In this document: positions 1 through 43,410 of the stretch, one piece after another
Position numbering within the stretch: the stretch's first letter is position 1
Layout of the letters: each line of letters starts with the position of its first letter
Assembly (NCBI GenBank): GCA_017983775.1
Contig: JAGOAT010000003.1
Coordinates: 1 to 43,410 of the forward strand
Reading direction: 5' to 3'
Source: Candidatus Saccharibacteria bacterium
Lineage (GTDB): Bacteria; Patescibacteriota; Saccharimonadia; JAGOAT01
Length of the DNA: 43,410 bases
The notes under the pieces: model-generated
Database searches by the model: none
Told to the model about the DNA's origin: nothing
Seen by the model: the letters and a program-made list of their open reading frames with translations, nothing else
Position numbers and translations under genes: made by a program

Positions 1-1
1 T

Positions 2-265
2 TTCAAGACGTACCAGTTCGAGAACAACCCTAACGGTAAAATGTTACTCAGTATCCTGTTTGCCACCTCAAAGCAGTATTCTGAATACAATTTGATGGCA
101 GATTTAGAAAAAGTTCCTTCTGGTCGGGTCGAACATACTCTACACGAACTACTCAAATGTCTGCTAGAAGACTATCACAACACCGTTAGCGTACTCGAAG
201 AGCTTAGAATTGCTTGTAAACCAAAACTTAATAGTGCAAAACTAAATTTGAAAGTTCTACTTTAA
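2..265 (+). pseudogene. Fragment of large serine recombinase (resolvase domain end), cut by window edge
   Basis: The open frame enters from the left edge. Its first ~30 residues include NPNGKMLLSILFATSKQYSE, which lines up with the intact recombinase in this window (NASGKMLLGISFTLSTYYSA), that is, the end of the catalytic resolvase domain and start of helix E. After YSEYNL the resemblance stops, and the reading frame ends about 40 codons later without the recombinase and zinc-ribbon domains. Matching C-terminal pieces reappear at 938-1780 on the same strand. I read it as the 5' part of a broken recombinase. The first ATG inside the window (41) is not a real start, since the homology begins upstream of it. 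Confidence 0.55.
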
Positions 266-288
266 GTTCTAACGAGGTCTAGATAGTC

Positions 289-675
289 CTAGTAATCACC
301 CTTACCTGGAATAATGTGCCTAATGCCGCCCCTAGGGTTCTCAACATCGCCTACATAGCGAGGTATTAGGTGTAGGTGTACGTGGTGTATGGTTCGTCCA
401 GCAGCCTCTCCGTCATTAACACCAAGATTAAAGGCATCAGGATGATGCTTTTCAACTATTTCGTCACGGGTTACCTTAGCTAAACCATAAATGGCAGCCA
501 ATTCCTCGTCACTTAAATCAAAGAAGGATTCGACATGTCGCTTTGGAATTACTTCCGCATGACCATCGCTCACAGGGTAGTTGTCCCACCTTGCGTAGGC
601 TAAATCGTTTTGTGTTATTACGGAGTGTCGCTCTGGATTTTCGAAATCGCAAAACAAGCATTCTGGTTTACTCAT
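289..675 (-). CDS. HIT-family (histidine triad) hydrolase/nucleotidyltransferase
   Basis: A 128-residue protein with the histidine-triad signature HHVHLHLIPRY near the C-terminus and the N-terminal CLFCDFENPE segment usual in HIT proteins. Family members hydrolyse or transfer nucleoside phosphates (AMP-lysine, Ap4A and similar); the substrate here cannot be told. An upstream in-frame ATG at 714 would add 13 hydrophobic residues, but a TATTAT -10 box (687-682) lies inside that extension and ends exactly 6 nt before the ATG at 675. I therefore choose 675, giving MSKPECLFC as N-terminus and probably a leaderless mRNA. The gene sits between two fragments of a serine recombinase and reads against them, so it may be cargo or an insertion. 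Confidence 0.85.
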   Translation of the reverse strand: MSKPECLFCDFENPERHSVITQNDLAYARWDNYPVSDGHAEVIPKRHVESFFDLSDEELAAIYGLAKVTRDEIVEKHHPDAFNLGVNDGEAAGRTIHHVHLHLIPRYVGDVENPRGGIRHIIPGKGDY

Positions 676-746
676 AAATACATAATACCACAAAGTTGCA
701 AGCACGTAATACAAACGTCGTACAATGTACGTTGAGCGACATAGGG

Positions 747-822
747 TAACAGAGGTGGAAAAGAATATTTTCTAGAAACACCCAATGTCAAGGGCTTGCG
801 TCTACTGCACCCACCTCTGTTA
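747..822. repeat. Perfect 12-bp inverted repeat
   Basis: TAACAGAGGTGG at 747-758 is the exact reverse complement of CCACCTCTGTTA at 811-822, with 52 bp between. It lies in the gap between the HIT gene and the recombinase fragment. On the minus strand the interval also contains TTGACA (791-786) and TATTCT (767-762), spaced 18 nt, a possible second promoter for the HIT gene. The arms could be a protein-binding site, an element end, or an RNA stem. No U-run follows on either strand, so a terminator is unlikely. Confidence 0.5.
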
Positions 823-937
823 AAAAACATATTATGCCATGTTAGGTTTTTCGCTGACGCAGTTTAGGTAAATATGCTGTGCTGTGTCAATAGTATAAGT
901 AGTTTCGCGGCGATTTGTACTTCCCTACTACTGTTAA

Positions 938-1780
938 CTGCGTGGAGTTGTGTGTTGCGGCTGGTGTGGGGAAAAATTCAACTCTGGTTTAACTCCCAAG
1001 AAACTCAAGCGAGGTACGATATTCTACTACTATTACAGATGTGAAGCTGATGGTTGTCAGTTTAAGAATAAGAGTGTGCGTGCGAATGTCGCACTGAACT
1101 ATATGTTCGACTTTCTTGATGACCACCTATTTACTACAAAGGAAAACTATCACTCATATATTGATGACGCGAATGTACGAATTGATCGACAATCGAAAGA
1201 ACTGCGGAGTAACATTGCGAGCACAACCACTCTGCTAGGTAATAAACAGAAAGAATATGAGAATGCAAAGACATTTGTTAGAAACAATCCTAGTCTTGCG
1301 GAGCATTATGATCTCGATGTATTGAAAAAAGATAAAGAGGTTATTGAAGATGAACTCAAGAAACTGAGAACCCAGCTGGAAGAATTAAGGCAGGCAAAAC
1401 TCACCTACAAGCAATATCTCAAACTATTTGAATCTCTATCTGTTAAATTACGCAAAAGTACCGATATGGCATACTTGGACAAAGTGCTCGGAATTTTCTT
1501 CTCGAACTGCACAATCAAAGCGAGCGGAAAAGGCAAACAACAGAGGTATGAAATCACTCATAAATTAAACGAACCCTGGGACGGGTTCGTAAAATCAGGT
1601 AATTTCGATCGTGGTCGCCCAAAGGCGAATAACTTTGAACTCCACCTTGAGAGCATATTATTTGCATTAAATCAGTCATGGGACTCATTAAATTATGAAA
1701 AGAATACTGCTCCACTCATTGCCTTAATAGATGAGAAAGAAAGCTCCAATCAGATTAAAGGAAAGATATATGCTTACTAG
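938..1780 (+). pseudogene. C-terminal half of a large serine recombinase (zinc ribbon and coiled coil)
   Basis: Homology starts just after an in-frame TAA (935-937) with LRGVVCCGWCG, matching the zinc-ribbon start LRALVKCSACT of the intact recombinase in this window. It continues with the second Cys pair (YRCEADGCQFKNKS), the VALNYMFDFL segment and a long Lys/Glu-rich coiled coil (about residues 80-165 of the open part). The catalytic Ser domain and the central recombinase domain are missing. A GTG at 950 could start translation, but the product would have no catalytic domain. The likely history is decay of an older integrase, whose 5' remnant is at 2-265. A truncated DNA-binding protein that still represses or competes cannot be excluded. 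Confidence 0.7.
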
Positions 1781-1863
1781 GTATCATTAACCTACAAAGG
1801 TTTGAACCAAACTGCGCACATAAGGGGTGTGCTCCTGCAAATCTAAATACATCATAAAATAAC

Positions 1864-1892
1864 TTTACAAATAAATAGAAGTGGGTTATAAT
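1864..1892 (+). promoter_or_regulatory. Promoter of the D-Ala-D-Ala dipeptidase gene
   Basis: TTTACA at 1864-1869 and TATAAT at 1887-1892 are separated by 17 bp, close to the sigma-70 consensus. The ATG of the next gene is only 8 nt after the -10 box, so the message would be leaderless or nearly so. Confidence 0.7.
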
Positions 1893-1900
1893 ATAGTTCA

Positions 1901-2740
1901 ATGGCAGTTGATATATTGAAACCAATACCTTGTTTAGATAAGGCAAGGGAACTTAAATTAGAATATAGGGGTCACCCCATTGACAGTGACCACCCTTTGT
2001 TTAGTGAACCACTCGTACCTATTAGTGAATATGGTGTTGATGGTGTTAGTTACTATAGCCAGCCAAATAACGCTACTGTTGACCCTGTAGAGGGAGTAAC
2101 GCCAAATATATTTGTTAGACGTTCAGTTGCTAAAAAACTTAGGGCTGCTAATGATTTCATTGTTGCACATAAGGGTCTAGCAGCCCTATTTGATGGGCGT
2201 ATTGAACTGTATGTGCGTGATGGTTTTCGCTCTCCAATTCTGCAAGCCCATCTTCACGATACAGTTATTCCTCGTCTAGTTAGAACTCAGAATCCCGACT
2301 GGACTGACGAACAAATAGCGACCAGAGTGAGTCAAGTAATTGCCTACCCTCAGTGGTCACAAGACACTATGCCACCTCACTTTACTGGTGGAGCTGTTGA
2401 TTTAAGCCTGAGGTCTACCGACACAGGAGAGTTAATTGATACTGCTCATGGTAAGGCACAAGTAGGAAAAGAAGCTATACGTACAGATTTCTTAGAAGAA
2501 GTATTAAGAGGTGGTTTGGCTATTGAAGGGCTTGAGAGAGCCTTGAATGCACGAAGAGTGCTTCACAATGTAATGACCTCAGAAGAAGTGGGTGGAGTAA
2601 GTATGGAGAATAACCCAACTGAAACTTGGCACTATTCTCTCTACGACCAAATGTGGGGTATCTTAGGGGGTCATGAAGCTGCTTATTATGGCGTCCCGCC
2701 TGAAATACCAGAAGAGCTACAGCTCACTGAAATCAAATAA
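1901..2740 (+). CDS. D-alanyl-D-alanine dipeptidase, VanX/DdpX type (peptidase M15D)
   Basis: A 279-residue zinc dipeptidase. The family marks are DGFRSPILQ, then HFTGGAVDLSL, which supplies the zinc His and Asp (VanX pattern HxxGxAxD), and ETWHYSLYDQMW, which supplies the catalytic Glu and third zinc ligand His (ExWH). Such enzymes split free D-Ala-D-Ala, used in vancomycin resistance, in D-Ala recycling, or to feed on cell-wall fragments. No signal peptide is seen, so action is probably cytoplasmic. No vanH, vanA or vanRS homologues are nearby; its neighbours are recombinase genes and a phage-type DUF5681 gene, so it looks like cargo of an integrated element. Start at 1901 is set by the promoter 8 nt upstream. 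Confidence 0.85.
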   Translation: MAVDILKPIPCLDKARELKLEYRGHPIDSDHPLFSEPLVPISEYGVDGVSYYSQPNNATVDPVEGVTPNIFVRRSVAKKLRAANDFIVAHKGLAALFDGRIELYVRDGFRSPILQAHLHDTVIPRLVRTQNPDWTDEQIATRVSQVIAYPQWSQDTMPPHFTGGAVDLSLRSTDTGELIDTAHGKAQVGKEAIRTDFLEEVLRGGLAIEGLERALNARRVLHNVMTSEEVGGVSMENNPTETWHYSLYDQMWGILGGHEAAYYGVPPEIPEELQLTEIK

Positions 2741-2836
2741 CCAAACCTCTACTATTAACAAATCAGGACTGTGGTAGCTTTATAAACTTAGTGGAATTGT
2801 CTTATTGCTAAAATAGTAATAGGAAACAAAACAAAA

Positions 2837-3205
2837 ATGAACCAAAACTCACTCGCTAATCTAAAGAAATGGAACAAGGGTCAATCAGGCAACCCTGCTG
2901 GTAGAAAACTAGGTAGTAAAAACGTATTTACTGTTGTTCGTGAACTATTAGAACAAGACGCAAGTGAGCAGTTATTAACCAGCAACAACATAGCAAGCCT
3001 AACTAATGGAAAACCAACGAGCTACGCCCAAGCTATCGTACTTGCCATGCTTAAAAAAGCTCTTGAGGGCAACGTACAGGTTGTCTGTTGGCTTTCTCAG
3101 CAACAAGGGCTAAGTTATGCGTCTGAAACAACTGAAAATGGACTATTCCAATCTTCTAAATTACTGGTTGAAGTCATACCTGCAAAGCAGTCTGCACTGG
3201 ATTAG
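2837..3205 (+). CDS. DUF5681 domain protein (phage/mobile-element associated)
   Basis: A 122-residue basic protein whose N-terminus reads NKGQSGNPAGRKLGSKN (about residues 14-30), the hallmark of DUF5681, a domain seen beside phage terminase genes and in other mobile DNA. Its biochemical role is not established; a DNA-packaging or DNA-binding accessory role is a guess from context. The remainder is helical with no recognised motif. It lies between the dipeptidase gene and a candidate small RNA, on the same strand as the integrase, and fits a phage-like or integrative element. A purine-rich AATAGGAAAC stretch precedes the ATG. Confidence 0.75.
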   Translation: MNQNSLANLKKWNKGQSGNPAGRKLGSKNVFTVVRELLEQDASEQLLTSNNIASLTNGKPTSYAQAIVLAMLKKALEGNVQVVCWLSQQQGLSYASETTENGLFQSSKLLVEVIPAKQSALD

Positions 3206-3221
3206 CAGAGGCTTAGAGGTC

Positions 3222-3250
3222 TTGACATAGAAAGCCATAACCTTTATACT
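3222..3250 (+). promoter_or_regulatory. Strong sigma-70-like promoter
   Basis: TTGACA at 3222-3227, a spacer of exactly 17 bp, and TATACT at 3245-3250. It is among the best matches to consensus in the window. The first downstream coding frame begins about 175 bp later, and a structured region follows at once, so it more likely drives a small RNA. Confidence 0.7.
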
Positions 3251-3256
3251 GTAGGT

Positions 3257-3318
3257 ATAGTAGACGCCAACCAGAAGACTTAGTAAGACTAGGTTTCCTG
3301 CGTGGCGTCTATTTTGAT
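3257..3318 (+). ncRNA. Candidate structured small RNA in the integrated element
   Basis: Predicted transcription start is about 3257, 7 nt after the -10 box. TAGACGCCA (3261-3269) pairs perfectly with TGGCGTCTA (3303-3311), closing a 33-nt internal region that can form a smaller AACC/GGTT stem. TTTTGATT follows directly, so the 3' end could be a weak intrinsic terminator. No open frame of note lies inside. It could be a regulatory RNA of the element, an attenuator in the leader of the integrase operon, or the recombination site itself. I know of no family it matches. Confidence 0.4.
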
Positions 3319-3425
3319 TCTATAGACTACATGCAGTTAGCTTTGGCACATTAGTAGAATGCCCTTACGAGCTTCTTTGGTGGTGAAGACCCTAAAACCC
3401 TTCACTGGTCAAAGAAAGACTAGTC

Positions 3426-3602
3426 GTGTCAGACAGAGGAATAGTTAGAAGTGTAGAGACAGAAGGGCAAAAACAAAAAGAGGACGAGGACGCTTTACTA
3501 GAGTTGCTCAAGGCTTTAGAGAGTGTAGATATGGAAAGCCCACTGGCTGAGTTAAACGAAACAACTATTAGCGACAATAATGGTGGTCGTATCCACCTTT
3601 AG
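3426..3602 (+). CDS. Small acidic hypothetical protein upstream of the integrase
   Basis: A GTG-started frame of 58 codons encodes a Glu/Asp-rich peptide (VSDRGIVRSVETEGQKQKED at the start, then a Leu-rich amphipathic stretch), ending at TAG 3600-3602, 31 bp before the integrase ATG. AAGAAAG upstream is a weak ribosome site. Short genes just before integrases are sometimes recombination directionality factors or regulators, but nothing in this peptide proves that. The composition is unlike random AT-rich sequence, which is the main support. Confidence 0.35.
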   Translation: MSDRGIVRSVETEGQKQKEDEDALLELLKALESVDMESPLAELNETTISDNNGGRIHL

Positions 3603-3633
3603 TATGCTTCACTCTTGAAGTAGAATAAGGGTA

Positions 3634-5250
3634 ATGGAAGACGAAGAAGAAAAGGTAGATATACATAAGCTGAAATATGCTTTATATGTTCGCAAATCTA
3701 CTGACGACAAAGAACGCCAGCAACGCTCTGTTGGCGACCAGATTGCTGAATGTGAAGAACTAGCAGCAAAACTTGGTGTTAAACTCGCTAAACCTTATTA
3801 CGAAGATAGTGGCTCTGCAAAAATACCAGATAACCCAAAGCGCAACAGATTCAAAGACTTACTTTCTGACCTACAAGCAGGAAAAGTAGATGGCATTATG
3901 GCATGGCACCCAGACCGACTTGCTCGTAATATGCAAGATGGGGGCAAAATCTTTGGCTTAATTGATGATGGCGACATTAAAGACCTCAAGTTCGTAACCC
4001 ACTATTACACCAATAATGCTAGTGGAAAGATGTTACTAGGTATTTCATTTACATTATCTACCTACTACTCAGCAAATCTATCTGACAATGTGAAACGAGG
4101 TCATAAACGAGCCTTTAAGGAAGGTAAGTCATCTGGTACTCCCAAGCATGGCTATATTCGCACAGAAGAAGGCGTGTATGTACCTGATGGCAAAAACTTT
4201 GACCTTGTTGTTGAAGCATGGCAACTAAGAAAACGTGGAATGGGCTTGCGTGAGATTGCTGATTACATGAATGAGCAGGGCTATGGACGAATCATTAAAA
4301 GCACGAAGGCAAAACGCTTTGGCGAAACAATCACTATGACTTACCAGATTCTTAGTGAAATGTTCAAAGACTCTTTCTATTACGGGATTCTTATTCAGAC
4401 TAAAAAGACTATTAACCTTTGCGACTCATACGACTTCAAAATCGCAGTAAATGAAGATGACTTTAATGAGGTACAAAGACTTTCAAGAGCTATGCGTTCG
4501 CCACTGGTAACTAATAGGCGTAAAACATTCTACCCCTTGAGAGCATTAGTGAAGTGTTCAGCCTGTACTCGTAGCATGACGCCAGGCGCTTCAAAGAGTA
4601 GAGTTGGAAAGCGTTATTTATACTATCGCTGTACCAATGATGACTGTACTCGCAAGAAGAAATCCATACGAGCCTTAGTTGTGTTTAACTACATGTACCA
4701 ATTATTAGAGAATGGCATAGCACTTACAGAAAAAGACTATCAGTATTATCACGATAACCTAACAGGGCAAGCCAATAACAGGCAACTTACTCTTAGAACT
4801 GAAATCAACAGCAAAGAAGGCGCACTGAAAGCTACCAAGCGTAGAATTAAAGAAATTGGCTTGAAGATTGTAGACTACAAGCAAGATAGCCCTGTATGGA
4901 AAGTAAACAACGAACAGATATTAAAACTGGAAGCCGATAGCAAAGACCTTGCAAACCAGATTACTGAACTCAAGGAAACAATGAAAGACCCAAAGCAAGA
5001 GCTACTAAGCATAGAACAATTTTTGAACCTAGCTAAAAACGCTGGTTCTAAACTGAAAGTAGCTAATGAAGTCGCTAAAGACCGTATATGTCGAATAATC
5101 TTTTTGAACCTAGTGGTAGATGAGGAAAATGTAGTGTCCTACCAGATGACAAAAGCCTTCTCCAAGCTGGAAAAGGCTCAAAAAGTCTTGAGTGGTCGGG
5201 GTACTCGGACTCGAACCGAGGGCCTCCGCGTCCCAAACGCGGCGCGCTAG
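3634..5250 (+). CDS. Large serine recombinase / integrase
   Basis: A 538-residue site-specific recombinase. The resolvase catalytic domain (about 13-160) has YVRKSTDD with the nucleophile Ser at residue 22 and WHPDRLARN. The recombinase domain (about 175-290) contains GYIRTEEGVYV and FYYGILIQ. A zinc ribbon (about 305-350) has Cys pairs KCSAC and RCTNDDC, and a coiled coil follows (about 370-470), as in phage integrases of this class. The frame runs into the tRNA-Pro gene: roughly the last 19 residues (from SGRGTRTRTEG on) are encoded by the complement of the tRNA 3' half, and the stop codon lies inside the tRNA. This is what is expected if the element carrying this gene inserted at the tRNA 3' end. 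The gene looks intact. Confidence 0.92.
   Translation: MEDEEEKVDIHKLKYALYVRKSTDDKERQQRSVGDQIAECEELAAKLGVKLAKPYYEDSGSAKIPDNPKRNRFKDLLSDLQAGKVDGIMAWHPDRLARNMQDGGKIFGLIDDGDIKDLKFVTHYYTNNASGKMLLGISFTLSTYYSANLSDNVKRGHKRAFKEGKSSGTPKHGYIRTEEGVYVPDGKNFDLVVEAWQLRKRGMGLREIADYMNEQGYGRIIKSTKAKRFGETITMTYQILSEMFKDSFYYGILIQTKKTINLCDSYDFKIAVNEDDFNEVQRLSRAMRSPLVTNRRKTFYPLRALVKCSACTRSMTPGASKSRVGKRYLYYRCTNDDCTRKKKSIRALVVFNYMYQLLENGIALTEKDYQYYHDNLTGQANNRQLTLRTEINSKEGALKATKRRIKEIGLKIVDYKQDSPVWKVNNEQILKLEADSKDLANQITELKETMKDPKQELLSIEQFLNLAKNAGSKLKVANEVAKDRICRIIFLNLVVDEENVVSYQMTKAFSKLEKAQKVLSGRGTRTRTEGLRVPNAAR
5193..5250. other. Probable attachment site (att) in the tRNA-Pro 3' half
   Basis: The integrase coding sequence ends within this segment, and the tRNA remains complete with CCA. 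This is the usual outcome when an element inserts into a tRNA 3' end and restores it. I searched the first 3.6 kb by eye for a second copy of the tRNA end and found none, so the other boundary should be left of the window. The exact crossover is not determined. Confidence 0.45.
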
Positions 5251-5269
5251 CCAACTGCGCCATACCCCG
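5193..5269 (-). tRNA. tRNA-Pro (anticodon TGG)
   Basis: A 77-nt cloverleaf on the minus strand. The acceptor stem CGGGGTA pairs with TACCCCG, followed by A and an encoded CCA (5195-5193). The anticodon stem CCGCG/CGCGG encloses TTTGGGA, giving anticodon TGG. The T arm has GGTTCGAGTCC. The 3' end touches the integrase gene, which overlaps 58 bp of it, marking it as a probable integration site. Confidence 0.95.
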
Positions 5270-5273
5270 AAAT

Positions 5274-5291
5274 CTTGTCTACTTAGACAAG
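5274..5291 (-). terminator. Hairpin between the sodX gene and tRNA-Pro
   Basis: Perfect 8-bp arms CTTGTCTA/TAGACAAG around a 2-nt centre, followed on the minus strand by ATTT. It could end the superoxide dismutase transcript, but the U-tract is short, so a tRNA-processing or regulatory role is also possible. Confidence 0.4.
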
Positions 5292-5301
5292 GCGTATTTT
5301 A

Positions 5302-5598
5302 TCATAATCTTTTACCTTTGCCTATCAACACTCCTGTCAAATCTTGCTTTCTTATCCAGCCAAACTCTCTACTATCTATACTCAAAGCCTGATTGTCTCC
5401 TTCCACCCAAATCCTATCCCCCTCAACCTGCTTAACTCTCTTAATCATCAGGCCTTCAGGACTCTCAAAAACTACTACCCTATCGATCAGCCTCTCTCCT
5501 CTGGGCAATAAAAAACTCTGGACAAGTACCAGTCTATCTGGCCTTAAGCTCGGGGACATACTCTCTCCGCGAATTCTTAAAACCCTCAAGCCAATCAA
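5302..5598 (-). CDS. sodX: Nickel-superoxide-dismutase maturation protease (S26 signal-peptidase family)
   Basis: A 98-residue serine protease of the signal peptidase I/LexA fold. The catalytic Ser is in GESMSPSL (Ser13) and the general-base Lys in MIKRV (Lys53). The EGDNQALSIDSREFGWI region matches the box with conserved GDN, SxDSR and FG. It lacks the membrane anchor of ordinary signal peptidases, as expected for the dedicated protease that removes the N-terminal propeptide of Ni-SOD so that His1 can bind nickel. It begins 5 bp after the Ni-SOD stop codon, so the two are co-transcribed. Context and length make SodX far more likely than a general signal peptidase. Confidence 0.88.
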   Translation of the reverse strand: MIGLRVLRIRGESMSPSLRPDRLVLVQSFLLPRGERLIDRVVVFESPEGLMIKRVKQVEGDRIWVEGDNQALSIDSREFGWIRKQDLTGVLIGKGKRL

Positions 5599-5603
5599 TC
5601 GGA

Positions 5604-6056
5604 TTAAGCCTGAAGATTATCAATCACCGCTTGATAGCTGTAGCCAGGCTTAGTCTGAGCAAAAGCATGACCTACCCTATCAACAGCCTCGATCAGATTC
5701 TGAGCATCCTTGATCTCCATTGTCTTCTTGGCTTGACTAGCTGCCTTGGTCGCCTGCCAAAATAATTGATGCAGATCGGACACAACCTCCAAATGATCTG
5801 GCTTGAAGTAGTCAGTCCAAAGCACCCATAGATGATGTTTGACTAGCTCAGCTCTCTCCTCCTTGATCATCACTGCGCGCTGACGAAATATCTCGTCCTC
5901 ACTGGCTTTATACTTCTCCACTGCGTTATATACAGCCTGAGCCTCAATCCGTGCTTGCGCAGGGTCATAAACTCCACAAAACAAATCACAATGAGCATAA
6001 ACCTCAGGCACTCTACTACCTATCTGCTCTCCAAAAAAACCAATTAATTTCTTCAT
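5604..6056 (-). CDS. sodN: Nickel-containing superoxide dismutase
   Basis: A 150-residue protein. After a 21-residue propeptide (ending EVYA) comes HCDLFCGVYDPAQARIEA, the nickel hook: after cleavage, His1, Cys2 and Cys6 bind nickel and the enzyme disproportionates superoxide to hydrogen peroxide and oxygen. The rest is the four-helix bundle with LVKHHLWVLWTDYFKPDHLE, typical of Ni-SOD. The hook has Phe at mature position 5, where the family motif HCxxPCGxY has Pro. Start: a TACAAT -10 box (6068-6063) ends 6 nt before the ATG, so translation is probably leaderless. The processing protease is directly downstream. Cytoplasmic location is expected since the propeptide is not a hydrophobic signal sequence. 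Confidence 0.93.
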   Translation of the reverse strand: MKKLIGFFGEQIGSRVPEVYAHCDLFCGVYDPAQARIEAQAVYNAVEKYKASEDEIFRQRAVMIKEERAELVKHHLWVLWTDYFKPDHLEVVSDLHQLFWQATKAASQAKKTMEIKDAQNLIEAVDRVGHAFAQTKPGYSYQAVIDNLQA

Positions 6057-6191
6057 ATACCCATTGTAGCTTAAATAATCTCAAAACAAAATCTCATCAA
6101 AGATCCTACCACGGTAAATAATCTTGCCAAACACTATGATTTATGGTATCTTTGTAAGGTCACAGCTTTTCAATAGTATATCCAAAATTGC

Positions 6192-7625
6192 ATGCCAAAG
6201 AAACTTAACCCAAAACAAGATATCATCCTTTTCGTCGGGACAGTTTCCCCGCGATCTAAAGATTACTTTGATCAAGCCGTAAAATCTTTGGAATCTGAAT
6301 TGAGTAGAAAACTTCATGTAATCTATATAGTCGAGAAACGCAAGCAAGAAAAGTCTAACCTGCCAAGTGATCTTGAAATCATTCGTGTCAACACCTTATC
6401 ATCTCTCCAACTAGAAAAAGCCCTCTTGCCTATCCAAGATCGCCTCCTGGCAATCACTAGCTACGCCGAAAACAACATTCCCTATCTCCGTAATGTCATC
6501 CCCCATGTTCCTTACCTATTGACACCCACTATGGAATCACTCAATTGGGCCAATGACAAGATCTCTATGCGTAGACGTTTTCGTGCTTACAACCCAAAGA
6601 TTAGCCCAAACTATTCCGTAGTCTATGACACCAAGCCAGAAACTATCAATAGAGTTGTCAAAAAACTCGGATTTCCCTGTATCATCAAGCCATCTGGTCT
6701 AGCTGCAAGTGTCCTCGTAACTGTTTGCTATGATCGTGAAGAACTTGAAAAATCACTCAAGCAAGTATTGGGACAAGTCAAACGAGTCTATCGAATCAGA
6801 GGCAGATTGACTGAGCCAAAAGTCCTTGTCGAACAATACTTTGAAGGTACGCTTTATTCGACTGATATCTACATCGATGCCTTTGGCAATACCTATCCTA
6901 CACCACTCACCCATATTACTACTGGTCAAGATGCTGGTCGGGAAGACTTCTATGGATACATTCAACGTACTCCTGCAATCTTGCCAAAACGTAAACAAGA
7001 TAAAGCCATTGATGTCGCAATACAAGGTGTCCATGCCCTAGGCCTGAGGAACACAATCTCACATGTAGAATTGCTCAAAACAAATCAAGGCTGGAAGTTA
7101 GTGGAAATTGGAGCAAGAATGGGTGGATTCCGCAACTATCTCTATGAAAAAGCTTATGGTATTGACCATGGCAAGAATGATTTATTGATTAGAATTGGCA
7201 AAAAGCCTAAGATCAAGCAACGAATCATCAGCCATGCTAATGTGATGAAGATGTACCCAAAGACAGAAGGCAAGATCATCAAAATTAGTGGACTAGAAGA
7301 AATCCAAAGACTAGAGTCTTATCAGAAGCATGACCAGAATAGCAAAGTCGGCGATGAAGCCCTATTTGCCCTGCATGGTGGCATGAGTGTGATTGATGTC
7401 TATCTAGCCAACAAAGATCGCTCCAAGTTGATTGCAGACAATCGTCGCGTAGAAAAGCTCCTTGATATCCAAGTCACAACTCAAAAACTAGACATCAACC
7501 AGCTAATCCTAGAAGCTGATCAAAAATCTTTGCCAGTGGTCGAGAATGAACTCCCTACCCTCACCAATGCCAATCAAATCCTGACTGACCGAGAAGAAGA
7601 GCAGACTAATAACTCACCGAGCTAA
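6192..7625 (+). CDS. ATP-grasp domain ligase, substrate unknown
   Basis: A 477-residue protein with an N-terminal pre-ATP-grasp domain (about 10-110, IILFVGTVSP), an ATP-grasp core (about 120-325: KLGFPCIIKPSG near 158-169, VLVEQYFEGT near 211-220, and LVEIGARMGG near 305-314, supplying Mg-binding Glu), and a C-terminal domain. ATP-grasp enzymes join a carboxylate, via an acyl phosphate, to an amine or thiol; relatives include dipeptide (L-amino-acid) ligases, biotin carboxylase-type and purine-synthesis enzymes. The layout looks nearest to peptide-ligase types, but I cannot name the substrate. The next gene, 15 bp downstream, is an APH-like kinase, so a two-step modification is possible. The tail (about 440-477) is acidic and probably disordered. 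Confidence 0.8.
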   Translation: MPKKLNPKQDIILFVGTVSPRSKDYFDQAVKSLESELSRKLHVIYIVEKRKQEKSNLPSDLEIIRVNTLSSLQLEKALLPIQDRLLAITSYAENNIPYLRNVIPHVPYLLTPTMESLNWANDKISMRRRFRAYNPKISPNYSVVYDTKPETINRVVKKLGFPCIIKPSGLAASVLVTVCYDREELEKSLKQVLGQVKRVYRIRGRLTEPKVLVEQYFEGTLYSTDIYIDAFGNTYPTPLTHITTGQDAGREDFYGYIQRTPAILPKRKQDKAIDVAIQGVHALGLRNTISHVELLKTNQGWKLVEIGARMGGFRNYLYEKAYGIDHGKNDLLIRIGKKPKIKQRIISHANVMKMYPKTEGKIIKISGLEEIQRLESYQKHDQNSKVGDEALFALHGGMSVIDVYLANKDRSKLIADNRRVEKLLDIQVTTQKLDINQLILEADQKSLPVVENELPTLTNANQILTDREEEQTNNSPS

Positions 7626-7640
7626 TCCTCCCTTAGTCTA

Positions 7641-8570
7641 GTGCCAAAGATAATCTTACCTGAATACTACAAAGATCTAGTCACTCTTGGCCAAAACCAA
7701 CGATACATTACCTATAGTGCTAGATATAAAGATCAACAAGTATTTATCAAACATATCAATTCCCCACGACTCAAAAAAAACATCCGTTATGAGATATTTG
7801 GACTGGAAGCTTTTCGACAACTTGATAGTTTGATCAAATTCGACTTTAAGGTACCAAAAATCATTGAATATGGATCAGATTACTTAGTCACTAGCTGGGC
7901 AGCAGGTCAACCCATCCAATTTGACCCTGATCAATCTGACTTCGATCAAAATATTCGATTTTTTGCTAAGAGCTTTGCCAAGATTGACTATTCTTGCCAT
8001 CTGGCCAACCCATTGCCAGCAACCTTTAGTACCAAAACCAAAAATATCTACTCCAGCACCAGGCAACTCCACAAGAAATTACTATCTACCAACTACCCAC
8101 AGTATTTTGATCCAAAATTGATTGACCAAGCATTTGATTACTTTAGTATCAACTCCGGCTTATTAGAAGCCAGGTTGACTCATGCCGACTTTACCCCAAA
8201 TAATGTCTTGGAGTTTCACAACAAAAAGACTTTGATTGATTATGAATCTGTTAGTCTCCGCTGGCCTAGATTTTATGATCTGACCAACTTTACTTACAAT
8301 AGAATGATTTTACATCCAAATCTTACGCCAGGATGCACAAAAATGATCTACCAATATTTCAAATATAATAAATCAACTGACCTAGAAAACGCCATACCCC
8401 AGCTCAACATGTCTGCCCTAATCAGGGGATTAGCGATTATCTGGGAGCTCTCATCTAACCCCAACGCCAATCATAATACCGAATATGATCTATCCCAACC
8501 AACTGCTGACCGTATATCTACTAGCTTAATGCATATCTTGAAGGATCGACCATTCTTTGAAGCATTCTAG
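7641..8570 (+). CDS. Aminoglycoside phosphotransferase-like (APH/choline kinase fold) protein
   Basis: A 309-residue kinase-fold protein started by GTG. The catalytic loop LTHADFTPNNVLEFHNKK (about 179-196) has the HxD...N pattern, and LIDYESV (about 197-203) is the metal-binding IDxE segment. The family phosphorylates small molecules such as antibiotics, choline, sugars or homoserine. It lies 15 bp after the ATP-grasp gene with no obvious ribosome site of its own, so coupled expression is likely. Antibiotic resistance should not be assumed: most genomic members of this fold are metabolic. DNA beyond its stop has no intact gene for 1.3 kb. Confidence 0.8.
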   Translation: MPKIILPEYYKDLVTLGQNQRYITYSARYKDQQVFIKHINSPRLKKNIRYEIFGLEAFRQLDSLIKFDFKVPKIIEYGSDYLVTSWAAGQPIQFDPDQSDFDQNIRFFAKSFAKIDYSCHLANPLPATFSTKTKNIYSSTRQLHKKLLSTNYPQYFDPKLIDQAFDYFSINSGLLEARLTHADFTPNNVLEFHNKKTLIDYESVSLRWPRFYDLTNFTYNRMILHPNLTPGCTKMIYQYFKYNKSTDLENAIPQLNMSALIRGLAIIWELSSNPNANHNTEYDLSQPTADRISTSLMHILKDRPFFEAF

Positions 8571-8638
8571 TTATTAAGAATCTAGTGCCAGCTATGCATC
8601 CACTAGATTTACCATGGTCTATCAATAAATAATAAAGA

Positions 8639-8865
8639 TTACCTCCTGGGTACTACTGCTAATAAGTAGCGCATACCACTAGCTCCGGGTACCTCTCTAT
8701 GTAAAGTTTTATTGTCATGTATAGTCACCTGACCTGATAAGGCATTAGATTTTCATAGACAGCACCCCTTGCCCTAAACAATCCAGCACGAACTATTCTG
8801 GCAGCTCCATCGCAAATCCGTTCTCTTTGTGTCTCATCTGAATAGGGGAACAAGCTGCCTAATAA
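8639..8865 (-). pseudogene. Remnant of an oxygenase-like gene (second copy)
   Basis: On the minus strand, LLGSLFPYSDETQRERICDG is followed by AARIVRAGLFRARG and, after a frame change, TIHDNKTLHREVPGASGMRY then LLAVVPRR and a stop. The frame change coincides with a tandem duplication of CAGGT; removing one copy restores Y-Q-V-T-I-H-D. The pieces resemble the C-terminus of the neighbouring remnant at 8905-9622 (IRSNLFRRSRP and NTLHCEEPVSESTRRWF), so the two look like tandem paralogues, both decayed. The LHRE...R pattern could be the last His and Arg of a double-stranded beta-helix dioxygenase. Confidence 0.45.
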
Positions 8866-8904
8866 TCACTTTGCAAACATAGTACAAGTACTATGTCCAT
8901 CATT

Positions 8905-9622
8905 TTAATAGATAGCCAAGAACCACCTTCTTGTAGATTCTGACACTGGCTCTTCGCAGTGTAAGGTATTTGTATCAAATTGAACTATCTGGTTAGGTTC
9001 TGGTCTCGATCTACGAAATAGGTTACTTCTTATTACATGCAAAAAGTATCTATCTAACTCTTCATGAATGACTCCATAAGGTGTATCTGGTCGATTACAA
9101 ATAGTGGCTTTTACTTCATCAGTGAGACCCTCTAGGTACTCTTGGCCATGGAACAAAATAGGACGTTGGCGAAGTATTACTAACCGAATATATTCTTGGT
9201 AATAATTCTACCCTCTTCGAAGGTTTTTGCCCAACATAATGATCCATATGTGGCAAACCGGATCCAAGTGTCTCGCCTTTTCCTAGATCACCAACCCTAA
9301 ATTTAATTCTAGCATTATAACTGGTATTAAGTCCTCTTTCTCGTTATCTATTATCTTTAATATCTACCCCCAATACGAGACTAGCCAGATCACTCAATTA
9401 ATTACTTCTAATCCTTGATAGTTGAATTCTGTTGCCTGATATTACCCAAGACAGTGTACCGGGATCAAAAGTTAAACTATATCTAGCACTAGTACCAATT
9501 TCCGTGCCTATTGACCGAAAGGTGTCTTCTGGATTTACTCCTTCAAGAGATCTATCCGTAAAGACAGGGTCGGTAAAACAAAAATCTTCAGGTTCTTCAT
9601 GGCGTCGCATCAATCTATGCAT
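8905..9622 (-). pseudogene. Decayed gene, possibly a Fe(II)/2-oxoglutarate-type oxygenase
   Basis: Reading from 9622, one frame gives MHRLMRRHEEPEDF... up to IQLSRIRSN, meets TAA, continues in the same frame (LSDLASLVLGVDIKDNR), meets another TAA, and then gives RVGDLGKGETLGSGLPHMDH. The homologous reading then moves to another frame (NYYQEYIRLVILRQRPILFH...) and ends QFDTNTLHCEEPVSESTRRW-FLAIY at 8905. Two in-frame stops plus a frameshift mean it is not expressed as one protein. HMD and the distal LH with a following Arg would fit the HxD...H...R set of double-stranded beta-helix oxygenases, but this assignment is only by eye. The open 83-codon piece 8905-9156 alone lacks the first metal ligands. 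Confidence 0.5.
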
Positions 9623-9825
9623 AATATTTATATCAACACCTTATCAAATCTAGTATATAGCATTACTGTATTCATTACTTTCATTCTTAATATATTCCTT
9701 AGCTGGTGATCTATGTGATATTTACATCTTATATATACAATATTTATCAAAGATTGTCAAATGAAGCGTCCTCAAGAGCTATGAACTATAGGCTGGTTTG
9801 CTCACTATACGTTAATCCAGAATAT

Positions 9826-9866
9826 TGTTATACTTTTTGAGTAGCAGTATCATAACCTCAAAGGAG
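9826..9866 (+). promoter_or_regulatory. Extended -10 promoter and ribosome site for the ABC operon
   Basis: TGTTATACT (9826-9834) is an extended -10 element with no clear -35. AAGGAG at 9861-9866 is placed 4 nt before the ATG at 9871. The 200 bp upstream of it (9623-9825) is AT-rich with no recognised feature. Confidence 0.5.
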
Positions 9867-9870
9867 CTAA

Positions 9871-10689
9871 ATGCCGACCAAATCATCAAGAATACTAGAA
9901 GAAGAAATTTTAAAAAAATACAATAATGATCTTATCAGAATCAATAATGCTCTTGAAAAAATTCTCTTGACCCAATCTAATCCTAGTCAAAACATCAAAC
10001 TAGCACCAAATACGCCAGTGATTGCCAATGTCTCAAATGTCTCCAAGGTATTCAACAAGGGTAAGGCAAATCAAGTCCAAGCGCTTGACAACCTCAGCTT
10101 TGAGCTTCACGACCAAGAAATAGTTGCTCTAGTCGGTGCCAGTGGTAGTGGCAAATCAACCTTGCTCAATCTGATAGCTGGCCTAGAAAAACCAACCAAT
10201 GGCTCTGTGAGAGTCAATGGAGATGATATCGCAACCATGAGCGACAAGCAACTATCGGAATTTCGTTCGCATACTATCGGTTTCGTTTTCCAATTCTTCT
10301 ACCTCCAACCCTTTTTGACCCTGGAAAAGAATATCCAAGTACCATTGATGTTTGCTGGTGTTCGTGACAAAAATGAACGACAAAGACGTAGCGATGAGCT
10401 AATAGAGCTCGTAGGCTTATCTGATCGCAAGACCCATCTACCCAAGGAACTCTCTGGCGGGCAAATGCAACGTGTAGCGATAGCTAGAGCCCTGATCAAC
10501 AAGCCAAAGATTGTGATCGCAGATGAACCCACTGGCAATTTAGATAGCAAGAATGCCGAATCGGTAATGCATCTTCTGGATAACATTCGGACCAGATATA
10601 ATAGTTCTGTACTAGTAGTAACACATGATCACAAGATATCTCAGATGGCTGATCGAGTATTAACCCTCGAAGACGGGAGGATAAAATAA
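9871..10689 (+). CDS. ABC transporter ATP-binding protein, MacB/LolD type
   Basis: A 272-residue ATPase with Walker A GASGSGKST (about residue 88), signature LSGGQMQRVAIARAL (about 192), Walker B VIADEPTGNLD and H-loop VTHDH. An N-terminal extension of about 50 residues (EEEILKKYNNDLIRINNALE) may form a coiled coil and is not part of the usual ~225-residue family core. The ATPase powers the FtsX-like permease encoded next; their reading frames share one base (TAATG). The MacB/LolD class moves lipids, peptides or drugs, or transmits force, rather than importing nutrients. No membrane-fusion partner (MacA) is nearby, so the substrate is open. Confidence 0.9.
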   Translation: MPTKSSRILEEEILKKYNNDLIRINNALEKILLTQSNPSQNIKLAPNTPVIANVSNVSKVFNKGKANQVQALDNLSFELHDQEIVALVGASGSGKSTLLNLIAGLEKPTNGSVRVNGDDIATMSDKQLSEFRSHTIGFVFQFFYLQPFLTLEKNIQVPLMFAGVRDKNERQRRSDELIELVGLSDRKTHLPKELSGGQMQRVAIARALINKPKIVIADEPTGNLDSKNAESVMHLLDNIRTRYNSSVLVVTHDHKISQMADRVLTLEDGRIK

Positions 10690-12182
10690 TGAAAGTCTCA
10701 GATTATACCCTGCTAGCTTATACCAAGATTAAGACCCGCAAACTCCGCTCAGTCCTGACAATGATCTCGATGGCAATAGTCTTTACTGGACTCATTACTG
10801 CTAGCTTCGCCTACAATGGAGGGCTAAATGCGATGCGTGATGCCTCTCCTGCTAATCTAAAAGATAAATATATACTGGCTCAAGATGATATCAAGGTAAT
10901 ATATGACCCAACTAACCAGCCAGATAACATGAATAACACCTCGCCTAAGACAACAGTTACCGAGCCAAATAGTATCATCAGTAATTTTGGCCAAGAATAT
11001 GGCATCAAGGCAGTTTATGAGGGATTTGGTACACCAGATGAAGTAATGACTAATGATGAGGTTTCTTGCTATGATGACTCTTCGTGGGCTACCACATGCG
11101 TTGATACTACCTATGTAATGAGTGCCAAAATGTTTGAATACTACACTACCAAAGCACTCGATCAATCAGCAGGTGTCTATAATGTATTGGTCAGTGATAC
11201 CTATGCTCGCTACTTAGCTAAACAAGATTTCAAAGAAGGTGATGATGATTATGCCAAGATGGCAAAACAAACCAAATCAATCCAAGCAGTACTTGGCAAT
11301 AATTTTGAACTTAAAATCACTGTTGATGCTTATCAGTACCCAGAAGGTCTGCCAATCTCCGCCGAAGATGAGCCTCCAGAACCTGAAACTAGACCGATAT
11401 CTGTTAATGTAGTAGGTATAGTACCGTCACCCAGTCTGATCAATGAGATTGCTGGCATCTTTAGCTATAATAATGGGCGATCTTCAGGAGTTTATTTCTC
11501 AGATCAAAACTACCCAAGCTCTATTAACTTGGCCGAAGTCAAAAATGGTAACTTTGGCTCCTATACACTGTTCCCTGAATTTGACAATATTTCCAATATG
11601 CAACGCTATATAGCTGAGCAAAAATGTAATGAGAGTGCCTATTCTGGACCAGACGCCTGTTGGGCTCCTGAAGGGACCAAGCCCTATATCAATTATTTCA
11701 ACACCTACGATCTGGCCTTTATCGAGACTGGCAAACAAGTATTGAGCTTTGCCAGGATAGTCTTAGGCATCGTAGCAATTGGTGTAGCTTTTAGCATTGC
11801 CTCTACTACTAGCAAGGTGATTTTGGACTCTCGTAAAGAAATCGGAGTCTTCCGAGCAATCGGTGCCAAACGTCGACAAATATCTGGCATTTATAATGTC
11901 TATATTGCTATGCTTGTGATCTCTGCGCTGATGATTGCCCTAGTAATAGCCAGATTGATTATTGGATTTCTCGATATCAAATATGCTGATAAGCTCTCGA
12001 CTCAGATTGCTCTATTCAATGCTAGCCCAGATCCGCATGGGCATTTCAGCTTCTTTGGTATTGATTTATATCAGCTACTCTTGATCGGGATATTTGCAAT
12101 CCTGATCGGACTGATCGGTGCTAGCTTCCCTGTCCTCAGATCACTCAAGAAAGATACTCTTCGCTACTTGCGCGAAGACTAA
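10689..12182 (+). CDS. FtsX/MacB-like ABC transporter permease
   Basis: A 497-residue membrane protein with the typical plan: one N-terminal transmembrane helix (about 20-42), a large extracellular domain (about 45-350), then three helices (about 355-378, 400-425, 460-485). DSRKEIGVFRAIGAKRRQI between helices 2 and 3 is the FtsX-family coupling segment. The extracellular part has four Cys (CYDDSSWATTC and KCNESAYSGPDAC), which could form disulfides, unusual in a cytoplasm-facing AT-rich proteome but fitting an exported domain. It is translationally coupled to the ATPase upstream. Substrate unknown. Confidence 0.87.
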   Translation: MKVSDYTLLAYTKIKTRKLRSVLTMISMAIVFTGLITASFAYNGGLNAMRDASPANLKDKYILAQDDIKVIYDPTNQPDNMNNTSPKTTVTEPNSIISNFGQEYGIKAVYEGFGTPDEVMTNDEVSCYDDSSWATTCVDTTYVMSAKMFEYYTTKALDQSAGVYNVLVSDTYARYLAKQDFKEGDDDYAKMAKQTKSIQAVLGNNFELKITVDAYQYPEGLPISAEDEPPEPETRPISVNVVGIVPSPSLINEIAGIFSYNNGRSSGVYFSDQNYPSSINLAEVKNGNFGSYTLFPEFDNISNMQRYIAEQKCNESAYSGPDACWAPEGTKPYINYFNTYDLAFIETGKQVLSFARIVLGIVAIGVAFSIASTTSKVILDSRKEIGVFRAIGAKRRQISGIYNVYIAMLVISALMIALVIARLIIGFLDIKYADKLSTQIALFNASPDPHGHFSFFGIDLYQLLLIGIFAILIGLIGASFPVLRSLKKDTLRYLRED

Positions 12183-12230
12183 ATAAACACACCTGGCTAC
12201 CTACCCCTTGACAAGTCATCAAGGTCCCAA

Positions 12231-12296
12231 ATATCGCGGACAGTCCGCGATATTCCGTATCTGATAGATCAGCAAAAGTCGCGGACAGTCCGCGAC
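12231..12296. repeat. Palindrome doublet, copy 1
   Basis: Two copies of the odd palindrome CGCGGACAGTCCGCG at 12235-12249 and 12280-12294, start to start 45 bp. The first is extended by ATAT/ATAT flanks to 23 bp. Between them CTGATAGATCAG can form a third hairpin. The same arrangement, also 45 bp apart, is at 20294-20353. It follows the ABC permease stop by 50 bp, so it could serve as a transcription end, a REP-like element or a protein site. Confidence 0.7.
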
Positions 12297-12343
12297 AAAA
12301 AATGTGGTATAGTAATTAGCTTCATAATGATTACCGCGGTGAT

Positions 12344-12373
12344 ATTACTAGGCTTAATTTATAACCTAGTAAT
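12344..12373. promoter_or_regulatory. Hairpin in the leader of the phosphatase gene
   Basis: ATTACTAGG (12344-12352) and CCTAGTAAT (12365-12373) are perfect 9-bp arms with a 12-nt loop, 12 bp before the phosphatase ATG. A TATAGT -10-like box is at 12308-12313, and ACCGCGGT is a short palindrome between. If transcribed from there, the hairpin would sit close to the start codon and could limit ribosome access. Confidence 0.35.
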
Positions 12374-12385
12374 CCTTTAAACTCT

Positions 12386-12895
12386 ATGGAACAATACAAT
12401 AAGATGGATAGATTAATAATCAGGCATGGCGTATCAGAAGCCAATAACCGAAACAACTTGGGGACTCTGGCTTTTGCCAGCAAAGAGGCACCTCTGATGC
12501 CCGTGGGTATTGAGCAGGCACAAAAACTCGGAGTAATATTGCGTCAAAAGTATCCGGCAGATACACTAGACACTGCTATTGCCTGCTCAGAGCTTTTGCG
12601 AGCACAACAAACAGCGCAAGAGGCAGGTTTTAGCCAAATCATACCCTACTCAATACTGAATGAAGTTGAGCATGGCATGGACTTAAAATCCCTACGATCG
12701 ATGCTTGATAGTGGAGAATTACCTCAATCAGCGCTGGATACTGCAGAAACAATACTCGATAGTCCACCTAGAGAAGGTATAATATTTACACATGGGCTTG
12801 TCATTGCTGGTCTCACAAAAGTTCTTGGTCTAAGTCAAAAATATGACCGACTAATACCGCAGTTTTGTGAAGTCCGAGAAATATCATTTGACTAA
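12386..12895 (+). CDS. Histidine phosphatase family protein
   Basis: A 169-residue member of the phosphoglycerate-mutase-like phosphatases. It has the catalytic RHG motif (LIIRHGVSEANN, about 11-22), the Arg-containing ACSELLRAQQTA and the second His in FTHGLVIAGL (about 134). These enzymes pass a phosphate through the first His; substrates range from sugar phosphates to phosphoproteins, so none is assigned. A second possible start is the Met at residue 7 (12404), nearer to the usual family N-terminus. It stands alone between a palindrome doublet and a MITE-like repeat. Confidence 0.85.
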   Translation: MEQYNKMDRLIIRHGVSEANNRNNLGTLAFASKEAPLMPVGIEQAQKLGVILRQKYPADTLDTAIACSELLRAQQTAQEAGFSQIIPYSILNEVEHGMDLKSLRSMLDSGELPQSALDTAETILDSPPREGIIFTHGLVIAGLTKVLGLSQKYDRLIPQFCEVREISFD

Positions 12896-13068
12896 ATTCT
12901 TCTTAGCCTAAATAGATACTAACTTATCCGTCTCGAGTAAAAAAGTTGATAAATCTCAATCACCGTAAACTCCACAAGCCTAAATCGTCTAGAATACTTT
13001 TCGGAGTAACTTATCTAAATTTGAATTTACTCTAGCTTAGTATTGATAAGCTCAGTAAAGAACTAATC

Positions 13069-13234
13069 TATAGCCACCCAAAACAAAACCTGTTCGCTTG
13101 GGAGTGATAGATTATAGATCTAGAATTGTTGTTATTGTTATATATCATATATATAGATAGGATGAGAAGTAATAGTGATAGTTATGTACCGTAAGATACA
13201 GTCAAAGGTATGGGGTTTGTTTTCGGGAGCTATA
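13069..13234. mobile_element. 166-bp MITE-like repeat, copy A
   Basis: Ends TATAGCCACCCAAAAC and, on the opposite strand, TATAGCTCCCGAAAAC, so it has terminal inverted repeats of about 22 bp with a few mismatches. The interior (CCTGTTCGCTTGGGAGTGAT onward) is repeated at 20685-20847 (inverted) and 33159-33324. It has no coding frame. TA at the outer ends would fit insertion at a TA dinucleotide as in IS630/Tc1-mariner elements, an inference. The remaining gap 12896-13068 shows nothing recognisable. Confidence 0.8.
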
Positions 13235-13280
13235 GTTTTATGTAAAGGACTCCATTCAATTAACAGCTATCCTAGCACAT

Positions 13281-13553
13281 CTAACGCTTGTTTTGTCTTG
13301 GTTTGAGTATTGGTTGGTTATCTTCTTTTGCCTTATCATTGGGGGACAAGTATCCTAGAGCTTGATGAGGTCTAGTCTGGTTGTAGAAATCTAGCCAGTC
13401 TTGAATAGCTTTGTTTGCTTGATTGAGGCATACCACTGACCTAGTACCTAGTATCTGCCATTTTGACTTAAGTTTTTGATATGCTGATAAATAAATACGA
13501 CTCGCGATAGACCAGAATCCTGCACCATTAGACGGGGAAACTACAAATAACAC
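13281..13553 (-). pseudogene. Transposase remnant (IS3-type integrase core C-terminus)
   Basis: The C-terminal half contains ANKAIQDWLDFYNQTRPHQA then LGYLSP, the closing segment of the DDE integrase core of IS3-family transposases (consensus fYN..RpHqaLgy.tP). The first two catalytic Asp blocks are absent and the N-terminal 30 residues are not recognisable, so only a fragment remains. No terminal inverted repeats were found around it. Its neighbour at 13069-13234 has different ends and is probably unrelated. Confidence 0.65.
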
Positions 13554-13671
13554 TCAACGAGTGGTTATCGCCACAACGTGACAATACAAAAAACTTTGTT
13601 GGGCAATTCTAACAGGCTATAATAACATCTCCACAGATGGAAAGAGTCTTCTTGAGGCTCTACGTCTATAA

Positions 13672-13748
13672 TGGTACACCCTGAGGGGCTCGAACCCCCG
13701 ACCTCGTGGTTCGAAGCCACGCGCTCTATCCAACTGAGCTAAGGGTGC
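13672..13748 (-). tRNA. tRNA-Arg (anticodon TCG)
   Basis: A 77-nt cloverleaf. The acceptor GCACCCT pairs with AGGGTGT (one G-U), then A and encoded CCA. The anticodon stem CGTGG/CCACG encloses CTTCGAA, anticodon TCG, reading CGN Arg codons. T arm GGGTTCGAGCCC. It is transcribed with tRNA-Leu 35 bp upstream of it. Confidence 0.95.
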
Positions 13749-13783
13749 ATTTATACTGACTCAACATAGTTTACTAGACTCAA

Positions 13784-13874
13784 TGGTGCGGATGAGAGGA
13801 CTTGAACCTCCACGCCCAAAAAAGTGGGCACTGGCCCCTCAAGCCAGCGTGTCTACCAATTCCACCACATCCGC
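13784..13874 (-). tRNA. tRNA-Leu (anticodon GAG)
   Basis: A 91-nt class II tRNA. Acceptor GCGGATG/CATCCGC with A and encoded CCA, anticodon stem CTGGC/GCCAG enclosing TTGAGGG, anticodon GAG, and a long variable arm (GCCCAC...GTGGGC-type pairing around TTTTTT). T arm GGTTCAAGTCC. Confidence 0.95.
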
Positions 13875-14058
13875 ATAGAATCGTACACAAGCCTTATTTT
13901 AACATAATCTCACATTTTCAGGGAAATAAAATTGCAATACAGCTCTAGATATCAGCCGCCTAGTGTCACAGTTGGTTTTTTGGAGGTTCACTAATTGTCT
14001 CATTTTACCTGCAATTTACGAGGTCTTCTGTAACCCTCTTAAACCCGAAGGCCCTATT

Positions 14059-14215
14059 CTCGTCATCCTCCGAAACCCAGAGGGTTTATGGAGGATACAC
14101 CTCTGCTGATATTTAGATAATCACTTTATATGAGATACTGAATCTCCCATAAATCTTTGCAGGATTTTGGGAGATGACGGAGTGCGGGTTGTAAGATTTT
14201 GGAAGATGACGGGGT
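14059..14215. repeat. GTCATCCTCC-type dispersed repeat, copy 1
   Basis: Begins CTCGTCATCCTCCGAAACCC and closes with inverted versions (GGGAGATGACGG at 14169-14180, GGAAGATGACGGGG near 14201-14214). The middle (GATACACCTCTGCTGATATT) resembles those at 29933-30076 and 40811-40940. It fills the gap between tRNA-Leu and the FAD oxidase; 13875-14058 otherwise has only AT-rich DNA with the presumed tRNA promoter. Confidence 0.6.
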
Positions 14216-14260
14216 AAGAGAGACTTGGAAAGCAAAAATAGATATCCATCCTCCGCTATT

Positions 14261-15892
14261 CTATAAGATCTGAGGCATATGATCACTCAAGTGACTCATA
14301 TCATAAGATTTGCGGAGTAACTTATCGAGCTTGACATTTTCAGCTCCAGTCTTGATATAAGGGTTAAGTATCCCCTGAGGATCAAAGATATCCTTGACCT
14401 GTTTCATCACCCCATACAGCCTCGCTCCATACAACTCTTTGAGATACTTACCACGAATTAGACCATCATTATGCTCACCAGCCGTACTACCTCCTAGCTT
14501 AATCACCATTCGATAAACTTCATCAATAAACTTGAGCATCTGTTCCCGATCAGCTTTACTCCCCAAATCAAAATATGGCTGCATATGAAAATTAGCATCC
14601 CCTCCATGCCCCCAAATAGCAATCTTGAGATTGTATTTTTTGAAGAGCTTATTGATCTTGCTGATAAACTCAATCATTTTATCCATTGGAACCACCAAAT
14701 CCTCGATCACTGGTAAAGCCTTCTTGCGTCCATCCTGCATAGCTAGTACTGCAGCTGCACCATGACGAATCCTCCAGTAATCAGCAGCTTCATCTGAATT
14801 CTTTGCCAAACGATACTCCATGCCATATTTCTCTATCTGCTTAATAGCTCGCTTGGCATAATACCTCTGATATCTCTTTGACTTATTATCAAACTCGACC
14901 AAAAGCATTAATTCTGGAAACTTCTCTGGCACCAACCCTTGAATATACCTAGGATGTGACTGCTTAAGAACCTCAAGCAAGTTGTGATCTACCACTTCTA
15001 ATGAACTCGGATTATATTTGCCTAGGGCTAAGATTAGCTTATCTACTTGCTCAATATTCTCACAAAATACAGCAATCAGCTCTGTATCCGGCTGATATGG
15101 CTCATGAATAAATTCAATCTCAGTCACCACGGCAAGTGTACCCTGTGAGCCAACAATTAGCTTGGTCATGTCCATTCCACCCTTTTTGTCCATCACGTCC
15201 CAAAGATTGTATCCTGCTACATTTTTACTGACATCTGGTCGCGATTTATCAAGCAGCTCTTGGTTGGTCTCAATCAACTCCTTAATCCTTCTATAGATAT
15301 CACCTTCAAAATCATTCTGATCCAGCTTGGATTTTAATTGGCGCTTGCTTAAGTATCCAAGCTCAACTTTTTGCCCATTACTCAAAACCACTTCTAATGA
15401 TTTAACATAATCTTTGGTCACCCCATAGCGCATACTCTTCTCACCTGCTGTATTATTGCCTACTGCCCCACCCACAGAAGCAAAATCAATACTAGACGGA
15501 TAGGGGGGCAAAAACCTCTGATGATGTTGCAATAGCTGTTCAAGTTGCTTGTAGGCCATTCCAGGCTGAACTCTAACTGTTTGTTTGTATAGACCAATCT
15601 TACGATTCATGTGAGTTGGCATCACCATTACCACGCCATTGCCGATGGCAGCACCAGATAGATCTGTCCCCTTACCCCGAACGGTCAAAGGTAATTTGTT
15701 ACCCTCACAGGCTAGATCATAGAGATATCTGATCATCTCAGTAACATCCCGCTTGTTGCGTGGATAAAATACCATTTTTGGCTCAATCTGAAATACGCTA
15801 CAATCTGTAGAATAATAATCTCTAGTATTCTTACTAGTGGATATCTCTCCACTAACAATATTGTTTAGGTCATTGACAATTTTTTTAAGCAT
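14261..15892 (-). CDS. FAD-linked oxidase, D-lactate/glycolate dehydrogenase-like
   Basis: A 543-residue flavoprotein. The N-terminal PCMH-type FAD domain (about 30-220) has LTVRGKGTDLSGAAIGNG and SSIDFASVGGAVGNNTAGEK. The C-terminal cap (about 270-520) has WGHGGDANFHM and STAGEHNDGLIRG, the His/Glu blocks of the GlcD/D-lactate dehydrogenase family. It oxidises a 2-hydroxy acid (D-lactate is most likely) and hands electrons to a quinone or other acceptor. No iron-sulfur domain is attached. Last of four close-packed genes, 9 bp after the membrane-protein gene. In a fermentative organism it could use host-derived or own D-lactate; the substrate is inferred. Confidence 0.85.
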   Translation of the reverse strand: MLKKIVNDLNNIVSGEISTSKNTRDYYSTDCSVFQIEPKMVFYPRNKRDVTEMIRYLYDLACEGNKLPLTVRGKGTDLSGAAIGNGVVMVMPTHMNRKIGLYKQTVRVQPGMAYKQLEQLLQHHQRFLPPYPSSIDFASVGGAVGNNTAGEKSMRYGVTKDYVKSLEVVLSNGQKVELGYLSKRQLKSKLDQNDFEGDIYRRIKELIETNQELLDKSRPDVSKNVAGYNLWDVMDKKGGMDMTKLIVGSQGTLAVVTEIEFIHEPYQPDTELIAVFCENIEQVDKLILALGKYNPSSLEVVDHNLLEVLKQSHPRYIQGLVPEKFPELMLLVEFDNKSKRYQRYYAKRAIKQIEKYGMEYRLAKNSDEAADYWRIRHGAAAVLAMQDGRKKALPVIEDLVVPMDKMIEFISKINKLFKKYNLKIAIWGHGGDANFHMQPYFDLGSKADREQMLKFIDEVYRMVIKLGGSTAGEHNDGLIRGKYLKELYGARLYGVMKQVKDIFDPQGILNPYIKTGAENVKLDKLLRKSYDMSHLSDHMPQIL

Positions 15893-15901
15893 AACTATAT
15901 A

Positions 15902-16510
15902 CTAACCTTGTCTGTCCACCCAAGCAAGTGCCAAAACCAAGCCAACAAATTCCAATACCTCTTCAATCCAGACGGTAAACCATTGATATAGGTAGCTTTG
16001 ATAATCCATAGCCCCTCCAATAGCTTCGATCACAATCACTGCCGTCAAATAGCTTGCAATTGCCCCAAAGATCAACCGCTTAGACTTGCTGATATTCAAG
16101 AATCGATATCCATATACCAAAAATATTATGACAGCAGGCAGACCAAGAATTATCCAGCTATGATAGAGGATTCCTTTCTCTATCCCAAACCCCGACCTCA
16201 AAAGCTCCATAATCAACTCATGCCCGCTAATTGCCTCGTCAAGAGACATCAGTAGCGTGATGATAGAACCGACTAGCCATTCTTTGATTCCATACCTCTG
16301 ATACAAATCAAATAACCTAGAGGAAATTACTAGCAAGATCACTATAGACAACCATGTAGCAATTGAGAGTTCGGAGTCAAGATTGAAGCGTTGATCAAGC
16401 TGCCAAGCAACCCAGTGATCCCAATAATAAGCCAAGGCTTTGATTAGTAAATCTGCCAGGCTGACTAGACAAAAGCCCCAGGCAAAGAATCGCCAATTTA
16501 ACCTATCCAT
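15902..16510 (-). CDS. Six-helix membrane protein with conserved acidic/His residues
   Basis: A 202-residue protein with about six hydrophobic helices (around 8-28, 48-66, 78-95, 116-136, 146-166, 175-200). Charged residues sit inside or at helix ends: SLDEAISGHE (Asp91, Glu92, His97, Glu98), IEAIGG (Glu162) and WIEEVLEFVG (Glu183, 184, 187). Such Glu/His pairs in membranes can bind metal or protons, but the function is not known to me. It is co-directional and tightly spaced with an exonuclease gene (11 bp) and the FAD oxidase (9 bp). A link to the oxidase as electron acceptor is possible but unproven. Confidence 0.7.
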   Translation of the reverse strand: MDRLNWRFFAWGFCLVSLADLLIKALAYYWDHWVAWQLDQRFNLDSELSIATWLSIVILLVISSRLFDLYQRYGIKEWLVGSIITLLMSLDEAISGHELIMELLRSGFGIEKGILYHSWIILGLPAVIIFLVYGYRFLNISKSKRLIFGAIASYLTAVIVIEAIGGAMDYQSYLYQWFTVWIEEVLEFVGLVLALAWVDRQG

Positions 16511-16521
16511 ATAAAAACTTA

Positions 16522-17226
16522 TTAAATATCAAGGTACCTAAGCCAATGTTGATATAATTCCATAGTCACCCTGGTATCCTCAGCGCAGTATTTGGCAATC
16601 TCTTGATAGCGACCTTGCCTGTAGTAGCTAGTGACCTCAGAACCATCTATCCCTTCCTTTGAAGTCTTAATCCCAAATCCTTTAGCCCAAAGGTGTAATC
16701 CGCCCTTCTTAATCGACATACGATTGAAGGTCAAAGTTTCATAAAGATCAATATGTTTTGGTCGTTTGCCCGAACTACTCATTAGATTGGCACTCGGCCT
16801 AATCCCATGAATTGCTGAACGAATCATCAGATAGGGTATATCTAGAGTTCGACCTGCAAAACTGACTACTTTGTCGGCAAGCAAGACTTGGCTCCAAAAA
16901 CGAATCAAGATCTCAGCCTCTGTCAGCACTTGGGGCTTATAACCTTCAGGGATCGCTACCTGATTAGAGTTATCCTGACTAGGAGCCTGATAATAAACTG
17001 CTCCCTTATCTGCCTCAAGGTCCCAAATGGCTAGGGTGATCACTTCCCCAGTCAGTGGAGAAAGTGAAGTCTCTTGCTTAACCCTATCAATCTCTTGCTT
17101 CTGTCTGAGTCCACTAAAGCTCTTAGCCCGTTTGGTTAGACTGTCCTGAGTCACCGAATCAAGATCATTAAAATCTTCCCCAGCCATCTCGACATCGAAA
17201 ATAATAGTTTTTTGCTGATTTGACAT
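16522..17226 (-). CDS. 3'-5' exonuclease, RNase H fold (DEDDy type)
   Basis: A 234-residue nuclease-like protein. Exo I is IIFDVEMAG (Asp11 and Glu13), exo II is SFAGRTLDIPYLM (Asp about 129), exo III is YCAEDTRVTMELY (YxxxD, about 213-217), the DEDDy set used by proofreading-type 3'-5' exonucleases. It matches the predicted PolB-exonuclease-like group, which stands alone without a polymerase. It likely trims DNA or RNA ends. AGGAG lies 7 nt before the ATG. Second gene of a four-gene minus-strand operon. Confidence 0.8.
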   Translation of the reverse strand: MSNQQKTIIFDVEMAGEDFNDLDSVTQDSLTKRAKSFSGLRQKQEIDRVKQETSLSPLTGEVITLAIWDLEADKGAVYYQAPSQDNSNQVAIPEGYKPQVLTEAEILIRFWSQVLLADKVVSFAGRTLDIPYLMIRSAIHGIRPSANLMSSSGKRPKHIDLYETLTFNRMSIKKGGLHLWAKGFGIKTSKEGIDGSEVTSYYRQGRYQEIAKYCAEDTRVTMELYQHWLRYLDI

Positions 17227-17234
17227 ATATACTC

Positions 17235-17933
17235 CTAGTAAAATTTACGATTTAGATTGATCAGTTGAATCCCCCTATCTGTGAAATGATACTCTATCAC
17301 AGCACCAGGGTCTAGATCACCTCGAGGATCTGCTAAGACCTGCTGGTCAATATCAAGCGTCGAACCAAATCCTTCGATCACATAACGCATCAATTTTGCA
17401 ATCACACCATGAGTAACAATCAAAATCCGCTTATCTTCATGTAACATATTGATCTCATTAAACAAGCTCAATATCCGCTCAACTATATCCGCAAAACTCT
17501 CTCCTCCACTTGGTCGATAATAAAACTCACCCAAGCTCTGTCTTCTAGCAACCTCCTCTGGAAACCTTTGCCTCATTCCTGCTAGAGAATATTGAGCTAA
17601 GATACCATAGTCTCTAGGTCTAAGCCTTTGATCTACGTGAGTTGAGAACTGTTGATCAAATCCCTGATCAATCAAACTCAAACTATCAGCACACCGAATC
17701 ATCGGCGAATAAAAAGCTTGATCGAATGTGTAGCCTTCCTTACCCAGCTGATGTCCTGAGCTAATTGCTTGAGAGATTCCTTGATCGGTCAGAGGAACCT
17801 TGAAGTCATCAAGTACCTTGAGCATTCCTGCCTTCGAAGTACGCTGAGCACGCCCCACTAACTGTTCGAGAGTTTCCTCACTCGCAAAACTTCTGACTAT
17901 TACTAGCTGACTGATCTTCAATCTATAGGCCAT
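17235..17933 (-). CDS. Histidine-phosphatase-fold protein lacking the catalytic His
   Basis: A 232-residue protein with most histidine-phosphatase features: the Arg block FYSPMIRCADSL, RLRPRDYG, GESFADIVERI and the second catalytic-site motif IVTHGVIAKLM. The first motif, normally RHG, reads VIVRSFASEE, so the phospho-accepting His is Ser and the Gly is Phe; the codons (AGA AGT TTT) are unambiguous. It is probably a pseudo-enzyme or uses another chemistry, perhaps a ligand-binding or regulatory role. TATAAT preceded by TG (17948-17943) ends 9 nt before the ATG, so the operon mRNA may be leaderless. First of four genes. Confidence 0.82.
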   Translation of the reverse strand: MAYRLKISQLVIVRSFASEETLEQLVGRAQRTSKAGMLKVLDDFKVPLTDQGISQAISSGHQLGKEGYTFDQAFYSPMIRCADSLSLIDQGFDQQFSTHVDQRLRPRDYGILAQYSLAGMRQRFPEEVARRQSLGEFYYRPSGGESFADIVERILSLFNEINMLHEDKRILIVTHGVIAKLMRYVIEGFGSTLDIDQQVLADPRGDLDPGAVIEYHFTDRGIQLINLNRKFY

Positions 17934-17987
17934 ATCAGGTATATTATACCAGATAGAATACTATCAAAGCAAAATCAAAACTTATCA

Positions 17988-19313
17988 CTAGGCATCTTGA
18001 GTGGCATTATCCTTTCCCCCAAGAGAGGATGCTACCAGTATTGCGTAACGCAATACATTCATGATCGGATCCCCATGGCTACCATGTAGGACTTTTGCAT
18101 CCACAGCAGAGGTACCGTTTACAATTTGATCAAATAGTATCTGGAATGCTATTGGTGAATTCTTATATTGTTGAGCTATCTCTTTTAACATTTCTTGCCC
18201 AAGCGAATCTAATAGCTCAGTATATCTCGGGTCATTTTGTATACTATCCCACAAATCTTTTTCTCCCCTACCGAGCACTCGCCTTAAAAAGTCTCCTCCA
18301 TAACTAACCCCACTATTATCTATATCCAAGATCGTAAATCTACCTTTTACTACCCCTTCGTCCAAAGCTTGCCATAGATCACCTAGTCCACTGTCCCTGG
18401 TGAACCCTACTGCAGTAGCCAAATTGGTCGGAAAATGTAGCAATACTCGCTTAACTAGATTTTTGACAAATCCTGAAAACACTGGATATTCTTGATTGAG
18501 CCTCTTGTCACCTGAATGATAACGAGCCAATAATCCTCTAATCCGTTCTAACCTTCTGAGCTCAGCTATGCCAAATCTATATAACATTCTTGGTGGGTCT
18601 TGGGCAGTCATTCCTGGAGGATCAGTCAACATCACATCCTGCACCATTAATAAATCTGCCTTAGTCTTATCACCTGCTAGTACCCCGAGCAAAGCCAAAA
18701 CATTACGTGCACCTTGAGAAGAGCCAATCAAATCAATAGGGCCTTCGGGAATCAATCCTTGATTCCTTGCGTCATTAAACGCATCAAGAATCGATTCGGC
18801 AATTGGACCAAAGCTACTTTTTTGCCAGATTTGTCGCCTTTCTTCACGATTCAACCCTTTGGCCTGATCAATACCGGGGTTGCCAATGGCAATAACCTTT
18901 CGACCAGTCAAGGCACTGATCAGATTCATTTTAGCTACAAACCATAGGTCTGTTGGGTCATTACCATAATCTACCAGGCTTAGAATTGGAACCTGATCAG
19001 ACCTTTTGACACTATGCCTCGAACGCATTTCTTGAACTAATCGACCAATATCAAAAGGCAGTCCATTACGATCATCATAATGGAGTACTTCTGGAGCAAG
19101 TATTGCACGATTCTTACCGGAACCCCATAGTTTTTTCAAATAATCAACTATGTTAGGCTCTGTTAGTTCGTATCCTCCATACTGAGTGATGCAAAGCCTC
19201 TTATCACCAAAATACTCCACTGTAGGCTGGCGAGTTAGCCAGTCTTCCCCTATTTGACTTCCTTCTTCTACTAATCCACTAAGACGGGGTCTTTCTTCTC
19301 GATTATTACTCAT
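17988..19313 (-). CDS. Alpha/beta-hydrolase-like protein
   Basis: A 441-residue protein. IDLIGSSQGARNVLAL contains the nucleophile elbow GxSxG with Ser at about residue 199, and VLHGSHGDPIMN near residue 410 would supply the catalytic His; the acid is not clear. That order fits a lipase/esterase-type alpha/beta hydrolase with a large lid insertion (about 220-340). No signal peptide is seen. An in-frame ATG at 19373 would add 20 residues, but TATTAT (19326-19321) lies within that stretch 7 nt before the ATG at 19313, so I use 19313. Substrate unknown; it could act on a lipid or peptide ester. Confidence 0.6.
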   Translation of the reverse strand: MSNNREERPRLSGLVEEGSQIGEDWLTRQPTVEYFGDKRLCITQYGGYELTEPNIVDYLKKLWGSGKNRAILAPEVLHYDDRNGLPFDIGRLVQEMRSRHSVKRSDQVPILSLVDYGNDPTDLWFVAKMNLISALTGRKVIAIGNPGIDQAKGLNREERRQIWQKSSFGPIAESILDAFNDARNQGLIPEGPIDLIGSSQGARNVLALLGVLAGDKTKADLLMVQDVMLTDPPGMTAQDPPRMLYRFGIAELRRLERIRGLLARYHSGDKRLNQEYPVFSGFVKNLVKRVLLHFPTNLATAVGFTRDSGLGDLWQALDEGVVKGRFTILDIDNSGVSYGGDFLRRVLGRGEKDLWDSIQNDPRYTELLDSLGQEMLKEIAQQYKNSPIAFQILFDQIVNGTSAVDAKVLHGSHGDPIMNVLRYAILVASSLGGKDNATQDA

Positions 19314-19410
19314 TTTTAAAATAATACCTAAAATTACTATCTGTATATTATCACAAATACTCAATTTTTGCAAGATAATAATCTATATTACACTATATAA
19401 ATTGAATTGG

Positions 19411-20181
19411 TTAGACTTCTAGATAATGATGAAGAGTTGTCGTCAAATACCAGACCAATATCGCCCCGAAGATTAGAAGAAAAGTCTGCCATGTTGCTAA
19501 CCTACGTGACTCTGTATGATGGATACTAGGTATGATGTCACTAACGGCAATATAGATAAAAAATCCAGCTACTAGGCCAAGCATTGGAGCCTCAACCCCA
19601 TCTAATCCTCCACCAAACTGATATACCGCTACTGCTGCCAAGGTGGTAGCGAGTGCGCTAAAAGCGTTGATTAGTAAGACTTTACTTCTAGTCATACCCT
19701 TATGAAGCATTAAGCCAAAATCGCCTATTTCTTGAGGAATTTCATGCAATGCGACTACCAAGGCTACTACCATACCAGTAGGGCCTGAAACCAAAAAACC
19801 TGCACCAATAGCCAGGCCGTCAATAAAATTATGTAAGGTATCTCCGATCACTATCAGACTAATTGCCGGGTCGGCTCCCGGATGATGATCCTTATCATCA
19901 TGGTCATGATGATGAAACCAGCGAATTGAACGCTCCAATACGAAAAATCCTAAGATACCTATCAGGGCATAGACTAAGGCTCTTTGCCCATCTCCCTCAT
20001 CTGCTGCTTCACCGAGCAAATCAATAAAAGCTGCAGACAAGAGCGCACCAGCAGCAAAAGGGGTAGCATAATTGGCTAGCAATTTAGCCCGATTTCTGCT
20101 TGCCAATAATAAGATCCCACCGATCAGTGATAATAGCCCACCGATCAGTGAAAACACTATAACATTTAGAAGCCCTGACAT
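19411..20181 (-). CDS. ZIP-family divalent metal transporter
   Basis: A 256-residue membrane protein with eight helices. Helix 4 has HNFIDGLAIGAGF and helix 5 has HEIPQEIGDFGLML, the metal-site helices of ZIP proteins, and the loop between helices 3 and 4 is His/Asp rich (RWFHHHDHDDKDHHPGAD), as usual. ZIP carriers bring zinc, iron or manganese into the cytoplasm. A TATAAT box (20195-20190) ends 8 nt before the ATG. It stands alone; a zinc-importing role is the default, but the metal cannot be read from sequence. Confidence 0.9.
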   Translation of the reverse strand: MSGLLNVIVFSLIGGLLSLIGGILLLASRNRAKLLANYATPFAAGALLSAAFIDLLGEAADEGDGQRALVYALIGILGFFVLERSIRWFHHHDHDDKDHHPGADPAISLIVIGDTLHNFIDGLAIGAGFLVSGPTGMVVALVVALHEIPQEIGDFGLMLHKGMTRSKVLLINAFSALATTLAAVAVYQFGGGLDGVEAPMLGLVAGFFIYIAVSDIIPSIHHTESRRLATWQTFLLIFGAILVWYLTTTLHHYLEV

Positions 20182-20292
20182 ATTTAGTAATTATAACACG
20201 TCATCTTGCAAGGCTACCCCTAGCGTAAAGTACCACCCCAAATTTCTCCAACCCCACTATCACTCTTCAAAGCTCCCTCCCTACTCCGTATT

Positions 20293-20355
20293 GCGCGGAC
20301 AGTCCGCGTCCTTCGTAACCTGGCGAAAGGACAAAAGTCGCGGACAGTCCGCGAC
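20293..20355. repeat. Palindrome doublet, copy 2
   Basis: CGCGGACAGTCCGCG at 20294-20308 and again at 20339-20353, 45 bp start to start, the same spacing as at 12235/12280. The spacer differs in sequence but keeps CGTA and ACAAAAGTCGCGG and can again fold (CCTTCG...CGAAAGG). The shared geometry suggests a defined element and not two chance palindromes. Confidence 0.7.
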
Positions 20356-20392
20356 AATCGCGACAATTCTGAACCTTGGCTTACTTCGATCA

Positions 20393-20450
20393 TGTCATAC
20401 TCGGTCTTGCCCTTCGGGCAACCCGAAGATGGCGGGGTGAGGGTTGAGGG
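20393..20450. repeat. GTCATCCTCC-type dispersed repeat, degenerate copy
   Basis: TGTCATACTCGG, the short stem TTGCCCTTCGGGCAA, then CCCGAAGATGGCGGGGTGAG. It matches the outer parts of the repeat at 14059-14215 but lacks the middle. The following 230 bp up to 20684 contains no recognisable feature. Confidence 0.45.
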
Positions 20451-20684
20451 TTATAAGGTTACGGCATAGGAAGCTGGAAAGATTTGGGAGGCAGGATATC
20501 TGGATTAAACCTGGAGCATAATGTGATTTGGGGCTTATAGAATCTTTACTAAAGATAATGTAATACCAAGAAATTATGTAGACTTGGAGTTAATCGTGGA
20601 AAAAGTCTTGTGAACCTTTGGGCTGGCGAAGTATAAAATTTTGTAGATTTTAGTTGGCAGGGGAATAGTTGTCCATGAGCAAGG

Positions 20685-20847
20685 TTATCCCAAAAAAACA
20701 CACCCCAACCTTTGACTGTATCTTACGGTACATAACTGTCATATTACTTCTCATCCTATCTACATATATGATTTATCACAATAACAACAATTCTAGATCT
20801 ATAATCTATCACTCCCAAGCGAACAGGTTTTGTTTTGGGCGGCTATA
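20685..20847. mobile_element. MITE-like repeat, copy B (inverted relative to A and C)
   Basis: The right end reads TTTTGGGCGGCTATA, matching the TATAGC end of copies A and C on the other strand; the left end is degenerate (TTATCCCAAAAAAACAC). The interior (CCTTTGACTGTATCTTACGG onward) is the reverse complement of copy A with few differences. It ends 32 bp before the -35 box of the MarR promoter. Confidence 0.8.
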
Positions 20848-20878
20848 GCGATAATACTGAAAATACAAAAAAATCGAG

Positions 20879-20908
20879 TTGACAAATGATTTAGTTTCTA
20901 ATATATTA
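20879..20908 (+). promoter_or_regulatory. Promoter and probable MarR operator
   Basis: TTGACA (20879-20884), 17-bp spacer, TATATT (20902-20907). The perfect palindrome TAATATATTA (20899-20908) covers the -10 box, a fitting place for autorepression by the MarR protein encoded 9 nt downstream. Confidence 0.75.
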
Positions 20909-20916
20909 AGTTTATT

Positions 20917-21375
20917 ATGAAAAACCCAGACCCAACCCTACCCCAAGGCCGTACAGCCTTACTCAGCCAACTAATTGAGAACTTTCAGCAATCCCACCGC
21001 TCAATTATCCGAATCAAATCCAAACAAACTACTGGTCTACCTCATGCCCAACGTGCCTTACTCCTGACAGTTGATAGTAAAAATAAAAGTAATATCAAAG
21101 AACTGTCCCAAATCCTCGATATCACCCCAGCTGCAATTACCCAACAAGTAGAGATCCTGGTCGAACAAAACTTACTGATAAGAGAAATAGACTCCAATGA
21201 TCGACGTAATGTAATAGTATCCCTGAGCAAACCAGGCCTAGAACTCGTCAAGAAACTCCAAGCAATCAGACTAGAAAAAATCAAAGGCTATTTTGCCAAT
21301 ATTACTGATCAGCAACTAGATAATTTTGTTGATGTCTTAAAGAAAGTTAATCAAAATATTAGAAAGGATCTATAG
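20917..21375 (+). CDS. MarR-family transcriptional regulator
   Basis: A 152-residue winged-helix repressor. The helix-turn-helix is at about 67-90 (IKELSQILDITPAAITQQVE) and the wing contains SNDRRNVIVSLSKPG, the DxRxxxxxLT-like MarR signature. MarR proteins usually bind palindromes as dimers and let go on binding phenolic or drug-like ligands. It is 2 bp upstream of an MFS drug exporter gene, so both should be one operon repressed by its product. The -10 box ends 9 nt before the ATG: no room for a ribosome site. Confidence 0.9.
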   Translation: MKNPDPTLPQGRTALLSQLIENFQQSHRSIIRIKSKQTTGLPHAQRALLLTVDSKNKSNIKELSQILDITPAAITQQVEILVEQNLLIREIDSNDRRNVIVSLSKPGLELVKKLQAIRLEKIKGYFANITDQQLDNFVDVLKKVNQNIRKDL

Positions 21376-21377
21376 AA

Positions 21378-23033
21378 ATGAAAGAAAAACTGTCTCAATC
21401 AAAATTGCTTCGCAAATGGGCACCCTTAATCGTCTTGTCTTCGGCTCTAATGATCATCATTATTGATACCACTGTCCTCAATGTCTCCATTCGCAATATG
21501 ATTACAGATCTCAAGACTACAGTCCAAGGTATTCAATGGGTGATCTCTGCTTACTCCTTGACTATTGCCGCACTGACCGTGACAGGGGGTAGACTAGGAG
21601 ATCTGTTTGGTCGCAAAAAAATGTTCCAAATAGGAGCAATACTCTTCGCTATTGGTTCAATCGTCACCTCAATTGCCCCAAATATTGGCTGGGTAATCAT
21701 TGGTAATGCAATCATTGAGGGCATTGGGGCTGCCCTAATGATGCCAGCTACTGCTGCCTTGCTCGTCAATAACTATCAAGGCAAAGATCGAGCAATGGCT
21801 TTTGCTATCTGGGGAGCAGTTGCTGCAAGTGCAGCAGCCATCGGTCCGATTCTCGGAGGTTGGCTGACTACTTACTATTCTTGGCGTTGGGCATTTCGAA
21901 TCAATATTCTTGTAGTTATTGCCCTTTTGATTGGTTCTCGTTATGTCAAAGAGGCAGTCACTAAGATTGAAAAACCAACCCTAGATTTTGGCGGGGTGTT
22001 GCTCAGCTCTCTAAGTCTTGTCTCAATAGTCTATGGTCTAATTGAATCTAGTAACTATGGCTGGCTGGTTTCCAAAGCACCTTTTTCTATATTTGGACAC
22101 AGTGCAACTCCTTTTGGTCTCTCGATTTCAATAATCACAATTATCTTTGGATTGATACTATTAATTGTCTTTGCCTATTACGAGAAAAGGTATGAAGATT
22201 CTGGACATACACCCTTGGTATCTCTTGCCTTATTTGCAAACAAACAATTTTCGGCAGGGACTATTACTACTACCCTAATGGCAATGGGTCAAACTGGACT
22301 AATATTTGCAATACCGATCTTTTACCAGAGTGTCCTAGGTCTGGATGCACTTGAAACAGGTATCGGACTAATACCAATGTCAATCGCGATTATGATTTCA
22401 GCACCTTTCGCACTCAAGCTAACCAAATGGTTAACCCCAAAAAGAATCATTCAGCTAGGATTTATTGTTAGTTGCCTGGGCTTATTAATCCTGATCATGA
22501 CCCTTGATGCAGTTAGCAGCAGACTAGTATTGGCTCCAGGTTTGTTCATCTATGGTATAGGTCTAGGTTTAGGGTTTAGTCAACTCAACAACTTGACTCT
22601 ATCTGCTGTTTCCGTGGAACAATCTGGTGAAGCTTCAGGAGTCAGTAATACGCTTAGACAAGTAGGTTCTAGCTTTGGTTCAGCAATTATAGGAGCTGCC
22701 TTGATAGCTAGTCTGACTAGCAATATCATCTCTGGTATTGAAGTTAACAAAGTGATTCCCGAATCAGCCAAACAATCTATTGTCGAGCAAATTCAAGCAG
22801 CTGGATCCAATATAGAATTTGCCAGCCCTCTAGATCCCAGTACTACGCCTCCTCAGATTACCAAAGAAATTACTACATTGACTCACCAGTCAACTGTTCA
22901 AGGCAATCGCTTAGCGCTAGAATTGACTATGCTATTCACTCTGATCGCCCTGATATCCAGTAGCCTACTCCCCAATATTCACAATCTAGAGACTGGAAAA
23001 CCTGCCATCGAACAGCCGGCCAATGCGCACTAG
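21378..23033 (+). CDS. MFS multidrug exporter, DHA2 (14-helix) type
   Basis: A 551-residue transporter with about 14 helices. DTTVLNVSIRNM in helix 1 is motif D1 of the EmrB/QacA group; GGRLGDLFGRKKM after helix 2 is motif A; the helix-5 motif C region has GPILGGWLTTYYSWRW. It exports drugs or toxic compounds by proton antiport. A loop near the C-terminus (about 465-505) is probably extracellular. Co-transcribed with the MarR gene 2 bp upstream, which likely controls it. No membrane-fusion partner (EmrA) is present, consistent with a single-membrane cell. Confidence 0.92.
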   Translation: MKEKLSQSKLLRKWAPLIVLSSALMIIIIDTTVLNVSIRNMITDLKTTVQGIQWVISAYSLTIAALTVTGGRLGDLFGRKKMFQIGAILFAIGSIVTSIAPNIGWVIIGNAIIEGIGAALMMPATAALLVNNYQGKDRAMAFAIWGAVAASAAAIGPILGGWLTTYYSWRWAFRINILVVIALLIGSRYVKEAVTKIEKPTLDFGGVLLSSLSLVSIVYGLIESSNYGWLVSKAPFSIFGHSATPFGLSISIITIIFGLILLIVFAYYEKRYEDSGHTPLVSLALFANKQFSAGTITTTLMAMGQTGLIFAIPIFYQSVLGLDALETGIGLIPMSIAIMISAPFALKLTKWLTPKRIIQLGFIVSCLGLLILIMTLDAVSSRLVLAPGLFIYGIGLGLGFSQLNNLTLSAVSVEQSGEASGVSNTLRQVGSSFGSAIIGAALIASLTSNIISGIEVNKVIPESAKQSIVEQIQAAGSNIEFASPLDPSTTPPQITKEITTLTHQSTVQGNRLALELTMLFTLIALISSSLLPNIHNLETGKPAIEQPANAH

Positions 23034-23048
23034 CAAGCATCAAGACTA

Positions 23049-23080
23049 TTGACATTATTATGTTAGCAGCTAACATAATA
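23049..23080 (+). promoter_or_regulatory. Promoter with a perfect 25-bp operator palindrome
   Basis: TTGACA at 23049-23054 is followed by a palindrome whose left arm is TATTATGTTAGC (23056-23067), centre A (23068) and right arm GCTAACATAATA (23069-23080). It fills the space between -35 and -10 (TAACAT at 23071-23076 or CATAAT at 23074-23079). A bound dimer would block RNA polymerase. The MarR protein encoded third in the window block (25780) is the best candidate; the one at 20917 is also possible. Confidence 0.75.
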
Positions 23081-23116
23081 CTAGACACTAAATAACAAGA
23101 AAGGATAGTACACAAA

Positions 23117-25783
23117 ATGAAGAATAATTTTCTAAGTAAGATATCTTGGAATTTTGCAAGTAAATATCGTCTAACATTAATAATCTGGTTTGGACTATTG
23201 ATCTTTGGTTTTGCAAGCTACTCGACTCTGCTCAAAAAAGAAGGCTTCCCCCCAATCAATCTGCCAATTGGTGCCGTTCAGGGTACTTATTTTGTCAATG
23301 ATTCCACCAAGGTAGATACTGAAATCACCCAGCCAATCGCAAAAGCCCTGGAACCAATAGACAGCATTGATAATTATCAAGCTTCTACAGGCGCAAATTT
23401 CTACTCTATCTTTATTACGTTTAATGAAGAGACAAAAGTAGAGGATGGTGTCAGAGAAGTTCAGGCAGCTCTAAATGCAATTAAGTTGCCAACAGGAGCT
23501 ACTAGCAATGTTGCTAGTTTCGATCCCTCCAAATTTGACAACAAATACAATCTATTGCTTGCAGTCTATGACAAACAAGACTCTAACTATCAAGATCTAG
23601 CAATCAAAGCTACACAAGTTGCAGAAGAGTTGGCTGGAGCAGATGAGATTGTTGCTGCTCAAGCAGTACCAGTATTAGAAACGGTTATAAATCCTGCCGA
23701 TGGTCAATCTATTGAGAAACAAACTACTATCAACAAGATTGCAATTAATCAAGATGGAGAGACTACATTCTACCCAGCAGTTAATGTTGGCGTGGTCAAG
23801 GCTGAGGGGTTTGATGATCTAGAGCTCTCAAATGCTGTCGAGAATGTACTAGGGGATATTGATAATAATTCCCAAATTAAAACCAAGATCACTGCCGATT
23901 TTGCCACTACTATAAATCAACAAATTGCTTCTTTGCAAAGTAGCTTACTCTGGGGACTTTTTGCGGTGATCGTTGTGACTCTACTCTTGATTAGCTGGAG
24001 AGCAGCCCTTGTAATCTCACTATTTATCCCCACCGTCCTAGCTGGAACTTTTGCTGGATTATACACTATGGGGATCACCCTCAATACCATTACCCTATTT
24101 GCCGTAATCCTAACACTGGGGCTTTTTGTCGATGACGCAACCATCATAGTTGAGGCAATTGATGCTCACAGAAAAGATAGCAAAAAAAGTCGAGAGATTA
24201 TCCAAAAAGCAATTACACGTGTCGGAATAGCTTCAATAGCCGGTACCCTCACCACTATCCTTGTCTTTGCTCCGATGTTGTTTATCAGTGGTATACTAGG
24301 TAGCTTTATCAGACTTTTACCAGTGACGGTTATTCTCTCTCTTGGCTTATCTCTAGTCATATCGGTAACCTTGGTGCCTTTTCTAGCGAGACCTATTATT
24401 CTAGCAGGGTCTAATCGTGCAAAATTACTCGACAAACTCAGCCTCTTAGTACCAGTAGAAAAATTTCTGGCTGGCAAACTTTCCAAGCTGCCTCTACTCA
24501 ACCGTGACAAACCAAAACGTGGCAGACTGGTGACCCTCGCAATGGTCTCACTAAGTATCCTTGCCGTATTTGGAGCTGGAATATTTGCTGGAAAACTACC
24601 TATGGATGTTTTCCCTCAAAGCAAAGATAGTGATATTTTGCAAGCAACTGTTGAATTTGCCCCTGGTACCACAATAGAACAAGCTGAAAAAATCACTGAC
24701 AAACTTGATGCCAATATCATTACTGCAATTGGTGAAGAGCTGACCAATGTTAGCTACCTGTCTGCAAATGAAAGAAACGCTAGCCTCGAAATTGGCCTGA
24801 CCAGCTACAACGAACGCAAGCCAACCAGCCACCAGTTGATTGAACGACTGGAGAATACTGGACTTGATATTGATGGCGCGACTATTCAGTATTCTCAAAG
24901 AGATGCCGGTCCAGGTGCTGAAGAGTTTCCTTTTCAAATGAGGATCTATGGTCAAGATATCACCCTACTTGATTCTGCTGCAACCGAGATCTCAAACTTC
25001 ATTGATGAGCAAGAGTTCCAAATCAACGGCCAAGACTTGAATGTAGCTGAGGTAACAATAGACGAAGATGGCTCAATCAACCGTACCGAACAAGGTAGAT
25101 TCATCACAATTCTAGCGAGGTTTAGTAACCCTGACCTAAGTTCTCCTGCTATAATCGATCTAGAACAAGCTGTCAAGGATCAGTTCAATGAAGCCAAGCT
25201 TAAGGAGATAGGGCTACACCAAGACTCCTTAGATTTTGATGTTAGTCAAGAGAGCGAGAATACTGATAGCTTCAATTCAATTGGAGTTGGGCTAGTAATT
25301 GCCCTAATCATGATGTACTTCTTGTTGGTCATGCTCTACAACTCATTCCTGCTACCTATTTTGATTTTTACTGCCATACCATTTAGCTTATTTGGTGTAT
25401 TCTTTGGCTTGACTGTTACAGATAATTCTCTAAGCTTCTTTGTGATGCTAGGACTACTTGGACTAATCGGTATAGTCGTCAATAATACTATCTTATTGAC
25501 TGAATATGCTGAACAGGAAAGAGCTGGTGGTGCCGACCGTTGGACTGCAATTAGCAATGCCGTAAGGGATCGCTTCAGACCACTAGTTACCACTACCTCA
25601 ACAACAGTATTTGCCTTGATGCCACTCGCAATTAGTGATCCGTTTTGGCAAGCCTTGGCCTATACGCTAATATTTGGGATGCTATCTAGTACAATTCTAA
25701 TTATCCTTGCCTTCCCCTACTATTATCTTCTTGTCGCAAGAATTCGCGAATGGAAAGATAGGGTTTTGCCTGGTCTCAGATGA
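23117..25783 (+). CDS. RND-superfamily efflux permease (AcrB/HAE1-like)
   Basis: An 888-residue protein with two halves, each one helix, a large extracytoplasmic domain and five more helices. GLFVDDATIIVEAID (about 336-350) carries the proton-relay Asp pair of AcrB helix 4, and the second half has LIGIVVNNTILLTEYAE. It is shorter than AcrB (~1050), mainly in the outer domains. No membrane-fusion protein or TolC is encoded nearby. In a cell without outer membrane it would work alone, as MmpL-type RND proteins do. AAAGGA at 23100-23105 is the ribosome site. Overlaps the next gene by ATGA; head of a four-gene operon. Confidence 0.88.
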   Translation: MKNNFLSKISWNFASKYRLTLIIWFGLLIFGFASYSTLLKKEGFPPINLPIGAVQGTYFVNDSTKVDTEITQPIAKALEPIDSIDNYQASTGANFYSIFITFNEETKVEDGVREVQAALNAIKLPTGATSNVASFDPSKFDNKYNLLLAVYDKQDSNYQDLAIKATQVAEELAGADEIVAAQAVPVLETVINPADGQSIEKQTTINKIAINQDGETTFYPAVNVGVVKAEGFDDLELSNAVENVLGDIDNNSQIKTKITADFATTINQQIASLQSSLLWGLFAVIVVTLLLISWRAALVISLFIPTVLAGTFAGLYTMGITLNTITLFAVILTLGLFVDDATIIVEAIDAHRKDSKKSREIIQKAITRVGIASIAGTLTTILVFAPMLFISGILGSFIRLLPVTVILSLGLSLVISVTLVPFLARPIILAGSNRAKLLDKLSLLVPVEKFLAGKLSKLPLLNRDKPKRGRLVTLAMVSLSILAVFGAGIFAGKLPMDVFPQSKDSDILQATVEFAPGTTIEQAEKITDKLDANIITAIGEELTNVSYLSANERNASLEIGLTSYNERKPTSHQLIERLENTGLDIDGATIQYSQRDAGPGAEEFPFQMRIYGQDITLLDSAATEISNFIDEQEFQINGQDLNVAEVTIDEDGSINRTEQGRFITILARFSNPDLSSPAIIDLEQAVKDQFNEAKLKEIGLHQDSLDFDVSQESENTDSFNSIGVGLVIALIMMYFLLVMLYNSFLLPILIFTAIPFSLFGVFFGLTVTDNSLSFFVMLGLLGLIGIVVNNTILLTEYAEQERAGGADRWTAISNAVRDRFRPLVTTTSTTVFALMPLAISDPFWQALAYTLIFGMLSSTILIILAFPYYYLLVARIREWKDRVLPGLR

Positions 25784-26247
25784 GCCTATCTAGAAATCAA
25801 CTGATACGAGGGCTCTATCAGAGCCGCTTGAAAGTTGATTTAGCCTTTAGATCCAAAAAGTTATCTAGCCTAGCAGGAATTGATATTGGGTTACCCCAAC
25901 TCGAGATCCTATTTTGCCTAGATTACTTTGGTGATCAAGGCGCATCAATCAAGCAGCTCTGCGAGCTGACATACAAGACAAGTAGTGCGATCACTCAGTT
26001 AGTAGAGGGTCTAGAGAAAACTGACCACCTGACAAGAACTCCTTCAGACCAAGACAAAAGAGTAGTTATAGTAAAGCTAACCAAAAAAGGCCAAAGTCAC
26101 TTCTTGAAATTCTTTGAAAGCTTGATTGGTGCACTAGAGAAAGTTGTTGAACCACTGAGTAACCAAGAGCTAATCGACCTAACAAAGATAGATAACAAGA
26201 TAGCCGAGCATATACTTAAATTAAAACCAGCAAAGGAGAGTGCATGA
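25780..26247 (+). CDS. MarR-family transcriptional regulator
   Basis: A 155-residue winged-helix protein: HTH at about 57-80 (IKQLCELTYKTSSAITQLVE), wing TPSDQDKRVVIVKLTKKG with the family DxR signature. It lies inside the RND-ABC operon, overlapping both neighbours by 4 nt, so it is made together with the pumps and probably represses the operon through the palindrome at 23056-23080. Only distantly like the MarR at 20917, so the two likely sense different compounds. Confidence 0.9.
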   Translation: MSLSRNQLIRGLYQSRLKVDLAFRSKKLSSLAGIDIGLPQLEILFCLDYFGDQGASIKQLCELTYKTSSAITQLVEGLEKTDHLTRTPSDQDKRVVIVKLTKKGQSHFLKFFESLIGALEKVVEPLSNQELIDLTKIDNKIAEHILKLKPAKESA

Positions 26248-27155
26248 AACAAACAACCAATCCTCCGCTACAGATAACAAACCTTAGCAAACACTATGGG
26301 AAGTATCGTGGAGTTGAAAACATCAATATCAAGCTAAATCACGGTGAAGTATTTGGGTTTTTGGGACCAAATGGTGCTGGCAAGAGCACAACCATCAGAA
26401 CAATCCTTGACTTCATCAAGCCATCTTCAGGCACTATTGAAATATTTGGTCTGGATAGCCAGAAAGAAAGCGTCAAAATCAAAAATTACCTTGGCTACCT
26501 CGCAGGAGAAATAGCACTCTATCCAGAAATGACTGGGATCGATACCCTCAAATATCTAACCTCCCTAGGTAAGCAAACAGACTGGGATTATGTTGACAAG
26601 TTAAGTAAACGCTTGGATGCATCGCTGGATAGACCAATTAAGTCTTTGTCCAAGGGTAATGTCCAGAAAATCGGTCTGATTCAGGCATTCATGCACAAGC
26701 CAGACCTAATCATTCTCGATGAGCCTACTAGTGGACTCGATCCGTTGATTAAGCAAGTATTCTATGAAATAGTTCTAGAAATGAAAAACCAAGGCAAAAC
26801 CTTGTTTGTTTCTTCGCATGATCTAACTGAGGTACAGAAGATTTGTGATCGAGCAGCCTTCATCCGTCAGGGTAGACTGATTGCTATCGAGTCAGTCAGC
26901 CAAACTAGCTCTATCACCTTACGCCACATCATCATGAGATTTAAAACTCAACCCAAGGTCAAAGACTATAGCAAAATAGCTGGGGTCAGTAATGTGGTAG
27001 CCAAGGGTAACCAACTTGAACTAACCATCAAAGGTGATCTAGGTCCGCTGATATCTGCCTTGTCAAAGAACCCACCTATTGATCTGGAAACACAAGAGAC
27101 AAACTTAGAAGAAATATTCATGCATTATTACCAAGAGGAGCCAAGCAATGATTAA
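26244..27155 (+). CDS. ABC-2 type transporter ATP-binding protein
   Basis: A 303-residue ATPase: Walker A GPNGAGKST (about 45), signature SLSKGNVQKIGLIQAF (a K-for-G variant of LSGGQ), Walker B LIILDEPTSGLDP, H-loop SSHDL. A ~70-residue C-terminal domain, as in DrrA/CcmA-type drug exporters, follows. It powers the permease encoded next (overlap 8 nt). Part of the RND-MarR operon, so export of the same class of compound is a fair inference. Confidence 0.92.
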   Translation: MKQTTNPPLQITNLSKHYGKYRGVENINIKLNHGEVFGFLGPNGAGKSTTIRTILDFIKPSSGTIEIFGLDSQKESVKIKNYLGYLAGEIALYPEMTGIDTLKYLTSLGKQTDWDYVDKLSKRLDASLDRPIKSLSKGNVQKIGLIQAFMHKPDLIILDEPTSGLDPLIKQVFYEIVLEMKNQGKTLFVSSHDLTEVQKICDRAAFIRQGRLIAIESVSQTSSITLRHIIMRFKTQPKVKDYSKIAGVSNVVAKGNQLELTIKGDLGPLISALSKNPPIDLETQETNLEEIFMHYYQEEPSND

Positions 27156-27936
27156 TACTATAGCCCTAAGATCCATCAAAAAAAGAAGGCTAAGTACCTC
27201 AATCTACTCCTTGGGACTATTTAGTTTTGCGATGATGTTTGCTGCACTCTATGAAGATTTTGCCAAAGACATTGATCAATTTGCAAGCATGGTCCCAGAC
27301 GCATTCAATGCATTCATCGGTGACATGGCAGCTGCTTCTACTCCAGCTGGTTGGCTGGCTGTAGAGCTCTATGGCTTGTTTGTACCGATTATCTTAGTAA
27401 TCATTGGCACTGGGTTTGGCGCCTCAGCAATAGGCGAGGAAGAGGATTCTGGCACTCTAGAGCTACTCCTAGCTAGCCCAATCTCCAGGGGTAGAATTAT
27501 TTTTGAAAAAACTCTCGCTATAGCAGTTCAGCTAGCTGTTGTTGCTACTTCGGTATGGGCTGGAGTTGCAATCGGCACACTATTATTTAATTTTGATATG
27601 TCACTTATCAATGTCTTTACTGCCAGTCTATCTGGTTGGCTACTGGGGATGAGTTTTGGAATGTTCACTCTCGCTATCCAGTCAATTAGCAAGAGTCGCT
27701 CAGTAGCAATCAGCTTAGGTAGTGGCATAGTAGCAACTACCTATATCGCCAATGTTGTCTCCAAGCTTGTTGATTATCTTGAATTTATTAGATACCTATC
27801 ACCTTTTTATTATTTCAATGACTCCAATATTCTTCGAAATGGTCTAAGGGAATTGTCAATTGTCCTAATCGTATTGCCAATAGTATTTTATCTGATAGCA
27901 TATTTCTCATTTCGCAAACGCGATACAGGAGTGTAA
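27148..27936 (+). CDS. ABC-2 type transporter permease
   Basis: A 262-residue membrane protein with six predicted helices (about 20-40, 68-92, 110-135, 145-170, 178-200, 235-255). ASAIGEEEDSGTLELLLASPISRG is the conserved cytoplasmic ABC-2 segment that contacts the ATPase. It completes the exporter with the ATPase upstream, whose gene it overlaps by 8 nt. Last gene of the operon, followed by a strong terminator. Confidence 0.88.
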   Translation: MINTIALRSIKKRRLSTSIYSLGLFSFAMMFAALYEDFAKDIDQFASMVPDAFNAFIGDMAAASTPAGWLAVELYGLFVPIILVIIGTGFGASAIGEEEDSGTLELLLASPISRGRIIFEKTLAIAVQLAVVATSVWAGVAIGTLLFNFDMSLINVFTASLSGWLLGMSFGMFTLAIQSISKSRSVAISLGSGIVATTYIANVVSKLVDYLEFIRYLSPFYYFNDSNILRNGLRELSIVLIVLPIVFYLIAYFSFRKRDTGV

Positions 27937-27941
27937 ATCAG

Positions 27942-27977
27942 TCTGGTCCCTAGGAAAAACCCAGGGACCAGATTATT
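27942..27977 (+). terminator. Intrinsic terminator of the RND-ABC operon
   Basis: TCTGGTCCCT (27942-27951) pairs perfectly with AGGGACCAGA (27963-27972) around an 11-nt loop, followed by TTATTT. It starts 6 bp after the permease stop codon. Confidence 0.85.
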
Positions 27978-27985
27978 TAAGGCTA

Positions 27986-28066
27986 TTAGGCTCTCCTAAT
28001 AGCCTTTATAGCTACTGCTGTCGCAAATGCGACAGCAGTAGCTATAAACACCCTCTTTGCTGACAT
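27986..28066 (-). CDS. Possible nested membrane mini-protein
   Basis: In-frame ATG at 28066 with a near-consensus ribosome site (AGGGAGGTG, 28082-28073 region) 5-6 nt upstream would give MSAKRVFIATAVAFATAVAI plus KAIRRA, 26 residues: a short basic start, one hydrophobic helix and a basic end. This ribosome site is stronger than that of the longer gene. It could be a membrane peptide or toxin-like product, or the true gene with the zinc ribbon as a separate upstream frame. Evidence is the ribosome site only. Confidence 0.35.
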   Translation of the reverse strand: MSAKRVFIATAVAFATAVAIKAIRRA

Positions 28067-28231
28067 CTTTTCACCTCCCTTCCTAGGACTTTTGACAATC
28101 AGCCTGTGAGGCATGGTAGACCCACACGCCTCACAATAATATTCGTCTAAATTGGAGGAAGCATAAGTATACTCCCTCCAACCGCAAGCCACGCACTCTA
28201 CCAGAGTGCCTGGCTGAATGATTGTAGGCAT
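27986..28231 (-). CDS. Small zinc-ribbon protein with hydrophobic C-terminal tail
   Basis: An 81-residue protein with two CxxC pairs (ECVACGW and YYCEACGS) that should bind one zinc, then a basic linker and a hydrophobic tail FIATAVAFATAVAIKAIRRA, possibly a membrane anchor. AAAGGGA precedes the ATG. Inside the frame, GGGAGGTG stands 6 nt before a second ATG at 28066, so a 26-residue peptide (the tail alone) may also be made. The tail is encoded by a perfect 20-bp inverted repeat. Function unknown; zinc ribbons of this kind are often nucleic-acid or protein adaptors. Confidence 0.65.
   Translation of the reverse strand: MPTIIQPGTLVECVACGWREYTYASSNLDEYYCEACGSTMPHRLIVKSPRKGGEKMSAKRVFIATAVAFATAVAIKAIRRA
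28005..28048. repeat. Perfect 20-bp inverted repeat within a coding sequence
   Basis: TTTATAGCTACTGCTGTCGC (28005-28024) and its exact reverse complement (28029-28048) flank a 4-nt loop AAAT. It encodes the palindromic peptide IATAVAFATAVAI of the zinc-ribbon protein tail. As RNA it is an extremely stable hairpin on either strand. Just left, AAGGCTATTAGG/CCTAATAGCCTT (27979-28006) forms another 12-bp hairpin. Confidence 0.9.
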
Positions 28232-28295
28232 TTTATTTCCCTTTCTTTTAAAGATTTAAAAAAATCTTTATCTATAAAATAACTCTATTACCTAT

Positions 28296-28313
28296 TGATT
28301 GCAAGCATAAGCA
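28296..28313 (-). promoter_or_regulatory. Upstream motif shared with the whiB-like gene
   Basis: TGATTGCAAGCATAAGCA (plus strand) matches 41379-41396 at 16 of 18 positions. In both places the minus-strand TTGCAA can serve as the -35 box, here with TATTTT 17 nt on. It may be a common regulator site; only two copies were seen. Confidence 0.35.
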
Positions 28314-28390
28314 AAATTATTGGTAGCCTAACAAAATCTTCCACCTCATAAAACCCACTTTTTGTCGCCCTTTGAAACTTGTCCTTCTCC

Positions 28391-28440
28391 CGTCATCCTC
28401 CGAAACCCAGAGAATTTACGGGCACTTACCTATTAGTATT
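28391..28440. repeat. GTCATCCTCC-type dispersed repeat, short copy
   Basis: CCCGTCATCCTCCGAAACCC followed by AGAGAATTTACGGGCACTTA, equal to the left end of the copy at 14059. The rest of the 28232-28521 gap is AT-rich and holds the zinc-ribbon promoter, a small AAAGATTT/AAATCTTT hairpin (28250-28269) and the motif noted at 28296-28313. Confidence 0.55.
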
Positions 28441-28521
28441 TAAGGGATCCAACATTTCTGTATTTCCTAGGGATTTAATTCAAATACTTTGGAATATTAC
28501 GCAGAAATGAAGATCACCTTC

Positions 28522-29793
28522 CTACTCCCTAGCTCGGGTAAACTGCTCCTCCATCGTCGGGTTACCCCTGGTCAGACGCTTGATCGTGGTATCCTGAAGC
28601 TTATTATTGGCTAGCCGATAATTGTTCTCGGAGGAGAGCAGAGCTTCTTTGGTCTTTTCGAGCTGTCTAATTGTCTTATCGATACCTTCAATTGCTGTCT
28701 GAAATTTCCTCTTTCCTAGATCATAATTCCGGGCAAAAGCCTGCTTGGCAATCTCTAGATTTTCCTCAAAATTTGATATATCAATATTTTGAGCCCTGAC
28801 TTGGGCCAACTCGGCCTTGTATCCCATAGTCCTCTGTGCCGCATTGCGTAATAGGGTAATAATAGGGATAAAAAACTGAGGACGAATCACATACATCTTG
28901 GGAAATAGATGCGAAACATCGATAATCCCCGTATTGTAAAGCTCACTATCTGGCTCCAAAAGCGAGACTAGGACTGCATATTCACAGCCTTTTTTGATTC
29001 GATTTTGATCAAGCTTGGTCAAAAAATCATCATTCTTTTTCTTAGTAGCAGTCTGATCAGCCTCGTTTTTCATCTCAAACATAATCGAAATAACTTCATT
29101 ACCATCTTGATCAAATTCTCGATAAATGTAGTCCCCTTTACTACCCTCTGAGGCATCATTGTCCTTACCAAAGCTTGCATTCTGAAAACCTGTTGCCCGT
29201 AGCTTCTCGAATTCCATTTCACAATGTTGCTCCAATGTTTCACCAAGCATCTTGGTTGAAAGCCTGGCCTTCATATCTTTGCGCAATTCAATCTCTTCGT
29301 CTTTGAGTCTGATGATATCATCTTTGGTCTTGAGCTCTGCTTGGTATTTTTGACTCAAAGTTGAAGCTAGCAATTGCTTTTCATGGTCTTTTGCTATTAA
29401 TTCACTTGAGAGCTTATCTCTTTGTTTTTCAAGAATAGCTAAAGCTTCAGTGAGCTCCAATTTTTTCTCCACCTCAATGGTCTGAAGTTTGGCTAAAAGT
29501 TTGGTTATCTCGGCATCTTTTTCTGCTCGAACATTACTGATCAATGCTTGATCTTGCATTTTCAATTCTACGAGTTCAGATTCTTTTCTTGCCAAATCAG
29601 CTTCCAGCTGTATCCTGACCGCTTGTTCAGCTAGCTTGATTGCATCTTCTTTTTCCCTCTTTGCAGTATCTAGATGTTTGGCTAATTCTTCTTCAAACTG
29701 ATGGTTTCGAACTTGCCTGACAATATCAGCATACCCAGCCTGATCAATCTTGAAAGCTTTCTTGCAATGTGGGCAGATTATTTCATTTGTCAT
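28522..29793 (-). CDS. DUF2130 domain protein
   Basis: A 423-residue protein with an N-terminal zinc finger start (CPHCKKAF, about 8-15), a long coiled coil (about 25-190, Glu/Lys/Leu rich), the DUF2130 core (about 195-330: KLRATGFQNASFGKDND, GDYIYREFDQDG, IMFEMKNE) and a second helical tail. The core pattern (D...E-x-K with FEMKNE) looks like a PD-(D/E)XK nuclease fold; the biological role is not established. AAGGAGG stands 8 nt before the ATG. It stands alone between two dispersed repeats. Confidence 0.85.
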   Translation of the reverse strand: MTNEIICPHCKKAFKIDQAGYADIVRQVRNHQFEEELAKHLDTAKREKEDAIKLAEQAVRIQLEADLARKESELVELKMQDQALISNVRAEKDAEITKLLAKLQTIEVEKKLELTEALAILEKQRDKLSSELIAKDHEKQLLASTLSQKYQAELKTKDDIIRLKDEEIELRKDMKARLSTKMLGETLEQHCEMEFEKLRATGFQNASFGKDNDASEGSKGDYIYREFDQDGNEVISIMFEMKNEADQTATKKKNDDFLTKLDQNRIKKGCEYAVLVSLLEPDSELYNTGIIDVSHLFPKMYVIRPQFFIPIITLLRNAAQRTMGYKAELAQVRAQNIDISNFEENLEIAKQAFARNYDLGKRKFQTAIEGIDKTIRQLEKTKEALLSSENNYRLANNKLQDTTIKRLTRGNPTMEEQFTRARE

Positions 29794-29932
29794 TTCTTAT
29801 TCCTCCTTAATCAACCAATATGGTCTCACCTATACTAACCCTATTGTGAAAAATGTTGACTTATTTGACCGAACAAAATTCATACTATTTAATATATCAT
29901 ACTTGCCTCATATTTGCTGGAGATTATCGGTG

Positions 29933-30076
29933 TTATTATCCTCCAAGACCCGATCCTTTTGTTATCCTTCCGTAGGACAATCGGGGGGATCCACTTCTAC
30001 TGAGATCTGAGTAATCACTTGATACGGTATGCCGGATCTCGCATAATCTCCTTCGGAGATTTGGAAGATGACGAGA
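29933..30076. repeat. GTCATCCTCC-type dispersed repeat, full-length copy
   Basis: TTATCCTCCAAGACCCGATC at the left, GATCCACTTCTACTGAGATC then TAATCACTTGATACGG in the middle, and TTTGGAAGATGACGAGAGG at the right. The order of parts matches 14059-14215. It fills the gap between the DUF2130 and DUF2200 genes, so the short open frames here are not genes. Confidence 0.6.
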
Positions 30077-30143
30077 GGAGGGTTTACAAGGCCTCGGGAA
30101 ATGACAAGGCGATGCCAAGAACCTTACCTAGAAAGCAAATCTA

Positions 30144-30491
30144 TCACCTCAAGATCTTGCTAAGCACCTTGCCCTTAGCTAATTCATCAACCAGTTTATC
30201 CATATAACGAATCTCTCGCATCAAAGGCTCCTCAATCTCTTCTACCCGAATACCACAAATCAATCCTGTGATTAATTTTCGTCTAGGATTTAGTGCTGGA
30301 GCATCAGCAAAAAATTTTTCAAATGTTATTGCTAGATCAATTTGTTCCTTCAATTCTGCCAAGCTATAACCAGTTAGCCAAACAATCACTTGATCGAGCT
30401 CTTGTTTACTCCTTCCCTTTCTCTCGATCTTGGCCAAATATAATGGATAGACACTAGCAAAGGTCATAGTATAGATTCGATTATTTTGCAT
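30144..30491 (-). CDS. DUF2200 family protein
   Basis: A 115-residue protein. [20 protein letters not shown] and [16 protein letters not shown] near the C-terminus match the conserved DUF2200 block, and the N-terminal [20 protein letters not shown] is also typical. Function is unknown for the family, which is widespread in bacteria as a stand-alone cytoplasmic protein. TAAGAT (30503-30498) ends 6 nt before the ATG, a probable leaderless start. Confidence 0.85.
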
Positions 30492-30587
30492 AAGCTTATC
30501 TTACATATTAACTACCAGATAATCAATAAACTATAATCTAGTTACCCTCTAGCATTCCTTATATTTAGAAAAATATAGCCAAAGAGA

Positions 30588-30616
30588 TTGAATAGCTCCC
30601 CTTCAAATAGTATGCT
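30588..30616 (+). promoter_or_regulatory. Promoter of the VOC-ABC gene cluster
   Basis: TTGAAT (30588-30593) and TATGCT (30611-30616) are 17 bp apart. AGGAGG at 30636-30641 stands 3 nt before the ATG at 30645. Confidence 0.5.
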
Positions 30617-30644
30617 AAAAGTATCATTAAGCAATAGGAGGAAA

Positions 30645-31076
30645 ATGAGTGTAAAGCTAACCAGCTATATCAATCTAAATGGTAATGCTACCCAAGCACT
30701 GAAGTTCTATCAGGATATCTTTGGTGGAACTATTCAAAGTGATACTTTTCAAGAATTCAACCAACGGTCAAATAATGCGATGCCCGTACCAGACCAGGAC
30801 AAAGACAAAATTATGCATGCCACTCTGACAGGAGAATATATCGAGCTAATGCTATCTGACGTCCCTAGTACATGGACAGATCAAAGCAATCAGTCCAATA
30901 TTGTCCTCGCACTCAATGGCGATGATCATCAATTGATCCAAGAGTATTGGGAAAAGCTTGCTCAGGGAGGCACTATTGATCAACCCCTAGAACAAGCCCC
31001 TTGGGGTGACTATTTTGGCTCATTGGTAGATCAATTTGGCGTACGCTGGATGGTGGATATCTATAAAGCAAATTAA
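30645..31076 (+). CDS. VOC-superfamily (glyoxalase/PhnB-like) protein
   Basis: A 143-residue protein starting MSVKLTSYINLNGNATQALK, with FYQDIFGGTIQSDTFQEF, then MHATLTGEYIELMLSD and the closing LVDQFGVRWMVDIY, the order of beta-alpha-beta elements in PhnB-like VOC proteins. These fold units bind metals or small ligands; many have no known reaction. A longer frame from 30588 is rejected, since AGGAGG lies directly before 30645 and the promoter overlaps the earlier ATG. Six bp upstream of the PLDc_N gene, so likely first in that operon. Confidence 0.85.
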   Translation: MSVKLTSYINLNGNATQALKFYQDIFGGTIQSDTFQEFNQRSNNAMPVPDQDKDKIMHATLTGEYIELMLSDVPSTWTDQSNQSNIVLALNGDDHQLIQEYWEKLAQGGTIDQPLEQAPWGDYFGSLVDQFGVRWMVDIYKAN

Positions 31077-31082
31077 TAGATT

Positions 31083-31280
31083 ATGAACCCTTCCTCAGCT
31101 GCTATTTTACCTTTAGTTATCCTTGTATTAGCAATTGACACATATTGCTTGATTGATATATACAAGCATAATTCATCAAGATATTTGCCACGCTGGGCTT
31201 GGGCAATAATTGTCCTTGGCTCATTTCCACTGGGCGCGATTTGTTACCTAATCCTAGCAAAAAAACAAAATGATAGTTAG
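31083..31280 (+). CDS. Small membrane protein with PLDc_N domain
   Basis: A 65-residue protein with two helices (about 7-25 and 38-60). DIYKHNSSRYLPRWAWAIIV and PLGAICYLILAKK form the PLDc_N signature, a two-helix module found at the start of cardiolipin synthases and as small stand-alone proteins. It overlaps the following ABC ATPase gene by 11 nt. Bacillus subtilis yxlE-yxlF-yxlG has the same order (PLDc_N protein, ATPase, permease), where YxlE is a negative regulator of sigma-Y; a similar accessory role is possible. Confidence 0.82.
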   Translation: MNPSSAAILPLVILVLAIDTYCLIDIYKHNSSRYLPRWAWAIIVLGSFPLGAICYLILAKKQNDS

Positions 31281-32160
31281 CTCTGTCAATCTGACAAAAA
31301 TCTATGGTGACCAGAAAGTACTAAATCGAATCAATCTGGCTATCCCTGATAATTCAATCTATGGCCTAGTTGGGCCAAATGGTGCGGGAAAAACCACCCT
31401 ACTATCCATCATGGCAGGTCTTCGGGATCAGACATCTGGAAAACTAATCCTAGAAATTGACCGCAGAGATATTGCAATCTGCCCCGACATACCAGTTTTT
31501 GAGCCCTGGCTAAATAGTCAAGAAACACTTCAGCTAGCAAGCCGACTCAGTCAAGTACCTCTAGACCAAGATAGAGCCTACCAACTACTTGAGATGGTAG
31601 GTCTCAACGTAGACGACAAAAAATACGTAGGTAGCTATTCTCGTCGTATGACTCAACGCTTGGCTCTAGCTTCAGTGCTTGCTGGGAACCCAAGACTGAT
31701 AATCCTTGATGAACCAAGCTCTTCACTTGACCCCCAGGGTAGATCTGATATTCTCAGCATAATCCGCAAAATGTCATCCCAATCTACCGTTGTTTTTTCA
31801 AGTCACAATCTAAGTGATGTCCAAGAAATCTGTGACAAGATTGGAGTGCTCAATCAGGGCAAATTGATCTATCAAGGAGACCTTCGGAGCTTACTCAAAA
31901 ATCAAATCAAGCCAAGCTGGAAATTGACTGTCAAGGATCAACCAAAGAACTTCGAGAGACTTCTCAAGCAATCAGGCTATCTCGATAAAGTAGAAAAAAT
32001 TACCAAAAATATCTACAAAATTAGTGCCAATTCGATAGATCGGGTAGAAAAACAACTTCCTATGATACTATCTGCCAATCAAGCATCTCTGGTTGCCTTT
32101 GAGCCTGTTGACAATCTGGAGCAAGCTTTTTTTGATCTGATATCAGGGGCAAGCCAATGA
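31270..32160 (+). CDS. ABC transporter ATP-binding protein (YxlF-like)
   Basis: A 296-residue ATPase: Walker A GPNGAGKTT (about 37), Walker B RLIILDEPSSSLDPQG, H-loop FSSHNLSD. The signature region reads YSRRMTQRLALASVLAG where LSGGQ is expected, a divergent form that may slow or alter the ATP cycle. A C-terminal regulatory domain of about 90 residues follows. It pairs with the permease overlapping by 4 nt. Likely an exporter of an unknown compound. Confidence 0.88.
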   Translation: MIVSSVNLTKIYGDQKVLNRINLAIPDNSIYGLVGPNGAGKTTLLSIMAGLRDQTSGKLILEIDRRDIAICPDIPVFEPWLNSQETLQLASRLSQVPLDQDRAYQLLEMVGLNVDDKKYVGSYSRRMTQRLALASVLAGNPRLIILDEPSSSLDPQGRSDILSIIRKMSSQSTVVFSSHNLSDVQEICDKIGVLNQGKLIYQGDLRSLLKNQIKPSWKLTVKDQPKNFERLLKQSGYLDKVEKITKNIYKISANSIDRVEKQLPMILSANQASLVAFEPVDNLEQAFFDLISGASQ

Positions 32161-32909
32161 ATCTTTGGAGACTGGAAATACTTAGGCTGTTAAGAACCCG
32201 GTTCTGGCTTGCTTTATTCACACCATTCCTAGTTTTTGGCCTGCTTGGACCAGTGATGGCCTATTATTTATCAGATATTCTCAGTTCTGCTAGTACAAAC
32301 ATCACAATCATTGTAGCTGAGGCTCAACCTATGGATGGCTTTAGCAACTATATCAACAATGCTTTTCAGATCGGACTACTTGTAGCGATTATCATCGGCG
32401 CATCCGCCCTAGCTATTGATACAAACCCTAGCCTGAGTATATTCTATCGCTCAAGAGCAGGTTTAAATCCAGCTCGCTTAATCCTTCCCCGTTATGGCAT
32501 AGTTAGTTTGGCTACTATCTTAGCCTTTGATCTCGGTATCTTGGCCTGCTGGTATCAAACAAATATTTTATTGGGCTCAGTCGAGTGGCAAGATATTCTG
32601 ATAGGTACTCTATTGATCAACCTGTATCTGGGATACTCTCTCTCAGTCTTGAGTCTTTCTACTACCCTTGTCAAGAGTACCAAAGCTAGTGTCGGTATTA
32701 GTCTAATTATCCTACTCAGTATGCCAATCCTTGGGATGATTAAGCAGGTCAGTGATTGGCTACCATCGAGCCTGGTAGGAAGTTTAGTATCTATTGCTAG
32801 CGATAAATCAACACCCTCTGACTACTATCCAGCGAGTCTTGTTGCGATCGTCCTAATACCCATCCTACTATGGACTTCGGTCACTTTATTCAAGAAAAGG
32901 TCTATATAG
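32157..32909 (+). CDS. ABC transporter permease (YxlG-like)
   Basis: A 250-residue membrane protein with six predicted helices (about 15-38, 72-92, 112-135, 150-172, 180-198, 222-243), ABC-2 type fold. It starts inside the stop region of the ATPase gene (ATGA overlap). Ends 25 bp before the convergent gene at 32935. Confidence 0.82.
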   Translation: MNLWRLEILRLLRTRFWLALFTPFLVFGLLGPVMAYYLSDILSSASTNITIIVAEAQPMDGFSNYINNAFQIGLLVAIIIGASALAIDTNPSLSIFYRSRAGLNPARLILPRYGIVSLATILAFDLGILACWYQTNILLGSVEWQDILIGTLLINLYLGYSLSVLSLSTTLVKSTKASVGISLIILLSMPILGMIKQVSDWLPSSLVGSLVSIASDKSTPSDYYPASLVAIVLIPILLWTSVTLFKKRSI

Positions 32910-32934
32910 CCATCATAGGCGTCAAAGTAGATGA

Positions 32935-33141
32935 TCAATTACCTAGGTTTGTAAATATCCCCACTGCCAATTCTGCCCAAATATAAGCAAGTACCAAGGT
33001 ACCCATGATCAGGGTTAATATCCGGAGAGATTTTCTGTGTAAATTATCAAATATCACAAAAATCATCAACCCAAAACAGGTAAGTAATCCAATTGCTGCA
33101 ACAAAATCTATAATCGTCCAGCTAAATTGATCAATAATCAT
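32935..33141 (-). CDS. Small two-helix membrane protein
   Basis: A 68-residue protein with two hydrophobic stretches (about 10-32 and 40-60) separated by DNLHRKSLRI, ending YIWAELAVGIFTNLGN. This WxxLAVGI ending is seen in a widespread family of small uncharacterised membrane proteins. TAATAT (33153-33148) ends 6 nt before the ATG, a pattern shared by several genes here. Its 5' side is 18 bp from a MITE-like repeat. Confidence 0.6.
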   Translation of the reverse strand: MIIDQFSWTIIDFVAAIGLLTCFGLMIFVIFDNLHRKSLRILTLIMGTLVLAYIWAELAVGIFTNLGN

Positions 33142-33158
33142 AAACTTATATTAACAGC

Positions 33159-33324
33159 TATAGCCGGCCCTAACCAAAACCTGTTCGCTTGGGAGTGATA
33201 GATTATAGATCTAGAATTGTTGTTATTGTGATAAATCATATATGTAGATAGGATGAGAAGTAATATGACAGTTATGTACCGTAAGATACAGTCAAAGGTA
33301 TGGGTTTTGTTTTCGGGGGCTATA
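33159..33324. mobile_element. MITE-like repeat, copy C
   Basis: Left end TATAGCCGGCCCTAACC, right end on the other strand TATAGCCCCCGAAAAC; same orientation as copy A, same 166-bp length and nearly identical interior from CCTGTTCGCTTGGGAGTGAT onward. It fills most of the gap between the small membrane protein and the dioxygenase gene. Confidence 0.8.
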
Positions 33325-33386
33325 TCTAGACTCTAGCTAGCTAGAAGTGTAAGCTGATACTATAAGACTACCCCAAGGAAACACCA

Positions 33387-34193
33387 ATGAATAAGCTCAA
33401 ATCACTAGAATCAACACTCAAACCTAGCCCCAAAATGCCTGTTTTATTTGTCGGTCATGGCAACCCAATGAATGCAATACTTGATAATGATATCACCCAT
33501 CAATGGTCAAGGGTCGGCAAAAACTTACCAGAAGCCCAAGCTTTTGTCGTGATTAGTGCTCACTGGTATACCAAAGGTACCCATATAACTGATGCTCCCA
33601 AGCAACCAATCATCTACGATTTCTATGGTTTCCCAGATGAATTGTATAAGGTTCAATATGATGCCAATGGCGACCCTGATATTGCTAATCAACTGAGAAA
33701 TGCTTTTTTACACTATGAGGCCCAACTTGACAGTTCCTGGGGGCTAGATCATGGTACATGGTCGGTGATGAAACATCTTGCTCCTAAGCCTACAGTCCCT
33801 ATTCTCCAGATTAGCCTAGATATCAATCAGACTAGAGAGCAAGTAGTAGAATCATTTGAGGACTTACGCCACCTGCGTGAAAGAGGAGTGATCTTTATCG
33901 GTAGTGGTAATATCATTCACAATTTGCGACTACTCAATTGGGGAGGCGAGGCCTTTGATTGGGCAGAGGAATTTGACCAAAAAATAACCAATCGTATTAG
34001 TGGGCATGACCTCAAGGGCTTAATCAATCCCTACAAAATTACTCCGACAGCCAATCAGGCAGTGGAGTCGGATGATCATTATCGTCCAATGTTGGCTGTG
34101 ATGTCCTTACTAGATCAGCACGAGGAACTAAGCTATTTCAATCAAGTGATAGATATGGGCAGTGTTGGTATGCGCTCATTTATCACTATTTGA
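33387..34193 (+). CDS. ygiD: 4,5-DOPA dioxygenase extradiol-like enzyme (LigB/YgiD family)
   Basis: A 268-residue class III extradiol dioxygenase. The zinc/iron ligands are the His of VGHGNPMNAI (about 23), the His of ISAHWYTKG (about 60) and the His within GSGNIIHNLRLLNW (about 180); SDDHYRPMLAVMSLL is the closing conserved block. Relatives open the ring of DOPA or similar catechols using oxygen. The natural substrate of most bacterial members is unknown. AAGGA is 8 nt before the ATG. It stands alone. An oxygen-using enzyme fits with Ni-SOD and multicopper oxidase elsewhere in the window. Confidence 0.88.
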   Translation: MNKLKSLESTLKPSPKMPVLFVGHGNPMNAILDNDITHQWSRVGKNLPEAQAFVVISAHWYTKGTHITDAPKQPIIYDFYGFPDELYKVQYDANGDPDIANQLRNAFLHYEAQLDSSWGLDHGTWSVMKHLAPKPTVPILQISLDINQTREQVVESFEDLRHLRERGVIFIGSGNIIHNLRLLNWGGEAFDWAEEFDQKITNRISGHDLKGLINPYKITPTANQAVESDDHYRPMLAVMSLLDQHEELSYFNQVIDMGSVGMRSFITI

Positions 34194-34309
34194 TTAGAAT
34201 AAGCAAAAATATCCTGACTTGAGATCAACTATTGTAAAGTCCAAGTCTTCTGCTATAATAGTATAAGCTATAAACAATTAAGCGAATAAAAATAAACAAA
34301 AGGAGAAAA

Positions 34310-34975
34310 ATGGATATCAATCTAGATGAAATTAGGAATATTTCTGATCTAGCGCTAATACCTGTCCTATCTATGATAGTTTATGGTTTCAGCATGCTCA
34401 GAGGCAAGAGTAAGCCAGAGCGGATGACGAGATTTTTGTTTTGGCTATCAACATTACCTGGTTTGTACAATTTAATATCAACAGACTATGATAATGATTG
34501 GAGATACTCAGCCTTGCTAATAATCTTCTCTGCAATGAATCTGATAATCTTTTTAATGAGTACCAAGTATGGAGTGGGTGGCAAAAGCCTTATCGATAAA
34601 GCTTGTTTTTTGGTAGCAATATCTTTGGGTGGACTATCTCTAGCCCTTCAGGACACTAGCTCAATAATCCTAGCAAATACATTAGCAGCTAGTTCGCTCT
34701 TGGTAGCATTTATCCCAACTTTTATCAAAACATGGAAGAGGCCATCCACGGAAGGTTCTTGGTTCTATATCATCCAAACACTCGGCTGGATGCTTAATAT
34801 TTCACTGACTTCATATATGGTACTCGAGAATCTGATATTCCCTAGCGTGATGATGTTGATAAATCTAACTATGCTGATTATTATCAATAAGACAAAGGTT
34901 TTCGGGATACTAAGCTCTACAAGCTCAAGGTCTACTATTACAAAAAGTACAAAATTGTCCAGTAAACTGACTTAG
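34310..34975 (+). CDS. Membrane protein with seven helices, PQ-loop-like
   Basis: A 221-residue protein with about seven hydrophobic segments in two halves. KPERMTRFLFWLSTLPGLYN and RPSTEGSWFYIIQTLGWMLN each follow a basic loop, an arrangement that recalls PQ-loop/SWEET-like carriers, though the PQ dipeptide is absent. The C-terminal 25 residues are Ser/Thr/Lys rich. AAAAGGAG stands 4 nt before the ATG. Function unknown. Ends where dispersed repeats begin. Confidence 0.65.
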   Translation: MDINLDEIRNISDLALIPVLSMIVYGFSMLRGKSKPERMTRFLFWLSTLPGLYNLISTDYDNDWRYSALLIIFSAMNLIIFLMSTKYGVGGKSLIDKACFLVAISLGGLSLALQDTSSIILANTLAASSLLVAFIPTFIKTWKRPSTEGSWFYIIQTLGWMLNISLTSYMVLENLIFPSVMMLINLTMLIIINKTKVFGILSSTSSRSTITKSTKLSSKLT

Positions 34976-35124
34976 CCTGAAGGTCACCACCCTGAATTGG
35001 CTTATGGTAAATTCACATCCATACTAGGTCTCCCGTATTGTCCTGTGGGCAATCAGAGGATGATCTTGCCTAATCACCTTCCAAATTTTCTCAAGCCTAG
35101 CCTAATCATGCTCCAAATATTACC

Positions 35125-35250
35125 ACTCCCCTCTCGTCATCTTCGAAAATCCTCCTCAACCCCGTCATACTCCAAGTCTACCCCACGCTACTGTCAACAA
35201 ACACAAGCTCCCAACCCGTCATCTTCCAAGTCTCTGTAGCCCCACCCGTA
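35125..35250. repeat. GTCATCCTCC-type dispersed repeats, clustered partial copies
   Basis: Three partial units in one orientation: CTCGTCATCTTCGAAAATCC, CCCCGTCATACTCCAAGTCT and ACCCGTCATCTTCCAAGTCT. They fill the gap between the membrane protein and the copper operon; the ATG frame at 34997-35239 overlaps them and is not a gene. Confidence 0.5.
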
Positions 35251-35277
35251 ATATCCAGATCCAGTAATATTATAGAC

Positions 35278-35307
35278 TTGCGTTAATACCCCCTGGGGGT
35301 ATACAAT
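35278..35307 (+). promoter_or_regulatory. Copper-operon promoter with CsoR-type operator
   Basis: TTGCGT (35278-35283) and TACAAT (35302-35307) are 18 bp apart, and ATACCCCCTGGGGGTAT (35286-35302), a perfect palindrome of the TACCCC...GGGGTA class bound by CsoR-family repressors, fills the spacer. The repressor gene begins 6 nt after the -10 box. Confidence 0.9.
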
Positions 35308-35313
35308 CTAATT

Positions 35314-35595
35314 ATGATTACATCTATCAAAAAACGCGCTATCCATAGATCAAGAATAATAGAAGGACAATTCAAGGGTCTAGTAAGGGCAATTGAAAAA
35401 GAAGAATACTGTATAGATATCCTGACACAAAGCCTAGCAATCCAGCAATCATTACGCTCTCTCAACAAATTAATACTAGAAAATCACATGGAAACACACC
35501 TGAAAGAAAACATGCAACAAGATGACATATTGACTCAACAAAAAGCAATCCAAGACATGTTACGCATTTATGACCTAACAAATATCAGAGGTTAA
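35314..35595 (+). CDS. csoR: CsoR/RcnR-family metal-responsive repressor
   Basis: A 93-residue all-helical repressor (DUF156 family): RIIEGQFKGLVRAIEKEEYC at helix 1-2, then NHMETHLKE. Metal ligands by spacing are Cys33, His58 and His62. CsoR proper has Cys-His-Cys at the same 25 and 4 residue spacing; Cys-His-His is the RcnR (Ni/Co) pattern. Yet the downstream genes are for copper, and the operator is CsoR-like. It binds DNA without metal and releases it when metal binds. Likely represses its own operon. Start codon 6 nt after the -10: leaderless. Three bp before the CopB gene. Confidence 0.9.
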   Translation: MITSIKKRAIHRSRIIEGQFKGLVRAIEKEEYCIDILTQSLAIQQSLRSLNKLILENHMETHLKENMQQDDILTQQKAIQDMLRIYDLTNIRG

Positions 35596-35598
35596 CCG

Positions 35599-37626
35599 AT
35601 GGATCACCACAGCCACCATAGCCATCAAGACCATCAAGGTACCCCCCATGCAAATCATCAAGATCATGATAAACACGCCGGTCACAACCCCGAGATGTTC
35701 AAGAGAAAATTTTGGCTATCATTAGTATTCACCCTACCTGTTCTCTATTTCTCGCAAACTATACAAGATTTATTGAGCTACAAAGCACCTAGTTTTATAG
35801 GAAGCGAATATATCCCAGCTATTTTTGGCATAATTATATTCCTCTATGGTGGACTGGTTTTTCTCAAGAGTGCAAAGATAGAAATTGCCAATCGTCAACC
35901 TGGCATGATGACACTTATCTCACTAGCAATCAGTGTTGCCTTTGTCTATAGCTCACTAATCACCCTCAAGATTGTTGAAGGAATGGACTTCTGGTGGGAA
36001 TTAGCTTCTTTGGTAACCATCATGTTACTCGGTCACTGGCTAGAAATGGCCTCAGTATCAAATGCACAAGGTGCTCTAAAGGAACTTGCAAAGTTGCTCC
36101 CCGACAAAGCCGATTTGTTAACAAAATCTGGCACAAAAAAAGTAGCTATTACAGAACTCAAGGTTGGTGATCGAGTTCTAATCCGCCCAGGCTCAAAAAT
36201 ACCGGTTGATGGTCTGGTGACCCAAGGTCAGTCCAAAGTTGACCAATCAATGCTCACAGGAGAATCCAAGCTTGTAGACAAAGCAATAGGTGATCAATTA
36301 GTAGCTGGTACAGTCAATGGTAGTGGCTCACTGAGGATGGAAGTAACCGGGATCGGCGACAATACAGCACTAGCCGGAATCATCAAACTAGTATCAGAAG
36401 CCCAGAACAGTAAATCCAAAACTCAAATTCTTGCTGACAGGGTCGCTGGATACCTTTTCTATATTGCTCTCATTGCAGCACTTATTACAGCTATTGGCTG
36501 GGCAATTGCTGGTCAGTCAAGTGGCTATATTTTGGAAAGAGTTGTAGCAGTACTGATCATCGCCTGTCCACATGCATTGGGCTTAGCAATCCCTTTGGTC
36601 ACAGCAATCTCAACTAGCAAGGCTGCTAATGCGGGCGTAATTGTTCGAAAACGCAGTGCCCTTGAATTGATACGCGTAGTTGATGTAATCCTGTTTGACA
36701 AAACAGGAACCCTGACTACTGGCAAGCAAGGAGTTGTAGAAATCATCGCTAATGACCAAGCAAAGCTTCTTGCTATTGCCGCTGGAGTCGAACAAGATTC
36801 TGAACATCCCATAGCAAAGGCTATTCTAGCAAAAGCCAAAGATATGAATATCAAGACAAAACCCGTTACCAACTTCAGCGCACTTGAGGGCAGAGGCGCA
36901 AAAGCACAGATTAACAATACAACATACTACTTAGGAGGCCCAAGACTATTGGAAGAACGGAAATTGATATTAGATATGACCCTACAATCAGCAGCTAGGC
37001 AAGCACATCAAAATGGCCAAACAATAGTATACTTGACGAATAACAAAACAATTCTTGGTGCCTTTATGATAGCTGATACTATTCGCAGCGAGTCAATACA
37101 GGCAATCAACTTATTGCAAAATGCTGGCAAGAAAGTTGCAATCGTCACTGGTGATTCAAAGGGTGTAGCAAAATGGGTTGCGAACAAACTTAATATTGAT
37201 CAATACTACGCTGAGGTATTACCAAAGAACAAATCTGATGTAGTCAAAAATATACAAGAAAGTGGCTCAAGGGTAGCTTTTGTTGGTGATGGCGTCAATG
37301 ATGCTCCAGCACTTACTCAGGCAGATGTCGGTATTGCTATTGGTGCGGGTACGGACGTTGCAATTGAATCAGCAGGTATAGTCCTTGCTAGTAGCAATCC
37401 TCAAGGAGTTAGCCAGATAATCAATTTGTCAAAAGCTACTTATCGAAAAATGCAACAGAACCTCATCTGGGCTACTGGTTATAACATTATTGCCATACCA
37501 CTTGCTGGAGGGGCATTAGCAAATCTAGGAATTATGCTCTCCCCTGCTGTAGGTGCAATCCTGATGTCATTATCGACCATCATAGTAGCCATCAATGCCC
37601 AGAGTCTAAAAAAACTCAAGATATGA
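35599..37626 (+). CDS. copB: Copper-exporting P-type ATPase, CopB (P1B-3) type
   Basis: A 675-residue pump. The N-terminus is His rich ([20 protein letters not shown], about 1-32) without a CxxC domain. Eight helices follow. The actuator has LTGES, the ion path helix has [12 protein letters not shown] (CPH, about residue 324, the mark of CopB and P1B-3 pumps), the phosphorylation site is FDKTGTLT (Asp about 367), HP locus SEHPIAKAI, and hinge [10 protein letters not shown]. It exports Cu(I)/Cu(II) or Ag(I) from the cytoplasm. Middle gene of the operon; its TGA overlaps the ATG of the oxidase. Confidence 0.95.
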
Positions 37627-39092
37627 ATAAGCCTACCTATCGACAAAGACTGACTAAATCCGGAATTGCAATTATTGCCTTGCTAGTAATCATGATTGGA
37701 TGGCGTGAGTATAGTAAATCAATGACGACAAATGACCACGCCAAACAAAGATCCGATAATTATTCCAATCAGCTACAGGTACCCCCTCTGCTTGACTACA
37801 CCAAAGTAGATGGCATCAAACTATTTAATCTAAATGCTCAGAAAAGTACCTATCAATTCTCAGCTGATGCTATCTCAGAGACCTATGGATACAATGGTCC
37901 AATTCTTGGCCCAACCATCAGGGCAACCAGAGGAGATAAGCTAGATATCGCAGTGACCAACAACCTTGATGAGCAGACTACTTCACATTGGCATGGTGCA
38001 GTTGTCCCAGGAGATGCCGATGGTGGTATTCACAATATCATCAACCCAAATGAGACTTGGCATGCCAAGTTTACTGTCAGTCAGCCAGCAGCTACTCTTT
38101 GGTATCACCCCCACCAACACCAAGAAACAGCCAAGCAAGTCTACAACGGCCTAGGTGGTTTTTTGATCATAGATGATCAAGACTCTAGCTCGCTTGGACT
38201 ACCAACAAACTATGGAGTTGATGATATCCCCTTGGTAATTCAATCAAAAAAACTCGATCAGTCAGGTAAACTTGAGCCCTATCAAGTATCACACATGGAG
38301 CAAGCTCAAGGACTTGAAGGCAATACTATCATGCTAAATGCTCAAGTCAAGCCGTATCTCAATATTAGTACCAACTTAATCCGCCTAAGATTACTCAACG
38401 GCTCGAACAGTGATACTTACAATGTATCACTTAGTAGTGGTCAAGAATTTTATGTAATCGGAACCGATGGTGGACTACTCGAGCAACCAGTTAGCGTCAC
38501 TACACTAGAACTCACCACTGCAAAAAGATATGAGATACTAATCGACAGCTCCGCTATCACTGGTGATAACCCAGCACTAATGATTAACAACTCAGCTGAA
38601 CTATTATTCACCAAAAAAGAACAACTTACTGATAAGTATACCCTGCCTAACTCCCTTATAAAATTTGATGAACTCCCAAATGCAGAAATTGATCGAGACT
38701 TTGATCTAGGGATGTTGATGGGCAATCAAGATTCAATGATGAGTGGTAGAATGAACTTTGGGATCAATGATCAATCATTTGATAGTAATAGAATAAATTT
38801 CACAGTCAATGCTGACTCCCTGGAGTATTGGCGCATATACAATGATCCTTCTGGCATGAGCACAAATCATCCCTTTCATATTCATGCTACGCAATTCCAA
38901 ATCATCTCAATAAATCAGGAAAAACCACCAGATTTACTACGAGGATGGCATAATACAATAGATCTAAAACCTGGTGATGAAGTAGTATTGGCTGTTCCGT
39001 TTGCTGAGAACCTTTCGGGTACATATATGTATCACTGTCACATCCTAGAACACGAAGATGCCGGCATGATGGGACAGTTTCAGATACAATGA
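37623..39092 (+). CDS. Multicopper oxidase (CueO/laccase-like), membrane anchored
   Basis: A 489-residue three-cupredoxin oxidase. A basic start and one hydrophobic helix (about 13-28) anchor it outside the membrane. Copper motifs are in order: [28 protein letters not shown] and [15 protein letters not shown], giving the trinuclear and type 1 sites (Met axial ligand likely). A Met-rich stretch ([17 protein letters not shown]) near 365-385 is reminiscent of CueO copper-sensing segments. It oxidises Cu(I) to the less toxic Cu(II), or phenols, using oxygen. Overlaps the pump gene by 4 nt. No twin-arginine signal is visible. Confidence 0.93.
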
Positions 39093-39179
39093 ACCATCAT
39101 TCATTGATAGGCCACCACCTCTTCACTGACATTGAGAGGGCAAAACCTGAGCCATTTTGAGCTGTCTTAAGGCAACAAT

Positions 39180-40745
39180 TCAATGCTTCACCAGGTATTC
39201 ACTCACTATCTCCAGAATCTTCCCCCCGTATTCATCCAGCTTTTGTTGACCAATGCCCTTAATCCCTGATAATGACTTAGGGTCGGTCGGATTAGTAGCA
39301 GCAATTAGCTTCAGGGTATTGTCACTCAATACAATATAGGCTGGGACTTCCTTAATTCTAGCCTGCTTTGTCCTCCAATTTTTCAGTGACTCAAAAAGCT
39401 CTGGATCATAATTATCAAGTAGCTTGTCCTCATCTGATTTCAATGCCACTTGAACTCTCTGATGAAGTTTACTGAGCTTGGATTGAGAGATCTTGACCAA
39501 TTCAGCCTGCGTAGCCCTCGATCTTTCAATCAGCTTTTGATCCAACTTCGCTACAACTGGGCTGACCTCCAATGCCCGATCATTGATTCCTCTGATATAT
39601 ACACCTTCTAGCGAGCGAACCCTAGACAGGGCTACATACCCCATACCTGGCTCAAATGATCTACCCAGATCTATCTCAGCTGCATCTAGACTCATACCTT
39701 GACTCTTATGGATAGTAATAGCCCAAGCTAACCTAAGTGGTAGCTGATTGATCTCAGCTACAGTCCTATCACCATCTTGCATCTTCCAACTAAATGGAGT
39801 CACGGTTATTTCCCTATTATTAGTCCTCACAATCGGATAATCCGCCGGATCAAATCCTATGACTCTACCTAAAGTACCATTATAATAACCTTCCGCTGGA
39901 TTGTTGGCGACAAACATCACCCTTGCCCCAATCTTTAGGTTTAATGTCTCAGGAGCAAGACAGCTAGCAACCATTGACTCAATCACCCGCTTGTTACCAT
40001 GGCTTTCTAGCTGGTAACTGACTTCTTCACCTCCAATCTGCCTTAGTTGATCTTGATTGATCTGATCGACTTGAGCATTGTGTGTGTAGAGTCGAGTGAC
40101 CAGCTGATTTTCGGGTAACTGATCTTCGATATACCGAGCATCCAGGCTACTAATATGATCTATCGTAACTGATTGATCTCGAATTGCATTGAGAATAACT
40201 AAGAGCCGATCATCTTCCTGACGATGTTGTTCAGCTAGGTAACAAATCTTTAGATTCATCCTCTCCCAAGCTTCTGATTCAAATACAAAACTGACTTGAC
40301 CCCTCCGATCGACTGGAGGCAACTGGAATAAATCCCCAGACAGAACTACCTGCAACCCGCCAAAAGGTTTATCATCCTCTCGTAACTCCGAACAAACCCG
40401 ATCAATTAAATCTAGTCTCTTACCGTCTAACATTGAGATCTCATCGATGATTAAGACTTTGGTTGACTTGAGACTTTTGACAAGCTTTGCTTTACTTTTC
40501 AATCTAATGATCTCTTGATCGGTCAACTGATCTGCTATGCCAATCCCCGACCAAGAATGGATGGTCATTCCTCCGAGGTGGGTAGCAGCTATCCCAGTAC
40601 TCGCTGTCACAGCTACTTTGATCTTATTTTTACGCAATATGCCGATAAACTTGTTGAGTACAAATGTCTTGCCACTCCCTGCCGCCCCAGTCAGATAGAC
40701 ATTGTGTCCTAGTAGCATTACATCTAGTGCCTGACTTTGTTTCAT
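39180..40745 (-). CDS. PIF1/RecD-like helicase with C-terminal HRDC domain
   Basis: A 521-residue SF1B helicase. Walker A GAAGSGKTF, motif Ia TASTGIAATHLGG, Walker B VLIIDEISMLD, motif III VVLSGDLFQLPPV, motif V/VI region AITIHKSQGMSLD and YVALSRVRSLEG are clear. An HRDC-like domain (about 450-515) ends with LSGIKGIGQQKLDEYGG. Helicases of this type unwind G-quadruplexes, forks or R-loops. An in-frame ATG at 40763 exists, but TATACT (40757-40752) lies between, 6 nt before the ATG at 40745, so the shorter form is chosen. Convergent with the multicopper oxidase, 87 bp apart. Confidence 0.9.
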   Translation of the reverse strand: MKQSQALDVMLLGHNVYLTGAAGSGKTFVLNKFIGILRKNKIKVAVTASTGIAATHLGGMTIHSWSGIGIADQLTDQEIIRLKSKAKLVKSLKSTKVLIIDEISMLDGKRLDLIDRVCSELREDDKPFGGLQVVLSGDLFQLPPVDRRGQVSFVFESEAWERMNLKICYLAEQHRQEDDRLLVILNAIRDQSVTIDHISSLDARYIEDQLPENQLVTRLYTHNAQVDQINQDQLRQIGGEEVSYQLESHGNKRVIESMVASCLAPETLNLKIGARVMFVANNPAEGYYNGTLGRVIGFDPADYPIVRTNNREITVTPFSWKMQDGDRTVAEINQLPLRLAWAITIHKSQGMSLDAAEIDLGRSFEPGMGYVALSRVRSLEGVYIRGINDRALEVSPVVAKLDQKLIERSRATQAELVKISQSKLSKLHQRVQVALKSDEDKLLDNYDPELFESLKNWRTKQARIKEVPAYIVLSDNTLKLIAATNPTDPKSLSGIKGIGQQKLDEYGGKILEIVSEYLVKH

Positions 40746-40810
40746 ACCTGTAGTATAACCCAACTTATCATATTAGCCCAAGCTGAATGATGCCTCCTCA
40801 GCTGACGGCC

Positions 40811-40940
40811 TTGCAGGATTTTGGAATATGACTGGGTGGGGTCATCCTCCGAAACCCGAAGGGTTTACGGGCGATCCACCTCTCCTGTGAGCTAGGATAA
40901 TGCGGGCTAATACGAAATGCTGGATTTCCCAGATATCAAG
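40811..40940. repeat. GTCATCCTCC-type dispersed repeat
   Basis: TTGCAGGATTTTGGAATATG, GGTCATCCTCCGAAACCC with the stem GAAACCCGAAGGGTTT, then CGATCCACCTCTCCTG and TGCTGGATTTCCCAGAT. Order and wording match the copies at 14059 and 29933, with the right part moved to the front. It occupies most of the gap between the helicase and the WhiB-like gene. Confidence 0.6.
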
Positions 40941-41000
40941 TATCGATTCGATTACTGACTAATTAGACTCAACCTAGTCTTTTATTTCCTGTTTATTATT

Positions 41001-41348
41001 TTATATTTTAAGTGCTCTAGTCATTTGTTTACGTCCTCTCGCTGATACACCACCCCAAACACCATCCACTACCCCATGTCTTAGCGCATAGTTCAAACAT
41101 GGAATACTAGCTGGGCAACCTTGGCAAACTCTTAGAGCCGGCGATATAGACCCCGTTGGTCCTGGAAAAAATAAGTCGGTAGGCTTATCTGAACAGGCTG
41201 CAAATTCACGCCAAGCTTGGCTATCATCACTAGGCATTGGATGATCAGAATAATCAACAGGACTATCTTTTCTTCCATCTGACTTATCGTAGCGAGTAAA
41301 AGTGGTATCAACCGCACCATCATATTCTTCTCCCCAATTTTGTTCCAT
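41001..41348 (-). CDS. whiB: WhiB-like (Wbl) iron-sulfur transcription factor
   Basis: A 115-residue protein with the Wbl pattern: Cys52, Cys75, Cys78 and Cys84 (C-X22-C-X2-C-X5-C, in FAACSDKP, RVCQGCPASIPCLNYA), the DGVWGGVSARGRK turn and basic tail. Wbl proteins hold a 4Fe-4S cluster sensitive to oxygen or NO and act with the main sigma factor. The family is typical of Actinobacteria and their phages. The 48-residue acidic N-terminus before the domain is unlike any I know. An ATG at 41369 is in frame, but TATTAT (41363-41358) falls inside and ends 9 nt before the ATG at 41348. TTGCAA, 18 nt further up, is the -35. Confidence 0.9.
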   Translation of the reverse strand: MEQNWGEEYDGAVDTTFTRYDKSDGRKDSPVDYSDHPMPSDDSQAWREFAACSDKPTDLFFPGPTGSISPALRVCQGCPASIPCLNYALRHGVVDGVWGGVSARGRKQMTRALKI

Positions 41349-41378
41349 TATCACTTGATAATACCTCAACTACTATGA

Positions 41379-41396
41379 TCATTGCAAGCATGAGCA
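41379..41396 (-). promoter_or_regulatory. -35 region and shared upstream motif of the whiB-like gene
   Basis: TCATTGCAAGCATGAGCA on the plus strand is the partner of 28296-28313. Minus-strand TTGCAA within it is placed 18 nt before the TATTAT box. Confidence 0.4.
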
Positions 41397-41472
41397 TTAT
41401 TCTAATCTCAAACATTAATCCTAATTGCTTCCTATTGATTAATTAAGCTAAAATAAAAGACAAAGGTATAGG

Positions 41473-42207
41473 CTATAGCTCTTTGCTTTGGGATATCTCT
41501 GGATACTTCTGAATGATTTCTTCAGCAAGTTTCCCTATGGTCTCATTGATCACCTCACGCACATCGACCTCATCTGCTACTTCAGCCATGGCGACTGCAA
41601 GATCTTGATAGAAATCTTCATCCCCGGTAAGTCTATACCAAAATTCCTTGCCAGAGTAAACCATGTAGCTTTCGGAAACTTTTTTGATATTTGCGTTCAT
41701 TTCTTCTGGTTCCCCGTATATTACACCCAATACCAAATCGTCCAGTTGGATGGGGAGACTATTTTGCCTTGCAAGGTTTTTAACGGCGTTAAAGTGATCT
41801 GATATTGTCTTGACATCATCTCTGTTTAGAGCATTTGGCCCAGCTTTTAACTGGCAATATTTTCTTCTTCCGTCCACAGTATCAATGAATTCAATATCTA
41901 TTCCAGACACTGCTGATCCGAAGTTTTCATCAGAAAAAAGTGTTGCTATAAACTGCTGAACACTTGAACCGAACGTTGTCGTAATAGAAGTTCCTAGAAT
42001 TCGCGGCAAAATCAATACCTCTGCAAGTGACCTGTAATTAGTATCCCCCTTGTAGTAGTTCGCAAGATAAGGCCACAGGAATGGATTTATCTTAAACTCT
42101 TTTAGTGAAGCTAGCTTTTTAGTGTTCTCAAGATGATTGGAAATTAGGCTGGAGCGCATCCAGTCTTTTGCTCTTATTATAATCTTCTGCTTGTCTTGCA
42201 AGTTCAT
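41473..42207 (-). CDS. Type II restriction endonuclease, PmeII-like
   Basis: A 244-residue protein. KINPFLWPYLANYYKGD and LAEVLILPRILGTSITTTFG are conserved blocks of the PmeII-like restriction enzymes as I recall them. GIDIEFID (Asp104, Glu106) followed by YCQLKAGPN (Gln119-x-Lys121) forms a PD-(D/E)XK site with Gln in the third acidic position, a known variation. It would cut unmodified DNA at the site protected by the methyltransferase whose gene overlaps its start by 80 bp. Recognition site unknown. Confidence 0.82.
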   Translation of the reverse strand: MNLQDKQKIIIRAKDWMRSSLISNHLENTKKLASLKEFKINPFLWPYLANYYKGDTNYRSLAEVLILPRILGTSITTTFGSSVQQFIATLFSDENFGSAVSGIDIEFIDTVDGRRKYCQLKAGPNALNRDDVKTISDHFNAVKNLARQNSLPIQLDDLVLGVIYGEPEEMNANIKKVSESYMVYSGKEFWYRLTGDEDFYQDLAVAMAEVADEVDVREVINETIGKLAEEIIQKYPEISQSKEL

Positions 42208-43410
42208 TTGAATTCATTATATCAAAGATACCTGTTTCAACAATCTGATGACCAAGAGCTTTGACAACCGGAGGAGATACAGCATTGCCAAACTGTTTCT
42301 GAGCACTATAATCACTGTCGTGACAAATAAAACTGTCTGGAAAGCCCTGGATCCTTGCCGCTTCCCTTGAAGTTACTTTTCGGTATTTACCTTCCTTGAA
42401 TATCTTGTCAATGAATAACTTCTTGTATTCTGTTGGATCACTACACTCAAGGTAGTCGGTGGCGATAAAATCTCGTGTACCAGTAGCTGTTAGTGTTGAA
42501 AAAATCAGTGAATTTGGCAAGAAGACACGATATACTCCATCAATTCCTGATGAGTTCTTTGAATTGACTAGAGTATATTTGCCATCATCCGTTATCTTCA
42601 GAATGTTCTTTTTGACAAGAGAGCTTAAAACTTCTACTCCTGCATTTGGGACCAACTCCTTAATATCTTCCAGTGACATGGGATTTCCATCTGCCGAGCC
42701 ATAGCGCTTCTTGCGACGATTCTTCATGATAGCGATGCAGACATCTTTTTCTAGACTAGTTGTTTGATAAATCTCCCATGAATGAACAGTTGTGTGTCCA
42801 CCCCTGGTATCACAAAATATAAAGAAATCATTCAATTCATCAATTTTTTGAAATGCATTCCGTGATCTAGGTATATTTGCCCCATGGATCAAATGAGGAT
42901 CAAATGAAGTCTTCTTTATCTCAAGATGAGACAATCCCTCAATGAGACTACCAACAGGTCTATTTTTTTTGATAGGCTTTGGATAACTAAATTTTGCCGC
43001 AAACTCCTGCATATCTGATCTGAAGCCCACCAGAAAAACTCTGCTCCTATTTTGTGGTGCGCCGAAGTCATATGAGTTTAGGAGTTGATATCTAACCAAG
43101 TAACCAATCTCCTGGAAGCAATTGATGATGAGCTCTATATTCGCCCTATTTCTGGGATCGACAAGCCCCTTAACGTTCTCAAAAATAAATGCTTTTGGTC
43201 GTGCTATCCCTACCATACGAATAGCATCGTACCAAAGCTTACCACGAGGATCATCAAACCCTCTTTTTTTGCCCGCTACAGACCAAGACTGGCAGGGCAC
43301 ACCACCAACAATTAGATCGACCTCTGGTAATTCTTTGATTTCTGTAACATCCCTAAGTTGTAATCTTCGGGATTGTTAAAGTTTTCTAAGTATGTTTCAA
43401 TCGCTTTCTT
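42128..43410 (-). CDS. DNA (cytosine-5) methyltransferase, incomplete at window edge and frameshifted
   Basis: Motif IV VDLIVGGVPCQSWS with the catalytic Cys, motif VI FIFENVKGL, motif VIII QNRSRVFLVGF, a ~200-residue target-recognition region, motif IX SREAARIQGFPDSF and motif X KQFGNAVSPPVV. The frame with these motifs has a stop at about 43378-43376. The homologous sequence further 5' (KKAIETYLENFNNPEDYNLG) is in another frame; adding one G to the GGG at 43353-43351 joins the two as ...NLG-DVTEIKELPEVD. So it is frameshifted by one base or misread. A GTG at 43300 is not a plausible start, as motif IV would lose its strand. Motif I lies outside. It would modify the site of the endonuclease. 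Confidence 0.82.

Follow-up and report, generated by a model that had tools for sequence, protein, structure and literature searches.

A WhiB-like regulator gene in a Saccharibacteria genome, probably one of a Wbl repertoire long kept by the class

WhiB-like (Wbl) proteins have been described as "exclusively found in Actinobacteria" (review PMC6282962) and as "exclusive to Actinobacteria" (PMC10245118). For the mycobacterial WhiB3-SigA complex, a few residues are critical. Alanine at F31, F32 or W76 of WhiB3, which correspond to F17, F18 and W60 of WhiB1, abolishes the complex, and the SigA substitution H516A abolishes WhiB3 binding (PMC10245118). In the openly available papers searched, no report of WhiB in Saccharibacteria, Patescibacteria, or the Candidate Phyla Radiation (CPR) was found. 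Many Saccharibacteria are epibionts on Actinobacteria, and to our knowledge very little has been established about transcription control in their reduced genomes.

Here, a Wbl gene was followed up in a 43,410-nt stretch of DNA (the window, which is the whole stretch analysed) on contig C3 of a genome (G000) of 786,922 bases, 97.4% complete with 0.03% contamination. The genome belongs to the class of Candidatus Saccharibacteria and not to the Actinobacteria, and the window has a GC content of 41%. An earlier note, made from the window's letters alone, had seen no actinobacterial traits and had considered an epibiont of Actinobacteria. The genome is indeed of CPR type, and the contig is not from an AT-rich actinobacterium. 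A second genome of the same family (f1) was not present in the samples drawn.

The wbl gene occupies 41001..41348 on the minus strand and encodes 115 amino acids from an ATG, the likelier start. The longest frame (41001..41369, minus strand) begins with TTG and encodes 122 amino acids. The earlier note had given 41001-41396, which overshoots the 5' end by 27 to 48 nt. Whole-genome profile matching (62.7 bits), alignments and column conservation delimit the Wbl domain proper to 41022..41213 (minus strand). The protein covers the full Pfam Whib profile (PF02467, positions 1-65 of 65) and scores 61.6 bits, where the cut-off is 23.6. Counted from the ATG, the cluster cysteine pattern C-xn-C-x2-C-x5-C is complete (C52, C75, C78 and C84), the G[I/V]WGG turn of the family reads GVWGG, and the sigma-contact aromatics W3, F17, F18 and W60 of WhiB1 are present as W46, F60, F61 and W98. 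Among solved structures, the best sequence matches were Streptomyces venezuelae WhiB (9e-13) and then Mycobacterium tuberculosis WhiB1 (2e-11). The AlphaFold model (mean pLDDT of 71.7, first 21 residues disordered) matched WhiB, WhiB1 and WhiB3 with a match probability of 1.00. All significant structure matches of the model were Wbl proteins, and the majority of these structures also contain sigma-A region 4 or come from RNA polymerase (RNAP) complexes. The Wbl identity of the protein, already read by the earlier note from the four cysteines and the turn, is far above chance level.

A perfect 7+2+7 palindrome of 16 bases (ATTATCA-AG-TGATAAT, read from the sequence at 41347..41362, minus strand) lies over the wbl start codon and also spans a -10-like hexamer. 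The palindrome is a possible operator, and autoregulation of wbl at this site would be only a guess. Just 5' of the gene, a weak sigma-70-like promoter match (TTGCAA-18-TATTAT, 9/12) was located at 41358..41387 (minus strand), and matches as good as this one occur at chance frequency in the region. The same genome holds a second Wbl sequence (G000:C6:3713-3877, within L003 3704-3880) that lacks an in-frame ATG, GTG or TTG start and is altered at its C terminus, after the GIWGG turn. It is therefore a probable remnant.

The gene is not an isolated case. In the class sample, Wbl proteins were detected in 109 of 393 genomes (28%) and in 77 of 153 genera, with up to five copies per genome. When a phylum sample of 380 genomes was searched, 18 were positive, all within the Saccharibacteria class, and Wbl was absent from the sampled genomes of the other Patescibacteria classes. 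As a control, the same search on 14 named genomes gave a match in Corynebacterium glutamicum alone. Genus g8, sampled with 25 genomes, is missing from the positive list, so loss of Wbl is common too. Long sequences carry the gene, including the complete genome of Ca. Saccharibacteria GW2011_GWC2_44_17 (CP011211.1; 1,038,683 bases; G453:C1), contig SCKX01000001.1 of Ca. Microsaccharimonas sossegonensis (795,961 bases; G485:C1) and contig MKSN01000001.1 of Ca. Saccharibacteria 49-20 (904,897 bases; G419:C1). In some loci (L105, L128, L138, L146, L121 and L126), two to four Wbl genes that differ strongly from one another stand in tandem. Thus, with 109 positive genomes in this class, Wbl is not restricted to Actinobacteria and their phages, of which the earlier note said that it is considered a hallmark.

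Gene order was analysed by clustering the neighbours from open reading frames (ORFs) called in 100 fetched Wbl loci. The commonest setting was dnaG, rpoD, in some loci a kinase gene on the opposite strand, wbl and polA. In about 24 of the 100 loci, from family-level groups f2, f9 and f163, polA follows close behind wbl on the same strand, compared with about one such locus expected by chance from a simple proportion. Both CP011211.1 and the 796-kb contig of Ca. Microsaccharimonas sossegonensis have wbl between rpoD and polA, and about a quarter of the Wbl loci adjoin a sigma gene. The dnaG-rpoD-polA frame itself was found across the class, with or without Wbl (L155, L159, L164, L179, L180, L189, L196, L213, L221, L235, L261, L270, L274 and L293). 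In many species, the slot just before polA is filled by a divergent sigma-70 paralogue (for example, in L159, L164, L179, L180, L196, L213, L221, L235, L261, L270 and L274). Other recurrent places of wbl, with gene names read from cluster sequences, are beside gltX, between dnaE and rplS, between ddl and leuS, and after rpoA-rplQ-rplM-rpsI. Such recurrent, conserved places argue for long residence rather than for stray transfers. The wbl of the window lies outside the rpoD slot.

Taken with the complete domain, this distribution suggests that the window gene is probably a working WhiB-like [4Fe-4S] regulator and a member of a Wbl repertoire long kept by the class, and that part of gene control in Saccharibacteria probably relies on Wbl. 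The family would go back to one or more ancient acquisitions from Actinobacteria or their phages, after which it was for the most part inherited vertically, was lost in places and diverged quickly. From the genomic observations, we infer the cluster, sensing and docking steps as follows. The four cysteines would carry a [4Fe-4S] cluster, and the W, FF and W residues would dock on a sigma factor at its region 4. For the window copy, this partner would be RpoD (G000:C2:7420-8511); no second full sigma-70 was found in the genome. With the cluster intact, the protein may redirect RNAP at some promoters, and damage to the cluster by O2 or NO would put an end to this redirection. The sensing of redox change on the host side that the earlier note suggested would be speculation. 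In addition to RpoD, the sigma-70 set of the genome comprises one region-4-only protein and one weak region-2 match. A protein encoded at L156 1-786 (G000:C7) has a sigma-70 region-4-like N terminus, no region 2 and then other domains, and it may compete with sigma for RNAP.

The origin of the family was examined with a tree of 139 Wbl domains over 72 columns. The IQ-TREE result intermixes Saccharibacterial, actinobacterial and phage proteins, and at least six changes are needed to account for its supported branches; since 59 of the 136 branches are unsettled, the number of transfers is left unstated. Saccharibacterial proteins of WhiB1-, WhiB2- and WhiB4-like type group with their actinobacterial counterparts, and entry of Wbl into Saccharibacteria was therefore probably ancient and multiple. 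The tree fits either repeated entry long ago or a single entry by a set that had already diversified. The earlier note had proposed that the gene came from the host or a phage. An old actinobacterial source is suggested by the tree, in which the window copy itself is weakly placed, but a recent stray gene does not describe the family. The broad vertical presence that speaks against a stray is largely found in the genome and genus counts, together with the conserved order, and a recent transfer of the whole family was ruled out by its distribution and gene order.

The window copy, taken by itself, could have arrived recently from an actinobacterial host or an actinophage, with no relation to the older Saccharibacterial set and perhaps together with its restriction-modification (RM) neighbours. 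The window gene adjoins a patchily distributed RM pair outside the rpoD-polA slot, and its best profile-free matches are the viral contigs L364, L430 and L438 (E of about 1e-18), with the Saccharibacterial L115 marginally behind (8.5e-18). FastTree with the viral contigs included groups it with L438 and L430, though the branch is weakly supported. However, it sits on a long branch, and IQ-TREE without the viral contigs places it among Saccharibacteria only, also with weak support. Its nearest relatives, split between Saccharibacteria and the high-GC viral contigs, share just 42-51% domain identity. The gene has 43.7% GC, near the 41% of the window, while the related viral contigs have 66-71%. 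A scan of 84,980 species with the protein's own 8-residue words gave no relative. A recent arrival is rather unlikely, and membership in the long-kept repertoire remains the preferred reading.

The Wbl-sigma interface bears on the way in which the regulator acts. Across about 115 Saccharibacterial Wbl proteins, the alignment columns hold the four cysteines at 100%, W3 at 97%, F17 at 90%, F18 (F or Y) at 85% and W60 at 85% (WhiB1 numbering). The aromatics that contact sigma region 4 are among the best-conserved Wbl residues. On the sigma side, the RpoD C termini of 58 further class genomes, the window genome and about 78 named loci were read. The SigA motif at position 516, LRHPSR in the M. tuberculosis sequence, has as its counterpart LRKHKD, LRKHRES, LRKNKD or similar in all of them, whether Wbl is present or absent; in the window genome, this region reads LRNNRD. 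The equivalent of SigA His516 is missing from every sampled Saccharibacterial RpoD, replaced nearly always by Lys and in the window genome by Asn. With this residue exchanged, the contact has to be built anew in its details compared with mycobacteria. With the Wbl face kept and the best known sigma contact changed, either the docking is rebuilt, possibly via neighbouring His or Lys residues, or the partner is another sigma-like protein. Covariation of RpoD positions 516-517 with Wbl presence was also considered and gave no clear pattern, with Lys516 near universal and His/Asn517 tracking Wbl loosely.

Sigma-70 domains were found in two of the Wbl proteins examined, from genomes of two families (G633 and G499). 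The G633 fusion (L128:7010-8377, minus strand; G633:C14:11012-12376; 455 aa) comprises Sigma70 r2 (4.9e-11), r3 (2e-4) and r4 (9e-6) followed by Whib (5.7e-10). The G499 fusion (L328:1438-2973, minus strand; G499:C3:100768-102300; 511 aa) comprises Sigma70 r2 (1.8e-9) followed by Whib (9e-7), and Pfam did not recognise a region 4 in it. It lies directly 5' of polA in the rpoD slot, and the gene of the ordinary RpoD is found on that strand too, some 3 kb upstream. An LKHP stretch in this fusion is suggestive by eye of a kept His516-Pro517, but MAFFT does not align it there. Other genomes of G499's family and the single relative of G633 are without a fusion, so both fusions are young. No sigma-Wbl architecture was found in the literature searched. 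These fusions are a direct genomic sign of Wbl acting through sigma. As a tentative proposal, the rpoD-polA locus of Saccharibacteria may house a dedicated sigma-Wbl module, in which Wbl, divergent sigma paralogues and fusions are interchangeable. In a fusion, the Wbl domain, set beside region 4 or substituting for it, would make an iron-sulphur-gated sigma factor.

The genomic evidence thus supports a putative action of the Saccharibacterial Wbl proteins on sigma. The earlier note's suggestion of an interaction with the cell's own sigma factor becomes the best-supported mode, by rpoD synteny, conserved contact aromatics and the two fusions; of the contact it had pointed to at sigma-A region 4, the Wbl half is kept and the RpoD His516 half is replaced. 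That replacement, in all sampled RpoD, might also mean that these proteins work off sigma, as DNA-binding or thiol-redox proteins whose sigma linkage is a relic, and WhiB1 has been claimed to have disulphide-reductase activity (in a reference given by PMC12369343). In that case, however, the sigma-contact aromatics would be free to drift, and they rank among the most conserved residues; the fusions and the slot shared with sigma paralogues also speak against a relic, which we regard as improbable.

Upstream of the window gene on the same strand lies an EcoO109I-type restriction endonuclease gene (41473..42207, minus strand; PF14511, 111 bits) and, further upstream, the C5-cytosine DNA methyltransferase gene of the same RM pair (42128..43300, minus strand; PF00145, 200 bits, with the profile matching from position 69), the true 5' end of which may lie beyond the ORF start. 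The order M-R-wbl on one strand, the gap of 125 nt that separates the endonuclease stop codon from the wbl ATG, and the palindrome over the wbl start would suit a Wbl that controls the adjacent pair in place of a C protein. However, the endonuclease is above cut-off in 5 of 255 class genomes and adjoins Wbl in the window genome alone. In the other four it lies away from any Wbl: in G228, Wbl is 134 kb away on the same contig, in G501 it is on another contig, and G270 and G371 have none. The pair is also absent from all other Wbl loci (more than 100). C proteins are small, XRE-type helix-turn-helix proteins of conserved RM operons, and the window protein has a Whib domain alone and no conserved linkage. 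A controller role is very unlikely and was rejected for want of linkage elsewhere, and the endonuclease is probably context and not a working part of the wbl system.

Downstream of wbl, a PIF1-type helicase with an HRDC domain is encoded at 39180..40763 (minus strand; PF05970 and PF00570). Its pairing with Wbl recurred in one further case (G527) and was taken as chance. Between the two genes lies one copy of a repeat starting GTCATCCTCCGAAACCC, found in the window at 14062, 28392 and 40841, and its 14-mers also turn up elsewhere in the sequenced portions of the genome. A dispersed intergenic repeat of about 157 nt is present in three copies that are about 95% alike (13077-13234 and 33168-33324 on the plus strand, 20689-20848 on the minus strand). 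Palindromes CGCGGACAGTCCGCG occur in two pairs in the window, the members of each exactly 45 nt apart (12228/12273 and 20287/20332), and look like a paired extragenic element. Other observations in the window are the overlapping genes of a P-type ATPase and a multicopper oxidase (35599-39092), which look like an operon for copper handling although the genome is reduced, and an 888-aa RND-type (AcrB/MMPL) transporter (23117-25783) in a presumably single-membraned bacterium.

Contamination of the assemblies by actinobacterial DNA, which may explain individual short-contig copies such as L071, a WhiB1-type protein very close to actinobacterial WhiB1 on a 6.5-kb contig of a 190-contig metagenome-assembled genome, has next to no probability for the family and was ruled out, as a complete genome and near-megabase contigs hold wbl in conserved Saccharibacterial gene order and the window genome shows 0.03% contamination.

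The wide, syntenic presence of Wbl in Saccharibacteria breaks the rule of exclusivity to Actinobacteria and makes the class a second natural system for Wbl-sigma regulation. It also raises a testable question of gene flow between the epibionts and their Actinobacteria partners. As single proteins, the sigma-Wbl fusions could give access to a complex that is otherwise transient.

Compared with known systems, the window protein is nearest, in sequence and fold among solved proteins, to WhiB of S. venezuelae and WhiB1 of M. tuberculosis, with which it has in common the domain, the four cysteines and the W, FF and GVWGG elements. It differs from them in being just 35-44% identical in the structural match, in a 40-residue low-confidence N-terminal extension and a weakly basic C terminus, and in a CPR host whose RpoD is without the His516 contact. 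With the WhiB proteins of mycobacteriophages and actinophages (PHROG 472 and others), it again shares the domain; 756 phage records match (PHROG 472 best, at 71 bits). However, annotated phages are at most 44% identical over two thirds of the protein, and the window gene is chromosomal, with no genes for phage structural proteins close by in the portion examined. Sigma-70 factors such as RpoD are comparable in that two Saccharibacterial chains combine sigma-70 domains with a Wbl domain. At the level of the domain, the kind is already known; new are its spread through a whole lineage outside Actinobacteria, its place at an rpoD-polA locus that sigma paralogues also occupy, and its fusions with sigma.
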